From contig NC_053422.1 in assembly GCF_016859285.1 (NCBI RefSeq), forward strand, positions 24,120,001 through 24,184,000: a DNA stretch of 64,000 nt, written 5' to 3'. Of this stretch, positions 1-64,000 are shown piece after piece. Made by a program: the position numbers and the translations under genes. Numbering within the stretch: position 1 is the stretch's first letter; every line of letters starts with the position of its first letter. Source of the DNA: Xiphias gladius (lineage: Eukaryota; Chordata; Actinopteri; Istiophoriformes; Xiphiidae). The notes under the pieces are model-generated. The model was given only the letters and a program-made list of their open reading frames with translations. It ran no database searches and was not told the DNA's origin.

Positions 1-535
1 GTGTCTCCACCTCTTACGGAAAATTCATTAATTAAAATCAAATCAATGGGGCTTCTCCTCAACATACTAAATATAATTTTTAGTCATTAATGAGTTAGAG
101 GAATAGTTGGACATTTTGGAAAATATACAATTTACTATATCTTGACAGGAAGTCACTGTGTCTAGCGAAGAAACAGTCCAGCACATAGTCACCAACCACA
201 GCCTGACATTTGTGTATGGACTAAAACAAAAGTGACATAAACATGTAAAACAGTGATGACATGTAAATTAGTCGGCTTTAGAGGTGCTGGTAGGCTGATT
301 TTGTTACCTTTGAAAGAGACAGGCTAACAGTCCCTCCCCAATTTCCAGTCTAAGCTAAGCTAAGCTAATTTGGCTGCTGACCAGAAAGATATTGCAGAGA
401 TCATCAAACTATGTATGATCTTAAATATTATAAAAGTAATGTGTTGGAAAACATCCCGTTAAACTTTTGTAGAGTTGAGGCTGTGATGGCTTGTCAAAGG
501 ATGCAAAGTATCACCCTACAGTTTATAATCATACA
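1..535. other. Flank beyond cspp1, no gene seen
   Basis: AT-rich sequence with no supportable coding exon. Around 338-385 there is a short stretch of the GCTAAGCTAAGC-type repeat described at 45.8 kb, ending in a tandem AAGCT run. Confidence 0.4.
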
Positions 536-541
536 TTTATT
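536..541 (-). terminator. Candidate cspp1 poly(A) signal
   Basis: An AATAAA hexamer on the minus strand lies about 200 bp downstream of the cspp1 stop codon. It is the first such hexamer after the stop, so it is the likely cleavage signal. The cleavage site itself is not determined. Confidence 0.4.
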
Positions 542-737
542 TAAAACATAATTTAGTCATTGGTCAAATAAAAGTACATAACAGGTATCATTTGTCATTC
601 ATACTTGCATCCATTTGTCACAAAAGCAACGAGTTAAAACCCGTCCTAGTCTCATAATTCAAAGACAGGGAAGTCTGTGGTACAACTGACTTCCAAAAGT
701 ACGAGGAACCTCTCAGGTTTGAGCAACAGGGTCGGTC

Positions 738-1669
738 CTATGTTGCCAACCACTCCCTCCTTGATGGACGGTCCAAACATTTGTGTGTGTCCGATGTTCC
801 TGGCCGCATCCAGGGATCTGTGGCGACAGTTTCTACTGAGCTCGGATGGTTAAGATTGTGGAGAGAAAATTGAGGAGGGAAGGAGTCGTCATCAGACCGA
901 TCCACTGGTCCTGAAGAACAGGAGCAAGGAGTCAGAGTCAAACACTAATAGTATTACATCTTAAAACCAAGCCTTTCATTAGAGCATCACCCTGCATGGA
1001 CTACTGCAGAACTCAGTGTTTGGTATGTACATAAATATTTGTTGCGTAAAAATGGTGACTAATTCTTTATCCAACTAGAATAAACCGTTTCCATGGTTAT
1101 TTGAATACTGGCTGAATATAATGACTTTTGGGCTTTTGAAACCCATTAAAGCTCTAATGTAGACATTTAATCAGACATCTATGAAAAACACTCCTGATAT
1201 TTCTTTTAATACAACAAAACTGAAACACCTTGCATTCAGAAAGTACTCATACCCCTTCACTATCTTCACATTTTATCAATCTCCACTCAATACCCCATAA
1301 TGACAAAGTGAAAACAGAATTTTTGAAATGTCTGCAAATTTATTAAAAAAGTCAAAATGGAAAAATAAACACTGAAATAAGTACTCAGACCCTTTGCTAT
1401 GCCACTTGAAATTTAGCTCAGTTGCCTCCCATTTCTCTTGATCATGTTTCTACACCTTGATTGGAGTCCACCTGTGGTAAAGTCAATTGACTGGACGTGA
1501 TTTGGAAAGAACCACGCCTGTCTATATAAGGCCTCACAGCTGACAACGTACATCAGAGCAAACCAAACCATGCGGATGAAGAAACTGTCTGCAGAGCTCC
1601 GAGACAGGATTGTTTTGAGGCACAGCTGAATGGCTACCCAAATAAATAAATAAATAAATACATAAATAA

Positions 1670-1711
<42 letters not shown>

Positions 1712-2153
1712 TCTGCTGCATCGAAAAGGTTACCAAGAGCAGAGTGGCCTCCATAATTCTTCAATAAAAGACGTTTGGAACAACCAGGACTCTTCCTGTC
1801 ACTATGGGGTACTGAGTGTAGATTGATGAGGGACGATTTTAGCATAAGGATGCAACATATAACAAAATGTGAAGGAAGTGAAAGAGTCTGAATACTTTAG
1901 GAATGCACTATATGTATACAAAACATAAGGACCAACAGAAATTAGTCTTTCAAGTCGCACCGGCAGTGTATCCACGCATTTACTGAGAGCCATCAGACGA
2001 CCTGTCCTGTACCGCTCCTTCCTTCACCTCCTTGCTCCTGCTGCAGCCTGTTACCTGTGTGAGTGGAGTAGTCATCTTGGCCAGTGGACTGGCTGGAAGC
2101 AGCTCGTTCCTGAACCAACCACCGGACATAACAATAAGACTTCATGATTTAAA

Positions 2154-2189
<36 letters not shown>

Positions 2190-5100
2190 GGTTGTAGCTC
2201 ACTTAACTGTAGCTTTAGAGCTCACAGGATACACCATAACACATAAGTAACCTGCCAGGTGTGTATTGGTGGGTAAAAAAAAAAAAGAAAAAGTGTACCA
2301 GAGGGTGCTGTGACTGTTTGGCCAGCCTCCTCCTCTCCCTGGCCGACAGCGGGGGGGTCTTCTCAAACTCTGGGGTGCGGGGGACTGGAAAGGCATCACC
2401 TAGGGGGTCTCAACAAACATACACACACCCACAAAAAAGCAAACTTAGTCCCAGGCATCTCTACATAAACTTTGGGGATGTATTACACTATAGTTAGTTT
2501 CAAAGTATGGTTCCATTCCTTTATAGTTATATCATCCTGGTGATACTAGATCCTTAAATAACTATCGACAAGTTCAATTATTTGTCCTTCATTGAGCAAC
2601 ACATGTTATAGATGTAAATTTGTTTTATGGTACATTTAGTAGTAAGTAGGTTAAGTAAGTAGTAAGTAAGTTCTTCAAGATAAACAAGCATGATTTGAGC
2701 TTTACCACTGACAGCAGAGACCAGTATTGGTTTAGGATGGTCTAACAGAAGATCGCATTGTGTTCAAAGTATCAAAATATTAACTTCCTGCCTCTAGACC
2801 ACAGGCAACATTTTAAATGTTTGATAGGTGTACATGGTGACAAGACTGGTGACGGTAAAGTGAGGTTTGTACTCCAGAGAAGGAGAGGGGAAAAAACCAT
2901 CCATCAGTGTTGTAGTAGCCCCAGGAGTTTTGGATGGATGTGTGCTGTGAAAATTCAGATCTTGAGTGACCCCCCCGAAACCCAATTCACTGTCAAGTCT
3001 GTACTAGGGCTGGATATGGGCATTGTCTCCCAATTCAATTTGATTTTGATTCACAAAGTCCAGAATCGTTTGATTTCAATTCTTGTATTTGTTTAAAAAA
3101 CTGAACAAATGATATTAGGTTAAGCAAAGACACCTCTGCATACACACACAGCACATGAAACGTTTACCATTATTTTCTACAGCATCATCAAATATAATTA
3201 AACCCACCTGGATCACACAAGAACTCACTTGGTCAGCCATCTTGAAAGTCTACTACACGTTCGATTGGACAAGTAGACTCTACCTTGTGATTGGATTGTC
3301 ACTGTCCTATCAGATTCAGGTGTGAAGACGGAAAAAACCTTTTACTTGTAACTTCAGCGTCACACACAGTGTGGAACTTTGAGCTGAGTTTTACACACAG
3401 CTTATTGCTTCGTATCTGTATACAGATGTTCAACAAAAGCACTCCCCCTCCCCACAGTGTCTCTGTGTAACCTCAACCCCGATTCCATTTCCTCCAAGAT
3501 TTTATTCACTTTTTAAAAAAAGACAAAAAACAAATTCAAATGTTTTCTACACACGATCAAACTTGAATGTCTCATGTCAATTTATTTTACAGGTTTACTA
3601 AGGTGGATTTTCAAACATCCCTTTACAAGCTCAAATCTTATTGAAACTAATTTAAGCCCGTACATTTCTGTAGTTAGCTCGTTGGCAGGGCCAGACTCAA
3701 TAAGTACAATCCACACACTGCTCATTCGGCATCCACGGCCTCGCATCTCATAGTCAGAAATAATATCTCTTCAACAAACACAAACAGACATCATATCATT
3801 GAGTTTTTCTTGCAGTCTATCCCTCCCGTGGATACGATCTCTAGATTCGAGAAAGCCAAAGTCAGCTAACCATCCTAATGCGTGACCGTCCTGTAAACGG
3901 CAGCGGGTCTACATGGACTAACTATTCACGTCCACATTCACATCCACACGTTGGAATAATTTGATTGCAACAAAGTAGACATTTAACATATGGTGCAGCC
4001 CTAACTGAACCACTTACAAGTAACCACTGCATACACAGAACACTTAGCACAGATGCACGTTACTGGAGAAAGCTGCAAATGCAAAGATCAGTGTTGGGAT
4101 GTTAAGAATCAATACCGGATCATTCAAATGAAAAATCAGATTAATCGGAAATGTTTTTTTCATCCAGCCCTAATTTGCACTAGCTGTGTAATTTTAGTGA
4201 CCGTGATACAAAAGAAAAGAGTTGCACATCTTGATTTCATGGTGGTCTTACCAATGAATGCACTCTCTGACTCCAGCAGAGAACCTCTTGCAGATCCCCC
4301 CATCACACTCTTCTGCAACATACACACAACTCTTTTCATAATTCAACTCTGATAGTTACAGTCAGTTAATATAGTATATATATTCCATGTAGAGAATTTC
4401 TGAAGCAGATTATGGTAGAATCTCTCAAGCATAGGTGCTTGATCTATCAAAACATTATCTCTTTTCAACTCACCAGATAATCATTTTGCTGTGGTGGAGA
4501 CAGGTCAAGATAATCTGTGACACAAGAAGAACATTGTTTACTCTCTTTGCTGCAAATGCAAAATGGTTGTGAAAAAAAGGAGTAAATGCAAAGACCCGTG
4601 GATGTCACTGTCCTGATAATGTGCCCAGATACAGATCACCAAGTAGAAATGGGGCCATAGAGAAGACATTTTATCCTCAACATCCACATTAACCAAAGAA
4701 AATCTCCATCTGTCAACCTGGTAAAATATACACGAACAAAAAATAAACTGTCTTTCCAGGCAACTCTCCAACTGAAACAACTGCAACGGGATAAATAGGT
4801 TTGTTTTTTTTAATTTTAACATGTAAGGAGCGCTAACCGTCCTGAACTGTAGACCTCGGGCTGCTGAACTGGCGATTTGGATCCCTGTAGTCATGCCTTC
4901 TCCTGCTGGTCACACCCACTTCCTCCAGCTTTGGAACCTCACTGGAGCCCAGCCTGGACTTCCCATCTGACTCGCAAATACAGATACCAACAATTTATGG
5001 CTGATATTATTGATTTGCAGTGGAGTGCAGTTAAAATTCTAAAACCGGTGTGTTACCTGCGTATTTAAGCTGAAGGGAGTCGTGGATTCGCAGCAGGTTT

Positions 5101-5216
5101 CTGGGATCCATGTTTCTGGAGTTGGGCCTTCGGACTGGAGCTTGGAGCCGCAGCCTGGCCATATCAAACACATCCACCATGGGATGCTCCCCATGTCTGG
5201 ACAAATAAAGACAAGT

Positions 5217-5299
<83 letters not shown>

Positions 5300-8200
5300 T
5301 GCTTACACACAAAACTGAGTAGGTCACTTTTATGACAGAGCAGAGTACTTAAACTTAATTTTAACCATAAAACCTGAGAGCAAAGGGCAACACAAGGCTT
5401 ACCAAGGCCTCATTGAAATAACCATTCATTTCAAGCACTATTACTTTTGACTACTTTAAATGTTTAACAATTATTTTCAGCCATTTAATCATTTATCCCT
5501 TACATTTATCCATTTCAATTGTTAATCCATTACCTTAAACTATTTGAATTGTTTATCCATTGCTTTTAGCTAACTAACTATTTCAACCATTTATCCATCA
5601 ATTTTAGCTGTTTCAATTTCTCTGCTCACTTGCTAACTAGTCCAAATTAGTTCCAAATTAGTTTGGGGTACAAGTATTCCTGTTTGGGAATTACTGGAAT
5701 AAAATGTGTAAGCATGTAATGTACAAGAGATGGATCCATGACCATATCCAATTTATAGTCAGAACCATGTATTAGCAATGAAGGTGGGGGACCTATAAAT
5801 GTATAAATATGATCACAAAATGCTGCAACTAACATGATCAAATATTAAAAAGTTTCAGTTAGAGTGATGCATCTGCCAGGTCTGACCTGTCACTCAGAGG
5901 AGAGTCTAATTCCTCCCAGTCGCCCTGCTGCAGACAGCCCTCCAGCCGTTTCTGTTCACTGCGAAGCTGCCGACGCAGAGCTGAAAGCTCACTGAACACC
6001 TCGCGCTGGTCACCTGGAAAAAAAAAAAAAAAAAACCCAAAACAAAAAAAACAAACAAAAAAAAAAACCCACACACATTACATCTGATAAAGTGATTTCA
6101 CTACCAATTCTTAGTTATAGAGTTCATCAACTAGATAATACAGATGTGAGCCATTAAGTCAATGGTCAAGGAACTGTGGAAATAAGACACTGCAGATTTG
6201 GGTTGTTTGCTCAAATGATTATTTTTAACTGCCTAGCTTAACTGACACATATTGATCCAGGTAAAATGTGTATTTGTGTGCATGCATATAGCACCTGCAG
6301 CTCGGAGCTGGTTCCTACAAGCAGGGACAGGAGGGGACTGGAGACCAGACAAAGAGCGCTCCTGAAACACAAAGAGAGAGAGAGAGAGAGAGAGATACCC
6401 GAGGGGGGAGAGAACAAATTATTAACCTTTATTTATCCAAGGAAGAAGTTGCTGAGAAAACATCCTCTCTTATACAGAGAGAGAAAGTTTCTGTCAAATG
6501 TGTTATCAAGAATAAGTAACAAAATTGGACCAAAAATTAACATTTCTTTGAAGGCAATGCAGACATGTAGGAATCCTGTGGATTTTGTTTTTATACTGTT
6601 CGTGTGCTTTGTGTGCATGTGTACAACTCACAGACAGGGGGGCAGTAGAGCGCTGGCTGTCAACAGTTGGGGGTCTGGGGGTGTACTGGTGTAGCCCATG
6701 TTTCTTTTGCAGGGTGGGTATTGGAGGCGAAGGCTCCCTGCAGACCTAGGGAAAACACAGCCATCCATTCACTACATTATAGTTAACCATGGTTAGATTA
6801 AATACAGCCTGATTACTTGATGGCTGTCACCCTCCGTCTGTGTTTTGGTGCAATTTAAGACTGTCAAAGAGGGAGTATAAAGACTGGCTGCAAATGGTAA
6901 CGAGGGGCAATCTACCAACAGTCTGAAGGTTTTATTTCAAACAAAGCTACTCCAAAGACTGATTGTAGGACATATTCAACCAAGAAGGGAAAAAAAGTCA
7001 ACTGTAAAATGTAGTGTAACTGTTTGATTGAACATTAAAAATCCATTAATTAATGGAACTCCATTTTACATAATCCATCCCTGGTCTCGTGATTGGTGAG
7101 GGAGCAATCACGAGACCAGGGACAGATGATTACACCTGACATATTGTCCTTACCAAAATTACTTGTCTGGGTTAATTTCCCTTCAATAGAGAAGGTCAGA
7201 GCAGATTTAGTTCTTCCTTCTTCCTAAGGGCTCTAGTCTTTGTACTGTGTTGTTGCAACTTGAAACAGAACAGTAGAACCTGAGGCAACATTTGATCAGA
7301 TGGATCACTGGTTGCTTACAGTAAGGGAGGAGACGATAATGTTCCGGTCTCTAATTTCATTGTCACTGGCATGTCTCTGTAACCACTGACAATTCCTTAA
7401 CAGGTACATGCTCACTAAAATTACACAGCTAGTATTGGAAATTCATTGGTTACATTATTTTATGATAACTGTACAATAAAATAAACTAGAAAAAAAAAAA
7501 AAAAGAAAAAATTAATAATAATAATTACATTATTCAAACGATATTCAGGCTAACTTTTAATGTTCCTAAATTGCAGTGTGATGGTGTTATTTCTTCGTGT
7601 GGCTGTGAGAGAGTCAACAGACCTCGTCCACCCGAGCCTGCCTCTCCCTCTCATACTGCCTCCTCAGTGCTGCATTCTCCTTCTCTTCCACTTCCGTCTT
7701 CTTCCTCTCAGCTTCCTTCTTCCTCTGTTCAGCCAGCTGGATTAGCTCTTCATTCTTGGCCTTTTGCTGAGAGACGGAAGAAAGAAAAGAAGGCAGTAAT
7801 AGATTTAGACAATTTTCCTGTAGTGTAGTATTCTCAAAATAAATAAAAAGATCAGTATTTTTTACTTAAAAAAAAAAAAAAAAAAGCAGGTGCAAACCCT
7901 TCCCATGATGCTGTACTTCAGCTATTCACCTCCATTTCCTTTCGTTTTTTCCTCTCTTGTTCTTCCTCGTACTCCCTCTGGATGCGAGCCCTCTGCTCCG
8001 CCAGTCTCTTCTCCTCTTTCTCCTCTTCCAGTCTGGTCTGTTCCCTCTCCTCTGCCTTTTTACGCGTTTTTTCCTCAATCTGTTAACAAATAGAGATTAA
8101 CGAGGCAACATAAACCCATTAACATGACCTCAAACAACTTTTATTTGCAGTCTGGAAGGCTGGGGCACATTTCTACCAAGGCAGGAAACAAACTCTTTTC

Positions 8201-9239
8201 AGGTTGTCCTGATATACTCAAATTTAACTGCACTATTCCACAGGCACCTAGGAGATTCTGTTCTCAAGAAATTGAGCTAAGGGTGGTCAGCTGCCAGCAG
8301 AAGTGTTGCTGCACACGGCAGCCTACCACAAAAACACAGCCAGCAGAAGTACCACCAGCTCTCTGAAGCAGTACCTGCTGTTTGAGGTAAGCTTTGTACT
8401 TGTCCTGCTCCTGGAGCTGGTGCTGGGTGGGCTGGTTGGCAAAAACATTGCCTCTAGCAAACTTGGGGGTTTGGACATGGGTGAAACCTGCAGAAAGATG
8501 AAAAAAAAAAAAAAAGAAGAAGAAATTCAACTGTGAGTTGGGCCAAAGAACCTTCTTTACTAAATAATGGTCCTTCAAGTCTATGAGAAAACTCACTGAC
8601 TAGTAGCTAATGATGGATGTGACTGTTAGAAAATGTACAGTAGCACAGATCTTAATTATCACGTTGAGGTGCTAGTGTTAATTTCTCAGTTGAGAAGTAA
8701 ATATGAAGTTTTTGTATTTAGACCTGAATGAGCTATAGACATTTACGGAGATAGCACTGAGTATCTGTTTCTTTGTCCTTCACAGTGCTGCGCGACTGTG
8801 TGGACAGCATGATTAAAATATCAATGTTATTTTCACACCACATTGGTGTCTCGGAGGCCACCATAACAATAAAATATTAAGTGTGAGCTCCATCCATAAG
8901 ACCTTTATTTTCCCAGTTGCTAAATGCTAAAATGTGATGCTAAAATTGTTGTAATGGTGAAACACTGCTAAATAAATCAAGAACACAGCTGGTTAGGGTA
9001 CCAGAGGGCTTGTCGCTAGTGTCATGGAGACTGCACTCTGCTACAGTACCAGAGACCCTCTCATTGGGGTCAGGGTGCTCTGCCTTTCGTGCCGTCCTGG
9101 CAGCCGTGGCTCTTCTCTGCCACTGCTCTGGGTTGCTGTAGGCCTCCTCATTCAGCTTGTGCATCTGGTTGAGGTCAGCTGGGCAACAGGAACAGCAAGT
9201 TAGAAACATAAATCCTTTGTAAAGAAATTGTACAGTGCA

Positions 9240-9297
<58 letters not shown>

Positions 9298-12200
9298 CCA
9301 ATGAGATTTCCAGTGCTGTCTCTAAGAGGGGCCCCTCCTCCACCTCGACCCCAGGGCTGGTGGTTCTTCATGTCAGCCTCCAGCTGGGCCTCATAACGCT
9401 CCCTCTCCTCCCTTTCCAGACGCCTCCTTTCCTGTTGCTCCTGGATCTACAGAACAGTATTTTCAAGGTTACATCAAAATCCTCAAATGACAAAAATTCT
9501 TAAAGCACTCTGTGAAACTTGATTTATCAGGAGATAATTATCCTCGCAGCAGTATCTGCATTTCCCATTGCTTTGTGTAAATACGTTTATCTGCAGCTCA
9601 ACCACTGATGCAGTAAGTAAGCGTTGATTAAAAATATTACATTGCTTTTTAATGAACTGTTTTACTGTCAGACAACTTTTTCAAGATGCATATTGTGTAA
9701 ATCCAAAAGTATTAAAAAACTAGTCCACAGTCATAGACTTTCAATCTTGATGCCAAAAACAACTGATAAATTTTGATATTTACTATAGCGAGTTCATTTT
9801 AACTTTTTGGTTCAACTATCACATGTTGTAAAAGGAAGTCTGCAAGTGCAACTCATGAGCTGTCATTTCTAAAATATATTTACGCCTACTACATGGCTGA
9901 AATAAGGTATCACGGTAACACAATTCCTGACTACGGATCAGGAATCTCAAATACAGAAAAGCCGGCTGTTTATCTGGAGCGACTTTTCAAATAACGGTAG
10001 AATTATGTTCCCACAGCACACGACAAGCAACCAAAGTAAACAGTGTGTAGCTGGTAAAGATTTGTGTTAGCCTGCAATGATCGTGTGCGTTGCCTGGCAA
10101 AAGCTTAGAAGCTAAAAGGAGAAAAGTAGAGAGGGGTTTTTGTTGCTTTATTTAGAGGGTAAAGAGGAGAGATTGGGATGGGATTGAGGTGGCACTGACA
10201 TTAAGCGACACTTTAATATGGGGAGATTTCACAACACTACTGCCGTTTCTATCAACACATTACTGAGGATCTAAGAGCATAACTTAACTTAAACTAAATC
10301 TTTTAGACTGAACTATATCCATTTTACCTTGTTGTAAAGCCCGCTGCTGCCTCTCCTGCAAGCTTCCTGTCAACATATCACATACTAGGATGCAGTGAAT
10401 TAATCTCCTACTCAAAGTTATCTGCCCCTATTTTGCTTTGTACTCCCTGCTACTGCTGTTTCCATCCTAGGACCTGTGCCAAGATGATACTGGTCATACA
10501 CACCCTACTCTACAATAAGAGGTTGCAATGCGTTAAAAAGTGATCTGGCAACCTAAATCACAAATCTGTCACTGTTTTTAACTATCAATGTCCAAAAGCC
10601 TCATCTTTGTGTGTATGCGTTATCCTCAATTTAAAATCAACTTTAAACGTAGACAAGACTCAGTCGTCACACAACAGTACACCTCCGAAATGCTAGGAAA
10701 GAACAAAGAGGTTCTTGTCTGGCATTTAAGTCCACATACATTTTACATTTTGCTCTGCTTTAGTCTCTGCTTGACAAAGATAACTGTTTGGATTTACTCA
10801 TTGATAAAAAACTTGTTGGATATGTTGCCATAATACATTCATTAGATCTAAACATTAGGTTCCTTGTGTTTTAAAGAAAAAATTGTGATTCTATTGGATG
10901 ATGATGGTAGTAGGGGGATTAACCCAATGTAAAGGGAAAAAAAAAAAAATGTTTTTTTAAAATGTAGATTCACAATGAGTTAACCTACCTGTTCTTTGAG
11001 AGCATCTCTGTAGCTAAAAATCCTCTCCCTGGTAGACCTGGATCTCTCTGAAGGGAAAGCCCTGACTTGCGAATCCATAGTAGCAGCCTCACTGCTGGGC
11101 CTGTCAGGAGAGTTGCAGAATCACATAGCTCACATCTGACCATGATTTCTGCTTCACTGTTTTAATGAAAGTGTCCTGTTACCGTGTCTTACTACATCAC
11201 TCTCTCTCACTGAAAAAAAAAAAAACACAAAAAACAAAACCATTTAGCAGGTCCATTATGGCCAATTTATGGGGCATTATTTCTCCCTTAGAAACACAAG
11301 TGTGTGTTAATGTCATGTCCACTTTGTTGGGTTAGAAATTATAAGACGAATTACAAGAGGGTACACAACTGTCCCCTTTTACTTTGCTAGCAAACATATG
11401 CGAGCAAGACACGTGGATGATGGCTGTTAATAATCTTCTGAGCCTCCTCTCCAAGCCAACATACTAAAATTGAAGGGGAGACATTTACTGTATTGGTGGC
11501 TCAGGGAAGCTGCTTCCACTGTGCTGGCTGCGAGGGCTGTGGTTACCAAACTGGCTGGACACAGCTCCCCCCGGTGGTACGTTGAAATAGGACATGGGAA
11601 GCCCAGCACCAGGGACAGACAAATGACCATCTGGACAAAAAAATAAAGAAACACATTAAAATTATGATGATGCTGCTGAATGTAGTGTATTTTGTGCTAC
11701 CAATATATTCACTAAATCTGACGTATACCATAAAAAGAATGCGGTTTTAATCCCTTTTAACAAAGGAAACCTGTGCTTACAGTAGGCCATGTTTGGGTCA
11801 AGCAGGTTTCTGGTGCCATAGCAGTGATGGGGCTCTCCATACGGGCTCCTGTAGGTTTCACTGAGTGTTGCAGGAGGATGTGGAGGGAACAAAGGAATTC
11901 TAGAGACAAAGTTATTTGCAAATCCACAACTTCCTGCAGACGTTATATTTCTGGCTGGTTTCAGTGGTTATTTACGCAGGCAAGAGCTAATCTTGAGCTG
12001 AACATCAATTTATTGTGAAGTTTATTTTTCAAACTAATAAAAATTACAATATGTCTGATGGTGTTCCAACAACTTGACAAAAACTAATTATCAAATCAAA
12101 ACTGCCTCACACTGTCCACACAACTAAAGATATGCAAGTGTTAAAAGCTGAAGGCATACCTGGGAGTCACTGTGGCTCTGGGGAAGGAAAGGGCAGCAGG

Positions 12201-15200
12201 CTGACTGTTGGGAGACAATCCTCCTCCTCCCAGGCCCAGGGCAGAGCTGTACTCCAACATGGGGGACTGGAAAGCCACGTGAGGCTGCTCAGGAGGCGGC
12301 GTTACTCTTTCCCTAACACTAATCTTCTCATCATTGGGCAGACCTCTGGATGATGATTCACGCTCTGATGTTACTGAAGGCTCCAAAACCTGAGGATCTT
12401 TTCTCCTGCTCAGTCCAAACTGTCTGATTCGGTCCGGCTGGTTTGTGGATCGAGAAAAAATTGAAAGAGAGGAAAAACATAATTTACTAATATGCAAGGA
12501 TCAAGTGAAGCAGCATTAGCAGCATAACAACAGTGTATACTAAGAATGAACTCCAATTACATTTTAATTCTATTTTCTGAAAACCATTAGGTTACTTAGA
12601 TTAATATTATCTAGGCATTATTACTACCTTTGGCCTTCTTTCAGTGATCAAAGAAATACGATTGTTCTGCATTTGCACTCACAATGAGTTTGCTATAAAT
12701 AAAAATATCATCATCATCCATGCTGGCAAAGACACAACCATGATACACAGATTATATTCCTCAAATATGGCTGGAGGGTAAGATAGTCAAAGTGGGTGGT
12801 GAATTTGGGAATTTTGGATCCACCCACTGTGATCTCACAAGTAATCATTTGAGCCCAACTAAATGAGAGTTGCTTGTCAGGTGTCAGCTGACCTGTTTCT
12901 CAGGATCATTCACCCCCGTCGCAGCAACTCTCAGCTCCAAATCTCTCTCCCTGCAACAAGGACACACATACTGTATACAGTTGTTTATAGAGTTATAGAT
13001 GCTGAGGAAGTGAGCAAGTACAGACTCAGTCTTTTGCTCAACAACACTTCATGAAGATACAAAGCTCTGGACCCACATTAGGTGTTGCCAGGATGGTAGC
13101 TTCCAATATCTTATTAGAGGGCATTCAGCCTACTGGAGGCTTGTCTATCATATGTGCTTATTAAAATACAAGATAACTGATTATAGTACTAGAAAATTAA
13201 GCTTCATCTACAGTTGTAGATATTGCACGTCTCTCTGAATGTGAGTCATCTACCTACATAAAATGCTAACATTATTTAGGTGTTACATTGTAAAAGAAAA
13301 GACAAAGACTACTGACGGAGTACCTCTTCTTGTTCCTGTGTTGTTCAGCTATCTGCTCCTGCAGTTCCTGTCTGTAACGCTCCTTCCTCCTCCGCAAAGC
13401 CTCATCTGTATCAGCTGCTCCTGAGAGGATGGGATGTTTACAAAGAGGCCATCATGTCTCTGGACCATTTGGCAAAAGCTAGATATGTTCATAGTCTTTA
13501 AAAAGATTTTAAATTGGTGATACATCATTTCAGAAAACTAATTTTCAAAAAAACTTTACCAAATCGATAATTTAATGCACTATCCTTTAAGAAGTAACAA
13601 CACTTCAAATTGATTTAGTGCACAGTCATTTCTTACACGTACATGTTCAAATGCTGGACTTCGATTTTTGTTAAAAAATGTTCAGTTACAAAATAAAAAA
13701 CGTCTAACCTATTAGAAGGCCAGTGGCAAACTCAGCATCCTCATTTTTTGGCAGTGCTCCCCATCTCCTGCCTTCTCTGGCAAAAGCTGCTGGATTCTCC
13801 CTCCTCTCCCTGGGAAATGCCAGATAAAAACAGACCGAAAGAAATGGATGAATACAGACAACAAAGGCTGTGATGCTATTTTATGACATGCGTTTAACAT
13901 ACACACAAAGAAACAATGGATAATGTTACCCAAGGTACCTGCCATCAGTCTTATTGGTTCGTCTCTTCTCATAACCGGCCTCAATCTCCGTATGTCTGCG
14001 CCTTCTGCCTTCCACCAGGTCTAGCTCCTCCTTGAAATACTCCTCTTCGTCTGATTCTTGGTCCACTGGCCTCCCCAACCTCTCATGATGCCTAGGAGCC
14101 ATGGATAACTGCTCTTCTTCCTCCTCGGGACAGAGGGTCTTAACCTCAGCGAGGTGCAGAGCCCTGTGCCATCCCTTATTGTCCTCTGTGAGAGTGGCTG
14201 CATCCCTCCGTGAGGAGGCCCGCTGTTTAGGAAGAACACCTGTCCGGTCTTCAAGCAGGTGTTGCTACGGGAAACATGATTGTAAGTAAGTAAGTAAATA
14301 AATAAGTAAATAAATCCTCTTCATCACCATCATCAGGTTCACATTGACCATTTTAAGCATGAATATGTAGTTGGGTGCAATCAAACTACAATTTATTTTG
14401 TTTGATCTAAATCCGTCCACTATTTCTCTATCACTACTCCACTATCTTTACATGTTTCCCCTGGGAACTGCAGAAGTACCTTCTGGGCATCAAGTACCCC
14501 TAGTTGGGAGTCACCGCTCCAAACAATATCTATCACTGCCTTTTTTCCACAGTGTTCCTTTACTGCATTTTGTATTCATTTTGGGAAACAAAGAGAGGCC
14601 TTTCAGACCTTTGATTAAATCTTAATCTATAAAGAATGAATGAGAAAGTCTGCCCTATGTTTCTGTATTACTTATTCCTTTCAAGTTAGTCTGCTCCTCC
14701 TTAGATTTTGGCAGCCATCCAGTAATGATGGCTTTTTGGAAGAACAATTATCCTGTCTGGCTGAAGAAGACATAATTTTCAAACAAAATGTGATCAATAA
14801 GTCATTAAAGAGAGGTATTTACCTTGACAGACCTCCTGGTTTCGAGGTGAATTAATGGTCCAGGCTCTCCAGGGTTAAAGTGTTTTTTCTGTAACATAAA
14901 ATGTTACTATCATGACTCAAACATTGTGAATTTTTCCTCTTCCTACATCACTGATTCAACAAAAATGTAGTGTTAACCCAAGGACCAAGCTATAGCTGGA
15001 ATCTAAAGCCGAAAGGAGCCAATAGCTGGACCCCAACCCCAAGACTGGCCCTCAATTGTACCCCCCTGTAAAAAACACTAGTGTAAATGATACCCAACTT
15101 TACTGTGCAATTTGTGTTATTTAACTTTAACACATTCAGTATACCAGGTTAAAAAGGTAAATATATTATATTAATATACTGTATTTTTTCCAAACCGCTG

Positions 15201-17106
15201 TGCGATTGACAACATATCCAGAACATGAAGGGGAGTTTGTGCTGGCTTTCCAGATTAATTTCATCCTGTATTAGCTCTTTCACAATTGATACTCACTCGA
15301 AGTCAAATACCTAGTAGACACAACTTGGTGACGTGGTACTTACAGACTGTACAAGTTGCCGAGGATACCTGAAGACTATATGGATTATGGGATACTGAGA
15401 GCTGTAAAGGATATACCGTGTCCTAAAATACTGACAAGAGGCTGCTATATTTGATGACCTCGTTTGGAGAGGTCTTTGTAATGAGAAACGAGTACTTCTA
15501 GCCAAAAACAACACACTCTCAGACTAGAAACACTGGGTCACTATGATCCAGCCCTGGATCACATCTTTTGTTTATGTTTAAGTAATTAACTGCAAACACC
15601 ACACAAAGTCTTACTACAGTCACCACGTTTTCTGCAGACCTCTGTACAAGAGATACAGTATATAGCTTATAATACAATTTTGCCTAAAACAAATGTACTT
15701 TCGCCCTAATATGTTGAATTTTACTACTAATAAATATCTATAGGGTAGATCAATTTAGCCCAATGTAAAACTGGAATGAAAATTTAAAAAATTAACTGAC
15801 ATGCTTGTCCGCTACAGCCAAACACAGTCTGTGACAGTCACCTGAGCCATGTAGCGCCTGTAGTCCAAACGGAGCTCATGCTGCAGCCTCTGTTTCTTCC
15901 TTTCGTACTCCACACCAAGGGGAAGACCCACACTGCAACTCTCCTCTGACCAAACACACCCATAAATATTTAATAAAGAAACATTTCATGCCAAAGCAAG
16001 ACAGCTGCCACTTTAAAGCAACATCTCACCTGATAAAAATGGTACACTTGACAGCAAGAAACTTCATAGGTTGCTATTAGTGATAGACTTGGGGCATTTT
16101 CTCATTCTTTTACAGAAAGTACTCTGTAAAAAAAACATTATACTTAAAAAGGAGGGAAATGTGCTCATGTACTGTACCTTTCCCCTGTGCAACAGACTTG
16201 GGAGGGATGTTCTCCTTAACAGTAGACTCATAGGCTCTGTGGGGTTTTGCCTGAGAGTAAAAAAATAGTGGTACATCATGCATTAAAAGATATATACAAT
16301 ATGATCACTGCAAAAGGGTCATCCCAGTACTCTGTAACTTTACATTCCCAAAAAAATACTGATAGGGGCCAAATACTCAATTCTTTTTATCAGTTGCAAT
16401 TTAAAACTTTTGTGGGCTGTCATTCGTCTCAGCTTTTTTTTTTCCAAAGAAAATGGAGGGATGCCTTATTTTGACCCCATAGTGGTGAAAGAGACATCCT
16501 CAAAATGGTGACTTCTGACGCTGAATGCCACTATCTGTATTTTATGTTTTATTTATTATTGGATGCACCTGCATATAAACACAACAACTGTGCCATCGCA
16601 ACTGAGACAATCTCTACTCTCCACCCGCATTCATCCCGAACCCATCGGTATCCACACAGAACAACCCCCCCCCATGCCCCATGCACATTCTGCATATATT
16701 GAAATGACTCAAAGACTACTACAAAGAGGTGAGAAGGAAAAGGAAAGGGACCGGAGGACAGCATACAAGAGAATGAGAGAAGGATGGAGAAGAAAGAAAG
16801 TACAAAGTTCTCACTTGCTGTACACTTTGTTTAATGTTGTATGTCTTGTGTATGTTTTATAGTTTGTTTTTTTACCGTTTTGGTGTTTGGCATGAATAAC
16901 TAAAGAAATATTACTGGATTGACCTAAGAATGTATCAAAATAAATGTCTGTAAGAAGTGCACCAGTTCATAACTAATAACCTAGCATCATTAAAAACACA
17001 CCTTTATTTCCATGTAAGGAGGGTCTTGTTCTAGACTTGCTTTATCCTGAGCCACTCTTGCCTTCCGCTCCCTGATGAAGTTCTCCAGCTCATCGTCCAT
17101 CTCCAT
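738..17106 (-). CDS. cspp1: cspp1: centrosome and spindle pole-associated protein 1
   Basis: Coiled-coil protein of centrosomes, spindle poles and ciliary axonemes. Coding exons in 5'-3' order: 17106-17002, 16250-16178, 15945-15842, 14888-14823, 14264-13939, 13809-13709, 13420-13324, 12950-12893, 12437-12160, 11899-11781, 11630-11489, 11100-10989, 9446-9299, 9178-9002, 8487-8375, 8079-7930, 7766-7623, 6745-6632, 6361-6295, 6013-5887, 5196-5057, 4966-4838, 4514-4474, 4312-4252, 2399-2299, 2109-2055, 910-738. Every intron is GT-AG and phases close to 3321 nt (1106 aa). Seen: N-terminus [31 protein letters not shown], a Glu/Arg-rich coiled coil (about residues 520-770), [17 protein letters not shown], and C-terminal [14 protein letters not shown], all characteristic of CSPP1. 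A second Met two codons in (17098-17100) could also start. Human CSPP1 is about 1220 aa; some human segments have no visible exon here. Fish carry two cspp1 copies and I cannot say which this is. Confidence 0.93.
1231..1908. mobile_element. Internally deleted Tc1/mariner-like element
   Basis: The two ends form long inverted repeats. The left end begins TGCATTCAGAAAGTACTCA; the right end, read in reverse complement, begins TGCATTCCTAAAGTATTCA. Matches continue through the inner CCCCATA(A/G)TGAC blocks at 1292-1305 and 1801-1810. After the left repeat comes a Tc1 transposase start with the residues [16 protein letters not shown] (about 1576-1627). A degenerate ATAA/AAT microsatellite (1637-1710) then replaces the middle, followed by a short VASII-type transposase remnant. 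No complete transposase remains, so the copy is non-autonomous. It lies in the last cspp1 intron. Confidence 0.7.
1637..1710. repeat. ATAA/AAT microsatellite
   Basis: A run of TAAATAAATAAA units passes into about 15 uninterrupted AAT/TAA units. It sits inside the deleted Tc1-like element and produces poly-Tyr or poly-Leu open frames that are not genes. Confidence 0.9.
2148..2188. repeat. AAT microsatellite
   Basis: About 12 AAT units, about 40 bp upstream on the plus axis from cspp1 exon 2055-2109. Confidence 0.9.
3004..4170. mobile_element. Possible hAT-like nonautonomous element(s)
   Basis: The stretch opens with CTAGGGCTGGATATGGGC and contains two inverted CAGCCCTAA ends (about 3996 and 4164). 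This is the TAGGGCTG...CAGCCCTA pattern common in fish hAT-type elements. A matching 8-bp target duplication was not found, so the borders are uncertain and the internal end may mark a nested or composite element. It lies in a cspp1 intron and carries no recognisable transposase. Confidence 0.3.
5218..5297. repeat. CA microsatellite
   Basis: About 40 uninterrupted AC units, starting 22 bp from the acceptor of cspp1 exon 5057-5196. In the sense strand it is a TG tract just upstream of the polypyrimidine region. Confidence 0.95.
5440..5645. repeat. Degenerate TTTATCCATT minisatellite
   Basis: Imperfect tandem units built on ATTTATCCATT and TTTTAGCTA(A)CTATTTCAA occur several times. The same motif in reverse complement makes up 23370-23640, so both belong to one dispersed, tandemly structured family. 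Confidence 0.6.
6369..6394. repeat. AG microsatellite
   Basis: Thirteen AG units directly upstream (sense strand) of the acceptor of cspp1 exon 6361-6295. On the sense strand this is a CT tract that probably serves as the polypyrimidine tract. Confidence 0.85.
7078..7122. repeat. Perfect 18-bp inverted repeat (hairpin)
   Basis: The arms CCCTGGTCTCGTGATTG (7079-7095) and CAATCACGAGACCAGGG (7105-7121) are perfect complements. One further pair (T7078/A7122) extends them around a 9-nt loop. The hairpin lies in the cspp1 intron between exons 7623-7766 and 6632-6745. No flanking repeat borders are obvious. Confidence 0.85.
9243..9294. repeat. CA microsatellite
   Basis: About 26 AC units beginning immediately after the donor of cspp1 exon 9299-9446. 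In the sense strand the donor reads GTAGGTGTGTGTG, so the repeat forms part of the splice site context. Confidence 0.95.
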
Positions 17107-18150
17107 TTGGCAGGGCTATACAACCCAGCTGAGAACACAAAACGCCATGCTTGGTCACATCCATCACCACTGCAAAGATAGCTTAACTCTAAACTGTGTA
17201 AATGTTGAAAAAAAAAAAAAAAAAAGGGTTCCACGCGGCAACACTGATACTTTTATTCAGAGAAGTCAAGGACCGATACTTAATTAGTGCCGGTGTGATG
17301 AGTGCTAATCGACTCGATCCCCTGAGCGCTGGAGTGAAAACGCGTTATCCGTTTTGTACTGGTGTGAGACACTTTGCAGCCCGCTTCAGGGGCGAGTTAT
17401 CCGTGGGGCTGATAAATCCAAGAAAACATCAGCACTGAGCCGTTCAGCACTGTCCCTAGGTGCCTCTCCATTTTATGGTTTTCTAAAACACATACACCAG
17501 AGGTGCTAGCAGGACCCTATTCAGCCGACGCCAACACAATATTACTGCAAAGGGTCGGATACATGTCAGTCGGCTCCACATCTGATATTAACTCTAGCAC
17601 TTTCTCCAGGAACACACTGACTCACGGCCAAGTTGGTAACGATCCTGTCTCTTTAATTTGCCGTTGTCAGGCAACCACGATGAACACGACAGCGTCACTT
17701 TCCTTACTGATAACCGCTAAGTTAACGGGTTAGCGCTATCACAATATCGATACCATCATTATTCGTCTGACAACTAATAAAAGATTTAACACATGGCAAG
17801 GGATATGCTTCTTTAGTTAGTCGAGAGTAACCTATAGCTTACATTAGCTAGCCTGTTAGCTTTGATAAAGGAAAGGTAAACACAAACTAAAGGCAATAAG
17901 AACGGCACCAAAACTAGTAAAGCTCACCTTAGCTAGTGACTACCCCCGCGCCCATCTAGCGTTAGCTACCTAAGGTAACTATGGGTTTTACTGTCGGTAT
18001 GGCTAAGCAAAACCTACCATTGAGCGAGATTTGAAGCTGGCGATACCGAAGAAGGCAGTGTTTGCTAGCTTGCAAATGTTGGCGGTGCCTTTTGAGCCTA
18101 CGACCGCAAACAAGTACATCACAATGTTGCAGTGCTTCCGGTTTCAAGTG
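17107..18150 (-). promoter_or_regulatory. cspp1 5' UTR and promoter region
   Basis: Upstream of the cspp1 ATG a splice acceptor (CTCAG) ends at 17129, leaving a 22-nt 5' UTR stub in the first coding exon (17107-17128). A good donor (ATG|GTAGG on the minus strand) at 18018/18017 suggests a noncoding first exon from about 18140 down to 18018. An ETS-type CCGGAAG site lies at about 18134-18140, where the transcription start would be expected. The region contains scattered CpGs, unlike the surrounding AT-rich DNA, as in housekeeping promoters. The exon start is inferred. Confidence 0.45.
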
Positions 18151-20572
18151 TCAAAACAAAACCCCGTGGGAGAAAACGCTGCAACAGCGGTCTCCTTTGG
18201 TCCTCCCTTTATAACCATGTTTTATACCTAAGTTCATACTGTTTATACAATTCAAAGCATTTTTATGTGTCTGTGAGTCTTAAATCAGCTTAATGCACTT
18301 ACACTTTTTAATGTCTGTTTTCTGAAATTAAGCAAAACCAGAGGTATTTCATAATGGACTAAATATGTGATTAGCTTCTGCTCTTAATAATGCACCCTGC
18401 CTATTAGAATTTTTCACTTTCACAGATATTGTGATGTTTAGTGTGGATGACTGTCAGGAAATATTTGACCTCCTGCAGCATCCCCTTCATTATGACAATT
18501 TCATGGGCAATGCTGTATCATGTGGCAACTGAACCTTTGATTCCCATCCATAGTTCAGAGCCAGTACAAATCAAAGGCTTTTGATGAAGCTGATGAAAGC
18601 TTAGTTGTTATTCCAATTGCCAGATTTCTCTAACAGGGCACCAGAGGACTGCACAGCCCCCCCTAAAAAAGTTACAAGTAATAAAAACCACAAACCAACT
18701 AATATCTTTCTCAGGGTCAAAGGAGAAATGTTGTCACATTTTTATGCCCTTATTTTGAAAGCAAAGTCCTACACTTCTCGTCCTCTGCCTTGTAGTCTCT
18801 CTAACTTGAAAGATCGCGGCTCAGCAGTGCAGCATCGCTTGTTATAAGGTTGTCCAGATGGTAACTACTAGGGCAACTGATCACGCCCACTCCCCTTTAG
18901 ACTCAACCCATCCTTTGGGGAACACATGTTGCATTCATGTCCTGGGGAAAATCACCATGTTAAAGCCTAAACCCTTTGCAGTCACACCAATATGTTGTTT
19001 GTGGGGAAAAATAGAAATGAAGCCTTGGCCACTTTCAGATGCAGCTTAAAAAACTGGGTCATGGATTAGTCTTTTCTATCAATTTAGTCGCTAACGCTCT
19101 TAGCAAGTTTTTTTTTTTTGTGCTTTTTAGAGGATTTAAACTGAAAAACGAAGTTCATCCCATGAAAGAAAAAAAAGGAAATAGCTGTAAACGCAATTAT
19201 GTCATCGCTGCTGCTGATTTTACTCACTCTTTTCTTACTTTTTCTCATCCTAGATTTATTTTAATGCTTTCATCACTTGCAATTAAAAGTTTCCCACTAA
19301 TTTTCATACAGTCCCTTATATGTGTATCATACTTTTTCTCATCCTAGATTTATTTTAATGCTTTCATCACTTGCAATTAAAAGTTTCCCACTAATTTTCA
19401 TACAGTCCCTTATATGTATATCAATTTCTTGAATTTAATATTCAAACTCAAAAAAAATTCAAAATTGTCTAATTTCACACATTATCCTCAGACTGCTGTG
19501 AGATATAATAAATGAATTTTAAATTTAAATACATCCAGACTAGATCTTGTGCTGTTCAGTGCTGCTGTTTTCTGCCTTAGGATATTGAATCGGTGGGAAC
19601 TCTCAGTTTTAATAGTATTATATTTCTAATAATTATGGATAATATTTTAGTCTCTGAACATTTTTCATTGAAAAAAATGCCACATCAACTTTTTGTTTGC
19701 AATTTATTGCTTATATAAACGCTCTCTAAACAATTTTTGGTAAAAATAAAATCTATCAATAATAATCATAAATAAAATCATCACAATGACTTTTACATGA
19801 CATTATATTGCACAATTATAAGCCTTAACAAGAATCACAAAACACAAGTGTTGTTGCTCAGATTGTGTGTAGGAGGAATGTTCAGAGGTCCGTGGGCAAT
19901 GACACACACTGTTTGCCTTTAGTGGGCAACAGAAAGAATCTGAACTTCAACTGTCTTTGTTTGCTGCAAGTAATTAAGGTCTGTAGATTATCAGCTCTAA
20001 AAACTGATGACCAAACAATCAAGTTGTTTACTTTCACAAACTGCTACTCTGCCTTGTAATTTATAGACCATCATGATTTACACAGGAACACAAGATTTAA
20101 TTTGGTGTGGTACAGATCTGATGTTTCAGTGCTATTGAAATAGGAAGAAAAAAAAAACAAAGATGTAGGTCACATAATCTCAACTATACAATTTGTTCTT
20201 GTGTGATTGTGGGCTTTCTGGTACAAAATGTGATCTGTCTAGTTGGACTGGTGTCTAAATAGGAAGAAGTCAGACTCCATGTGGTTTCTCCCTGTTCAGA
20301 CAGATAAATTTAGATCTGTACCACAACAAAGTCAAACATCAGCCCCTTTCAGTCTGGTGTCAGCCCAGCTTTTCATCCTTTCACAGCAAAGTTCTACCAA
20401 CAGAATCAGAATGTGTCTCACTTCTGACCAACACAGCTGCTTTCTGTCTGAGGTTTAACAGAAAGGCTATCTGTGGGCAGTTTATGATTGGTCAGCTACA
20501 GAAAGGCCTAAAAGATGAACCAGCAGATCCTTAGTTTCATCCAAACTTGGTGTGTCGAGTTTATGTGTGTGT
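18151..20572. other. Intergenic region between cspp1 and snx25
   Basis: About 2.4 kb between the cspp1 start region and the snx25 stop codon. It is AT-rich, has no exon-like frame that I can support, and includes the snx25 3' UTR at its right side. A 94-bp tandem repeat at 19235-19423 is its only clear structure. An AATAAA on the minus strand near 19704 is one candidate snx25 poly(A) signal but is far from the stop. Confidence 0.5.
19235..19423. repeat. Two-copy 94-bp tandem repeat
   Basis: The block beginning ACTTTTTCTCATCCTAGA is present twice in direct orientation, 94 bp apart. The copies are almost identical, differing by the GTGTATCAT/GTATATCAA end. Confidence 0.85.
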
Positions 20573-23500
20573 TCAGATGTTGTCCACCTCTGCGCTGAGT
20601 TCAGGAGACAGTTCCTTGAGTAACATTTCCATTAACACCTAACAGAGACAGTAAAATAATTATTTAGTTCTCAGCTGCAGTTACATATTTTGTAATGAAT
20701 TCTATGAAATCTGGTTTTATGACAATGAAAATATTTGATATATGATGTATTGTTCTTACATAGAGAAGATGTTTGTTGGCACTAGCCTCCTGCAGGGCAT
20801 TGAAGATCTTGATGATTCCATAGCGTGCATTCTGCTGGCCAACTAAATTTGTTAGTGCATCTGATAGAAAAAAAAAAAAAAAAAAATCATATAAAAGAGG
20901 TCAGAACACATGCATTTCACATGTTTTTGAAGTGGTAAATGAATTGCAAATGTTTGTGATCATTATACAACACACCCCTGAATTAGAGCCAGGTACTCTG
21001 AAGTTAGAAGTCATGTTTACACGGGTTTATATACCTGGGATATTGTCAAGTAGCTTCTGTTGTGCCCGTTCCTTAGTTTCACTGCGTTCAGAGTCAGTTC
21101 GGGCCTTGACATGTGGTGCCAACTTCCCATTGGGCCAGAAGGTGTCCCTGAACACACTGATGTAACACACTAACATCTGTTCACAGAAGATCCAGTTTAC
21201 TGTATCCCGGATCTGTCTAAAACAAAGCACAGAAGATGTTAGCCTCATAGGTGATCTCAGAAAAATATAGAGTGAAGTACGAGTGTTCACGTAGGAGCAA
21301 TCTCTAGCATGATAGAACAGGTTAACAAAACACACCAACATGCTAGCTGGAGATCCAGTTTAAAATCTCTCAACAAATCCCAGGAGGTCTTTTATTAGTA
21401 GCTGGTTGGCTGTTTGTTGCCTTTTAAAAATGCACCTGCCTGCAGTAACATTACCACAACAACAAATCTGAGGTCAACTATCATAGTCACCAAATAAGCT
21501 AGCAGAAGCAGAGTGAACGAGTGCAAGAAAGTCAACTCTACAACGTACAGTATTTTATGATTACACTACATAGGTTGCATTCAAATGAGTTCAAATAAAT
21601 TACATGTAAGTTGTTATTTGTTACACTTTGATTTTTTAATTTTTTTTTTTAAAGTGACAATTAATTCAAACGTAACTGGCAACAACTTACTTGTTGATAG
21701 TTCGTCCAAATGTCACCTGGACTAGTGCAATTAGAGTCTTCCTCACCCACTTAAACACTGACAGACAGACACAGACAGACAGACAGATCCACCCAGTTAG
21801 AATTCATGATATGGTTCCAGAAAGACAGGACCTAGATTACTGCACCTAAAACAAAACACGGTAAAGGTGTAACCTCATTGTTAACCAGAGATACATTTTC
21901 CATTTTCTTCACGTAGGCCTCTGTTTCATGTTATTCTTTTGTATTTGTATATTGTTTATAAAAATGTAAAATGCAACTGCGATTAAATGACAACAGCGTA
22001 CTACTCACTTCCTCTGAGTTCAAAGATCTCTCCTATGAGCATGAAGCAGGGTTCAGCCAGTGCGTCTTTCCTCCCATCTGCCTCATCGCCATAGTCTGAC
22101 AGATCACTGTCATCATCAGCGTCCTCCTATAAACAGCAAAAAAAAAAAAAAAATCCAAATGATGATGCAAGATGGTTAGAGAGCTAAGACTGTCCGCACC
22201 GTAGTGTTTCTTCAGCAGTCATGCATGAGTGTGTACCTCAGTATGAGAGAAGAAGTCTCCCGGTAGCTTCTCCAGGAAGGAGGCCAGAGAGAAAGATGAT
22301 TTCTTCTGGATTGACATCACCTATGAACATTGAACAAGATATCATCGCTTTACTATATACTGTAGGGAACCATACCAATGCTAAAATGACCTCATCTGGA
22401 AAAATACAACCTGCAGGAAGCTCTGAAATATTGTATCATCACTAAATCTACAATACACCAATATATCCACACCATAAAACATAAGCAGTGGTTTTTATAT
22501 GGTGTGGCTCATTACCACTCAATCACTAAGTTCACAGGTTTTTAATTTCAGCCTTAAGTAAAAATAAACACTCAGTTCTAAAGGTTTATCTGGTAGTCTG
22601 ATGCAGTAGTTTAGATATTTGTCAAGAGGGTTTGCTAGGGAACAAATAATCAAATTTTAACGCCTCATCAGGTACTGAGTTGAAAGGAGCTCAATATAAT
22701 AATGAATAATGAGACTGAAATTCCCTTAGCTGCTACTTTACATGCAGGAAATTTTAATCATTCAGTCTACTGGAAGGAATTTTAAAACTCAACTACTAAA
22801 ACTGACCAGAATGAACAAACAAAGCTTATCAATGCAGTCTGCATTGTAATACATCAAGCATAAAAATTTTATATAATTAGAACATGACGACAAATCACAT
22901 ACATTATACATATTTGTATGTTTGACATTATGACAATAATATATTACTAGCCCCGTCTTATTTGAGATGCAAGTATGAGAAACTTGTTACCTTGAGATGC
23001 TCTGGGGATGGGCTGAGGAACGCATAGAGAGCCTCTGACTGGCACAATCGCTCATCTGTCAGCAGACGCTACAAAGACACACACACAGCCAGCTTAAGTC
23101 ATATTCAGCATTGTTTAGCTGTGATTCTAAGCCAGAAAAGAAGCAGAGTGAGCATAGAGCTGAGTGGTCTTCTTCAGTCTTGTACCCTAATAGTGCAGTC
23201 ACCAAGGGGTATGTGGAATAGTTCAACTAATTTAAATAACGAGATATTACTATTTGATTTTAAAAATCAAACGGAGGCGTCAGTAACACCTGAAAATGTT
23301 GACTATTGCGTTGAGGGGGCATGAAAACTAGTTAGCAGCCAAACAGAGAGGTCTAAACAGCTGGCTAGGAGGAACATATAAATGGTTGAAATAGAAAGCT
23401 CCAAGTAATGAATGAAAAGTTCAAAAGCTTTGGTATAACTAATGGATAAATGGTAAGAATAAACGGCTAAACAGTAAATGATAAACAGTTGAAAGAGTTA

Positions 23501-26500
23501 GCTAAAAGGAAATGGATAAATGATGAAAACAAGGTAAAAGTCACAGATACATTGTTCAAATACATAAAAGTAACTGATAAAATGTTGAAATAGCTAGAAA
23601 TACTGGGTAAATGGTTGAAACGTCCAGCTTCTGCCACTCTAAGCGGTAGTATGGTAGTACAAATGTAAGCTTGGTCAAACCAATCTGAAAACTGATGTAA
23701 AGAGAAGCACTTGTAAATCTAACTATTATGACATCCAACGAAAAAGGCAATAAAAAGCTCCAAAGTAATCCCCTTGTCAGTTTAGTAGCATATTAGTCAA
23801 CTGTAACATAAGGTGCTTTCAATCATGCTCTGAACCCTGTAACTTTTCTAGACATCACCCGGAGGAGCTGTATGTGAGAACACAAATGTCCACATCAGTT
23901 GGACCGGACATAAACAGACTTTACTCTTCCACCACCCTCGTACAAAGTCCATGTAATGTCCGATTTAGCCCATGTGTGAATAGAGCAGGTAACCACAGAA
24001 TTCGCAGCGAGCGAGTTGGCATGTTGATGACGCGTGTATCCTGCATCCTGCACGCACTACCACGGCGCCAGTCCTCGCCTAAACCAAACGGAGTATTTCC
24101 AGTAGGTGAGAATGCGTCTCACACAGACAATCTCCTGTTGTGTGCTGTATGTGTGCAAGGGCAAGCTACAGTAGAAAACGGCTCTACTGTAGCTTTACGG
24201 TATGAAAAATTGACATGTTTACCTGGAGAAAGGCATTGAGCTGAGTTTTGCTCTTGTCTAGGAACTTCTGGTCAATGGATTTGAACGGAAGTTTACTTAG
24301 TGATGGTAACTGGAGTTTCTTCAATGATGGAAAACACTGAGGAAGAGAAACACACCATTTGAAATCTTATTTTACAATAATGAGAGATATACCACATTAC
24401 TGCTAAAACTTGTTTACAGTTTTTTTTTTTTTTTTTTCAACTCTATTATTTTGCATGAAGAAATTTACAGAACATCAGGGCTGTAGTCTCCTAGTCGACT
24501 GGCTGACTGGTTGGTTGATATGCTCTTGTCCGACCAAATTCATCGGACAATCACTGGTGATACTTTCATAAGGAGAAAAGTGCTATATCAGTAGCCTTCC
24601 AGGATTAATCCATTATTTATTGCGGCAGCAGGAGGAACAGACTGCCTGTAAAAACATCTGTTTTCACAACTTTATGACTCACCCAACCTGATGGAGACTG
24701 CTAGGTCTAACTTTAACGATTACTGATTGTTTACTTAACGTTTACTTGGAGTCGACTCCAAACGTACTGACAGCATGTCAAAGAAGTCGTCGGTGTGGCT
24801 GCATTTTGTTAAAACGGAGTGTAAACTTTGCAAACAGCAGTTTGCATATCACAGCTCAACAACCAACATGGCACATCGTCTAAAAACGGTAGGCTACCAT
24901 GTCTGTGTTAGGATGCTCCATCAACTTCTGTGTTTAACGCTTGAGGCTTTGAGTGTATATTCCTCAATAGTTCTTGTGCTGGGATCACCAGTTGATATAG
25001 TTCTCTTTTCAGAAATCATATGAATATGGGCAGGCGCACGCTGGTCGGCTCTGTGTCTGTTGTTATAATATCGGCGTAAAATAATTAGGTTAAAATGATT
25101 TAATATTCCGCAAATATTAGCTTGTTATGTTTATTAATATTTCATTTAGGCTAATAAGGCTACCAGGTAGAGTGCATTCAGTGCACTGGGGCCGATTTAG
25201 TCAATCTAGAGATAAGGTTTCAGATTTTTTTTTCCCTGCGACCAACTGATTGGTTAGAGAGTAAGAATGATTTCAGTGTTTCTTTGGTTGGCTACAGCCC
25301 TACAGAACATACAGTACATTTACTGACTGCAACACTACAGATCTCACTGTTATCAGATTAAATGTAAACCAATTTATGGTGATACAGTGAAATAATTTAT
25401 TCATTTATTCATAGAGGGGGACTGGAAAGGCTTGAAACAGACACCATTGTCTGCTTTGTATGGTGTGTCATCTACAATAAAATCATCAAACAATACAGAC
25501 TGTAAACAGTCTTCCTCCTGCAAGTGTCATATAGGTAGTTTCTTCCCAAATGATGCAGCGACATAAAGAGTTTTGCCCTGATGTGGAAGAGGGGTGAAGC
25601 ATTAGAACAGCGATGCAACAGTTAGTTATTTTTCAACTAGTGGTGATGCAGTATAAGCATAAAGGACGGTGATAACTAATTACCGATGTTTAGGAAGAAA
25701 ACATATCCATACATGTGCAGGTTTTGGGGTCGTGTTACCTCAGTGAGTTTGCGGTGGAGCATCTGGAATTCAGTGAGTTTCCTCTGGACACTCCAGCGAC
25801 TGTTGGCTGTCTCCTCTCCTTCTACCAGGCTAACACACACACTGTAACAAGCTAAAGTCTCACCACCTTCCTCTGTAGCCTGAAATACACACCAGACACA
25901 CACAGTTATACACACAAGTGTCTTAGTGACTACCAGTTAATAATAGTTTCATACACCAATATCCACCATGAATACATACCTATATAAGGCCTGGCACATG
26001 AGGTATAACAATATTAAAATTAGATGTTTTTAAATTTACATTTATCTGTTTATCTGTCCCCCCCACAAAACACTGATTTGAGTAATGTCCTCAGACTTTC
26101 CGATAACATTCGATAACAGTCTATTCAGCTGTGCGTTTGCACGTGTTGGTTTACATTATTCAGCATTCATATACTTTTGCTGGGGCCATGAAATAATCTT
26201 TAGTTAGCCAGTCACATGATGGTGGGAAAATGAATCACCTCATAAGAAGCCAACCAGTGTTTGGCACACTCATTTTACTATCTCAGATGCATGACCATGT
26301 CTGATTTGCTTGCACAACCGGATTTTATCCATATGCAATACAAGAATACATTTTGTTTGCATAGCTGTGCCATGTTAACTGGAGGCACACTATGCTTTGC
26401 CATTAATAAGGTCAAATGCATCATTCTACACTTCTGCATCTTAAATGCTTTAATGTATTCTCTGCTTGGTCTGATAGCAGTCTGATGCTCCTAAAAGCAT

Positions 26501-29500
26501 GTCGATGCCAATTGGAAAAGAAGGGTCATCAGAGCCCTCCTGTGCCTTAGGTTCCCCTCTGGAAATCCGCTCCTCGGTTTGTTATGGCCAGCTAGTTTCT
26601 TCAGCATTAGAATAATGAGCCATCTACTGTTTTCATATACGGAATTAAGTTATAGTTACCTCAGCAGTAGTAATAGAAGCCCTCCAGTGACCCAGATTTT
26701 CACACCACAAATCTGTCCTGGAGATATGTTGCTGGAGTTCACTGTGTTCTCTCTCCATGGCTCCAATCTCTTCCTTTAGTTTGCTGACTATCTACAAAAA
26801 CACACAAGAGACACATTTTAACCAGCCTGCAAATCATAGTTAAATGAAGAAATGACTTGAAGATGAATGCCATGTAAGGTGGCTTTCACTTCAGAAGATA
26901 CTTTTAAACCTGATCACAAAATTGTCATGAGTGTTGAAGATATTCTTTCATGTTACCCAGATTCAAAAACACAAAGTTTACAAATATACAAGAGCAGGTA
27001 TATGGGCTTTTAAGCAAATCAGACATGCTGTCATTGTTTTGTTTTGTTTATTTTATCGGAAGATTTTGTTACATTTCACTTGACACTTTGACACTGGAGA
27101 CAAATTGAGGGCATCATGCTAGACGGGTTTGGATGTGCAAATTCACTAATTTTAATACCTGCTGCCTGCAGTCAACTTCTGGAGTGAATTCTACCTTTTT
27201 GTCTGGTTTCGGTGCATTCTGGATAGAGCCCAGGGCCTGTCGCTTGTACTCAAGTTTGTCGTAGAGTTGGCTGAGTTTAGTAGCAGCATAGTTGGCCTGC
27301 TCATTGATTCCTTTACTGCCTTCATCACACACTTCCTCTCCTCCATCTAGACCCTGGCACTACATACAGAGGGAAACAAATTATATTTATAAGGACAATA
27401 AAGACGTAATTGCAGACGTGTATAAACCTACAAAAAGAAGTGAAGAAATATGACAAATCTGAGATTTCAAACAGATGAGCTTTCAGAAGTGCTTGCATTT
27501 CTGACCCCTTCGTCCTTTTCCTCAGTGCTACACTGTGACTGGCTGTGCTGCTCGTCTCGTCTGATCAGCCTATCGTAGAGGTCAGAAACCAGGAAGGAGG
27601 GGTAATAGCGTTCTCTCATCGTCTCAGCAACCTAGAGGATGTATGAGAGTAACAGAAATGCTTCATTGCCATTGTAGAACATCTTGACACTGTGAAACAT
27701 AAGTATAATTGTTACAATTGTTACTTGCACCTTTAATAAGAAAAGCTCCACATCGCTTTTCTTGGTTTAGTACCTGTTTTGCCACGAGTTCTTTGACATT
27801 TCTGAGGAAGAAGTTCATTCCCATCCACTATAGCTAGAGATAGTCACAGTTAGTTAGTAACAAAAGGAGCAGTTACCTGTTCCTGTATTCTAACAAAGAC
27901 TTGAGTTCCTCTGTTCCCCACCAGACTCTGTTGGATCTCCTTGAGAAGAACCTTTTCCACTGGAATCTCTCTGCTCTCCACAAAGAATTTCTGGTAGAGT
28001 TCCCCAACGATTTGGGGCACCTCATTCTGTCAAACACATATTAACAAACAAATTAATACTTACTCATGTACTTTTTCCACTGCATTAATATCCTGTGCTA
28101 TACACCTGATGTCACAATACAGAATATCCACTGAACATTTCACTGGCAATACTACAAGTGTGAATAACATTTGCTGACATAATGTGTGTTCAAGGAAAAC
28201 CAGTACCATTATTTCACATTATTGCGTGAAAACAACAGCCAAGCCCAGCACAGGTCAAGCACGCTACTTCTGTAGTAGAAGAATATGCCTCTCATTACTA
28301 TATTACTTTTCCTCTAATACTGAATACTAGTAGCAGTTTGGGGCTAAACCCTCTGGAATGTGTGTGCAGCTCACCTTGTTGGCAGTTTTCAATGTTTCCA
28401 CCAGTTCCCAGAAGCTAATCAGAGCTCTTTTATCAACTCTCTCCATGTAAACTCTGAAATGTTCCCTGTAACCTGGATTACACAAGATGTCATCAAACTG
28501 GAGAATCTGGATGTGGGGGGAAGAGAAAAAAAGATTAAATATAAACTACATGGCACATGCTGTTATCCAAAGTACAAACCCTCAACCAATATCATGTTAA
28601 TGCTTCGCTCTTTAAACAAGAATATGTCATTCAATATAAAAAAAAGGCATCAGAAAAATGGTGCATGGTTTGCTAAGTCCTAACCAGTTCTTTAAAACTT
28701 TCAATATTGGACAGAATATTCTAAAAAAAAAAATATATATTTTCAAATCATTGGGCATCTTGACACATCTCATGGTCAAGTTTTTTCCAAGCAAAGACCC
28801 AAGACATGTATCGCAAATCTACATGACAAGAGTCTTACCTTTTGACTTTGAGGCTCATCGCTGTCATCAGCCCCTCCTTCCTCATTGTTTTCATAGTTTG
28901 GCCCACCGAGTAGGCGGATCCGTTTCTCACATTGTTTCTTAGCAACTGTCAGCTGATTGATATATCGTTTCATATCTCTGGTCCTCAGCAGGTCTGCCTT
29001 CATGGCTGCAGACTCTTTACCTTTTCGCTCTGAGAGAAAGTGGGAGCCAGCTTTGGTCACAGAAATACAATTACTTGGTGTGGAGCCACTGAACCACCAA
29101 GATAAAGTTGCAAGACACTGCTAACCTTGTGTTACACATAGACACTTCCAGCCAAGCACACAGGCTAGTGAAAGCCAATTTCATTATATGTTGTTGATTT
29201 TTACATATGACAATAATTTTGTAATTCGAAAAAAATACTGATTTTGGTTTTCATGTAAAATGAGTACATTTACTGCATATTATAAACTAGTTCCAATTCT
29301 AACTAGGAATAATAAGCTTCAGGTAATATTATATAGAGAAAAGTAATGCATTTTCTCTGTCTGGTTTAAGTGGCTTCATTATTAATCAAGCTACTGTCAG
29401 TCCTTTTGGCTATGGTGTCAAATTCAGCTCATTACTTAAAGGAAAACTAAAAGTCAATATTAATACATAAAAGCATAACTTGTATGAATGAACAAAATTA

Positions 29501-32500
29501 CCACAGAATTATACAATGAATTCAAACCCAACACTGCAAGCAAAAAAAGCTATACTGTAATTCATAATTTGTGAACAAGAAACAAGAAAAGTGTGGCCAA
29601 GTGTAAAGGCATGGATTAAACTGTCCTGGCTCTATTAATCCATCTAAAAAAAACAACAGATTTTCACTTTCAACTCATTGTTTGTTTTAAACCATGGCTC
29701 TCAGGTCATTTCATGGGTTGGTCAATTACTTTCAGACCAACTTAAAAATTCTCTTGATGAATTCTGATGACCTTGTCAATCCTCTGAGTATTCCTGTAGC
29801 GCCGCCATTAAATAAATAATGTTTTTACTTATCCTGTGAAATATCTCAAAGTCTACTCGATGGATCGCAACAAAATTTGAACAGATATTCATGTCTCCCT
29901 CAAGATGAATTCTAATAACTTTGATGATTCTCTGACTTCTTTCTTCAAGCACCATCAACAGGTCAAAATATTTATTTGCCAATGCTTTGGTTTATGACCA
30001 AGTACCTGCAAAACTAACATTTCCATCAGCCTCAGCTATACTTTGTGTTTAGTGCTAATTAGCAATGGTTAGCAGGCTAAAACATTAATATTAAGATTGT
30101 GAACATGTTTAACATTACCTGCTAAACATCAGCAAGATAACATTGTCATTATGACAATTAACATTTCGCTGAAACCACTGTCTAAGTTCCTAAGTACAGC
30201 CCTGAACCATGACTCTAAGGTTCAGTTTTCATTTTCAGTTCTTGGTCTTTAACCTACTTTGACATAAGGGTGAACTCAGTGCCTACAGGCATATAGCCTG
30301 TTATTGACAGAGATCAAATGTCACTTCACAGCTGACCATGCAGCTCTCTACAAGGGTTGTTGCAGCAATAAGAAAAGCGGAGAATTCTACAAATATTGCA
30401 ATCCCTGTTTTGTCGCTTCCTTACAGGACGTGATAACAGCAGATCAGCTAGCTGTTTAGCTGCAGTGGATTTGAAATTGTTTTGGATGACACCACTATGC
30501 TTAAATTCTCACATTTTCCAAGGTTTAGAGTAATCATTTTTTGATAAATGCAGTCTTTAAGTCATACAGTGAAATGCATTGTTTCTGTACCTTTCTGTTT
30601 CTTGAGCTGAGGCAGGCTGCTGATGGTGGTGGCATGAATAATCTCTACCACTATCTGATACCTACAACATAGAGACATAAAGGAGAAACAAATACATCGG
30701 GTGTTGTGATCAACTGATAAAATCAGAATAGGCTGTTTTGGATTAATAAACTGACATATCACAATGGTATAAAAATATTTCATGCACAGTAATAGAAAAT
30801 TGAGTCTATGTTTTCAGAATTGATAAAATACAGTATATCAGTAACTGAGCCAATATTTCTCAAACTAACATGACAATATAGCAGTATCATGTCTACCCTG
30901 CATTTGGATCTAGTATTTTTCTGCAGAGACAATGTCTGTTCCCATGGTAACCCCACAGCAGCAACAGACTAGTGGTTAGCACTGTCTGGTTAAAATGTTT
31001 GTCTATACAGTATGGTTAATTTGAGGAAATGTATGTATAGGCCAGTCTCAGTTTAATAGGGCAGTGCAGGTGTGCACAGTGGGTGTGTCTGCCATCATGC
31101 CTGAGTTGTTTGAGGAAATTGACATCAGCAGAAGTTGATATCAGTTTGATGAAGTCTTCATAGGAGGCAGCGTAGCTGTAGGCTTTCTTCTGCTGCTCAG
31201 CCTGCTGTTCCCTCTGTTCCAGCTGAGACAACAGCATCCTGTTTATGGAGTCAGGATCACTGAGGACTTCTACCAAAGGCTTCAACACTGGAGTACACAG
31301 ACACAAACCAGCGCAGACATAAGATATAAAAAGATATTGTGCATATAGATGTACTGTAGAAATTGACCAAATTCTGTTAATCAAGTCGAAGTCAATAACA
31401 ACCTCTCTGAAATGTGGTTAAATTACCAATTTGAAAAAAACATACACTATAAAAAAAAGTATACACAGATAATAACAGTAGTATCATGAAGTCTGGGTTA
31501 CACACAAACACCGGTGTATGAGATGTATAGCAACAGGTACAGACAGATAATAGAAGTCACCCTGCCTTTCAGCCCACACCACTACCTTTCAAGCCACAAT
31601 GGAATAAATACAGTACAGTGAAATGCATATGTGCCCCACTGAACCAGAATTATTGTTTGAGTCAGACTTATATCCTGTCTTCCATGGGTTTTTATTTTCA
31701 GTAGTTCACAGATTGACAAAAGTATTTCATAATATAGCCTAAAAATTTAATATTTCTGTGAGCCATTGAAGACATGCTAATGCAAAATATGAAATATTTT
31801 GGACATACAGAGTTGTGGAGCCACACTTTTCGGATTCAACTGACTGACTTTATGACTCTTATCTAATTATGCAACTGATACTGCTTTACATTTTAGCATT
31901 TACCATTCCTCTGTTTTTTCCAATTTTAGCCAGAGTACCCGCTGCCAAATTTGTGGGAAATGCAGTTCTAGAGACAGAATAAAAGCCAGAGTAGTAGATA
32001 TTATGTCAATAATTATAATAGCTGCATTCACAGTTGGTGGTGGGAAAATTTACTTCCAGGGCCAAAATAATAAACATGCTATTGAGCTAGCATGGCTTAC
32101 TGGGAAATGTAGATTAAACAGAGCTATCACTGGCGTTATTAGTTACAACTGTGGTCCTCCTGCACTGACAAATTCAAAATGTCAAAACGTCCGCTGTGAA
32201 AAAGCTCTGTTAACACAACACTGACACAATACTACCATACAGGAAGAAAAGACAGACACAGACAAACAGACAGACTGAGACACAGATACAAAAACAAATA
32301 ACAAACACATCGAAAGCACAAGTTTAAAAAGTGCATATATATTCTGTCTCATTTCTTAAGTACACTTTCTGTATTCTCATCTTTCTAACGTTTTTAGATT
32401 ATGTGCCATGTTGGTTGTTGAGCTGTGATATGCAAACTGCTGTTTGCAAAGTTTACACTCCGTTTTAACAAAATGCAGCCACACCGACAACTTCTTTGAC

Positions 32501-33608
32501 ATGCTGTCAATACGTTTGGGGTCGACTCCAAGTAAACGTTAAGTAAACAATCAGTAAACGTTAAAAAAGTTAGACCTAGCAGTCTCCATCAGGTTGGGTG
32601 AGTCATAAAGTTGTGAAAACAGATGTTTTTACAGGTAGTCTGTTCCTCCTGCTGCCGCAATAAATAATGGATTAATCCTGGAAGGCTACTGATATAGCAC
32701 TTTTCTCCTTATGAAAGTATCACCAGTGATTGTCCGACGAATTTGGTCGGACAAGAGCATATCAACCAACCAACCAGTCAGCCAGTCGACTAGGAGACTA
32801 CGGCCCTACAAAGGACATACTATACCTGGAGGCTCTGCAGGCATTATGATGTTGTCAATTTTACATCCATCCTTGTCAGCGATTAAATGGTCACAACAGA
32901 CCTTTTTCACAAACTAAACTAATTCAATTAATCACAAAAGCCTACCCAGAAGGCAAACATGCACAGTACCCGGGCCTTATAACCGGAACATCTAAATGGA
33001 ATACAGCCATTATTAATATTATCAATTAAACCTCTGCTTTTCCTGCTGTAATATCAAAATATCTGCCATGAAACAGGTCTACTAAATTTTGAATGATTTT
33101 AGATCAAGTTCAGTTTATTTCTTTAATTTCCCACACAGCAGCAACAAAAAGTCTGTGTGGAATAAAGCAGTTACCCTCCATCCAGCAAAGCCAAAATAAA
33201 GATGACACTCTGGGACACCCATTCAGGTAATGCCAATAATTCCTAAAGTAGAACAGCAATGGCTAATAACTGGTGGAAATAAACTACCATGGTGTTTTAT
33301 CTCCTTATGTTCTGATGACTTTAATGAGACAAAATCAATGTCCGACTTGAGAGTTCGTTTCACCATCTGACCTAAATACAGCCACAGTCCAGTGTCATAT
33401 ACAGTGCTGGGAAACACACACAATCAAAGTACCTTTAGTAGTGATGACTTCTGTGAGGCAGCAGCGTAGTGTATGCGACTTGGCATCCTTTTGTGGCAGC
33501 AGACATAGCAGCAGTATTCTGGCTACACAGCGGAGGAAGGCCAGCTCTGAATCCGGACTAACCAAACAGGGATGGAGAGGAAACGGCCGAGCACACTCCT
33601 CTGGTCTG

Positions 33609-33707
<99 letters not shown>

Positions 33708-34005
33708 ACACAGACACACACACAGATTAAAAGACAGATTTACACACAAAGAGACTAAGCAATTTTTTTTGCCAGAGCTAGATGTCAGATCACATAATGA
33801 GGTACAATGTCATACCTAACGCTACCATTGTTATTCATACTTACGCTGGGTTGCATTTCTCTGTCTTTGCTTCTAAAACTTGACTGAACAAGACACCCTG
33901 CAGCTACATTGTTCCTGAACTATTGAAGATGTGGGAGGCCAAACATCTCTCGCCTGACTTGCCAGGATAATGAAACCAGATGATTTGTGTACATCTGTGT
34001 TTTAA

Positions 34006-34042
<37 letters not shown>

Positions 34043-36977
34043 CTTGCAGATGCAGCCTTGAGGTCAGTGAAGTGTGTGTGAAGGATTCGGATGCTGTCAT
34101 AACACACCACATTGACAAGGTCTATGTCAGCAAGCCTTGATCTCAAGTGTCTGATCATCTGCCACCAGTCCTCTGACAGCATGGAGTACAACTGGCCCTC
34201 ATCACGACTCAAAGGGATGTACCATGACAGGATGTAGTCTCTGTAGGCATAGTCAAACACTGGGGAGAAGCACACACACAGAGAATTGGAATATGAATTT
34301 TGTCAAAAGATGCATACTAACGGCATGTCCACACAGAAAGCATTCTCACGTACGTTTGAAAGATGTGCTCCTATTTTTAATCAATCCAGCACAGGCAGTC
34401 TAACGACTCTCATTTTTACTTGTGCTACACGCTCGTAAACATGGCCCTCAGAATGTTTTTTAGCTCCAAATCTCTTTCCTGCGTTTTACTTGTGTAACCA
34501 CAGAGACTCTGTATTGGGCTCTGAACACTCCCATAATGTGGGTGACCTACAACTCAATACAGCCTGATGTTTCCTGTGTAGACACACACAAAGCACCGAA
34601 GCTGCTGCTGCTCGGCTAACATGCTGCTCACGCTATGCCTTCTGTGTAGACTAGGTGTAAAGAGACAGAGAGATGCAGCAGACAAGGATAAGAATTAGAT
34701 TTCATAAAGCTGAATAGTTCCTAACATCACAAATTGAATCCTTCAAAAACAGAGAAAATATACTTTTAACATGTTAAAGACGCAATCAGTACTATTTTAC
34801 TGTCTCTTTGCAAAAGTGACCATGGACCATAATTTTGAGATATCAAGCTTTCTTCGCAAGAGGAGTTGTCCCAGCTCTGTTTTATTGCGGATGTTCGAAT
34901 CTCCCAGGCCTCCTGAACTACCCGCCCTGGTTTCGTTTCCCCAAAACCCAGGTGTACACTGGTGCAACATCTGAAAAGTGGAAGAAGTTCCATCCACCCA
35001 TCCATCCATCTATTTTCTATACTCACTTATTCTGCACAGGGCTGCCACCCACCCTGAGGGGCTGAAGCTTAACCCAGCATCCAACGGGCAAGTTAAAGTC
35101 ACCAATTCACCTGATCTGAATTTCATCAGACTGTGGGAGGAAATGACAGCACCTGGGTAAAACCCACAGAAATAATCTTTCCTCTTTTCTTGCAAAATAT
35201 TGCATAGTTTTATCTCTTCAAGTCTCTAAAAATTATGAATGTAAAAGTCTGAGAAGGTGACATACACTATTTGAATGAATTGCTCACAACTCATAGACAT
35301 TCAATGTGTGATAAGTGGTCATTAGTACACTACTTCATGTTAAAGGGTCTCAAGGAAAAAATGTTGGGACACTGCTGTACATGAACATTTGAATGTGAGG
35401 CATCAAACGTCAGCTTTTAATGCCTGTTAAAACAGTGTGGCACTCTGCATCAGTGCAGGTTGTAAGTTTGAAATTTGTGAGCAAAATCTCAACATTGAAT
35501 CTGTTTTCAAAAAACACTGGGGGACAAAGACAAAACTTTGCAAATGGAGGTCCACACAGCTGAGTCGTACCTTACTAACAGCACCATCAGCATATATACA
35601 AAGATAAGAGGCAAAATTGCTACTTGGATGTTACTATAATGGGCTCAGCAACTATCATAAGCAAATATTCTAAACATCATGATATATGCATTAACAAGGA
35701 AACAGTGACATTTCAATTCATATTAACATTATAATAACTACATATTGATTTTGCTGATTGAGATTATTTTTTGAAGGAGAGAATGCAGTACTTCCCCTCT
35801 TTGAATCATCACTGAAGTGAAATTCCAGAAAGATGCAACTCTAGTCAGTCTTTTCTTTTCTGATCTGTTAACTACTGGAAATGCTTTCAGCCTTTGAACT
35901 GTATGCAGTTCAAGGGATCTTGACATCTTTACAAAGATAGCCGAGGAGCAGACAGTGGTATTGCACATGATACTAGGGTCATGGCAAGTCTAGGGAGATT
36001 TAACGATCTGTTCAATAAATCTGATCTGATTTTACGAGATTTCCTGCCAAATCTCACAGTTTACTGTGACTACTGGTATATACATTGTTACGATGTACAT
36101 CGCCACTGCTCCATGTAGCAAGCCTAGCCTTCTCTTCTCACATACAATTTAAAAAACAGTCAGCTTTGGCAGGAATATCTGCACCCTTTTTCTGTTTACC
36201 ATACAATAGGATACTATTCTGTACATTCTACATTTGTCTGCTTGGGTTTTACCCCTCCTCCCACAGTCCAAAGACAGGCAGGCTAGGCTTAAATGGTGAC
36301 TCAACTGCCTGTAGGTGTGAATGTGTTTATCTGTCTGTACAAGTTAGTCCTGTGATAAACTCCTGTGTGTAGCCTCCAGTCACCGTGACCCTGAAAAGGA
36401 TCGATGGTTTAGAAATATGATGGAGAAATGAGTGGATGTTCAGAAAGGTGAGTGCTCTGATAGTAGACAATATGCAAATTTTACATTAGTAGATCACTAT
36501 CCAAAAAATTTCAGTAGATCAGTCCAAATAATATTAAATATTACTAAAAATATCACCTACCACATTAGATCAGTATCATTGTCCTTTACTTTGGAAACCG
36601 TTGTGTTTTGCTTTGAAAACCACATTTAAGAATCTTGACTTGGATGTCACTGCTACACAAGGACAAAACTGTAATAAAAATACTTTTTAACAAGTGATTT
36701 TATGTATTTCGTCATGTGCCAATGCCCTGAACTTAAGTGCTTGATCTTAAATCCTAGAAATGAACATTAACACAAAGCTGTTACAAAAACACTAATAACC
36801 AAAATAATTAACACAGCAAGGCTTGACTATGAACCTAATGATGACATCCTAACCGCATATCACAATACAACCAAAGGACCTTTTTAAAAACACACACAGG
36901 AGCATGTGCAAATACACACCCTCGGTGTAAATCCTGGAGCCATCTGTTACTTGGCAGCCAGACATACTGCTCCACTG

Positions 36978-37065
<88 letters not shown>

Positions 37066-39609
37066 ATGACCAGGAAATTCAACTGTTGTAATCAACTATG
37101 GGTGGGAGGGATCAGTGACAGGTCATGATGACTGACAGAGACAAAGCTCCATCAGTCAGCAGTTTTCTCAAAGCAGAAGCTGAACATTTTTCCAATAGTT
37201 TCAGAGACATTTCAGGCTAAGGTTTGAAAATGAATGGTCTTCTAATGTTACAAACCAAACAGTGAAGACACTCACTGACTGGATGTTAAAAAACTATTTT
37301 GAATTTTTCATTCAAAGCGAAGAAAACATTATTCCCTGAATGGGGTACTTGAGTAAATTGAGATTTTGGACGTCTAACTGGCATCACCACTGTCAAATAT
37401 AGTGGTTTATAACAATAATTTACACATTTATTAACTTGGCAAAGGCAAGCTTCGCATTGTGGATTTTTTAGAAAGAAAAATGTGAGGATGTGCCATGTCA
37501 TACTGTACACGATAATACTGGTGTATTTTTTAAAGCGATAAAGACTGAACATAACATGATCTTAACAATGTTCTGACCTGTTGAAGAATCTCATTACTGC
37601 ACACAGCTGCAACAAGCATAGCTGAAAGCAAAAATCACGCCGCTACCAGCAGCATACTGTATATGACATTGCATTGATCCCAAAATACCTGCAATATTAT
37701 ATTATTTTCAGGCAAAATCCATTGAAGGGATTTTTAAGGCGTTACATATCATAGAAATTTTACATTTGCACTTCAGACACTCGCATTAAATGGCAGAAAG
37801 GAACAACAGCGTACTAGATAGTATAAAAGAAGTAAATTCAGATGCATATTTAGTGTTAGTGTTTAAAATGTTTAAAATCATTTTAAACACTAAAGAACAT
37901 AGATGTGAAAATGCCTCATTTTGTCTTACACATTTGAAAATGTCCTTCTTGCATTTTACTGTAAGCAGTTAATGTAAAGCTTTAAATAACTGTCACATTT
38001 AAATCTCAAGTGATCTAAGGCATCTGAGTGTCATGTGATTCAATTTCAGAATCCTGACTTGCCGATGCTCTTTTTTCTTTGCACTTGCTCTGTAAAGAAA
38101 AAGAAACACTTCAAAAATGGCAAAAAGTGGCTTTGCAGTAACAGTGGAACTGCTGGCTGAAGTGGCTTCTATGTCATCAGTGGAAAATGTATGTTTTTCT
38201 ATTTGTTGAAAATGTTCATTTCAATGTCCACAACAGCTCAGTGTAATGTTTATACAATGAGCCAAATGTCTCATGTAAACAGAGTTTCCACATGTATTCC
38301 CATTAATGTGGTCATAAGCTAGTCATAACACTATGGTGATCCATTACCTTCTTTAAGAGCTTTGTCCACATTGTGTGATACCACCACCCTCCTGCTTTGG
38401 CTTGACTCCTGAACTGGCACCAAAAAATGAGCCTAAAAAAAAAAAACAAGAGCATCAGATCACTTTGCTTCACTACAATCACAAAAGGGGACGACAGCAG
38501 AAAATCAGGAAATATTGGGCAACAACAGGAAGGGAAGGAAGAGAAGATTGAGAGCTGTGTGTCTAATAAGCCTAAATCCTGACGAACAAAGCAGCCCAAA
38601 TTTGTCATAGTTCATACAACATGTCGACCAGACAAATGCTTTTGACAATAGTCCTCCACTTTTCAACATCAATAAGTCAGACAGACAGCAGCAGCCACTG
38701 AAAGGCAGCCGCTGAGCTGTTATGGTAAGACACCAGCCAGATGCAAAGACAGAATAATTATCCTTGAAGATATAAATGTGTGTGTACATGTTTGTGTAGA
38801 TGTTAAAATGTGTCTAAATCCAGCAGCATGACTCTGCCTCATTTATTATAGAACAACACAGTGAGGATCTGGGGGCGGGGAGGAAAGACGGGAGAGGGGA
38901 GAAGGATGGGGAGGGGAGGGGAAAACGATGAAGCAGTAGAGAGGAACAAAGAAGGACAGTTAGGGGTGCAAACATGAAGAACTTGGATTTTTATGTTCAA
39001 CACTGTTTGAAATTTGGGTCAACATTATCTGCTCCAGTCTGTCTAAGGTTAGATATGACAGAGGTACCATTAGATAACAGTAGAACTGACCATTTCTTCT
39101 GCCTATCAGTGAATTCCAGTAGTGCAGGAGATTGCTTCCTAATGACAGCATTATTTCCCCATTGTTTGATCATGGGGAGTTGGTAGAGAGTGTGAGTCTT
39201 ACCACAGGTGTGCTGTGTGTGAGTAATGACTTTGAACTGGGAAACACCAATATCTTACCATGAGCTTGTTGAAGAACTCCAGCCATGCAGCTGACTGCCT
39301 TGTGTTTCTGTCAAAGCAGCTGACTTTGAGAGGACTCTTCCTGACTAGCAGAACAAAGCTCCCAGCCAGGAAACACAGTAGGGCGAATGACACATAGATG
39401 AACAGCTTCAAGAAGAACGAGGTAAGGGTCAGGCCTCCCCAGGCCAGCTGAAACACTACTGCTGCCACCACGCCCAGGCAGAAAGCCGGGACGAACCGGA
39501 AAGAGGAGCCGACAGAAGAGGTGGAGGTGGCAGACATGGGCCCCCCTTCTCCTCCGGTACTGCTACTCCCTCCAGCCAGTGGTGTAATGGTAGTTGAGGG
39601 GGTGGGCAT
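20573..39609 (-). CDS. snx25: snx25: sorting nexin 25
   Basis: Endosomal sorting nexin of the SNX13/14/19/25 group; human SNX25 is linked to TGF-beta receptor degradation. Exons: 39609-39259, 38432-38348, 34259-34043, 33605-33433, 31287-31101, 30661-30591, 29029-28839, 28506-28375, 28026-27877, 27631-27506, 27359-27195, 26791-26660, 25879-25739, 24336-24223, 23068-22991, 22320-22237, 22126-22009, 21757-21691, 21216-21035, 20860-20760, 20638-20573. Phases close to 2931 nt (976 aa). Seen: N-terminal hydrophobic helices (about 40-95), PXA domain with YRDYILSWY (about 146-340), RGS domain (about 425-560), coiled coil with KLEYKRQALGSIQNAPKP, PX domain (about 650-770), nexin C-terminal domain with IRDTVNWIFCEQML and LVGQQNARYGIIKIFNALQE. 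All introns are GT-AG except one GC-AG after 31101. The start is the first ATG of the open frame; the human 840-aa form begins near exon 2, so an internal start is possible. Confidence 0.95.
21762..21785. repeat. CAGA tetranucleotide repeat
   Basis: Short run of ACAGACAG units within 5 bp of the acceptor of snx25 exon 21757-21691. Confidence 0.7.
23370..23640. repeat. Degenerate AATGGATAAATGG minisatellite
   Basis: Imperfect units of AAATGGATAAATGGT and GTTGAAATAGCTA-type sequence are repeated across about 270 bp in an snx25 intron. It is the reverse complement of the repeat at 5440-5645. Confidence 0.6.
24163..24195. repeat. 12-bp inverted repeat
   Basis: AAGCTACAGTAG (24163-24174) pairs perfectly with CTACTGTAGCTT (24184-24195) around a 9-nt loop. 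It sits 28 bp downstream (sense strand) of the donor of snx25 exon 24336-24223, at the edge of a locally CpG-rich, repeat-like block (about 23840-24200). Confidence 0.7.
24476..25302 (+). mobile_element. hAT-family transposon, internally deleted, with BED finger frame
   Basis: The ends CAGGGCTGTAG (24476-24486) and CTACAGCCCTA (25292-25302) are inverted repeats (10 of 11 bases). The 8-bp target duplication CAGAACAT lies on both sides (24468-24475 and 25303-25310); an 8-bp duplication is the hallmark of hAT insertions. At 24775 an ATG opens a frame reading SSVWLHFVKTECKLCKQQ, then YHSSTTNMAHRLKTV. This fits a BED zinc finger (Cys-x2-Cys, later His). After an in-frame GTAGGC donor-like site the frame degenerates and no hATC catalytic region follows, so it cannot encode a full transposase. 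It lies in an snx25 intron, opposite to the gene. Confidence 0.8.
29690..30215. repeat. Dispersed fish interspersed repeat
   Basis: Phrases such as TCGATGGATCGCAACAAAAT, TTTGGTTTATGACCAA and TAGTGCTAATTAGCAA are ones I associate with a very common percomorph interspersed repeat. The block contains no open frame. The family name is not certain. It fills most of the snx25 intron 30662-31100 downstream region up to exon 29029. Confidence 0.5.
32389..32809 (-). mobile_element. Partial inverted copy of the hAT element
   Basis: This is the reverse complement of about 24476-24891, at roughly 95 percent identity by eye. It includes the BED-finger coding start and the terminal GTAGTCTCCTAGTCGACTGG block. 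Homology stops at 32389, where the other copy has its GTAGGC donor-like site. No left terminal repeat or target duplication was found, so it is a truncated copy. It sits in another snx25 intron, so the two copies form a roughly 420-bp inverted repeat about 7.5 kb apart. Confidence 0.75.
33611..33722. repeat. CA microsatellite
   Basis: About 46 pure CA units followed by interrupted CAGACACA units. It starts 6 bp from the acceptor of snx25 exon 33605-33433; in the sense strand the acceptor reads (TG)n then TGCTCAG, so the repeat replaces the usual polypyrimidine tract. Confidence 0.95.
34008..34040. repeat. GT microsatellite
   Basis: About 16 GT units directly following the donor of snx25 exon 34259-34043 (sense strand AAG|GTACACACAC). 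Confidence 0.9.
34318..34665. mobile_element. Possible MITE with imperfect inverted ends
   Basis: The left end has GGCATGTCCACACAGAAAGC; the right end, reverse complemented, has AGTCTACACAGAAGGCATAG. These ends are roughly complementary over about 20 bp and enclose about 300 bp of noncoding sequence. No target duplication was confirmed. Confidence 0.35.
34985..35170 (+). repeat. CR1/L2-like LINE 3' tail
   Basis: CCATCCATCTATTTTCTATA, then GGGCTGCCACCC, AAAGTCACCAATTCACCTGA and ACTGTGGGAGGAAA. These blocks follow, in order, the conserved 3' tail of fish CR1/L2-type (Maui-like) LINEs and SINEs sharing that tail. Degenerate and noncoding. Confidence 0.6.
36240..36430 (-). repeat. CR1/L2-like LINE 3' tail, opposite orientation
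   Basis: Same family as 34985-35170 read on the minus strand: CTCCTCCCACAGTCCAAAGA, then the CCTGTAGGTGTGAATG and CCAGTCACCGTGACCCTG blocks, ending near a degenerate target tail. Confidence 0.55.
36982..37062. repeat. GT microsatellite
   Basis: About 40 uninterrupted GT units within the largest snx25 intron (34260-38347). No exon is nearby. Confidence 0.95.
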
Positions 39610-40600
39610 ACTGCGACCCCACCATCCATATATGTGTCACTGCTATTTGGGCTGAAAAGTTGCTCCGCTAGTCTGTATGGCAAGTCACAGGGGTAGGTAT
39701 ACTGCGAACACTCGTGTATACCCTCGACTACAACACTGTCTCCAAGAAGAGGCATCCCCGCTTTGACATTTCCTCACCGACCCACAGCGCTATGTTTTCC
39801 GCGCTCCTAGCATCGGCCCACCCGTCGGCCACAGGAACGGAGCCCCGTCAGCTTAAACATCCACAACTCGGTACCCCAGACAGCGGAACAGGGCACCAGG
39901 CTTGACTGGGAATAGGCGACGGGAGCTGAGAGTCGCCCGGAAAGCAGGTGGCGAGAGACCCGGGGTGACGGGATGGATAGAGCAACAACCACCGTCACCT
40001 TGGAGACAAATAGGTGGAAGGGTAGCTTAGTGACTGTTGCTAACCAACTGGGCTAGCAGGAGGCTAAACCAGGAAGCCAATTCACTGTTAAGCTACCATT
40101 TAAAACGAAAAAAAAAAAAAACAGAAGATAAAAGTAAGCGCCAGCATATAATGTCGAACTGCAGTATGCTTTGGCTAAAAGTAAAGCTAACTGCAGTAAC
40201 GACAGCTAGCTAACTAGCTTGCTCGCTAAGTAACCAATTCAAATGAGTTAATGTTGGCTTACATACCTATCGTTAAAAAGAGGTGTACAATGACAACACT
40301 ACATTTTCACTCTCCCTCTGTGTAAAAGAATGTATCGGAAGCTTTGCAGTGGCGATTAAAAAGTGTCACAAACGCGGCGACAAAAATTACGTCCGGTCCA
40401 AAATCTCCGAAAGATAAAAACAAGCAACTGTTATTTTTCTTCGAGCTCCAGCTGACTGCCAATCCCTCTGTTGGCTGAAGCCCTCTCACCCAATCTGTTA
40501 AATCGGACAGACAAGCACGTGGTTTTAACCACTGAGGGTGCGCTTCTTTTACGAACTGAGAGAGTCGAGTGGGCGGGCGGGGCTGATAAAGGATCGATGT
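39480..40600 (-). promoter_or_regulatory. snx25 promoter / 5' UTR, CpG-rich
   Basis: CpG and GC content rise sharply around and upstream of the snx25 first exon. A GC-box run GGGCGGGCGGGGC lies at 40571-40583. No convincing TATA box was found, as expected for a broadly expressed gene. The transcription start was not located, and no divergent gene is visible on the plus strand. Confidence 0.4.
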
Positions 40601-42629
40601 TTGGAAACACAAAGGCGTCATTATTCGTAAATACAAAATTATCTTTGGACAGTAATCACAAATCATATTTCATCCATATCCACCTCATGTAATTCACACA
40701 CATTACTCTGGACATCTACTGAATATTATTTCTTGCTTTTCCGATGTCTATTTTGTAGATAATAGTAATAAATAAATAACTTAGGTAGAAAACATCTGCA
40801 GCCTATCTTGTCACACGCTAACTGTAATATTTGGAATGGCTGACACAAAGTATGGACTATTGATAATCCCCAAATGCCTTATATTCATACAGATAACTAT
40901 ATGCAACTCTTGGAGAATAATAAACCAGTTTAAATCAATGGTTTCATAAACAAACAAATGAATGGCAGCAGACTGCTCTTCATCAATGGATATAGCAATA
41001 TGACTGATAAATTATTGATTTTTGTCATTTTGGACTACTCACAAATGCGCGGATTTTGCCGCAGCAACATGCAAATACTTGCTTTCCACACAACAAGTGG
41101 GAGATAACAGAGTCCAAAAAATTTCCCCATTTCCTTCTTGTGATTAGGCTCATGTAAGCAATGCCTCTTGGCACGTGGTGTTTATGTTAAATCCAGTCTT
41201 GCCTGGATGTGGCATGAAATATTTGCAACAAACAAGATCATCAATTCAAAAGATGTGGGAAATTAGATGTCTGTCGTCAACAAATGGTGGATGATATGGT
41301 GAGGTTTTCCTCTTCATTTAGCAGATTTAAATTACCAAAATTATTGAACCATTATGTCCATAGTCTCTATGTGAGATTTCAAAAATAACGATCAGTAATA
41401 CATAAAGTGTGGGTGATATTTACTGTTGGCCAGTTTTCTGTCTCCGTTTCTGACAGTGGTTTGGCATAAACTCCTTCATGGTGCTCTTCCAAGGGAAACA
41501 ATGAAAGTCAAAATAGCAGAGTCGTTTGACTTTATACACCACGTCCAATTGCAAGAATGCCTCACTACAACAGCAAAATGTCCACTGCCTATATAAGCCC
41601 TTGCTCTTGAACGAACTCTCTTATGAACACTGACATTGAAAAGTGTTGCTTAAAGAGTGGGCCATAAATACAGAGGTTATGATAATGTTGCCAGTTAAGA
41701 CATCAATATGAAATAATTCAGCGGTCAAAAGAAAGTGTTTCCTTGGTTTATTTCTTGAATCATGTTTATAATGCAAATGGCAGAGAGACAGAGCTGAATT
41801 AAAGTGCACAAGCTGAGTATAATAATAACCTGTATGAGTGAGATGAAGCACAGAGTACATTAAAACCCCAAAAGGAATCCTTGATTTTCTTTTCTTTATT
41901 TCAAGCTACTTGTAGCATCCAAAGAAATATCTGGCTTTTGTGAACTGTTCTTTGTGTTCAAGAATGTAATACATTTCCTTTATTTCAATTGTACATGATA
42001 CGTAGACAGTTTATGTTCATCTTAATAACATATAGGAAAATTGCCAGTGCTGAGCTCAGTTCAATCCATGCTATTTTAGGTTGGAGAGTAAGATGACATT
42101 CTGCTTTTAATCAAACATATATTTAAAAGCCCTTCCAGCTCTTGTTACAGTCATTTTCAATGACACGATAATGGCTCTTTTCACCATCTTCAGTCTATTG
42201 TTTCTGTCTGGCTCTGTCGCACACACCATCACACACAGACAGCTGTGTGTGCATCCCACTTCCCCTCGCGACATTCATGATTCTAAGCCAGGCAAAACAT
42301 TTCATTACCTCTTACGCATATGTTGCTAGCCACTTAAATTTTCACTATATTATTAAAGTGTCCAGTTTGATTTACCACTTCAGAGGTTTGGGTGATTGAA
42401 TCGTTGGTTCATCTTGGCTGTATTTGCTCTGCTCAGTTACTGCTACCCTTTCCACCCGGAGGCAATCTGACAATAAATCCACATGAGATTTAAGAGGATC
42501 ATAAGAAGGGATATACCGTATGATTTAGTGTGCTTTTAAATGTAACATGGGATTTTTGCACTAAAACAGTACTGCTTGCCAAGCTGTTTTTGCCCAAAAA
42601 CAAAGCTTTGATATCTGCTCGTGTCTGAT
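40601..42629. other. Intergenic region between snx25 and fgl1
   Basis: No coding exon or clear transposon was seen. The right side must contain the fgl1 3' UTR. The first AATAAA hexamers on the minus strand are near 41976 and 41893, which would imply an unusually long 3' UTR, so the true signal may be a variant hexamer. Confidence 0.4.
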
Positions 42630-44775
42630 CTAGGACGGTGGACCGTGATTAACAGCACTGGGGTCGCCAGTGTGGTCAATTTTGAAGTCAGTGGGTCGCA
42701 ACTTCATGATGCTGGTCTTCAGGGAATACCACCATCCTCTCCAGGTGTACCAAACTACACCATCATCCGTCACTGCACTGTAGTGGCCATTGGGGTAGTA
42801 TATGCCATTAAGATGGGCTGAGTGACACCTCGAGAGAGAGAAGAGGGAATAATACTTAGGTATTTTTTACAGTAATGAATGGCTGTGCACGTCATGCTGT
42901 ATATGTTTGCATCTATGTGCATTTTGGTGTAAGGGTTATACTATCTGACCATGAAACCGTACTTGTTGAACCACCAGCCTCCTTTGTCTTCCTTGGCGCA
43001 GTTTTTTTCGTAGTTATCATTGTCCTGGTCGTAGGTGCTGAATTTCATGCCCTGGTGACTGGCCCACTCTGACACACCAAAATGATGACTTCCAGACAGA
43101 GCATCTCCAGCTGTTCCTACATAGGCTCCAAAGCTAAGGCGGTAGTGATCCTGCAGAGAGAGATATGAGAAGAGATGGACAACTTGCATAAGCTAAAAAT
43201 GAAAGGAAACTTATTGGAAAACTCATTTTCTTGCAGATTTCAAGATGAGAAGATCAATACCCTTCAATCACAGACTAAATATGAAGAAGTCCTTTCAGCA
43301 CACAAGTCCCCTGAAAACCACAACTTTTTGTTTTTACATAGTATAAAACAAGTAGAATCTGTTCATTACTAAGTTTTATGCGCGTTGATAAACATAATTT
43401 TTTATCTTTGGACAGTGCCAGTCTAGCTTCTTCTCCCTACTACCGGTCTTTAAGCTAAGCTAAACTAACCAAACCAGCAATCAGTTTTAGTTTGGGGAAA
43501 GTGGTGCCAATCCTCTCGCGTAACTCTCAGAACTATTCCTTTAAGCCTGTACATAAGGACAAAGATGGAAAATGTAAACGTAAACACATGAAAACAAGAT
43601 GATTATATCCACCAAGTAGTTTATATAGCTATATGTTAGTTACTTTCCTCAGCATAATCAAATATTTGTATTTTTACCCCCCAAAAAACATTAATTTTAA
43701 TACAGTGTATATGGTTTTTCTACATTTTAGTGATCAGTCAACATCAACACCTTTTCATCAGCCACTTTGAAGTTCTTGTACTCAGCATAGCGCTGGTTAC
43801 CATCAAAGTCTTCAAGGTTAATCCTCAGAGAATAATTCCCTGGAACAGACAGATTTAATCAATAAAAGCCTTCTGAAAAAGAGAAAACAAAAATCAATCC
43901 ATATCAACACAACAAGAAGGATATTTAAAACCACCTTTCTCTCAGTTTTATATATATATTTTTTTTCTTGTTTCTTTGTTTGTTTCTGCTTTTTTTTTTA
44001 CTGTTTTTTTCACAGTGATTTTAAAAGAGCTATGGGGCATTTTTGGGCATTACTCAGAGCAGAATTTCCTAAAAACAGCCCTTAGCCCTTAGTTCCCCTA
44101 ACTCCTGAGAAAAATATCTCTATATTAAGCCGCTAACTGCTCCATTATGTTCACTAGCTAGCCGATACCTTTGTCTGCCTGTTTTGGTCTACTGAGCAGG
44201 TGGCATACAGCAGGTTTCTCTGTGATTTTTGCCAAAAACAACTTCCTGCTCCAGCCAGAAATAAGAGCGGCCAGAGCGGACCAAAACAGAATAGCTGTGC
44301 GCCTGAAAACCAAAACAATGAGCAAAAGACTTTAAAAGTCTATCGATCATTCTCTGTGGGCTCATTACTGTGAGCATCATTTTTCATATAGCCCTTTGAT
44401 CCCTTGTCAGCATAAGAAAATTGACTAATGGTTTTTAGAAGTGCTGTTGACCTTGTGCTGTGATGTAATGCAGGTTGTCATTTCCAAGCCAAAACTCTCC
44501 TATTTCTGCATTCATGTCTCCAAAACCATCCTTATACTCCGCCCATGACCTAATAGATAGATAGATAAGATGCATTACTTCTCCCGTGATTTGATCATTT
44601 TACAGTAATAGTTAACAGACTTCATACACACCTGTTAAATGTCTCTGTTCCATTGATCCGTCTCTGTATGACAGTCCAACCACCTCCCTCACTCATATCA
44701 CAGTAGACGCGGATGGTTTTGATTCTGTAGAAACCACTGGATTTGAAGCCAGAGGCGAAGAGCTGGGAGCAGTCT

Positions 44776-44854
<79 letters not shown>

Positions 44855-46819
44855 GCACTCTATGTTTGGTACATTATCTGATTCCTGCTACTGCAGTATG
44901 AGACCTGAAATGCAACACTTTGAGCTTAGTTTTCAAATGCTGTTTCCCAGTTCTGGGACCGAGGACCTAGCTGACCTGTGTACTCGGTGTCCTGGGTCTG
45001 TTCAACTCTTGCCGTATTCTCAATGGCAGGTTGGTTCAACAATTTTAATCTTTGTAAGACGAGTTCCTGTTTCTGAAGCTGGCCCATCAGAAGCTTCCTC
45101 TGTTCCCGCAGATGAGCCACCGCCTCACGGCAAATGTCTGACGCCTGGACACACACACACACACACACCACACATTGTACACGCACAATTTGTATTGCTA
45201 TATTTGTGAGGATCTTCATTCATGTTCATTAACTCATTCTGAGATAAAATTGTATAGAATGAAACAAATGCATACAGTAATAACTAGATTGGCACTTAGG
45301 CGACACATACCTCTGACAAGACCAATGTCATACAACATACACCAGACTTTAGATAAAAAAATTTAAATTCATAGTAAATGATCCAGATCTGCCCCAAAAT
45401 GTAATGGGTTCTTTCTTGGCCCACGCCCCATTCCTCCAACAAGTTCAGTGCAAAGCGGTTCAGTACTTTTTGCATAATCCTCCTGATAAACAAACAGACG
45501 CGGGTGAAAAACAGAACCTTCTTGGCGGAGATAATAAAGAAACATAGCGGTCTGAAAACATAGAAGAAAACAACAAAATTTCTAGTTATTTATTTCATCT
45601 GTAAAGTACTGATACTTTTTCCAAGGAATTGTGGAAAATTTGGATACAGCAAGTTGGATCAGTGTTGTATGCTATCAGTCAGCAACAGATTATTGAAACT
45701 GTTACACTACAGAATGTTTCATAGATCATTACTTTTACCCTCACAGCAGCAAGCCAAAGTTTCATCTTTGTAACAGTAACTTAAAACTAGCAGACCCCAG
45801 CACTGATCTAACCTTAAACCCAAGATCTAACCCTCGACCTAACTTTAAAAGAATATTTTGACATGTTTGGAAATATACTTATTTGCTTTCTTGCAAAGAG
45901 TTAGATGAAAAGATCGATACCACTCTCATGCAGTATCGGTCTGGTGGATATAAGCCGACAACCAGCAGCCAGCTAGCTTTGCTTAGCATAAAGAATGGAA
46001 ACGGCCAGCCTGGCTCTGTCCAAAGGTAACAAAATCCACCTCCCAGCTCATCTGAAGCTCACCAATTACCTCGTGATAACTTGTTTGTTTAATCCATACA
46101 AGAAAGTATACTAAAGGTATTGCACAAAACCATTTCTTGGCCGTAGGCAGTCTTTGCTGGTTGCTGTCTGGCAACTTTACGGTGGCAACACAAACAAACA
46201 AGATACAACATATGAAATAGTGAGCTTTAGCCATGCCAGTAGGTGACTTTTGCCATCTTTGGGCAGAGCCAGGCTAGCCGTTTTCCCCTGTTTCCAGTCT
46301 ATATATGCTAAGATAAGCTAGCCAACAGCTGGCTGTAGTTTGTTATTTAACGTACATATATGAGAGTGGTATCAATCTTCCTTTCGTCCAAACTGTTAAA
46401 TCAGAGTGAGTAGCCTACTTCAAAAGAAACTAAACTTGGACATTTGTAAGTGTCCAAAGTAAAATGGCACTTTTGCTGGCATTAGTCCTGCAACTTTGAA
46501 CAGACTCTAAAGACAATTAATGTACCTCTCAACTACATCCCTCTGTCCCTCTAAATATATTGTGTTTTAGTGCTAGTTGGGCCTACCTAAATTCAGCAAT
46601 TCTACACATGTAGATCAGCTACAATGACAAGCACATTTGGACTGGCATAAACACACACAAAATAAGGTTGAGGGAATTTGTGGCTTCGAATTGAAATATC
46701 TCCAAATTAAATGCAAAACAGCAAGGCTAACTGCTTCTTTGCAGAGTACTTACACAGAGAGATTGAGAGCAAGCTATGATGACTATCAGTCCTGTGAGCA
46801 GCTGCAGTGGGTCCTTCAT
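42630..46819 (-). CDS. fgl1: fgl1: fibrinogen-like protein 1 (hepassocin)
   Basis: Secreted fibrinogen-related protein; in mammals a liver-derived growth factor and LAG-3 ligand. Exons: 46819-46754, 45144-44976, 44773-44632, 44549-44452, 43839-43751, 43150-42963, 42828-42630. Phases close to 951 nt (316 aa; human about 312). Exon 1 encodes a signal peptide (Met-Lys-Asp then [15 protein letters not shown]). Exon 2 encodes a short coiled coil ([20 protein letters not shown], about 30-65). The fibrinogen-like domain starts [10 protein letters not shown] (79) and includes [17 protein letters not shown], the calcium-site-like [17 protein letters not shown] across the last junction and [17 protein letters not shown]. 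The donor after 42963 (AACAA|GTACGG) was chosen because it restores the NKCH cysteine. Compared with the remembered human sequence a few residues are missing just before VYCDM. The C-terminus is slightly extended. Confidence 0.93.
44020..44395. repeat. Dispersed SINE-like repeat, copy 1
   Basis: Shares ordered blocks with 57890-58310 and 59810-60150: GAGAAAAATATCT, CTAACTGCTCCATTATGTTC, TTTGTCTGCC, GCAGGTTTCTCTGTGATTTT, ACCAAAACAATGAGC, TCTGTGGGCTCATTACTGTG. It lies in an fgl1 intron. Confidence 0.6.
44777..44849. repeat. CA microsatellite
   Basis: About 36 AC units starting 4 bp from the acceptor of fgl1 exon 44773-44632; in the sense strand the acceptor reads (TG)n TCAG. Confidence 0.95.
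45149..45170. repeat. Short CA microsatellite
   Basis: About 10 AC units; in the sense strand it runs directly into the acceptor TCCAG of fgl1 exon 45144-44976. Confidence 0.85.
45300..45530 (-). repeat. Inverted repeat arm A beside fgl1
   Basis: Reverse complement of 47450-47660. Shared blocks include CATACAACATACACCAGACT, CAGATCTGCCCCAAAATGTA, GGCCCACGCCCCATTCCTCC and GTGCAAAGCGGTTCAGTACT. Both arms translate to similar but meaningless peptides. The repeat is interspersed; its family is not certain. Confidence 0.7.
45845..46400. mobile_element. Palindromic foldback element (GCTAAGCTAAGC family)
   Basis: The outer arms are imperfect complements. The left arm has TCGATACCACTCTCATGCAG, GCTTAGCATAAAG and CGGCCAGCCTGGCTCTG. 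The right arm has GCCAGGCTAGCCG, TATGCTAAGATAAGC and ATGAGAGTGGTATCAATCTT. Between them is noncoding DNA. Fragments of the same family occur at about 338-385, 43420-43530 and 62340-62600. It lies in the first fgl1 intron. Confidence 0.65.
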
Positions 46820-48394
46820 CCTCTTCTTGTTTTGAAAGCACAAAACTGAAAGACCAGAAGTCAAGAAAAGGAGACTTCTTCTTCTCGGAGTTTAGTTTTA
46901 TCTGTGTGATTTTTTCCCCAACAGTATGTTAGATTTTACCCACACCTGGGGCAGAACCAAGGTGTGGCCAAGGAGAACCAGAAACTGACAAAATACCTGA
47001 TTCTCTACAGTCATAAAATATAAAAAATATGTAGGGAGTGTCTAGAACAGATGCGCACTGGCCAAAACTGGCTGCACTTTTGGGAAAACTTGTGTTTTGG
47101 TCCTATGTAATAGAACAGAAGTATTACTTTGCCATGTTAACAGAATGTCATGTGAAAAATGCTCTAACCACATTCCTCTACAAACAGATTTTGATCAGAG
47201 GAGACAATGCCAAAAGTGCAGCGTGCAGATTTGGGGATGTTGCTCAACATCCCCAAATCTCTCTCCTTCTGTCTGTGTTCTGCCATCTGTCTTGTCCTCT
47301 CTTTTTTCACCACTCTGTTATGTTCTCCACTTGCCAGCTCTTTGAATTTTCCTATAACTGCATGCCCACCCATCTCGCTATCAATAAAAAGTCGTTTAGT
47401 CATTTTATTACCTCCACTAAGGAGGACATGTTTTCATCCACGTCTGTTTTTTTGTCAGCAGCATTGTGCAAAATGTACTGAACCGTTTTCCACCAAATTT
47501 GTTGGAGGAATGGGGCGTGGGCCAAGTAAGAACCCATTACATTTTGAGGCAGATCTGGATCATTTACTATGAATTTGAATTTTTTTATCTAAAGTCTGGT
47601 GTATGTTGTTTGACACTTTCCTTGGCAGAGGTCTGCACTCTACTGATTGTCCTTCTAGTTGATGAGCTGTACTGTTCCATTTCAAATAAATCCTGTTAGT
47701 AGCTTAATCCCACTGAAGGTCAGCTCTGAGCAGCGCAGGAAGAGGCAGAGCAAAAGGAGATATTTTATCTCCAAGAATCACAAGGTAACTGGAGTGAATA
47801 ATGTGGCTGTTACTGATTAGTCAAAATGGAGAAGACACGAGTTTTCCGTCTAGGAAAGGAAGACTGGTTTTAGCAGCAATGTGGACACGGTTTTAGAAAA
47901 TGTAACTGCAGGTTTTATGTGATAAGAAAAGCAAAAATATGGATTTCCCCAAATACTGAAATATTCCTTTAACAAAATATGATGACTCCAGATGTGTCGT
48001 ATAAGTTATGCCAGGATAACATCCAAATCAGTTACAATCAATAAGGACAAGAATAAACAAATCCTACTTAAATAGTGCAGAGATGTAGTATATGATGTAT
48101 ATGTGGGGGTCACTATCAGATCCTGAACCCATTAATGATAAAAACAAAATCCTTTTGTGTCAAAAGTTTTTTATTAGCCAAAAAAAGACTGAATAACATT
48201 CCACTAAAATAGTGTAATATACCCGGCTGGAAATTCTTATTTCAGCTTAATAAATCCTTGAAACCTGACTAGACTGATAATTCTAGTGAAGCAATGCCAT
48301 AATGCAATATATTTAATTAGTTAGTCCTGAGTCTTTGTTGTATTCAAAACTGTTTAGTTTTATCCAATCAATCAGTACGATTGGCCAAAGATAT
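46820..48394. other. Upstream region of fgl1
   Basis: Noncoding region between fgl1 and the calnexin-tail-like gene. Apart from the repeat arm at 47450-47660 it contains a short inverted GGGGATGTTGCTCAACATCCCC palindrome near 47233-47255. No promoter element convinced me. Confidence 0.4.
47450..47660 (+). repeat. Inverted repeat arm B upstream of fgl1
   Basis: Partner of 45300-45530 in opposite orientation, about 1.9 kb away; the fgl1 first exon (46754-46819) lies between the arms. Contains TTGGAGGAATGGGGCGTGGG and CATTACATTTTGAGGCAGAT. Confidence 0.7.
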
Positions 48395-48464
48395 GATTAC
48401 TCAGCATCCTCACGTGAGCTGGCAGGGCTTCCTCTCCTGGGGGCCTTGACCTGACCGATGATCC
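48395..48464 (-). other. Possible extra 3' exon
   Basis: On the minus strand an acceptor-like (TG)nTTTAG at the CA tract is followed by a short frame ending ASSREDAE and TAA. It resembles a basic/acidic tail end but no upstream exon with a matching phase and good donor was found, so it is only noted. Confidence 0.15.
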
Positions 48465-48465
48465 T

Positions 48466-48578
<113 letters not shown>

Positions 48579-49261
48579 CAAAAGCATTCAAAATCAGTTT
48601 TTGTCACCCACTGTGTCACTGACCTTCTCAACCCACTACAACTAGAGTTGAATTCACTGACATTCATGCATTCAGGCAGCAAAGGTTCAACAGACTGCCA
48701 GCAGCCATATTTATTCATATTTTATTAAAAGAGCTGTGGCAATTAAATCAGCACTTTCCCAAAAGGTCTTCATATTTACACATTTGGCAAAGCAGCAAAT
48801 ACAACGTGAGAAAGTCGACCTGACATTTCAGCTACAGATGCTAAAACACATTAGTTCTAACCAAATAGGGCAAAAGTATTCAAGTATTTTTGCAAGATGG
48901 TGTATGACTTTACCATCTTTACCAGACATCTCACTTGGACCAGTGCTGTAACTGTGACTGGATTCCATGGTTTGTCGCGATAACGTAGTACCGGAACATT
49001 TCTCACAATGTGGTGATAGGTTATTTATACAAAGAACTGCCCATACTTAGCCTGTTCACTTCCATCATGCATAATGTGTTTCAGAGACCAGTTAATGCTT
49101 GATATCTGCACCAATATGTTAATTAAATGTCAGATGCTGCCTGCTACTTTCAGCCTCTCTGTGAAACGTTAATACTTCCAAATGAGCTTTTGTGCCTTCA
49201 GAATCAACATTATCACATTATCACTCATTATCACCTCCACATTGTCTGTCGAGACCCGACT

Positions 49262-49576
49262 TCAGGCGTCTAAGTCAGACTTCCCCTGCTTGCTCTGAGC
49301 GTCTCTCCTCCTGGTTACGGCTTTATCGGCCTTTCCTGCGCAAAGAAGAGAAGAGAAGAGTGGTGCTGAGTAAGTAATACCGTTACTGCCGTCTTTATCC
49401 TCATCATTACTACCACAAATAGGATACGACTGATTTTGTACCTCCTTGTGATAGTCTAAAAATAAAACATCACCTTTGGTATCCAGTGACTGTGTCTGCT
49501 GCGAGGACTCAGGATCATCTGGTTGAGCATCATCAGACTTCTTGTAGTAATACTGTTGATCAGGAGGCCCGAACCG
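49262..49576 (-). pseudogene. Duplicated tail exons of the calnexin-tail-like gene
   Basis: 49576-49474 and 49335-49262 repeat the last two exons of the gene at 50431-51885 with intact splice sites and frame, shifted by 1169 bp. The transmembrane and signal exons are not duplicated. The copy could act as an alternative 3' end or be dead. It is part of the direct repeat at 48575-49742. Confidence 0.6.
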
Positions 49577-49617
49577 CTACACACAAACAAACACACAATT
49601 GGTCTTTTTGTGGCTGT

Positions 49618-49746
<129 letters not shown>

Positions 49747-49877
49747 CAAAAGCATTCAAAATCAGTTTTTGTCACCCACTGTGTCACTGACCTTCTCAAC
49801 CCACTACAACTAGAGTTGAATTCACTGACATTCATGCATTCAGGCAGCAAAGGTTCAACAGACTGCCAGCAGCCATA

Positions 49878-49897
49878 TTTATTCATATTTTATTAAA
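49878..49897 (-). terminator. Candidate poly(A) signals of the calnexin-tail-like gene
   Basis: Two AATAAA hexamers on the minus strand about 540-550 bp after the stop codon at 50431; the same pair recurs at about 48710-48728 in the duplicate. Confidence 0.35.
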
Positions 49898-50430
49898 AGA
49901 GCTGTGGCAATTAAATCAGCACTTTCCCAAAAGGTCTTCATATTTACACATTTGGCAAAGCAGCAAATACAACGTGAGAAAGTCGACCTGACATTTCAGC
50001 TACAGATGCTAAAACACATTAGTTCTAACCAAATAGGGCAAAAGTATTCAAGTATTTTTGCAAGATGGTGTATGACTTTACCATCTTTACCAGACATCTC
50101 ACTTGGACCAGTGCTGTAACTGTGACTGGATTCCATGGTTTGTCTCGATAACGTAGTACCGGAACATTTCTCAGAATGTGGTGATAGGTTATTTATACAA
50201 AGAACTGCCCACACTTAAACCTGTTCACTTCCATCATGCATAATGTGTTTCAGAGACCAGTTAATGCTTGATATCTGCACCAATATGTTAATTAAATGTC
50301 AGATGCTGCCTGCTACTTTCAGCCTCTCTGTGAAACATTAATACTTCCAAATGAGCTTTTGTGCCTTCAGAATCAACATTATCACATTATCACTCATTAT
50401 CACCTCCACATTGTCTGTTGAGACCCGACT

Positions 50431-50786
50431 TCAGGCGTCTAAGTCAGACTTCCCCTGCTTGCTCTGAGCGTCTCTCCTCCTGGTTACGGCTTTATCGGCC
50501 TTTCCTGCGCAAAGAAGAGAAGAGAAGAGTGGTGCTGAGTAAGTAATACCGTTACTGCCGTCTTTATCCTCATCATTACTACCACAAATAGGATACGACT
50601 GATTTTGTACCTCCTTGTGATAGTCTAAAAATAAAACATCACCTTTGGTATCCAGTGACTGTGTCTGCTGCGAGGACTCAGGATCATCTGGTTGAGCATC
50701 ATCAGACTTCTTGTAGTAATACTGTTGATCAGGAGGCCCGAACCGCTACACACAAACAAACACACAATTGGTCTTTTTGTGGCTGT

Positions 50787-50884
<98 letters not shown>

Positions 50885-51885
50885 CACACACAAGCCTACT
50901 GTACCTTGTCAGGCCACATGAAGCTAATGAAGAGAATGATGGGAAGTCCAACAGTGAAGACATAGACACTCCAGAGCCAGGGACGCTGGTGGGTGGCCAA
51001 AAGGAGGCTCTCTATAATACCCGGCTACAATACATAAATAGAAGTGCAAATACTTTTCAGAAGGGAATATACTGGAGTTTTTTTGTTTTTCCAAAAAAAA
51101 AAAAAAAAGGAATTGAGAAGGAAAAGCATTCAGGAGGGAGACCATAAAAGCTACAGGCAGCACGCTTGATCATGCTGTCATGTATTTATGTACATTTATA
51201 TATCCAAGCACTAGGTGGTGTATGAGTATTGCATGCGTGGAGACTGAAGAAACTAGAAACAGGTGTTGTTGCTTGGGGAAGCATAGTTTTTGATCTCCCT
51301 CTTGCTCAGTGTGTAACGTCCGTTCACAAGCAACATCTTGAATTACTCTGCTATATGCGTTGTATGACTGTAAGTCCGTGCTGGGGAACAGTAAAGAAAT
51401 GTATCCTGTTCTGGTCTGGTCTTGTAGGACCCTGAATATGGGATTATGGAGCAATATCTGGGAGTTTAGACTTCACCTACGTTTTGAACTCTAATGGCTG
51501 ATTTTGACACTGTTTTTTCAAGCATTTGTCTGAAAGATAGTCAGTATTTACCTTTGCTTTAATGTATGTCCATCAATTTATTGGTATAATATTGTTCTTA
51601 CACAGTGTCTCTTTGTTAATTGTTTTACAATTAATTGACTCTTTTCCCTTTTTTATTGTTTGTTGTATGCATGTTCACTGTGTAGGACATCAATGAAGAT
51701 TTTAAAAAGAAAAAATATATATGCAAAATATATTATCTTTTTTATCTATCTAAAACAGTGTTTATCAGATTTAGTTTATTCAAAATGAAAAGTGCAATAA
51801 AACTCGGTGATACCTCTGCTGCAGCAGCCATTGGTGTCACACTGGCTACCAGCGTCACACACAGCAACACAAAGCTGATCTCCAT
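50431..51885 (-). CDS. Small calnexin/calmegin-tail-like ER membrane protein lacking the lumenal domain
   Basis: Predicted exons: 51885-51814 (signal peptide, Met-Glu-Ile-Ser then FVLLCVTLVASVTPMAAAA), 51024-50905 (transmembrane), 50745-50643 and 50504-50431 (cytosolic tail, stop TGA). Phases close to 369 nt (122 aa). Exon 2 starts at Pro-Gly as in calnexins. It contains RPWLWSVYVFTVGLPIILF, matching the calnexin/calmegin membrane segment, and WPDK as in calmegin. The next exon has YYYKKSDDAQPDDPE, matching the conserved YKKTD..QPD tail start. The end is basic (VTRRRDAQ), where calnexins carry Arg-rich ER-retention signals. Calnexins are about 590-610 aa; their sugar-binding and P-domain exons were looked for in 51025-51813 and 51886-53785 and not seen. 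It may be a real micro-gene, a decayed calmegin copy, or the end of a rearranged gene. The two tail exons recur at 49262-49576. Confidence 0.55.
50788..50883. repeat. CA microsatellite (right border of duplication)
   Basis: About 48 CA units between the transmembrane exon and the tail exon of the calnexin-tail-like gene. Confidence 0.95.
51025..51813. other. Intron of the calnexin-tail-like gene, no lumenal exons
   Basis: Read in all three minus-strand frames for calnexin lumenal motifs (KPEDWD-type P-domain repeats, lectin strands); none was seen. AT-rich, with an A16 tract near 51094-51109. Confidence 0.5.
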
Positions 51886-52285
51886 GTCTGAAACACACAG
51901 TAACATGCGCACACATTTGTGCATACATTTACATCCAAACACAAAATGTCCACAAACTCAGATAAGATAACTGATGAGACCAAACTCAAAGACCCAGAGT
52001 GACAAATGAGAGAAGGAATGTTTTCTGTTGGGATCTTTCTGGGTCTATTATATAATGATCAGGCCTTTGATCAGAGATAAAAGACAAAAAGAAAGAGAAG
52101 GAGGGGGTGAAAGCCAGACAGTCCTCTGAGAAAGGAAAATAAAAATTGGACGCAAGAAAAGAAACAGAGCAAAAGGGGGAGCGGAGTGGGACCAAAGGAG
52201 AGAAAGGATCAAGAAAAGAAAGAAGTGAGAGTAAAAGTAAATAGAGCACAGGGGAAGCTACAGAGAACCAAATAATGTGTTTCTA

Positions 52286-52295
52286 CCTTTTTATA
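52286..52295 (-). promoter_or_regulatory. TATA box upstream of the calnexin-tail-like gene
   Basis: TATAAAAAGG on the minus strand, about 400 bp upstream of the predicted ATG (51885). An acceptor TTTCAG|AC sits directly before that ATG, so a noncoding first exon starting near 52260 would fit. A strongly pyrimidine-rich sense stretch (about 52080-52250) follows. Confidence 0.35.
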
Positions 52296-52908
52296 CAGTG
52301 ATTTCTCACAGTCTCCACAGGTTCCTTAAAAGTCACTTCCTGAAATCTCCCAGTCATGTGGTGTTGGACTTTGGTCGTAGTGACTTGCTGACATAGTCGT
52401 CTGACATGGTTATTAACATAGTATATACAAACACATGCACACAGCCTTTCACAGTTATAATGCAGTTGTGTTCGAACAAGTCTATTTATCATGTTTACAA
52501 TAAAGGGTCAGCGTTAGGGTTAACACAGTTTTTAATAGTATTTTAATAATAAAGCTGTTCACATATGATGAAGTAAAGGGATTTTTTCTCTATGAAATAG
52601 TGACATTTTCAGAGTAAGGAGAGTTTTTCAAAGAAGAAACTGCTTCCATTTTTTAAAATCTTCTTCACTTCAGAAGGTATATAATCACCAGTAGTCAGTA
52701 CTCTTGTCAACACAAAAGTAAAACATTCTCTACATTATTCTTTTCAATTAGAGTAGATGAGTTGTGAAAAGAAAGGGAAACAGCTGGACAGAGTTTAAAA
52801 GGACAACATTACAGACAACACCAAACCTGTGACAGAAATGCTCTTAGAGTTATAGTTTCAAATTTTGGCAGTTTGACTTTCCCAAAATGTCAAATTGTTC
52901 ATTTAAAA

Positions 52909-53181
52909 TCAAAAAAGCTTTATTTGCTTTGTGATACTTTGAAGCAGAAAATGAGCGACATCGAGTGCATGAGCACAAGTTTTATTCCCCTTGGATCTGA
53001 TGACAATATCGATCAGGTAGCGTAAGATGTTCCCGTAGATAAACAGACCAATCCACTGGTCTAGAGTTGAGAAGTTAAAGAGGCTTTGGTTTAACTGAAT
53101 GTCTCCATCAGTTCTCATAGCAGGCAGGTAGAGATCCCCTAGTGGATTATGACATAACTGAGGACGCCTGTTCAGGCACAA
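52909..53181 (-). other. Unassigned open frame, about 90 codons
   Basis: A stop-free frame reads LCHNPLGDLYLPAMRTDGDI, SLFNFSTLDQWIGLFIYG and LRYLIDIVIRSKG before its TGA. There is no ATG until residue 22, and a stop codon lies three codons upstream of the first counted codon. An AATAAA (52919-52924) overlaps its end. The composition looks protein-like, with one hydrophobic segment (WIGLFIYGNILRYLIDIVI), but I recognise no family. It could be an old retrocopy, a last exon or chance. Confidence 0.25.
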
Positions 53182-53511
53182 GTCAAGTTAAATCATTTTT
53201 ATTTATTTTACCTAATAATGTGTCAGTAGCAGTGTATTGGTTAACGTGTGCAAGCCATTACTCTATTCCTGAGTAAAACTTTCTCAAGGTCTTAGTACTG
53301 GTGATCGTTTTACTGTGTGAGTTGATGTTTTATTGTTTTTTAATTATCTGTCTGGAACCTTTGAATTTGTTTATCTGTAAATGTTTTTCTAAGATGCACG
53401 TTGCAATGTTTTTAAGTACTTTGAGCTGCATTTTAATCATGAAAGGTGCTATACACATAAAGTTTATTACTATTCTTGTAAATACAAGACGCAGAATGTT
53501 TTAAAAAGTTA

Positions 53512-53514
<3 letters not shown>

Positions 53515-53568
<54 letters not shown>
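53515..53568. repeat. CA microsatellite
   Basis: About 27 AC units in the 3' flank of cnga2, about 220 bp after its stop codon. Confidence 0.95.
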
Positions 53569-53570
<2 letters not shown>

Positions 53571-53785
53571 AAGCACACAAACACACAATAAGGTAGCTTC
53601 AAAATAAAATACAATGCATTTCTGTCCAATACTGGTCAATCAATATCAAACAAAATGAGAGATTTATGGTATTTTCTTTTGTATTTCAATTTATAGGAAT
53701 GAATAAAAGTAACACACCACGAATTTTGTGACAATAAAGATGCTGTGTGCTATTTCTGTATATTTCCATAGCTGGAGTACGTCCA

Positions 53786-60577
<6,792 letters not shown>

Positions 60578-60682
60578 ACTACACACACACCATGGACATA
60601 CCAGCATGCCCAACTTAAGATACACACACAGTCACAATATACACTAATACATACACACATACACACAATAAAATGCAAGCTA

Positions 60683-60683
<1 letters not shown>

Positions 60684-60740
<57 letters not shown>
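60684..60740. repeat. CA microsatellite
   Basis: About 28 AC units roughly 110 bp upstream of the cnga2 ATG, in its presumed 5' UTR or promoter. Confidence 0.95.
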
Positions 60741-60743
<3 letters not shown>

Positions 60744-63700
60744 AGAGATAGCGAGCCTCATGCAGACTCCCAAACAGACACACAACTCACTAACCAGGAC
60801 ACACACATGCAATGATAGACCCACAGTCAGAAAAGGAAGGTCATCCAGTGCGAGGTTATCCCGTATCAAGCATCACCACGGAAACCAGATGGCATAGCAA
60901 CAAGCTGTATAGTAGTTATGACAACAGATCATATGAGGGAGAGACAGAAAGATAGACATGACATGTTCGAAGTCAACAAACCTGATAAATTTCCTGCTGC
61001 CCTAGTTCAAGGTCATCAATCCATCAGTTCAGTTCACGTCTTTAGTTCAGTTGCATCCCATCTATTTATCTATGTATCTACTATCTATCCATCTATTTAT
61101 TTAAATGCACAACACATTTATCACGTAAGACTGACAAATACTCATATGAAGGGATTGGATGGATGGATGGAGTGAACAAATGTAACCGACAAAAGGAAAG
61201 ATCACATGGTACTCGACAAAAGGCATCGTTTAAATTGCAAATTGTATGTGTGCCTGTATTGCTTTTCGCCAGCAAGCTCATCTGAATTCAAGAACCTTGT
61301 TTGAAGTGGCCTCTGAACTCCAAGTGTGTCTTTGTGGGCATACATTCTCTTGATTACTGAGAGAGAAGTGTTTTCATGCACACACCTGCACATGTGAACT
61401 GAGACGTAATTTTATTTCAGCTTTATTTAGATACAAATATTCTGGCACATAATTTACCCCAAATCATGGTGGGAACACACATAACATCAAGTATTTCTTT
61501 GGCACTGAATGTCTTATAATTGGTCGAATGAGACCAATGAAAAGCCGAATGAAAGCCCAACGGCTACCTCTCAACACGGATTACAACTATCCATACTGCT
61601 ATCATGATGTCATGTCAACCACACTCTTGATATGGTAACACTCTAACAACAGCACTGTTTTGTTAATGCAACTAACCTTTATGCATTTACTGTTACATAA
61701 TGGAGTAATGCAATAAGCAATATTTTTATATTATATGTTGGCAAAGATGACTGTGTTTATTGTTAAGGTTGTTGTTTGTAGTTACAATCTCAAAAAGAGT
61801 TATCTCCCAGTTTGTTCCCTCAGCTCCACTGAGCGTTCTAGCATCTTTCAGCTTATTGTTTTGGCATATGGCCCACAACATAATGTAGCTCTTTTGGCTC
61901 AGTTCACTCTTACCGCTCTCATCAACTCCATTCCCAGCCACAGCAGGCGGTTGTTTTCAACAAAAAGGCTAGGATAGACCCACTATACATACCTCACTCA
62001 GGAGTTAGTGGGGACCAAAACTGAGCTAGAAGGAGGGTTAATATTGGACTTGCATTAGTCAGGAGGCCAGACCAGGCACAACCCCAAATGCCTGCTAATG
62101 CTGCTGCATATCTGCTGGATGTGTCAGTAAGCAACTGTTTGCTAACACGTTTGCCATGTCAACCTTATAAGGTGTTAATATATCAGTGTTGCGTTAGCTT
62201 TTTGATCAGCCCCCAAAATGGATAGAAAATCCAGGTTTAAAGATACTGGTCGGAATTTGTGAGGCACTTTGCTTTCAAAATGCACTCGGCATTGCACTCT
62301 TGTACTGATGGTGAATGCTATAAATGTGGACTGTGAAATGAATAATTCAGCATTTTGGGGGGAAAAAATGCTTCTGCTTTGCTATCTTTCCAAGAGGGAG
62401 CTGAGAAGAGTATAGCATAGAAACTGAAAACAGGGAGAAACAGCTAGTCTGGCTCTAAACCCAAATGAAAAATTAGGCTTACCAGCAACTCTAAAGCTCA
62501 CTAACATGCTGTATTTAATTTGTTTAGTCAGTACACAAAGAGAAACACAAAACTCAACAATTCTTGGAAATTAAGTGAGAAAGTGTATTCTCAAAATGTT
62601 GACATTGAAAGCATTATAGTTTGGGACTACGGAGTCTTGACTGATTGAGTCTTCAGTAAGTGTTTAAGAAATTGATAGATAAAATGGATTCGTCAGCTGT
62701 TATGTGTTGGGCCGCATTTCGTTTTTGACAATGCTTACATGTATTTATGTCCAACAGAGACATCACTAAATGACTGGAAAGCAGTCATGAGATGGTAACA
62801 GTAATCTGGTGTTTAATTAGCCTCGGGAGGAGGGTTTTCTGCTGGCAGATACTGTTCTGTGCGACCGTATCTCGAGCCTGGTTTTTATGGGTGCTGGTAT
62901 TGAGATAAACTAAACACCATATAATAAGATTATAATAAGTAACATTCACACACACACATTTTTTACTTGAATCAAGTGACCAACATTGTTCTTACGACAG
63001 TATTTGGACTCTGTCTGGTGGCTGTTCAGTGCAAAATACACCTTTATTACAGAAAACAAATGTATAGAGAAAAAAACAGAACAACACTGTATAATAAATA
63101 AATAAATGTAATAAATCACGCAATTAAACAAAACAGAAAACAACAGTCCCCCATGGACATCTTGTATGAGCCCTACTTTCTGATCCTGGGGTCAGGACAG
63201 CCGTATGCAATCCGACTACCCAAGACGGAGAGGGAGACAGTGGACTAAAAACCTGAAAAGCACTGATGCTCCTCCTCTTCCGAAGTCTAAGAAATCCAAT
63301 TTGCGATACTGCATAGTAAAGTTGTTACACATCTTCATATTACAAAGGTTTATTGGTTGAATGGAGATTATCACAACAATAACTAACCTTGGCTTCGACT
63401 CTCTTAGAAATGCCCATTTGATTTCATATAATAGCATACATTTGGATGGTTTGGGGGAAATGATCTCAAAATCATACACCACAGATGCGTTAATCATATT
63501 AATCAAGTAGAGGTGTATCCTTAGAGTTTGTGTTATTGCACTGGCTCTGGTCACTGGATCACCACTCAACTCAAATCTATATCAGCTTTGGAGATCTGTG
63601 ATTCTTCTTGGGGCACAGGAAAAACACTGACAAACTATTGCAATGTTTATTTCAAGACAACCCAAGGAAGTACATTACATTTTTTTTTTTTTTAAAAACA

Positions 63701-64000
63701 GTGGTCTTTGCCACATTTTCAATTTTCTCTAGTTATCTGGGAGTCACTTCATACATCCAGTCAGAGTGAGGAAATAGGAATGAGGAAAATAATATAGTTT
63801 GGATCTACCTTTTCTGGTTCTAGCCAAGAGCAGCTTCCTTACTATTTTACTGGTTAGCAGCGTTGTATTAATTGTGATCATCCTGTTATATCAAATTACA
63901 AGTTAACAGTTGAATTATCTCAGGATAACAAAGTTGTTTTCGTCCGTTAACGGCTTAATTATTTTGAGAAAACTAAAGATTATTTTCTTGGCAGTACAAA
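60741..64000. other. Upstream region of cnga2, no further gene seen
   Basis: No exon of a neighbouring gene was recognised. Contents are an ATCT/ATGG-rich stretch (about 61050-61175), the inverted repeat fragment at 61800-61990, a foldback-family fragment (about 62340-62600) and a poly-T run near 63681. The distant cnga2 promoter probably lies at its left edge but no element could be fixed. Confidence 0.4.
61800..61990. repeat. Dispersed SINE-like repeat, inverted fragment
   Basis: Central part of the same family in the opposite direction; its plus-strand translation (SIFQLIVLAYGPQHNV) parallels minus-strand translations of the copies at 58.1 and 60.0 kb. Confidence 0.5.

Follow-up and report, generated by a model that had tools for sequence, protein, structure and literature searches.

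Considering that calnexin is, in textbook terms, a lumenal lectin chaperone, the locus described here raises the question of whether a gene of this family can exist without the lumenal part, and what such a gene would still encode. It lies on the minus strand of a window (the whole stretch of 64,000 nucleotides that was analysed), which corresponds to C23:24,120,001-24,184,000 of the 690.8-Mb Xiphias gladius assembly. The site is flanked by a cyclic-nucleotide-gated channel gene and by a fibrinogen-C gene. The former comprises a frame at 54006-54512, for which CNGA2 is the best solved-structure match (E 1.6e-53), a second stretch (56457-56999) scoring above the ion-channel Pfam cut-off and a third (57041-57445) falling narrowly below it. 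The latter comprises frames at 42944-43192 and 44625-44873; its fibrinogen-C domain was recovered, while the gene name fgl1 is that of the preliminary description itself. Elsewhere in the window, 28779-29120 on the minus strand gives a Pfam match to an Isy1-like splicing family, below the cut-off (E 5e-5).

Re-reading of the exons showed the coordinates, the frame and the 122-residue model of the preliminary description to be correct. The open frame runs through four exons from 51885 to 50431 on the minus strand (369 nt, corresponding to 122 codons and the stop TGA), which are separated by three introns with GT and AG ends in phases 0, 0 and 1. All seven splice dinucleotides are intact, counting the acceptor ahead of the ATG, and the 122 codons are free of stops and frameshifts. 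No N is present anywhere in the window, intron 1 being continuous sequence. The gene model contains the following elements:

52290 to 52295, minus strand: TATA-like box (TATAAA), approximately 410 nt upstream of the ATG, a putative promoter element
51814 to 51885, minus strand: exon 1, MEISFVLLCVTLVASVTPMAAAAE, signal-peptide-like, 24 codons, ending in phase 0, with a weak donor (GTATCA) and an acceptor (tttcag) 2 nt before the ATG
51025 to 51813, minus strand: intron 1, 789 bp, located where the full-length paralogues hold their lumenal exons, and containing three AATAAA and one ATTAAA
50905 to 51024, minus strand: exon 2, PGIIESLLLATHQRPWLWSVYVFTVGLPIILFISFMWPDK, predicted lumenal juxtamembrane stretch and membrane helix, 40 codons, phase 0/0
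50643 to 50745, minus strand: exon 3 (copy B), RFGPPDQQYYYKKSDDAQPDDPESSQQTQSLDTK(G), predicted cytosolic tail, phase 0 to 1, with YKK-S-D...QPD as against YKKTD..QPD in canx
50431 to 50504, minus strand: exon 4 (copy B), KADKAVTRRRDAQSKQGKSDLDA and the stop, with a basic cluster comparable by eye to the ends of canx (RKVRRD) and clgn (RKRRVRKD)

When the whole model was searched against solved structures using phmmer, calnexin (PDB 8rjc) was the sole match up to E 10 (E 1.8e-14, residues 21-115), and exons 2 and 3 alone retrieved calnexin at E 4e-11; the four Pfam matches of the 122-residue model are all under the cut-off and all concern unrelated membrane families. A search of the swordfish's own genome with the membrane exon (eight matches in all, seven candidates scored) returned, below E 1e-5, the exon itself and the loci C15:28,119,301 (54%, 1.3e-7) and C23:1,221,599 (48%, 5.5e-6), followed by the two copies of each tail exon, in which one TAG is counted inside since the match extends one codon into the acceptor, and by a single match at E 0.4. 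The two paralogous loci, which we take to be clgn (C15:28.12 Mb) and canx (C23:1.21 Mb) from their helix and tail residues rather than from annotation, are full-length genes residing in the same genome as the short gene.

The membrane exon of the short gene is identical to that of clgn at 22 of 39 residues and to that of canx at 19 of 40, and keeps 16 of the 24 residues common to both, including RPWLW and the helix proline. By these counts it is a little nearer to clgn, with which it further shares VGLP and WP-K, the difference being too small for firm placement. In all three genes this exon starts at Pro-Gly in phase 0, as had been noted beforehand for the calnexin family, and ends with Lys in phase 0; the fit of the exon phases, also noted, extends to the boundaries, which are the same as those of own-genome canx and clgn. 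The first tail exon proceeds from phase 0 to phase 1 in both canx and the short gene. It carries the motif YKK-x-D, followed as in canx by QPD, and the canx tail exon is matched by tblastn at both tail copies in the window with an E-value (0.014) that is weak by itself. The search for relatives among prokaryote contigs (217 stretches) and viral contigs (30 pattern stretches) yielded none that was confirmed, as expected for an animal gene.

The lectin and P domains, which the preliminary description had reported to be absent, were looked for in three ways and found by none. Firstly, PF00262 gave 24 matches genome-wide at E<=0.001 (best candidates scored), which fall at five places, namely canx, clgn and three calreticulin-type genes (C6:16.95, C6:29.65 and C14:20.33 Mb), and none of which is at this locus. 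Calreticulins are soluble lumenal proteins; no likeness of the short gene to these three genes was seen, their relationship being only via calnexin, and the short gene retains just the part that calreticulins lack. Secondly, each of the 16 peptides from the lumenal exons of canx and clgn matched the other paralogue in a tblastn control (E 2e-35 to 2e-6), while the same 16 peptides found nothing credible in the window among the best 60 matches listed (best E 0.02, 42 kb away), where the membrane exons of canx and clgn scored 5e-14 and 2e-11. Acidic tail peptides hit, by chance, an acidic frame at about 8 kb, and the best of these hits (E 0.002) beats the true tail match. Thirdly, a scan of intron 1 for single internal exons in phase 0 found none within the thresholds applied, and no remnant of a lumenal exon was seen in this intron. 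A hidden set of lumenal exons, be it upstream, within intron 1 or at another place of the assembly, is rejected as far as the genome, tblastn and intron scans reach.

As far as can be read from its exons, the locus therefore appears to be a third member of the calnexin family, one that lacks the lectin and P domains. In canx and clgn both introns bounding the lumenal block are in phase 0, so that loss of the entire block keeps the frame. Exon 1 finishes with GCTGCTGCAGCAGAG, which is similar to GCAGCAGAGGGCGCTGCTGAG, the end of the exon that directly precedes the membrane exon in canx; it is speculation that two exons were fused by a single deletion, which would account for this likeness. As a separate observation, a long intron of own-genome canx (L021 6600-7300) carries, by eye, apparent Tc1/mariner-like transposase frames.

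The explanation that competes most seriously with a functional short gene is that of a decaying partial gene, i.e. an old calnexin-family duplicate which lost its lumenal part recently, has ceased to be needed and is still open for lack of time, its exons 3 and 4 having later been doubled by CA-repeat recombination. We consider this unlikely, while granting it substantial weight. Such decay would suit the membrane exon being the most diverged of the three, with a dN of 0.54 to canx and 0.41 to clgn as compared with 0.25 between canx and clgn. Among the membrane-exon sites that are the same in canx and clgn, 10/27 first, 5/34 second and 12/19 third positions are different in the short gene (hypergeometric p of 0.003 for third and 0.002 for second positions). 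This pattern fits a long history as a protein, in which the time before the lumenal loss and the fast third positions are included. Neutral drift was then simulated from an intact start, with indels at 0.1 per substitution and CpG sites treated like any other: the probability that start, frame and splice dinucleotides all stay intact was 0.28 at 0.02 substitutions/site, 0.047 at 0.05 and 0.003 at 0.1, and from 0.2 substitutions/site up none of 4000 was intact. A decaying frame would accordingly survive drift of 0.02-0.05 substitutions/site with P 0.28-0.05, and the low survival overall implies that constraint persists or ended recently, as seen in one genome. Against decay stand the 122 codons and three introns without stop, frameshift or broken splice dinucleotide, as well as an intron 1 devoid of the lumenal relics that a recent loss might leave.

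The tail also bears on this alternative, since decay would account for the loss of its cysteines, of its acidic tract and of the C-terminal place of its basic motif. Past the helix the short gene reads FISFMWPDK, compared to FCC in canx and FCW in clgn, so that the juxtamembrane cysteines, including the CC pair of canx, are absent, and the entire tail of 58 residues is without Cys. It is not a long acidic tail: D and E together number 11 in 58 with a single Glu, versus 42 in 99 with 33 Glu in canx, the tail of clgn likewise being Glu-rich. The basic cluster AVTRRRD, a candidate counterpart of the Arg/Lys ER retention motif found at the C terminus in this family, is internal, with 12 residues between it and the end, whereas canx and clgn terminate with their respective basic motifs.

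The tail exons are moreover duplicated in tandem, a feature absent from the preliminary description and in keeping with decay. The intervals 48468-49722 and 49636-50892 are 99.36% identical over 1257 bp, both end in CA repeats and they overlap in the CA tract. The duplicated region is arranged as follows:

49636 to 50892, minus strand: duplication copy B, with exons 3 and 4, their 3' flank and AATAAA signals
49878 to 49894, minus strand: two AATAAA (49894 and 49883), 3' of the copy B exons and upstream of the copy A exons
48468 to 49722, minus strand: duplication copy A, with a second exon 3 (49474-49576) and a second exon 4 (49262-49335), and no second membrane exon

Aligned over 1039 bases, the two copies differ by six substitutions and a single-base gap, and these seven differences are all located 3' of the stop; exons 3 and 4 and the intervening intron are identical. 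The copy A exons are probably unused, because the AATAAA at 49894 and 49883 could end the transcript earlier, although such signals alone prove little, given that three also occur in intron 1.

Next, the membrane and tail exons may be genuine and exon 1 at 51885 may not be their partner, the true first exon being elsewhere or non-existent; we hold this to be improbable. Exon 1 was not credibly matched in tblastn by the first-exon peptides of canx or clgn, and these two in turn gave no credible match between canx and clgn (E 0.14 and 0.22). The donor of exon 1 is weak, at a score of -0.9 that 14.3% of the GT sites of the window reach, and that of the membrane exon is modest (0.8, with 6.5% as high), canx GTACCA and clgn GTACTA being similar by eye. 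The stretch from the TATA-like box to exon 1 yielded no good donor for a 5'UTR intron (two sites reach 0.8), and without such an intron two in-frame ATGs lie upstream of exon 1.

What counts against a different first exon is the acceptor adjoining the ATG, the phase 0 end, the strong hydrophobic core and the rarity of such exons. The first coding exon begins 3 nt past the acceptor in canx, 0 nt in clgn and 2 nt in the short gene, and ends in phase 0 in all; the hydrophobic core scores 3.04 in exon 1 compared to 2.92 in canx and 2.85 in clgn. Exon 1 thus fits a predicted signal peptide in composition, position and phase, without similarity to the signal exons of canx and clgn. Scans of the window employed approximate textbook tables of splice-site frequencies. 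A stricter scan with donor and hydrophobicity limits returned no candidate and missed exon 1 also, because of the weak donor of the latter. The limits of a subsequent relaxed scan were chosen to admit exon 1 (ATG <=3 nt from an acceptor, a hydrophobic core and a phase-0 donor), and it found two candidates in 128 strand-kb, one of them being exon 1, or three with a laxer acceptor limit, as against none in 30 one-strand Markov control sequences of 64 kb. The only other candidate at the same limits, at 11630 on the minus strand, encodes 28 residues and has a strong acceptor upstream.

An assembly artefact, in which intron 1 would have been deprived of lumenal exons or the duplicated tail would be an unresolved haplotype, is very improbable as an explanation of the locus. 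Its main suspect is the duplication, which may be real or an assembly error, considering that copies 99.4% alike with long CA tracts at their ends represent a typical error site. It is opposed by a window without N, by the continuity of intron 1 and by the finding that the 24 PF00262 matches (best candidates scored) include none elsewhere that would belong to the lumenal part of a third gene of calnexin type. Finally, a chance resemblance of exons 2 and 3 is rejected by their phmmer calnexin matches and their own-genome matches, a processed retrocopy by the retained introns, and a recent copy from elsewhere by the fact that 50900-52400 matches its own place only, in a search which leaves out simple repeats as well as highly frequent words and does not thereby prove a single copy.

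The account that we favour is that of a third calnexin-family gene which lost its lumenal part and encodes a small ER membrane protein acting through its helix, and we judge its chances, taken as one account, to be about even. The gene would have dropped every exon between its first coding exon and its membrane exon. If transcribed, it would probably yield a small type I ER membrane protein, consisting of a cleavable signal peptide, about 14 lumenal residues, the calnexin helix with its mid-helix proline and the 58-residue tail, and selection may have continued to act on it after the loss. A single-sequence AlphaFold2 model (mean pLDDT 61.9; helices at 2-20, 27-37 and 39-60; tail mostly unstructured) is too weak for argument. 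Such a product cannot be a lectin chaperone. Most likely, its helix would work in the bilayer, either by binding client transmembrane segments or by taking up the partners that bind the helices of canx and clgn, which it would thereby regulate or compete with.

Published work on calnexin itself is of relevance to such helix-based action. When the mid-helix proline of calnexin is replaced, ribosome-translocon association is impaired (PMC9913998). Calnexin is further reported to recognise misfolded membrane segments via residues in its own helix (PMC11513070), a source which also states that male fertility in mice depends on calmegin, and TRAP gamma is bound by a membrane helix and a cytosolic helix that have provisionally been assigned to calnexin (PMC11186639). 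In published work, too, the calnexin cysteines are tied to palmitoylation, stability and translocon/TRAP association (PMC9913998, PMC4765739, PMC11186639). Unpalmitoylated calnexin is short-lived, with a modelled 5 h as compared with 46 h when doubly modified (PMC4765739), and binding to the translocon or TRAP is said to require palmitoylation (PMC11186639, PMC9913998). The short gene has no membrane-near cysteine, and simple competition with calnexin at TRAP is therefore less likely than at first sight. The preliminary description is hence upheld where it proposed a calnexin-family gene made of signal peptide, anchor and tail without lectin or P domain, as supported by the own-genome comparison, the phases and the lumenal search. 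Its suggestion that the product binds tail partners or competes for ER sorting loses weight, since many hallmarks of the calnexin tail are gone (no juxtamembrane Cys, one Glu in 58, the basic cluster internal).

The short gene descends from the calnexin family, and it should not be named calnexin, since the lumenal features that define this family were not found in it. In the titles and abstract starts listed from the open-licence PMC literature, no calnexin-family gene without a lumenal domain was found, which is weak evidence of novelty. We tentatively propose, somewhat short of expecting it, that the short gene belongs to a conserved lumenless form of calnexin, that is, a vertebrate ER microprotein in which only the calnexin membrane helix and the juxtamembrane tail are kept. 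If this holds true, selection can act on the helix for a function separable from the lectin cycle, be it the binding of clients within the membrane or the control of canx and clgn. A gene composed of the helix and the near tail would represent a natural deletion construct, by which the functions of the calnexin helix become directly testable. Should the locus be a relic, it would still record how a chaperone domain was lost through frame-keeping exon loss.
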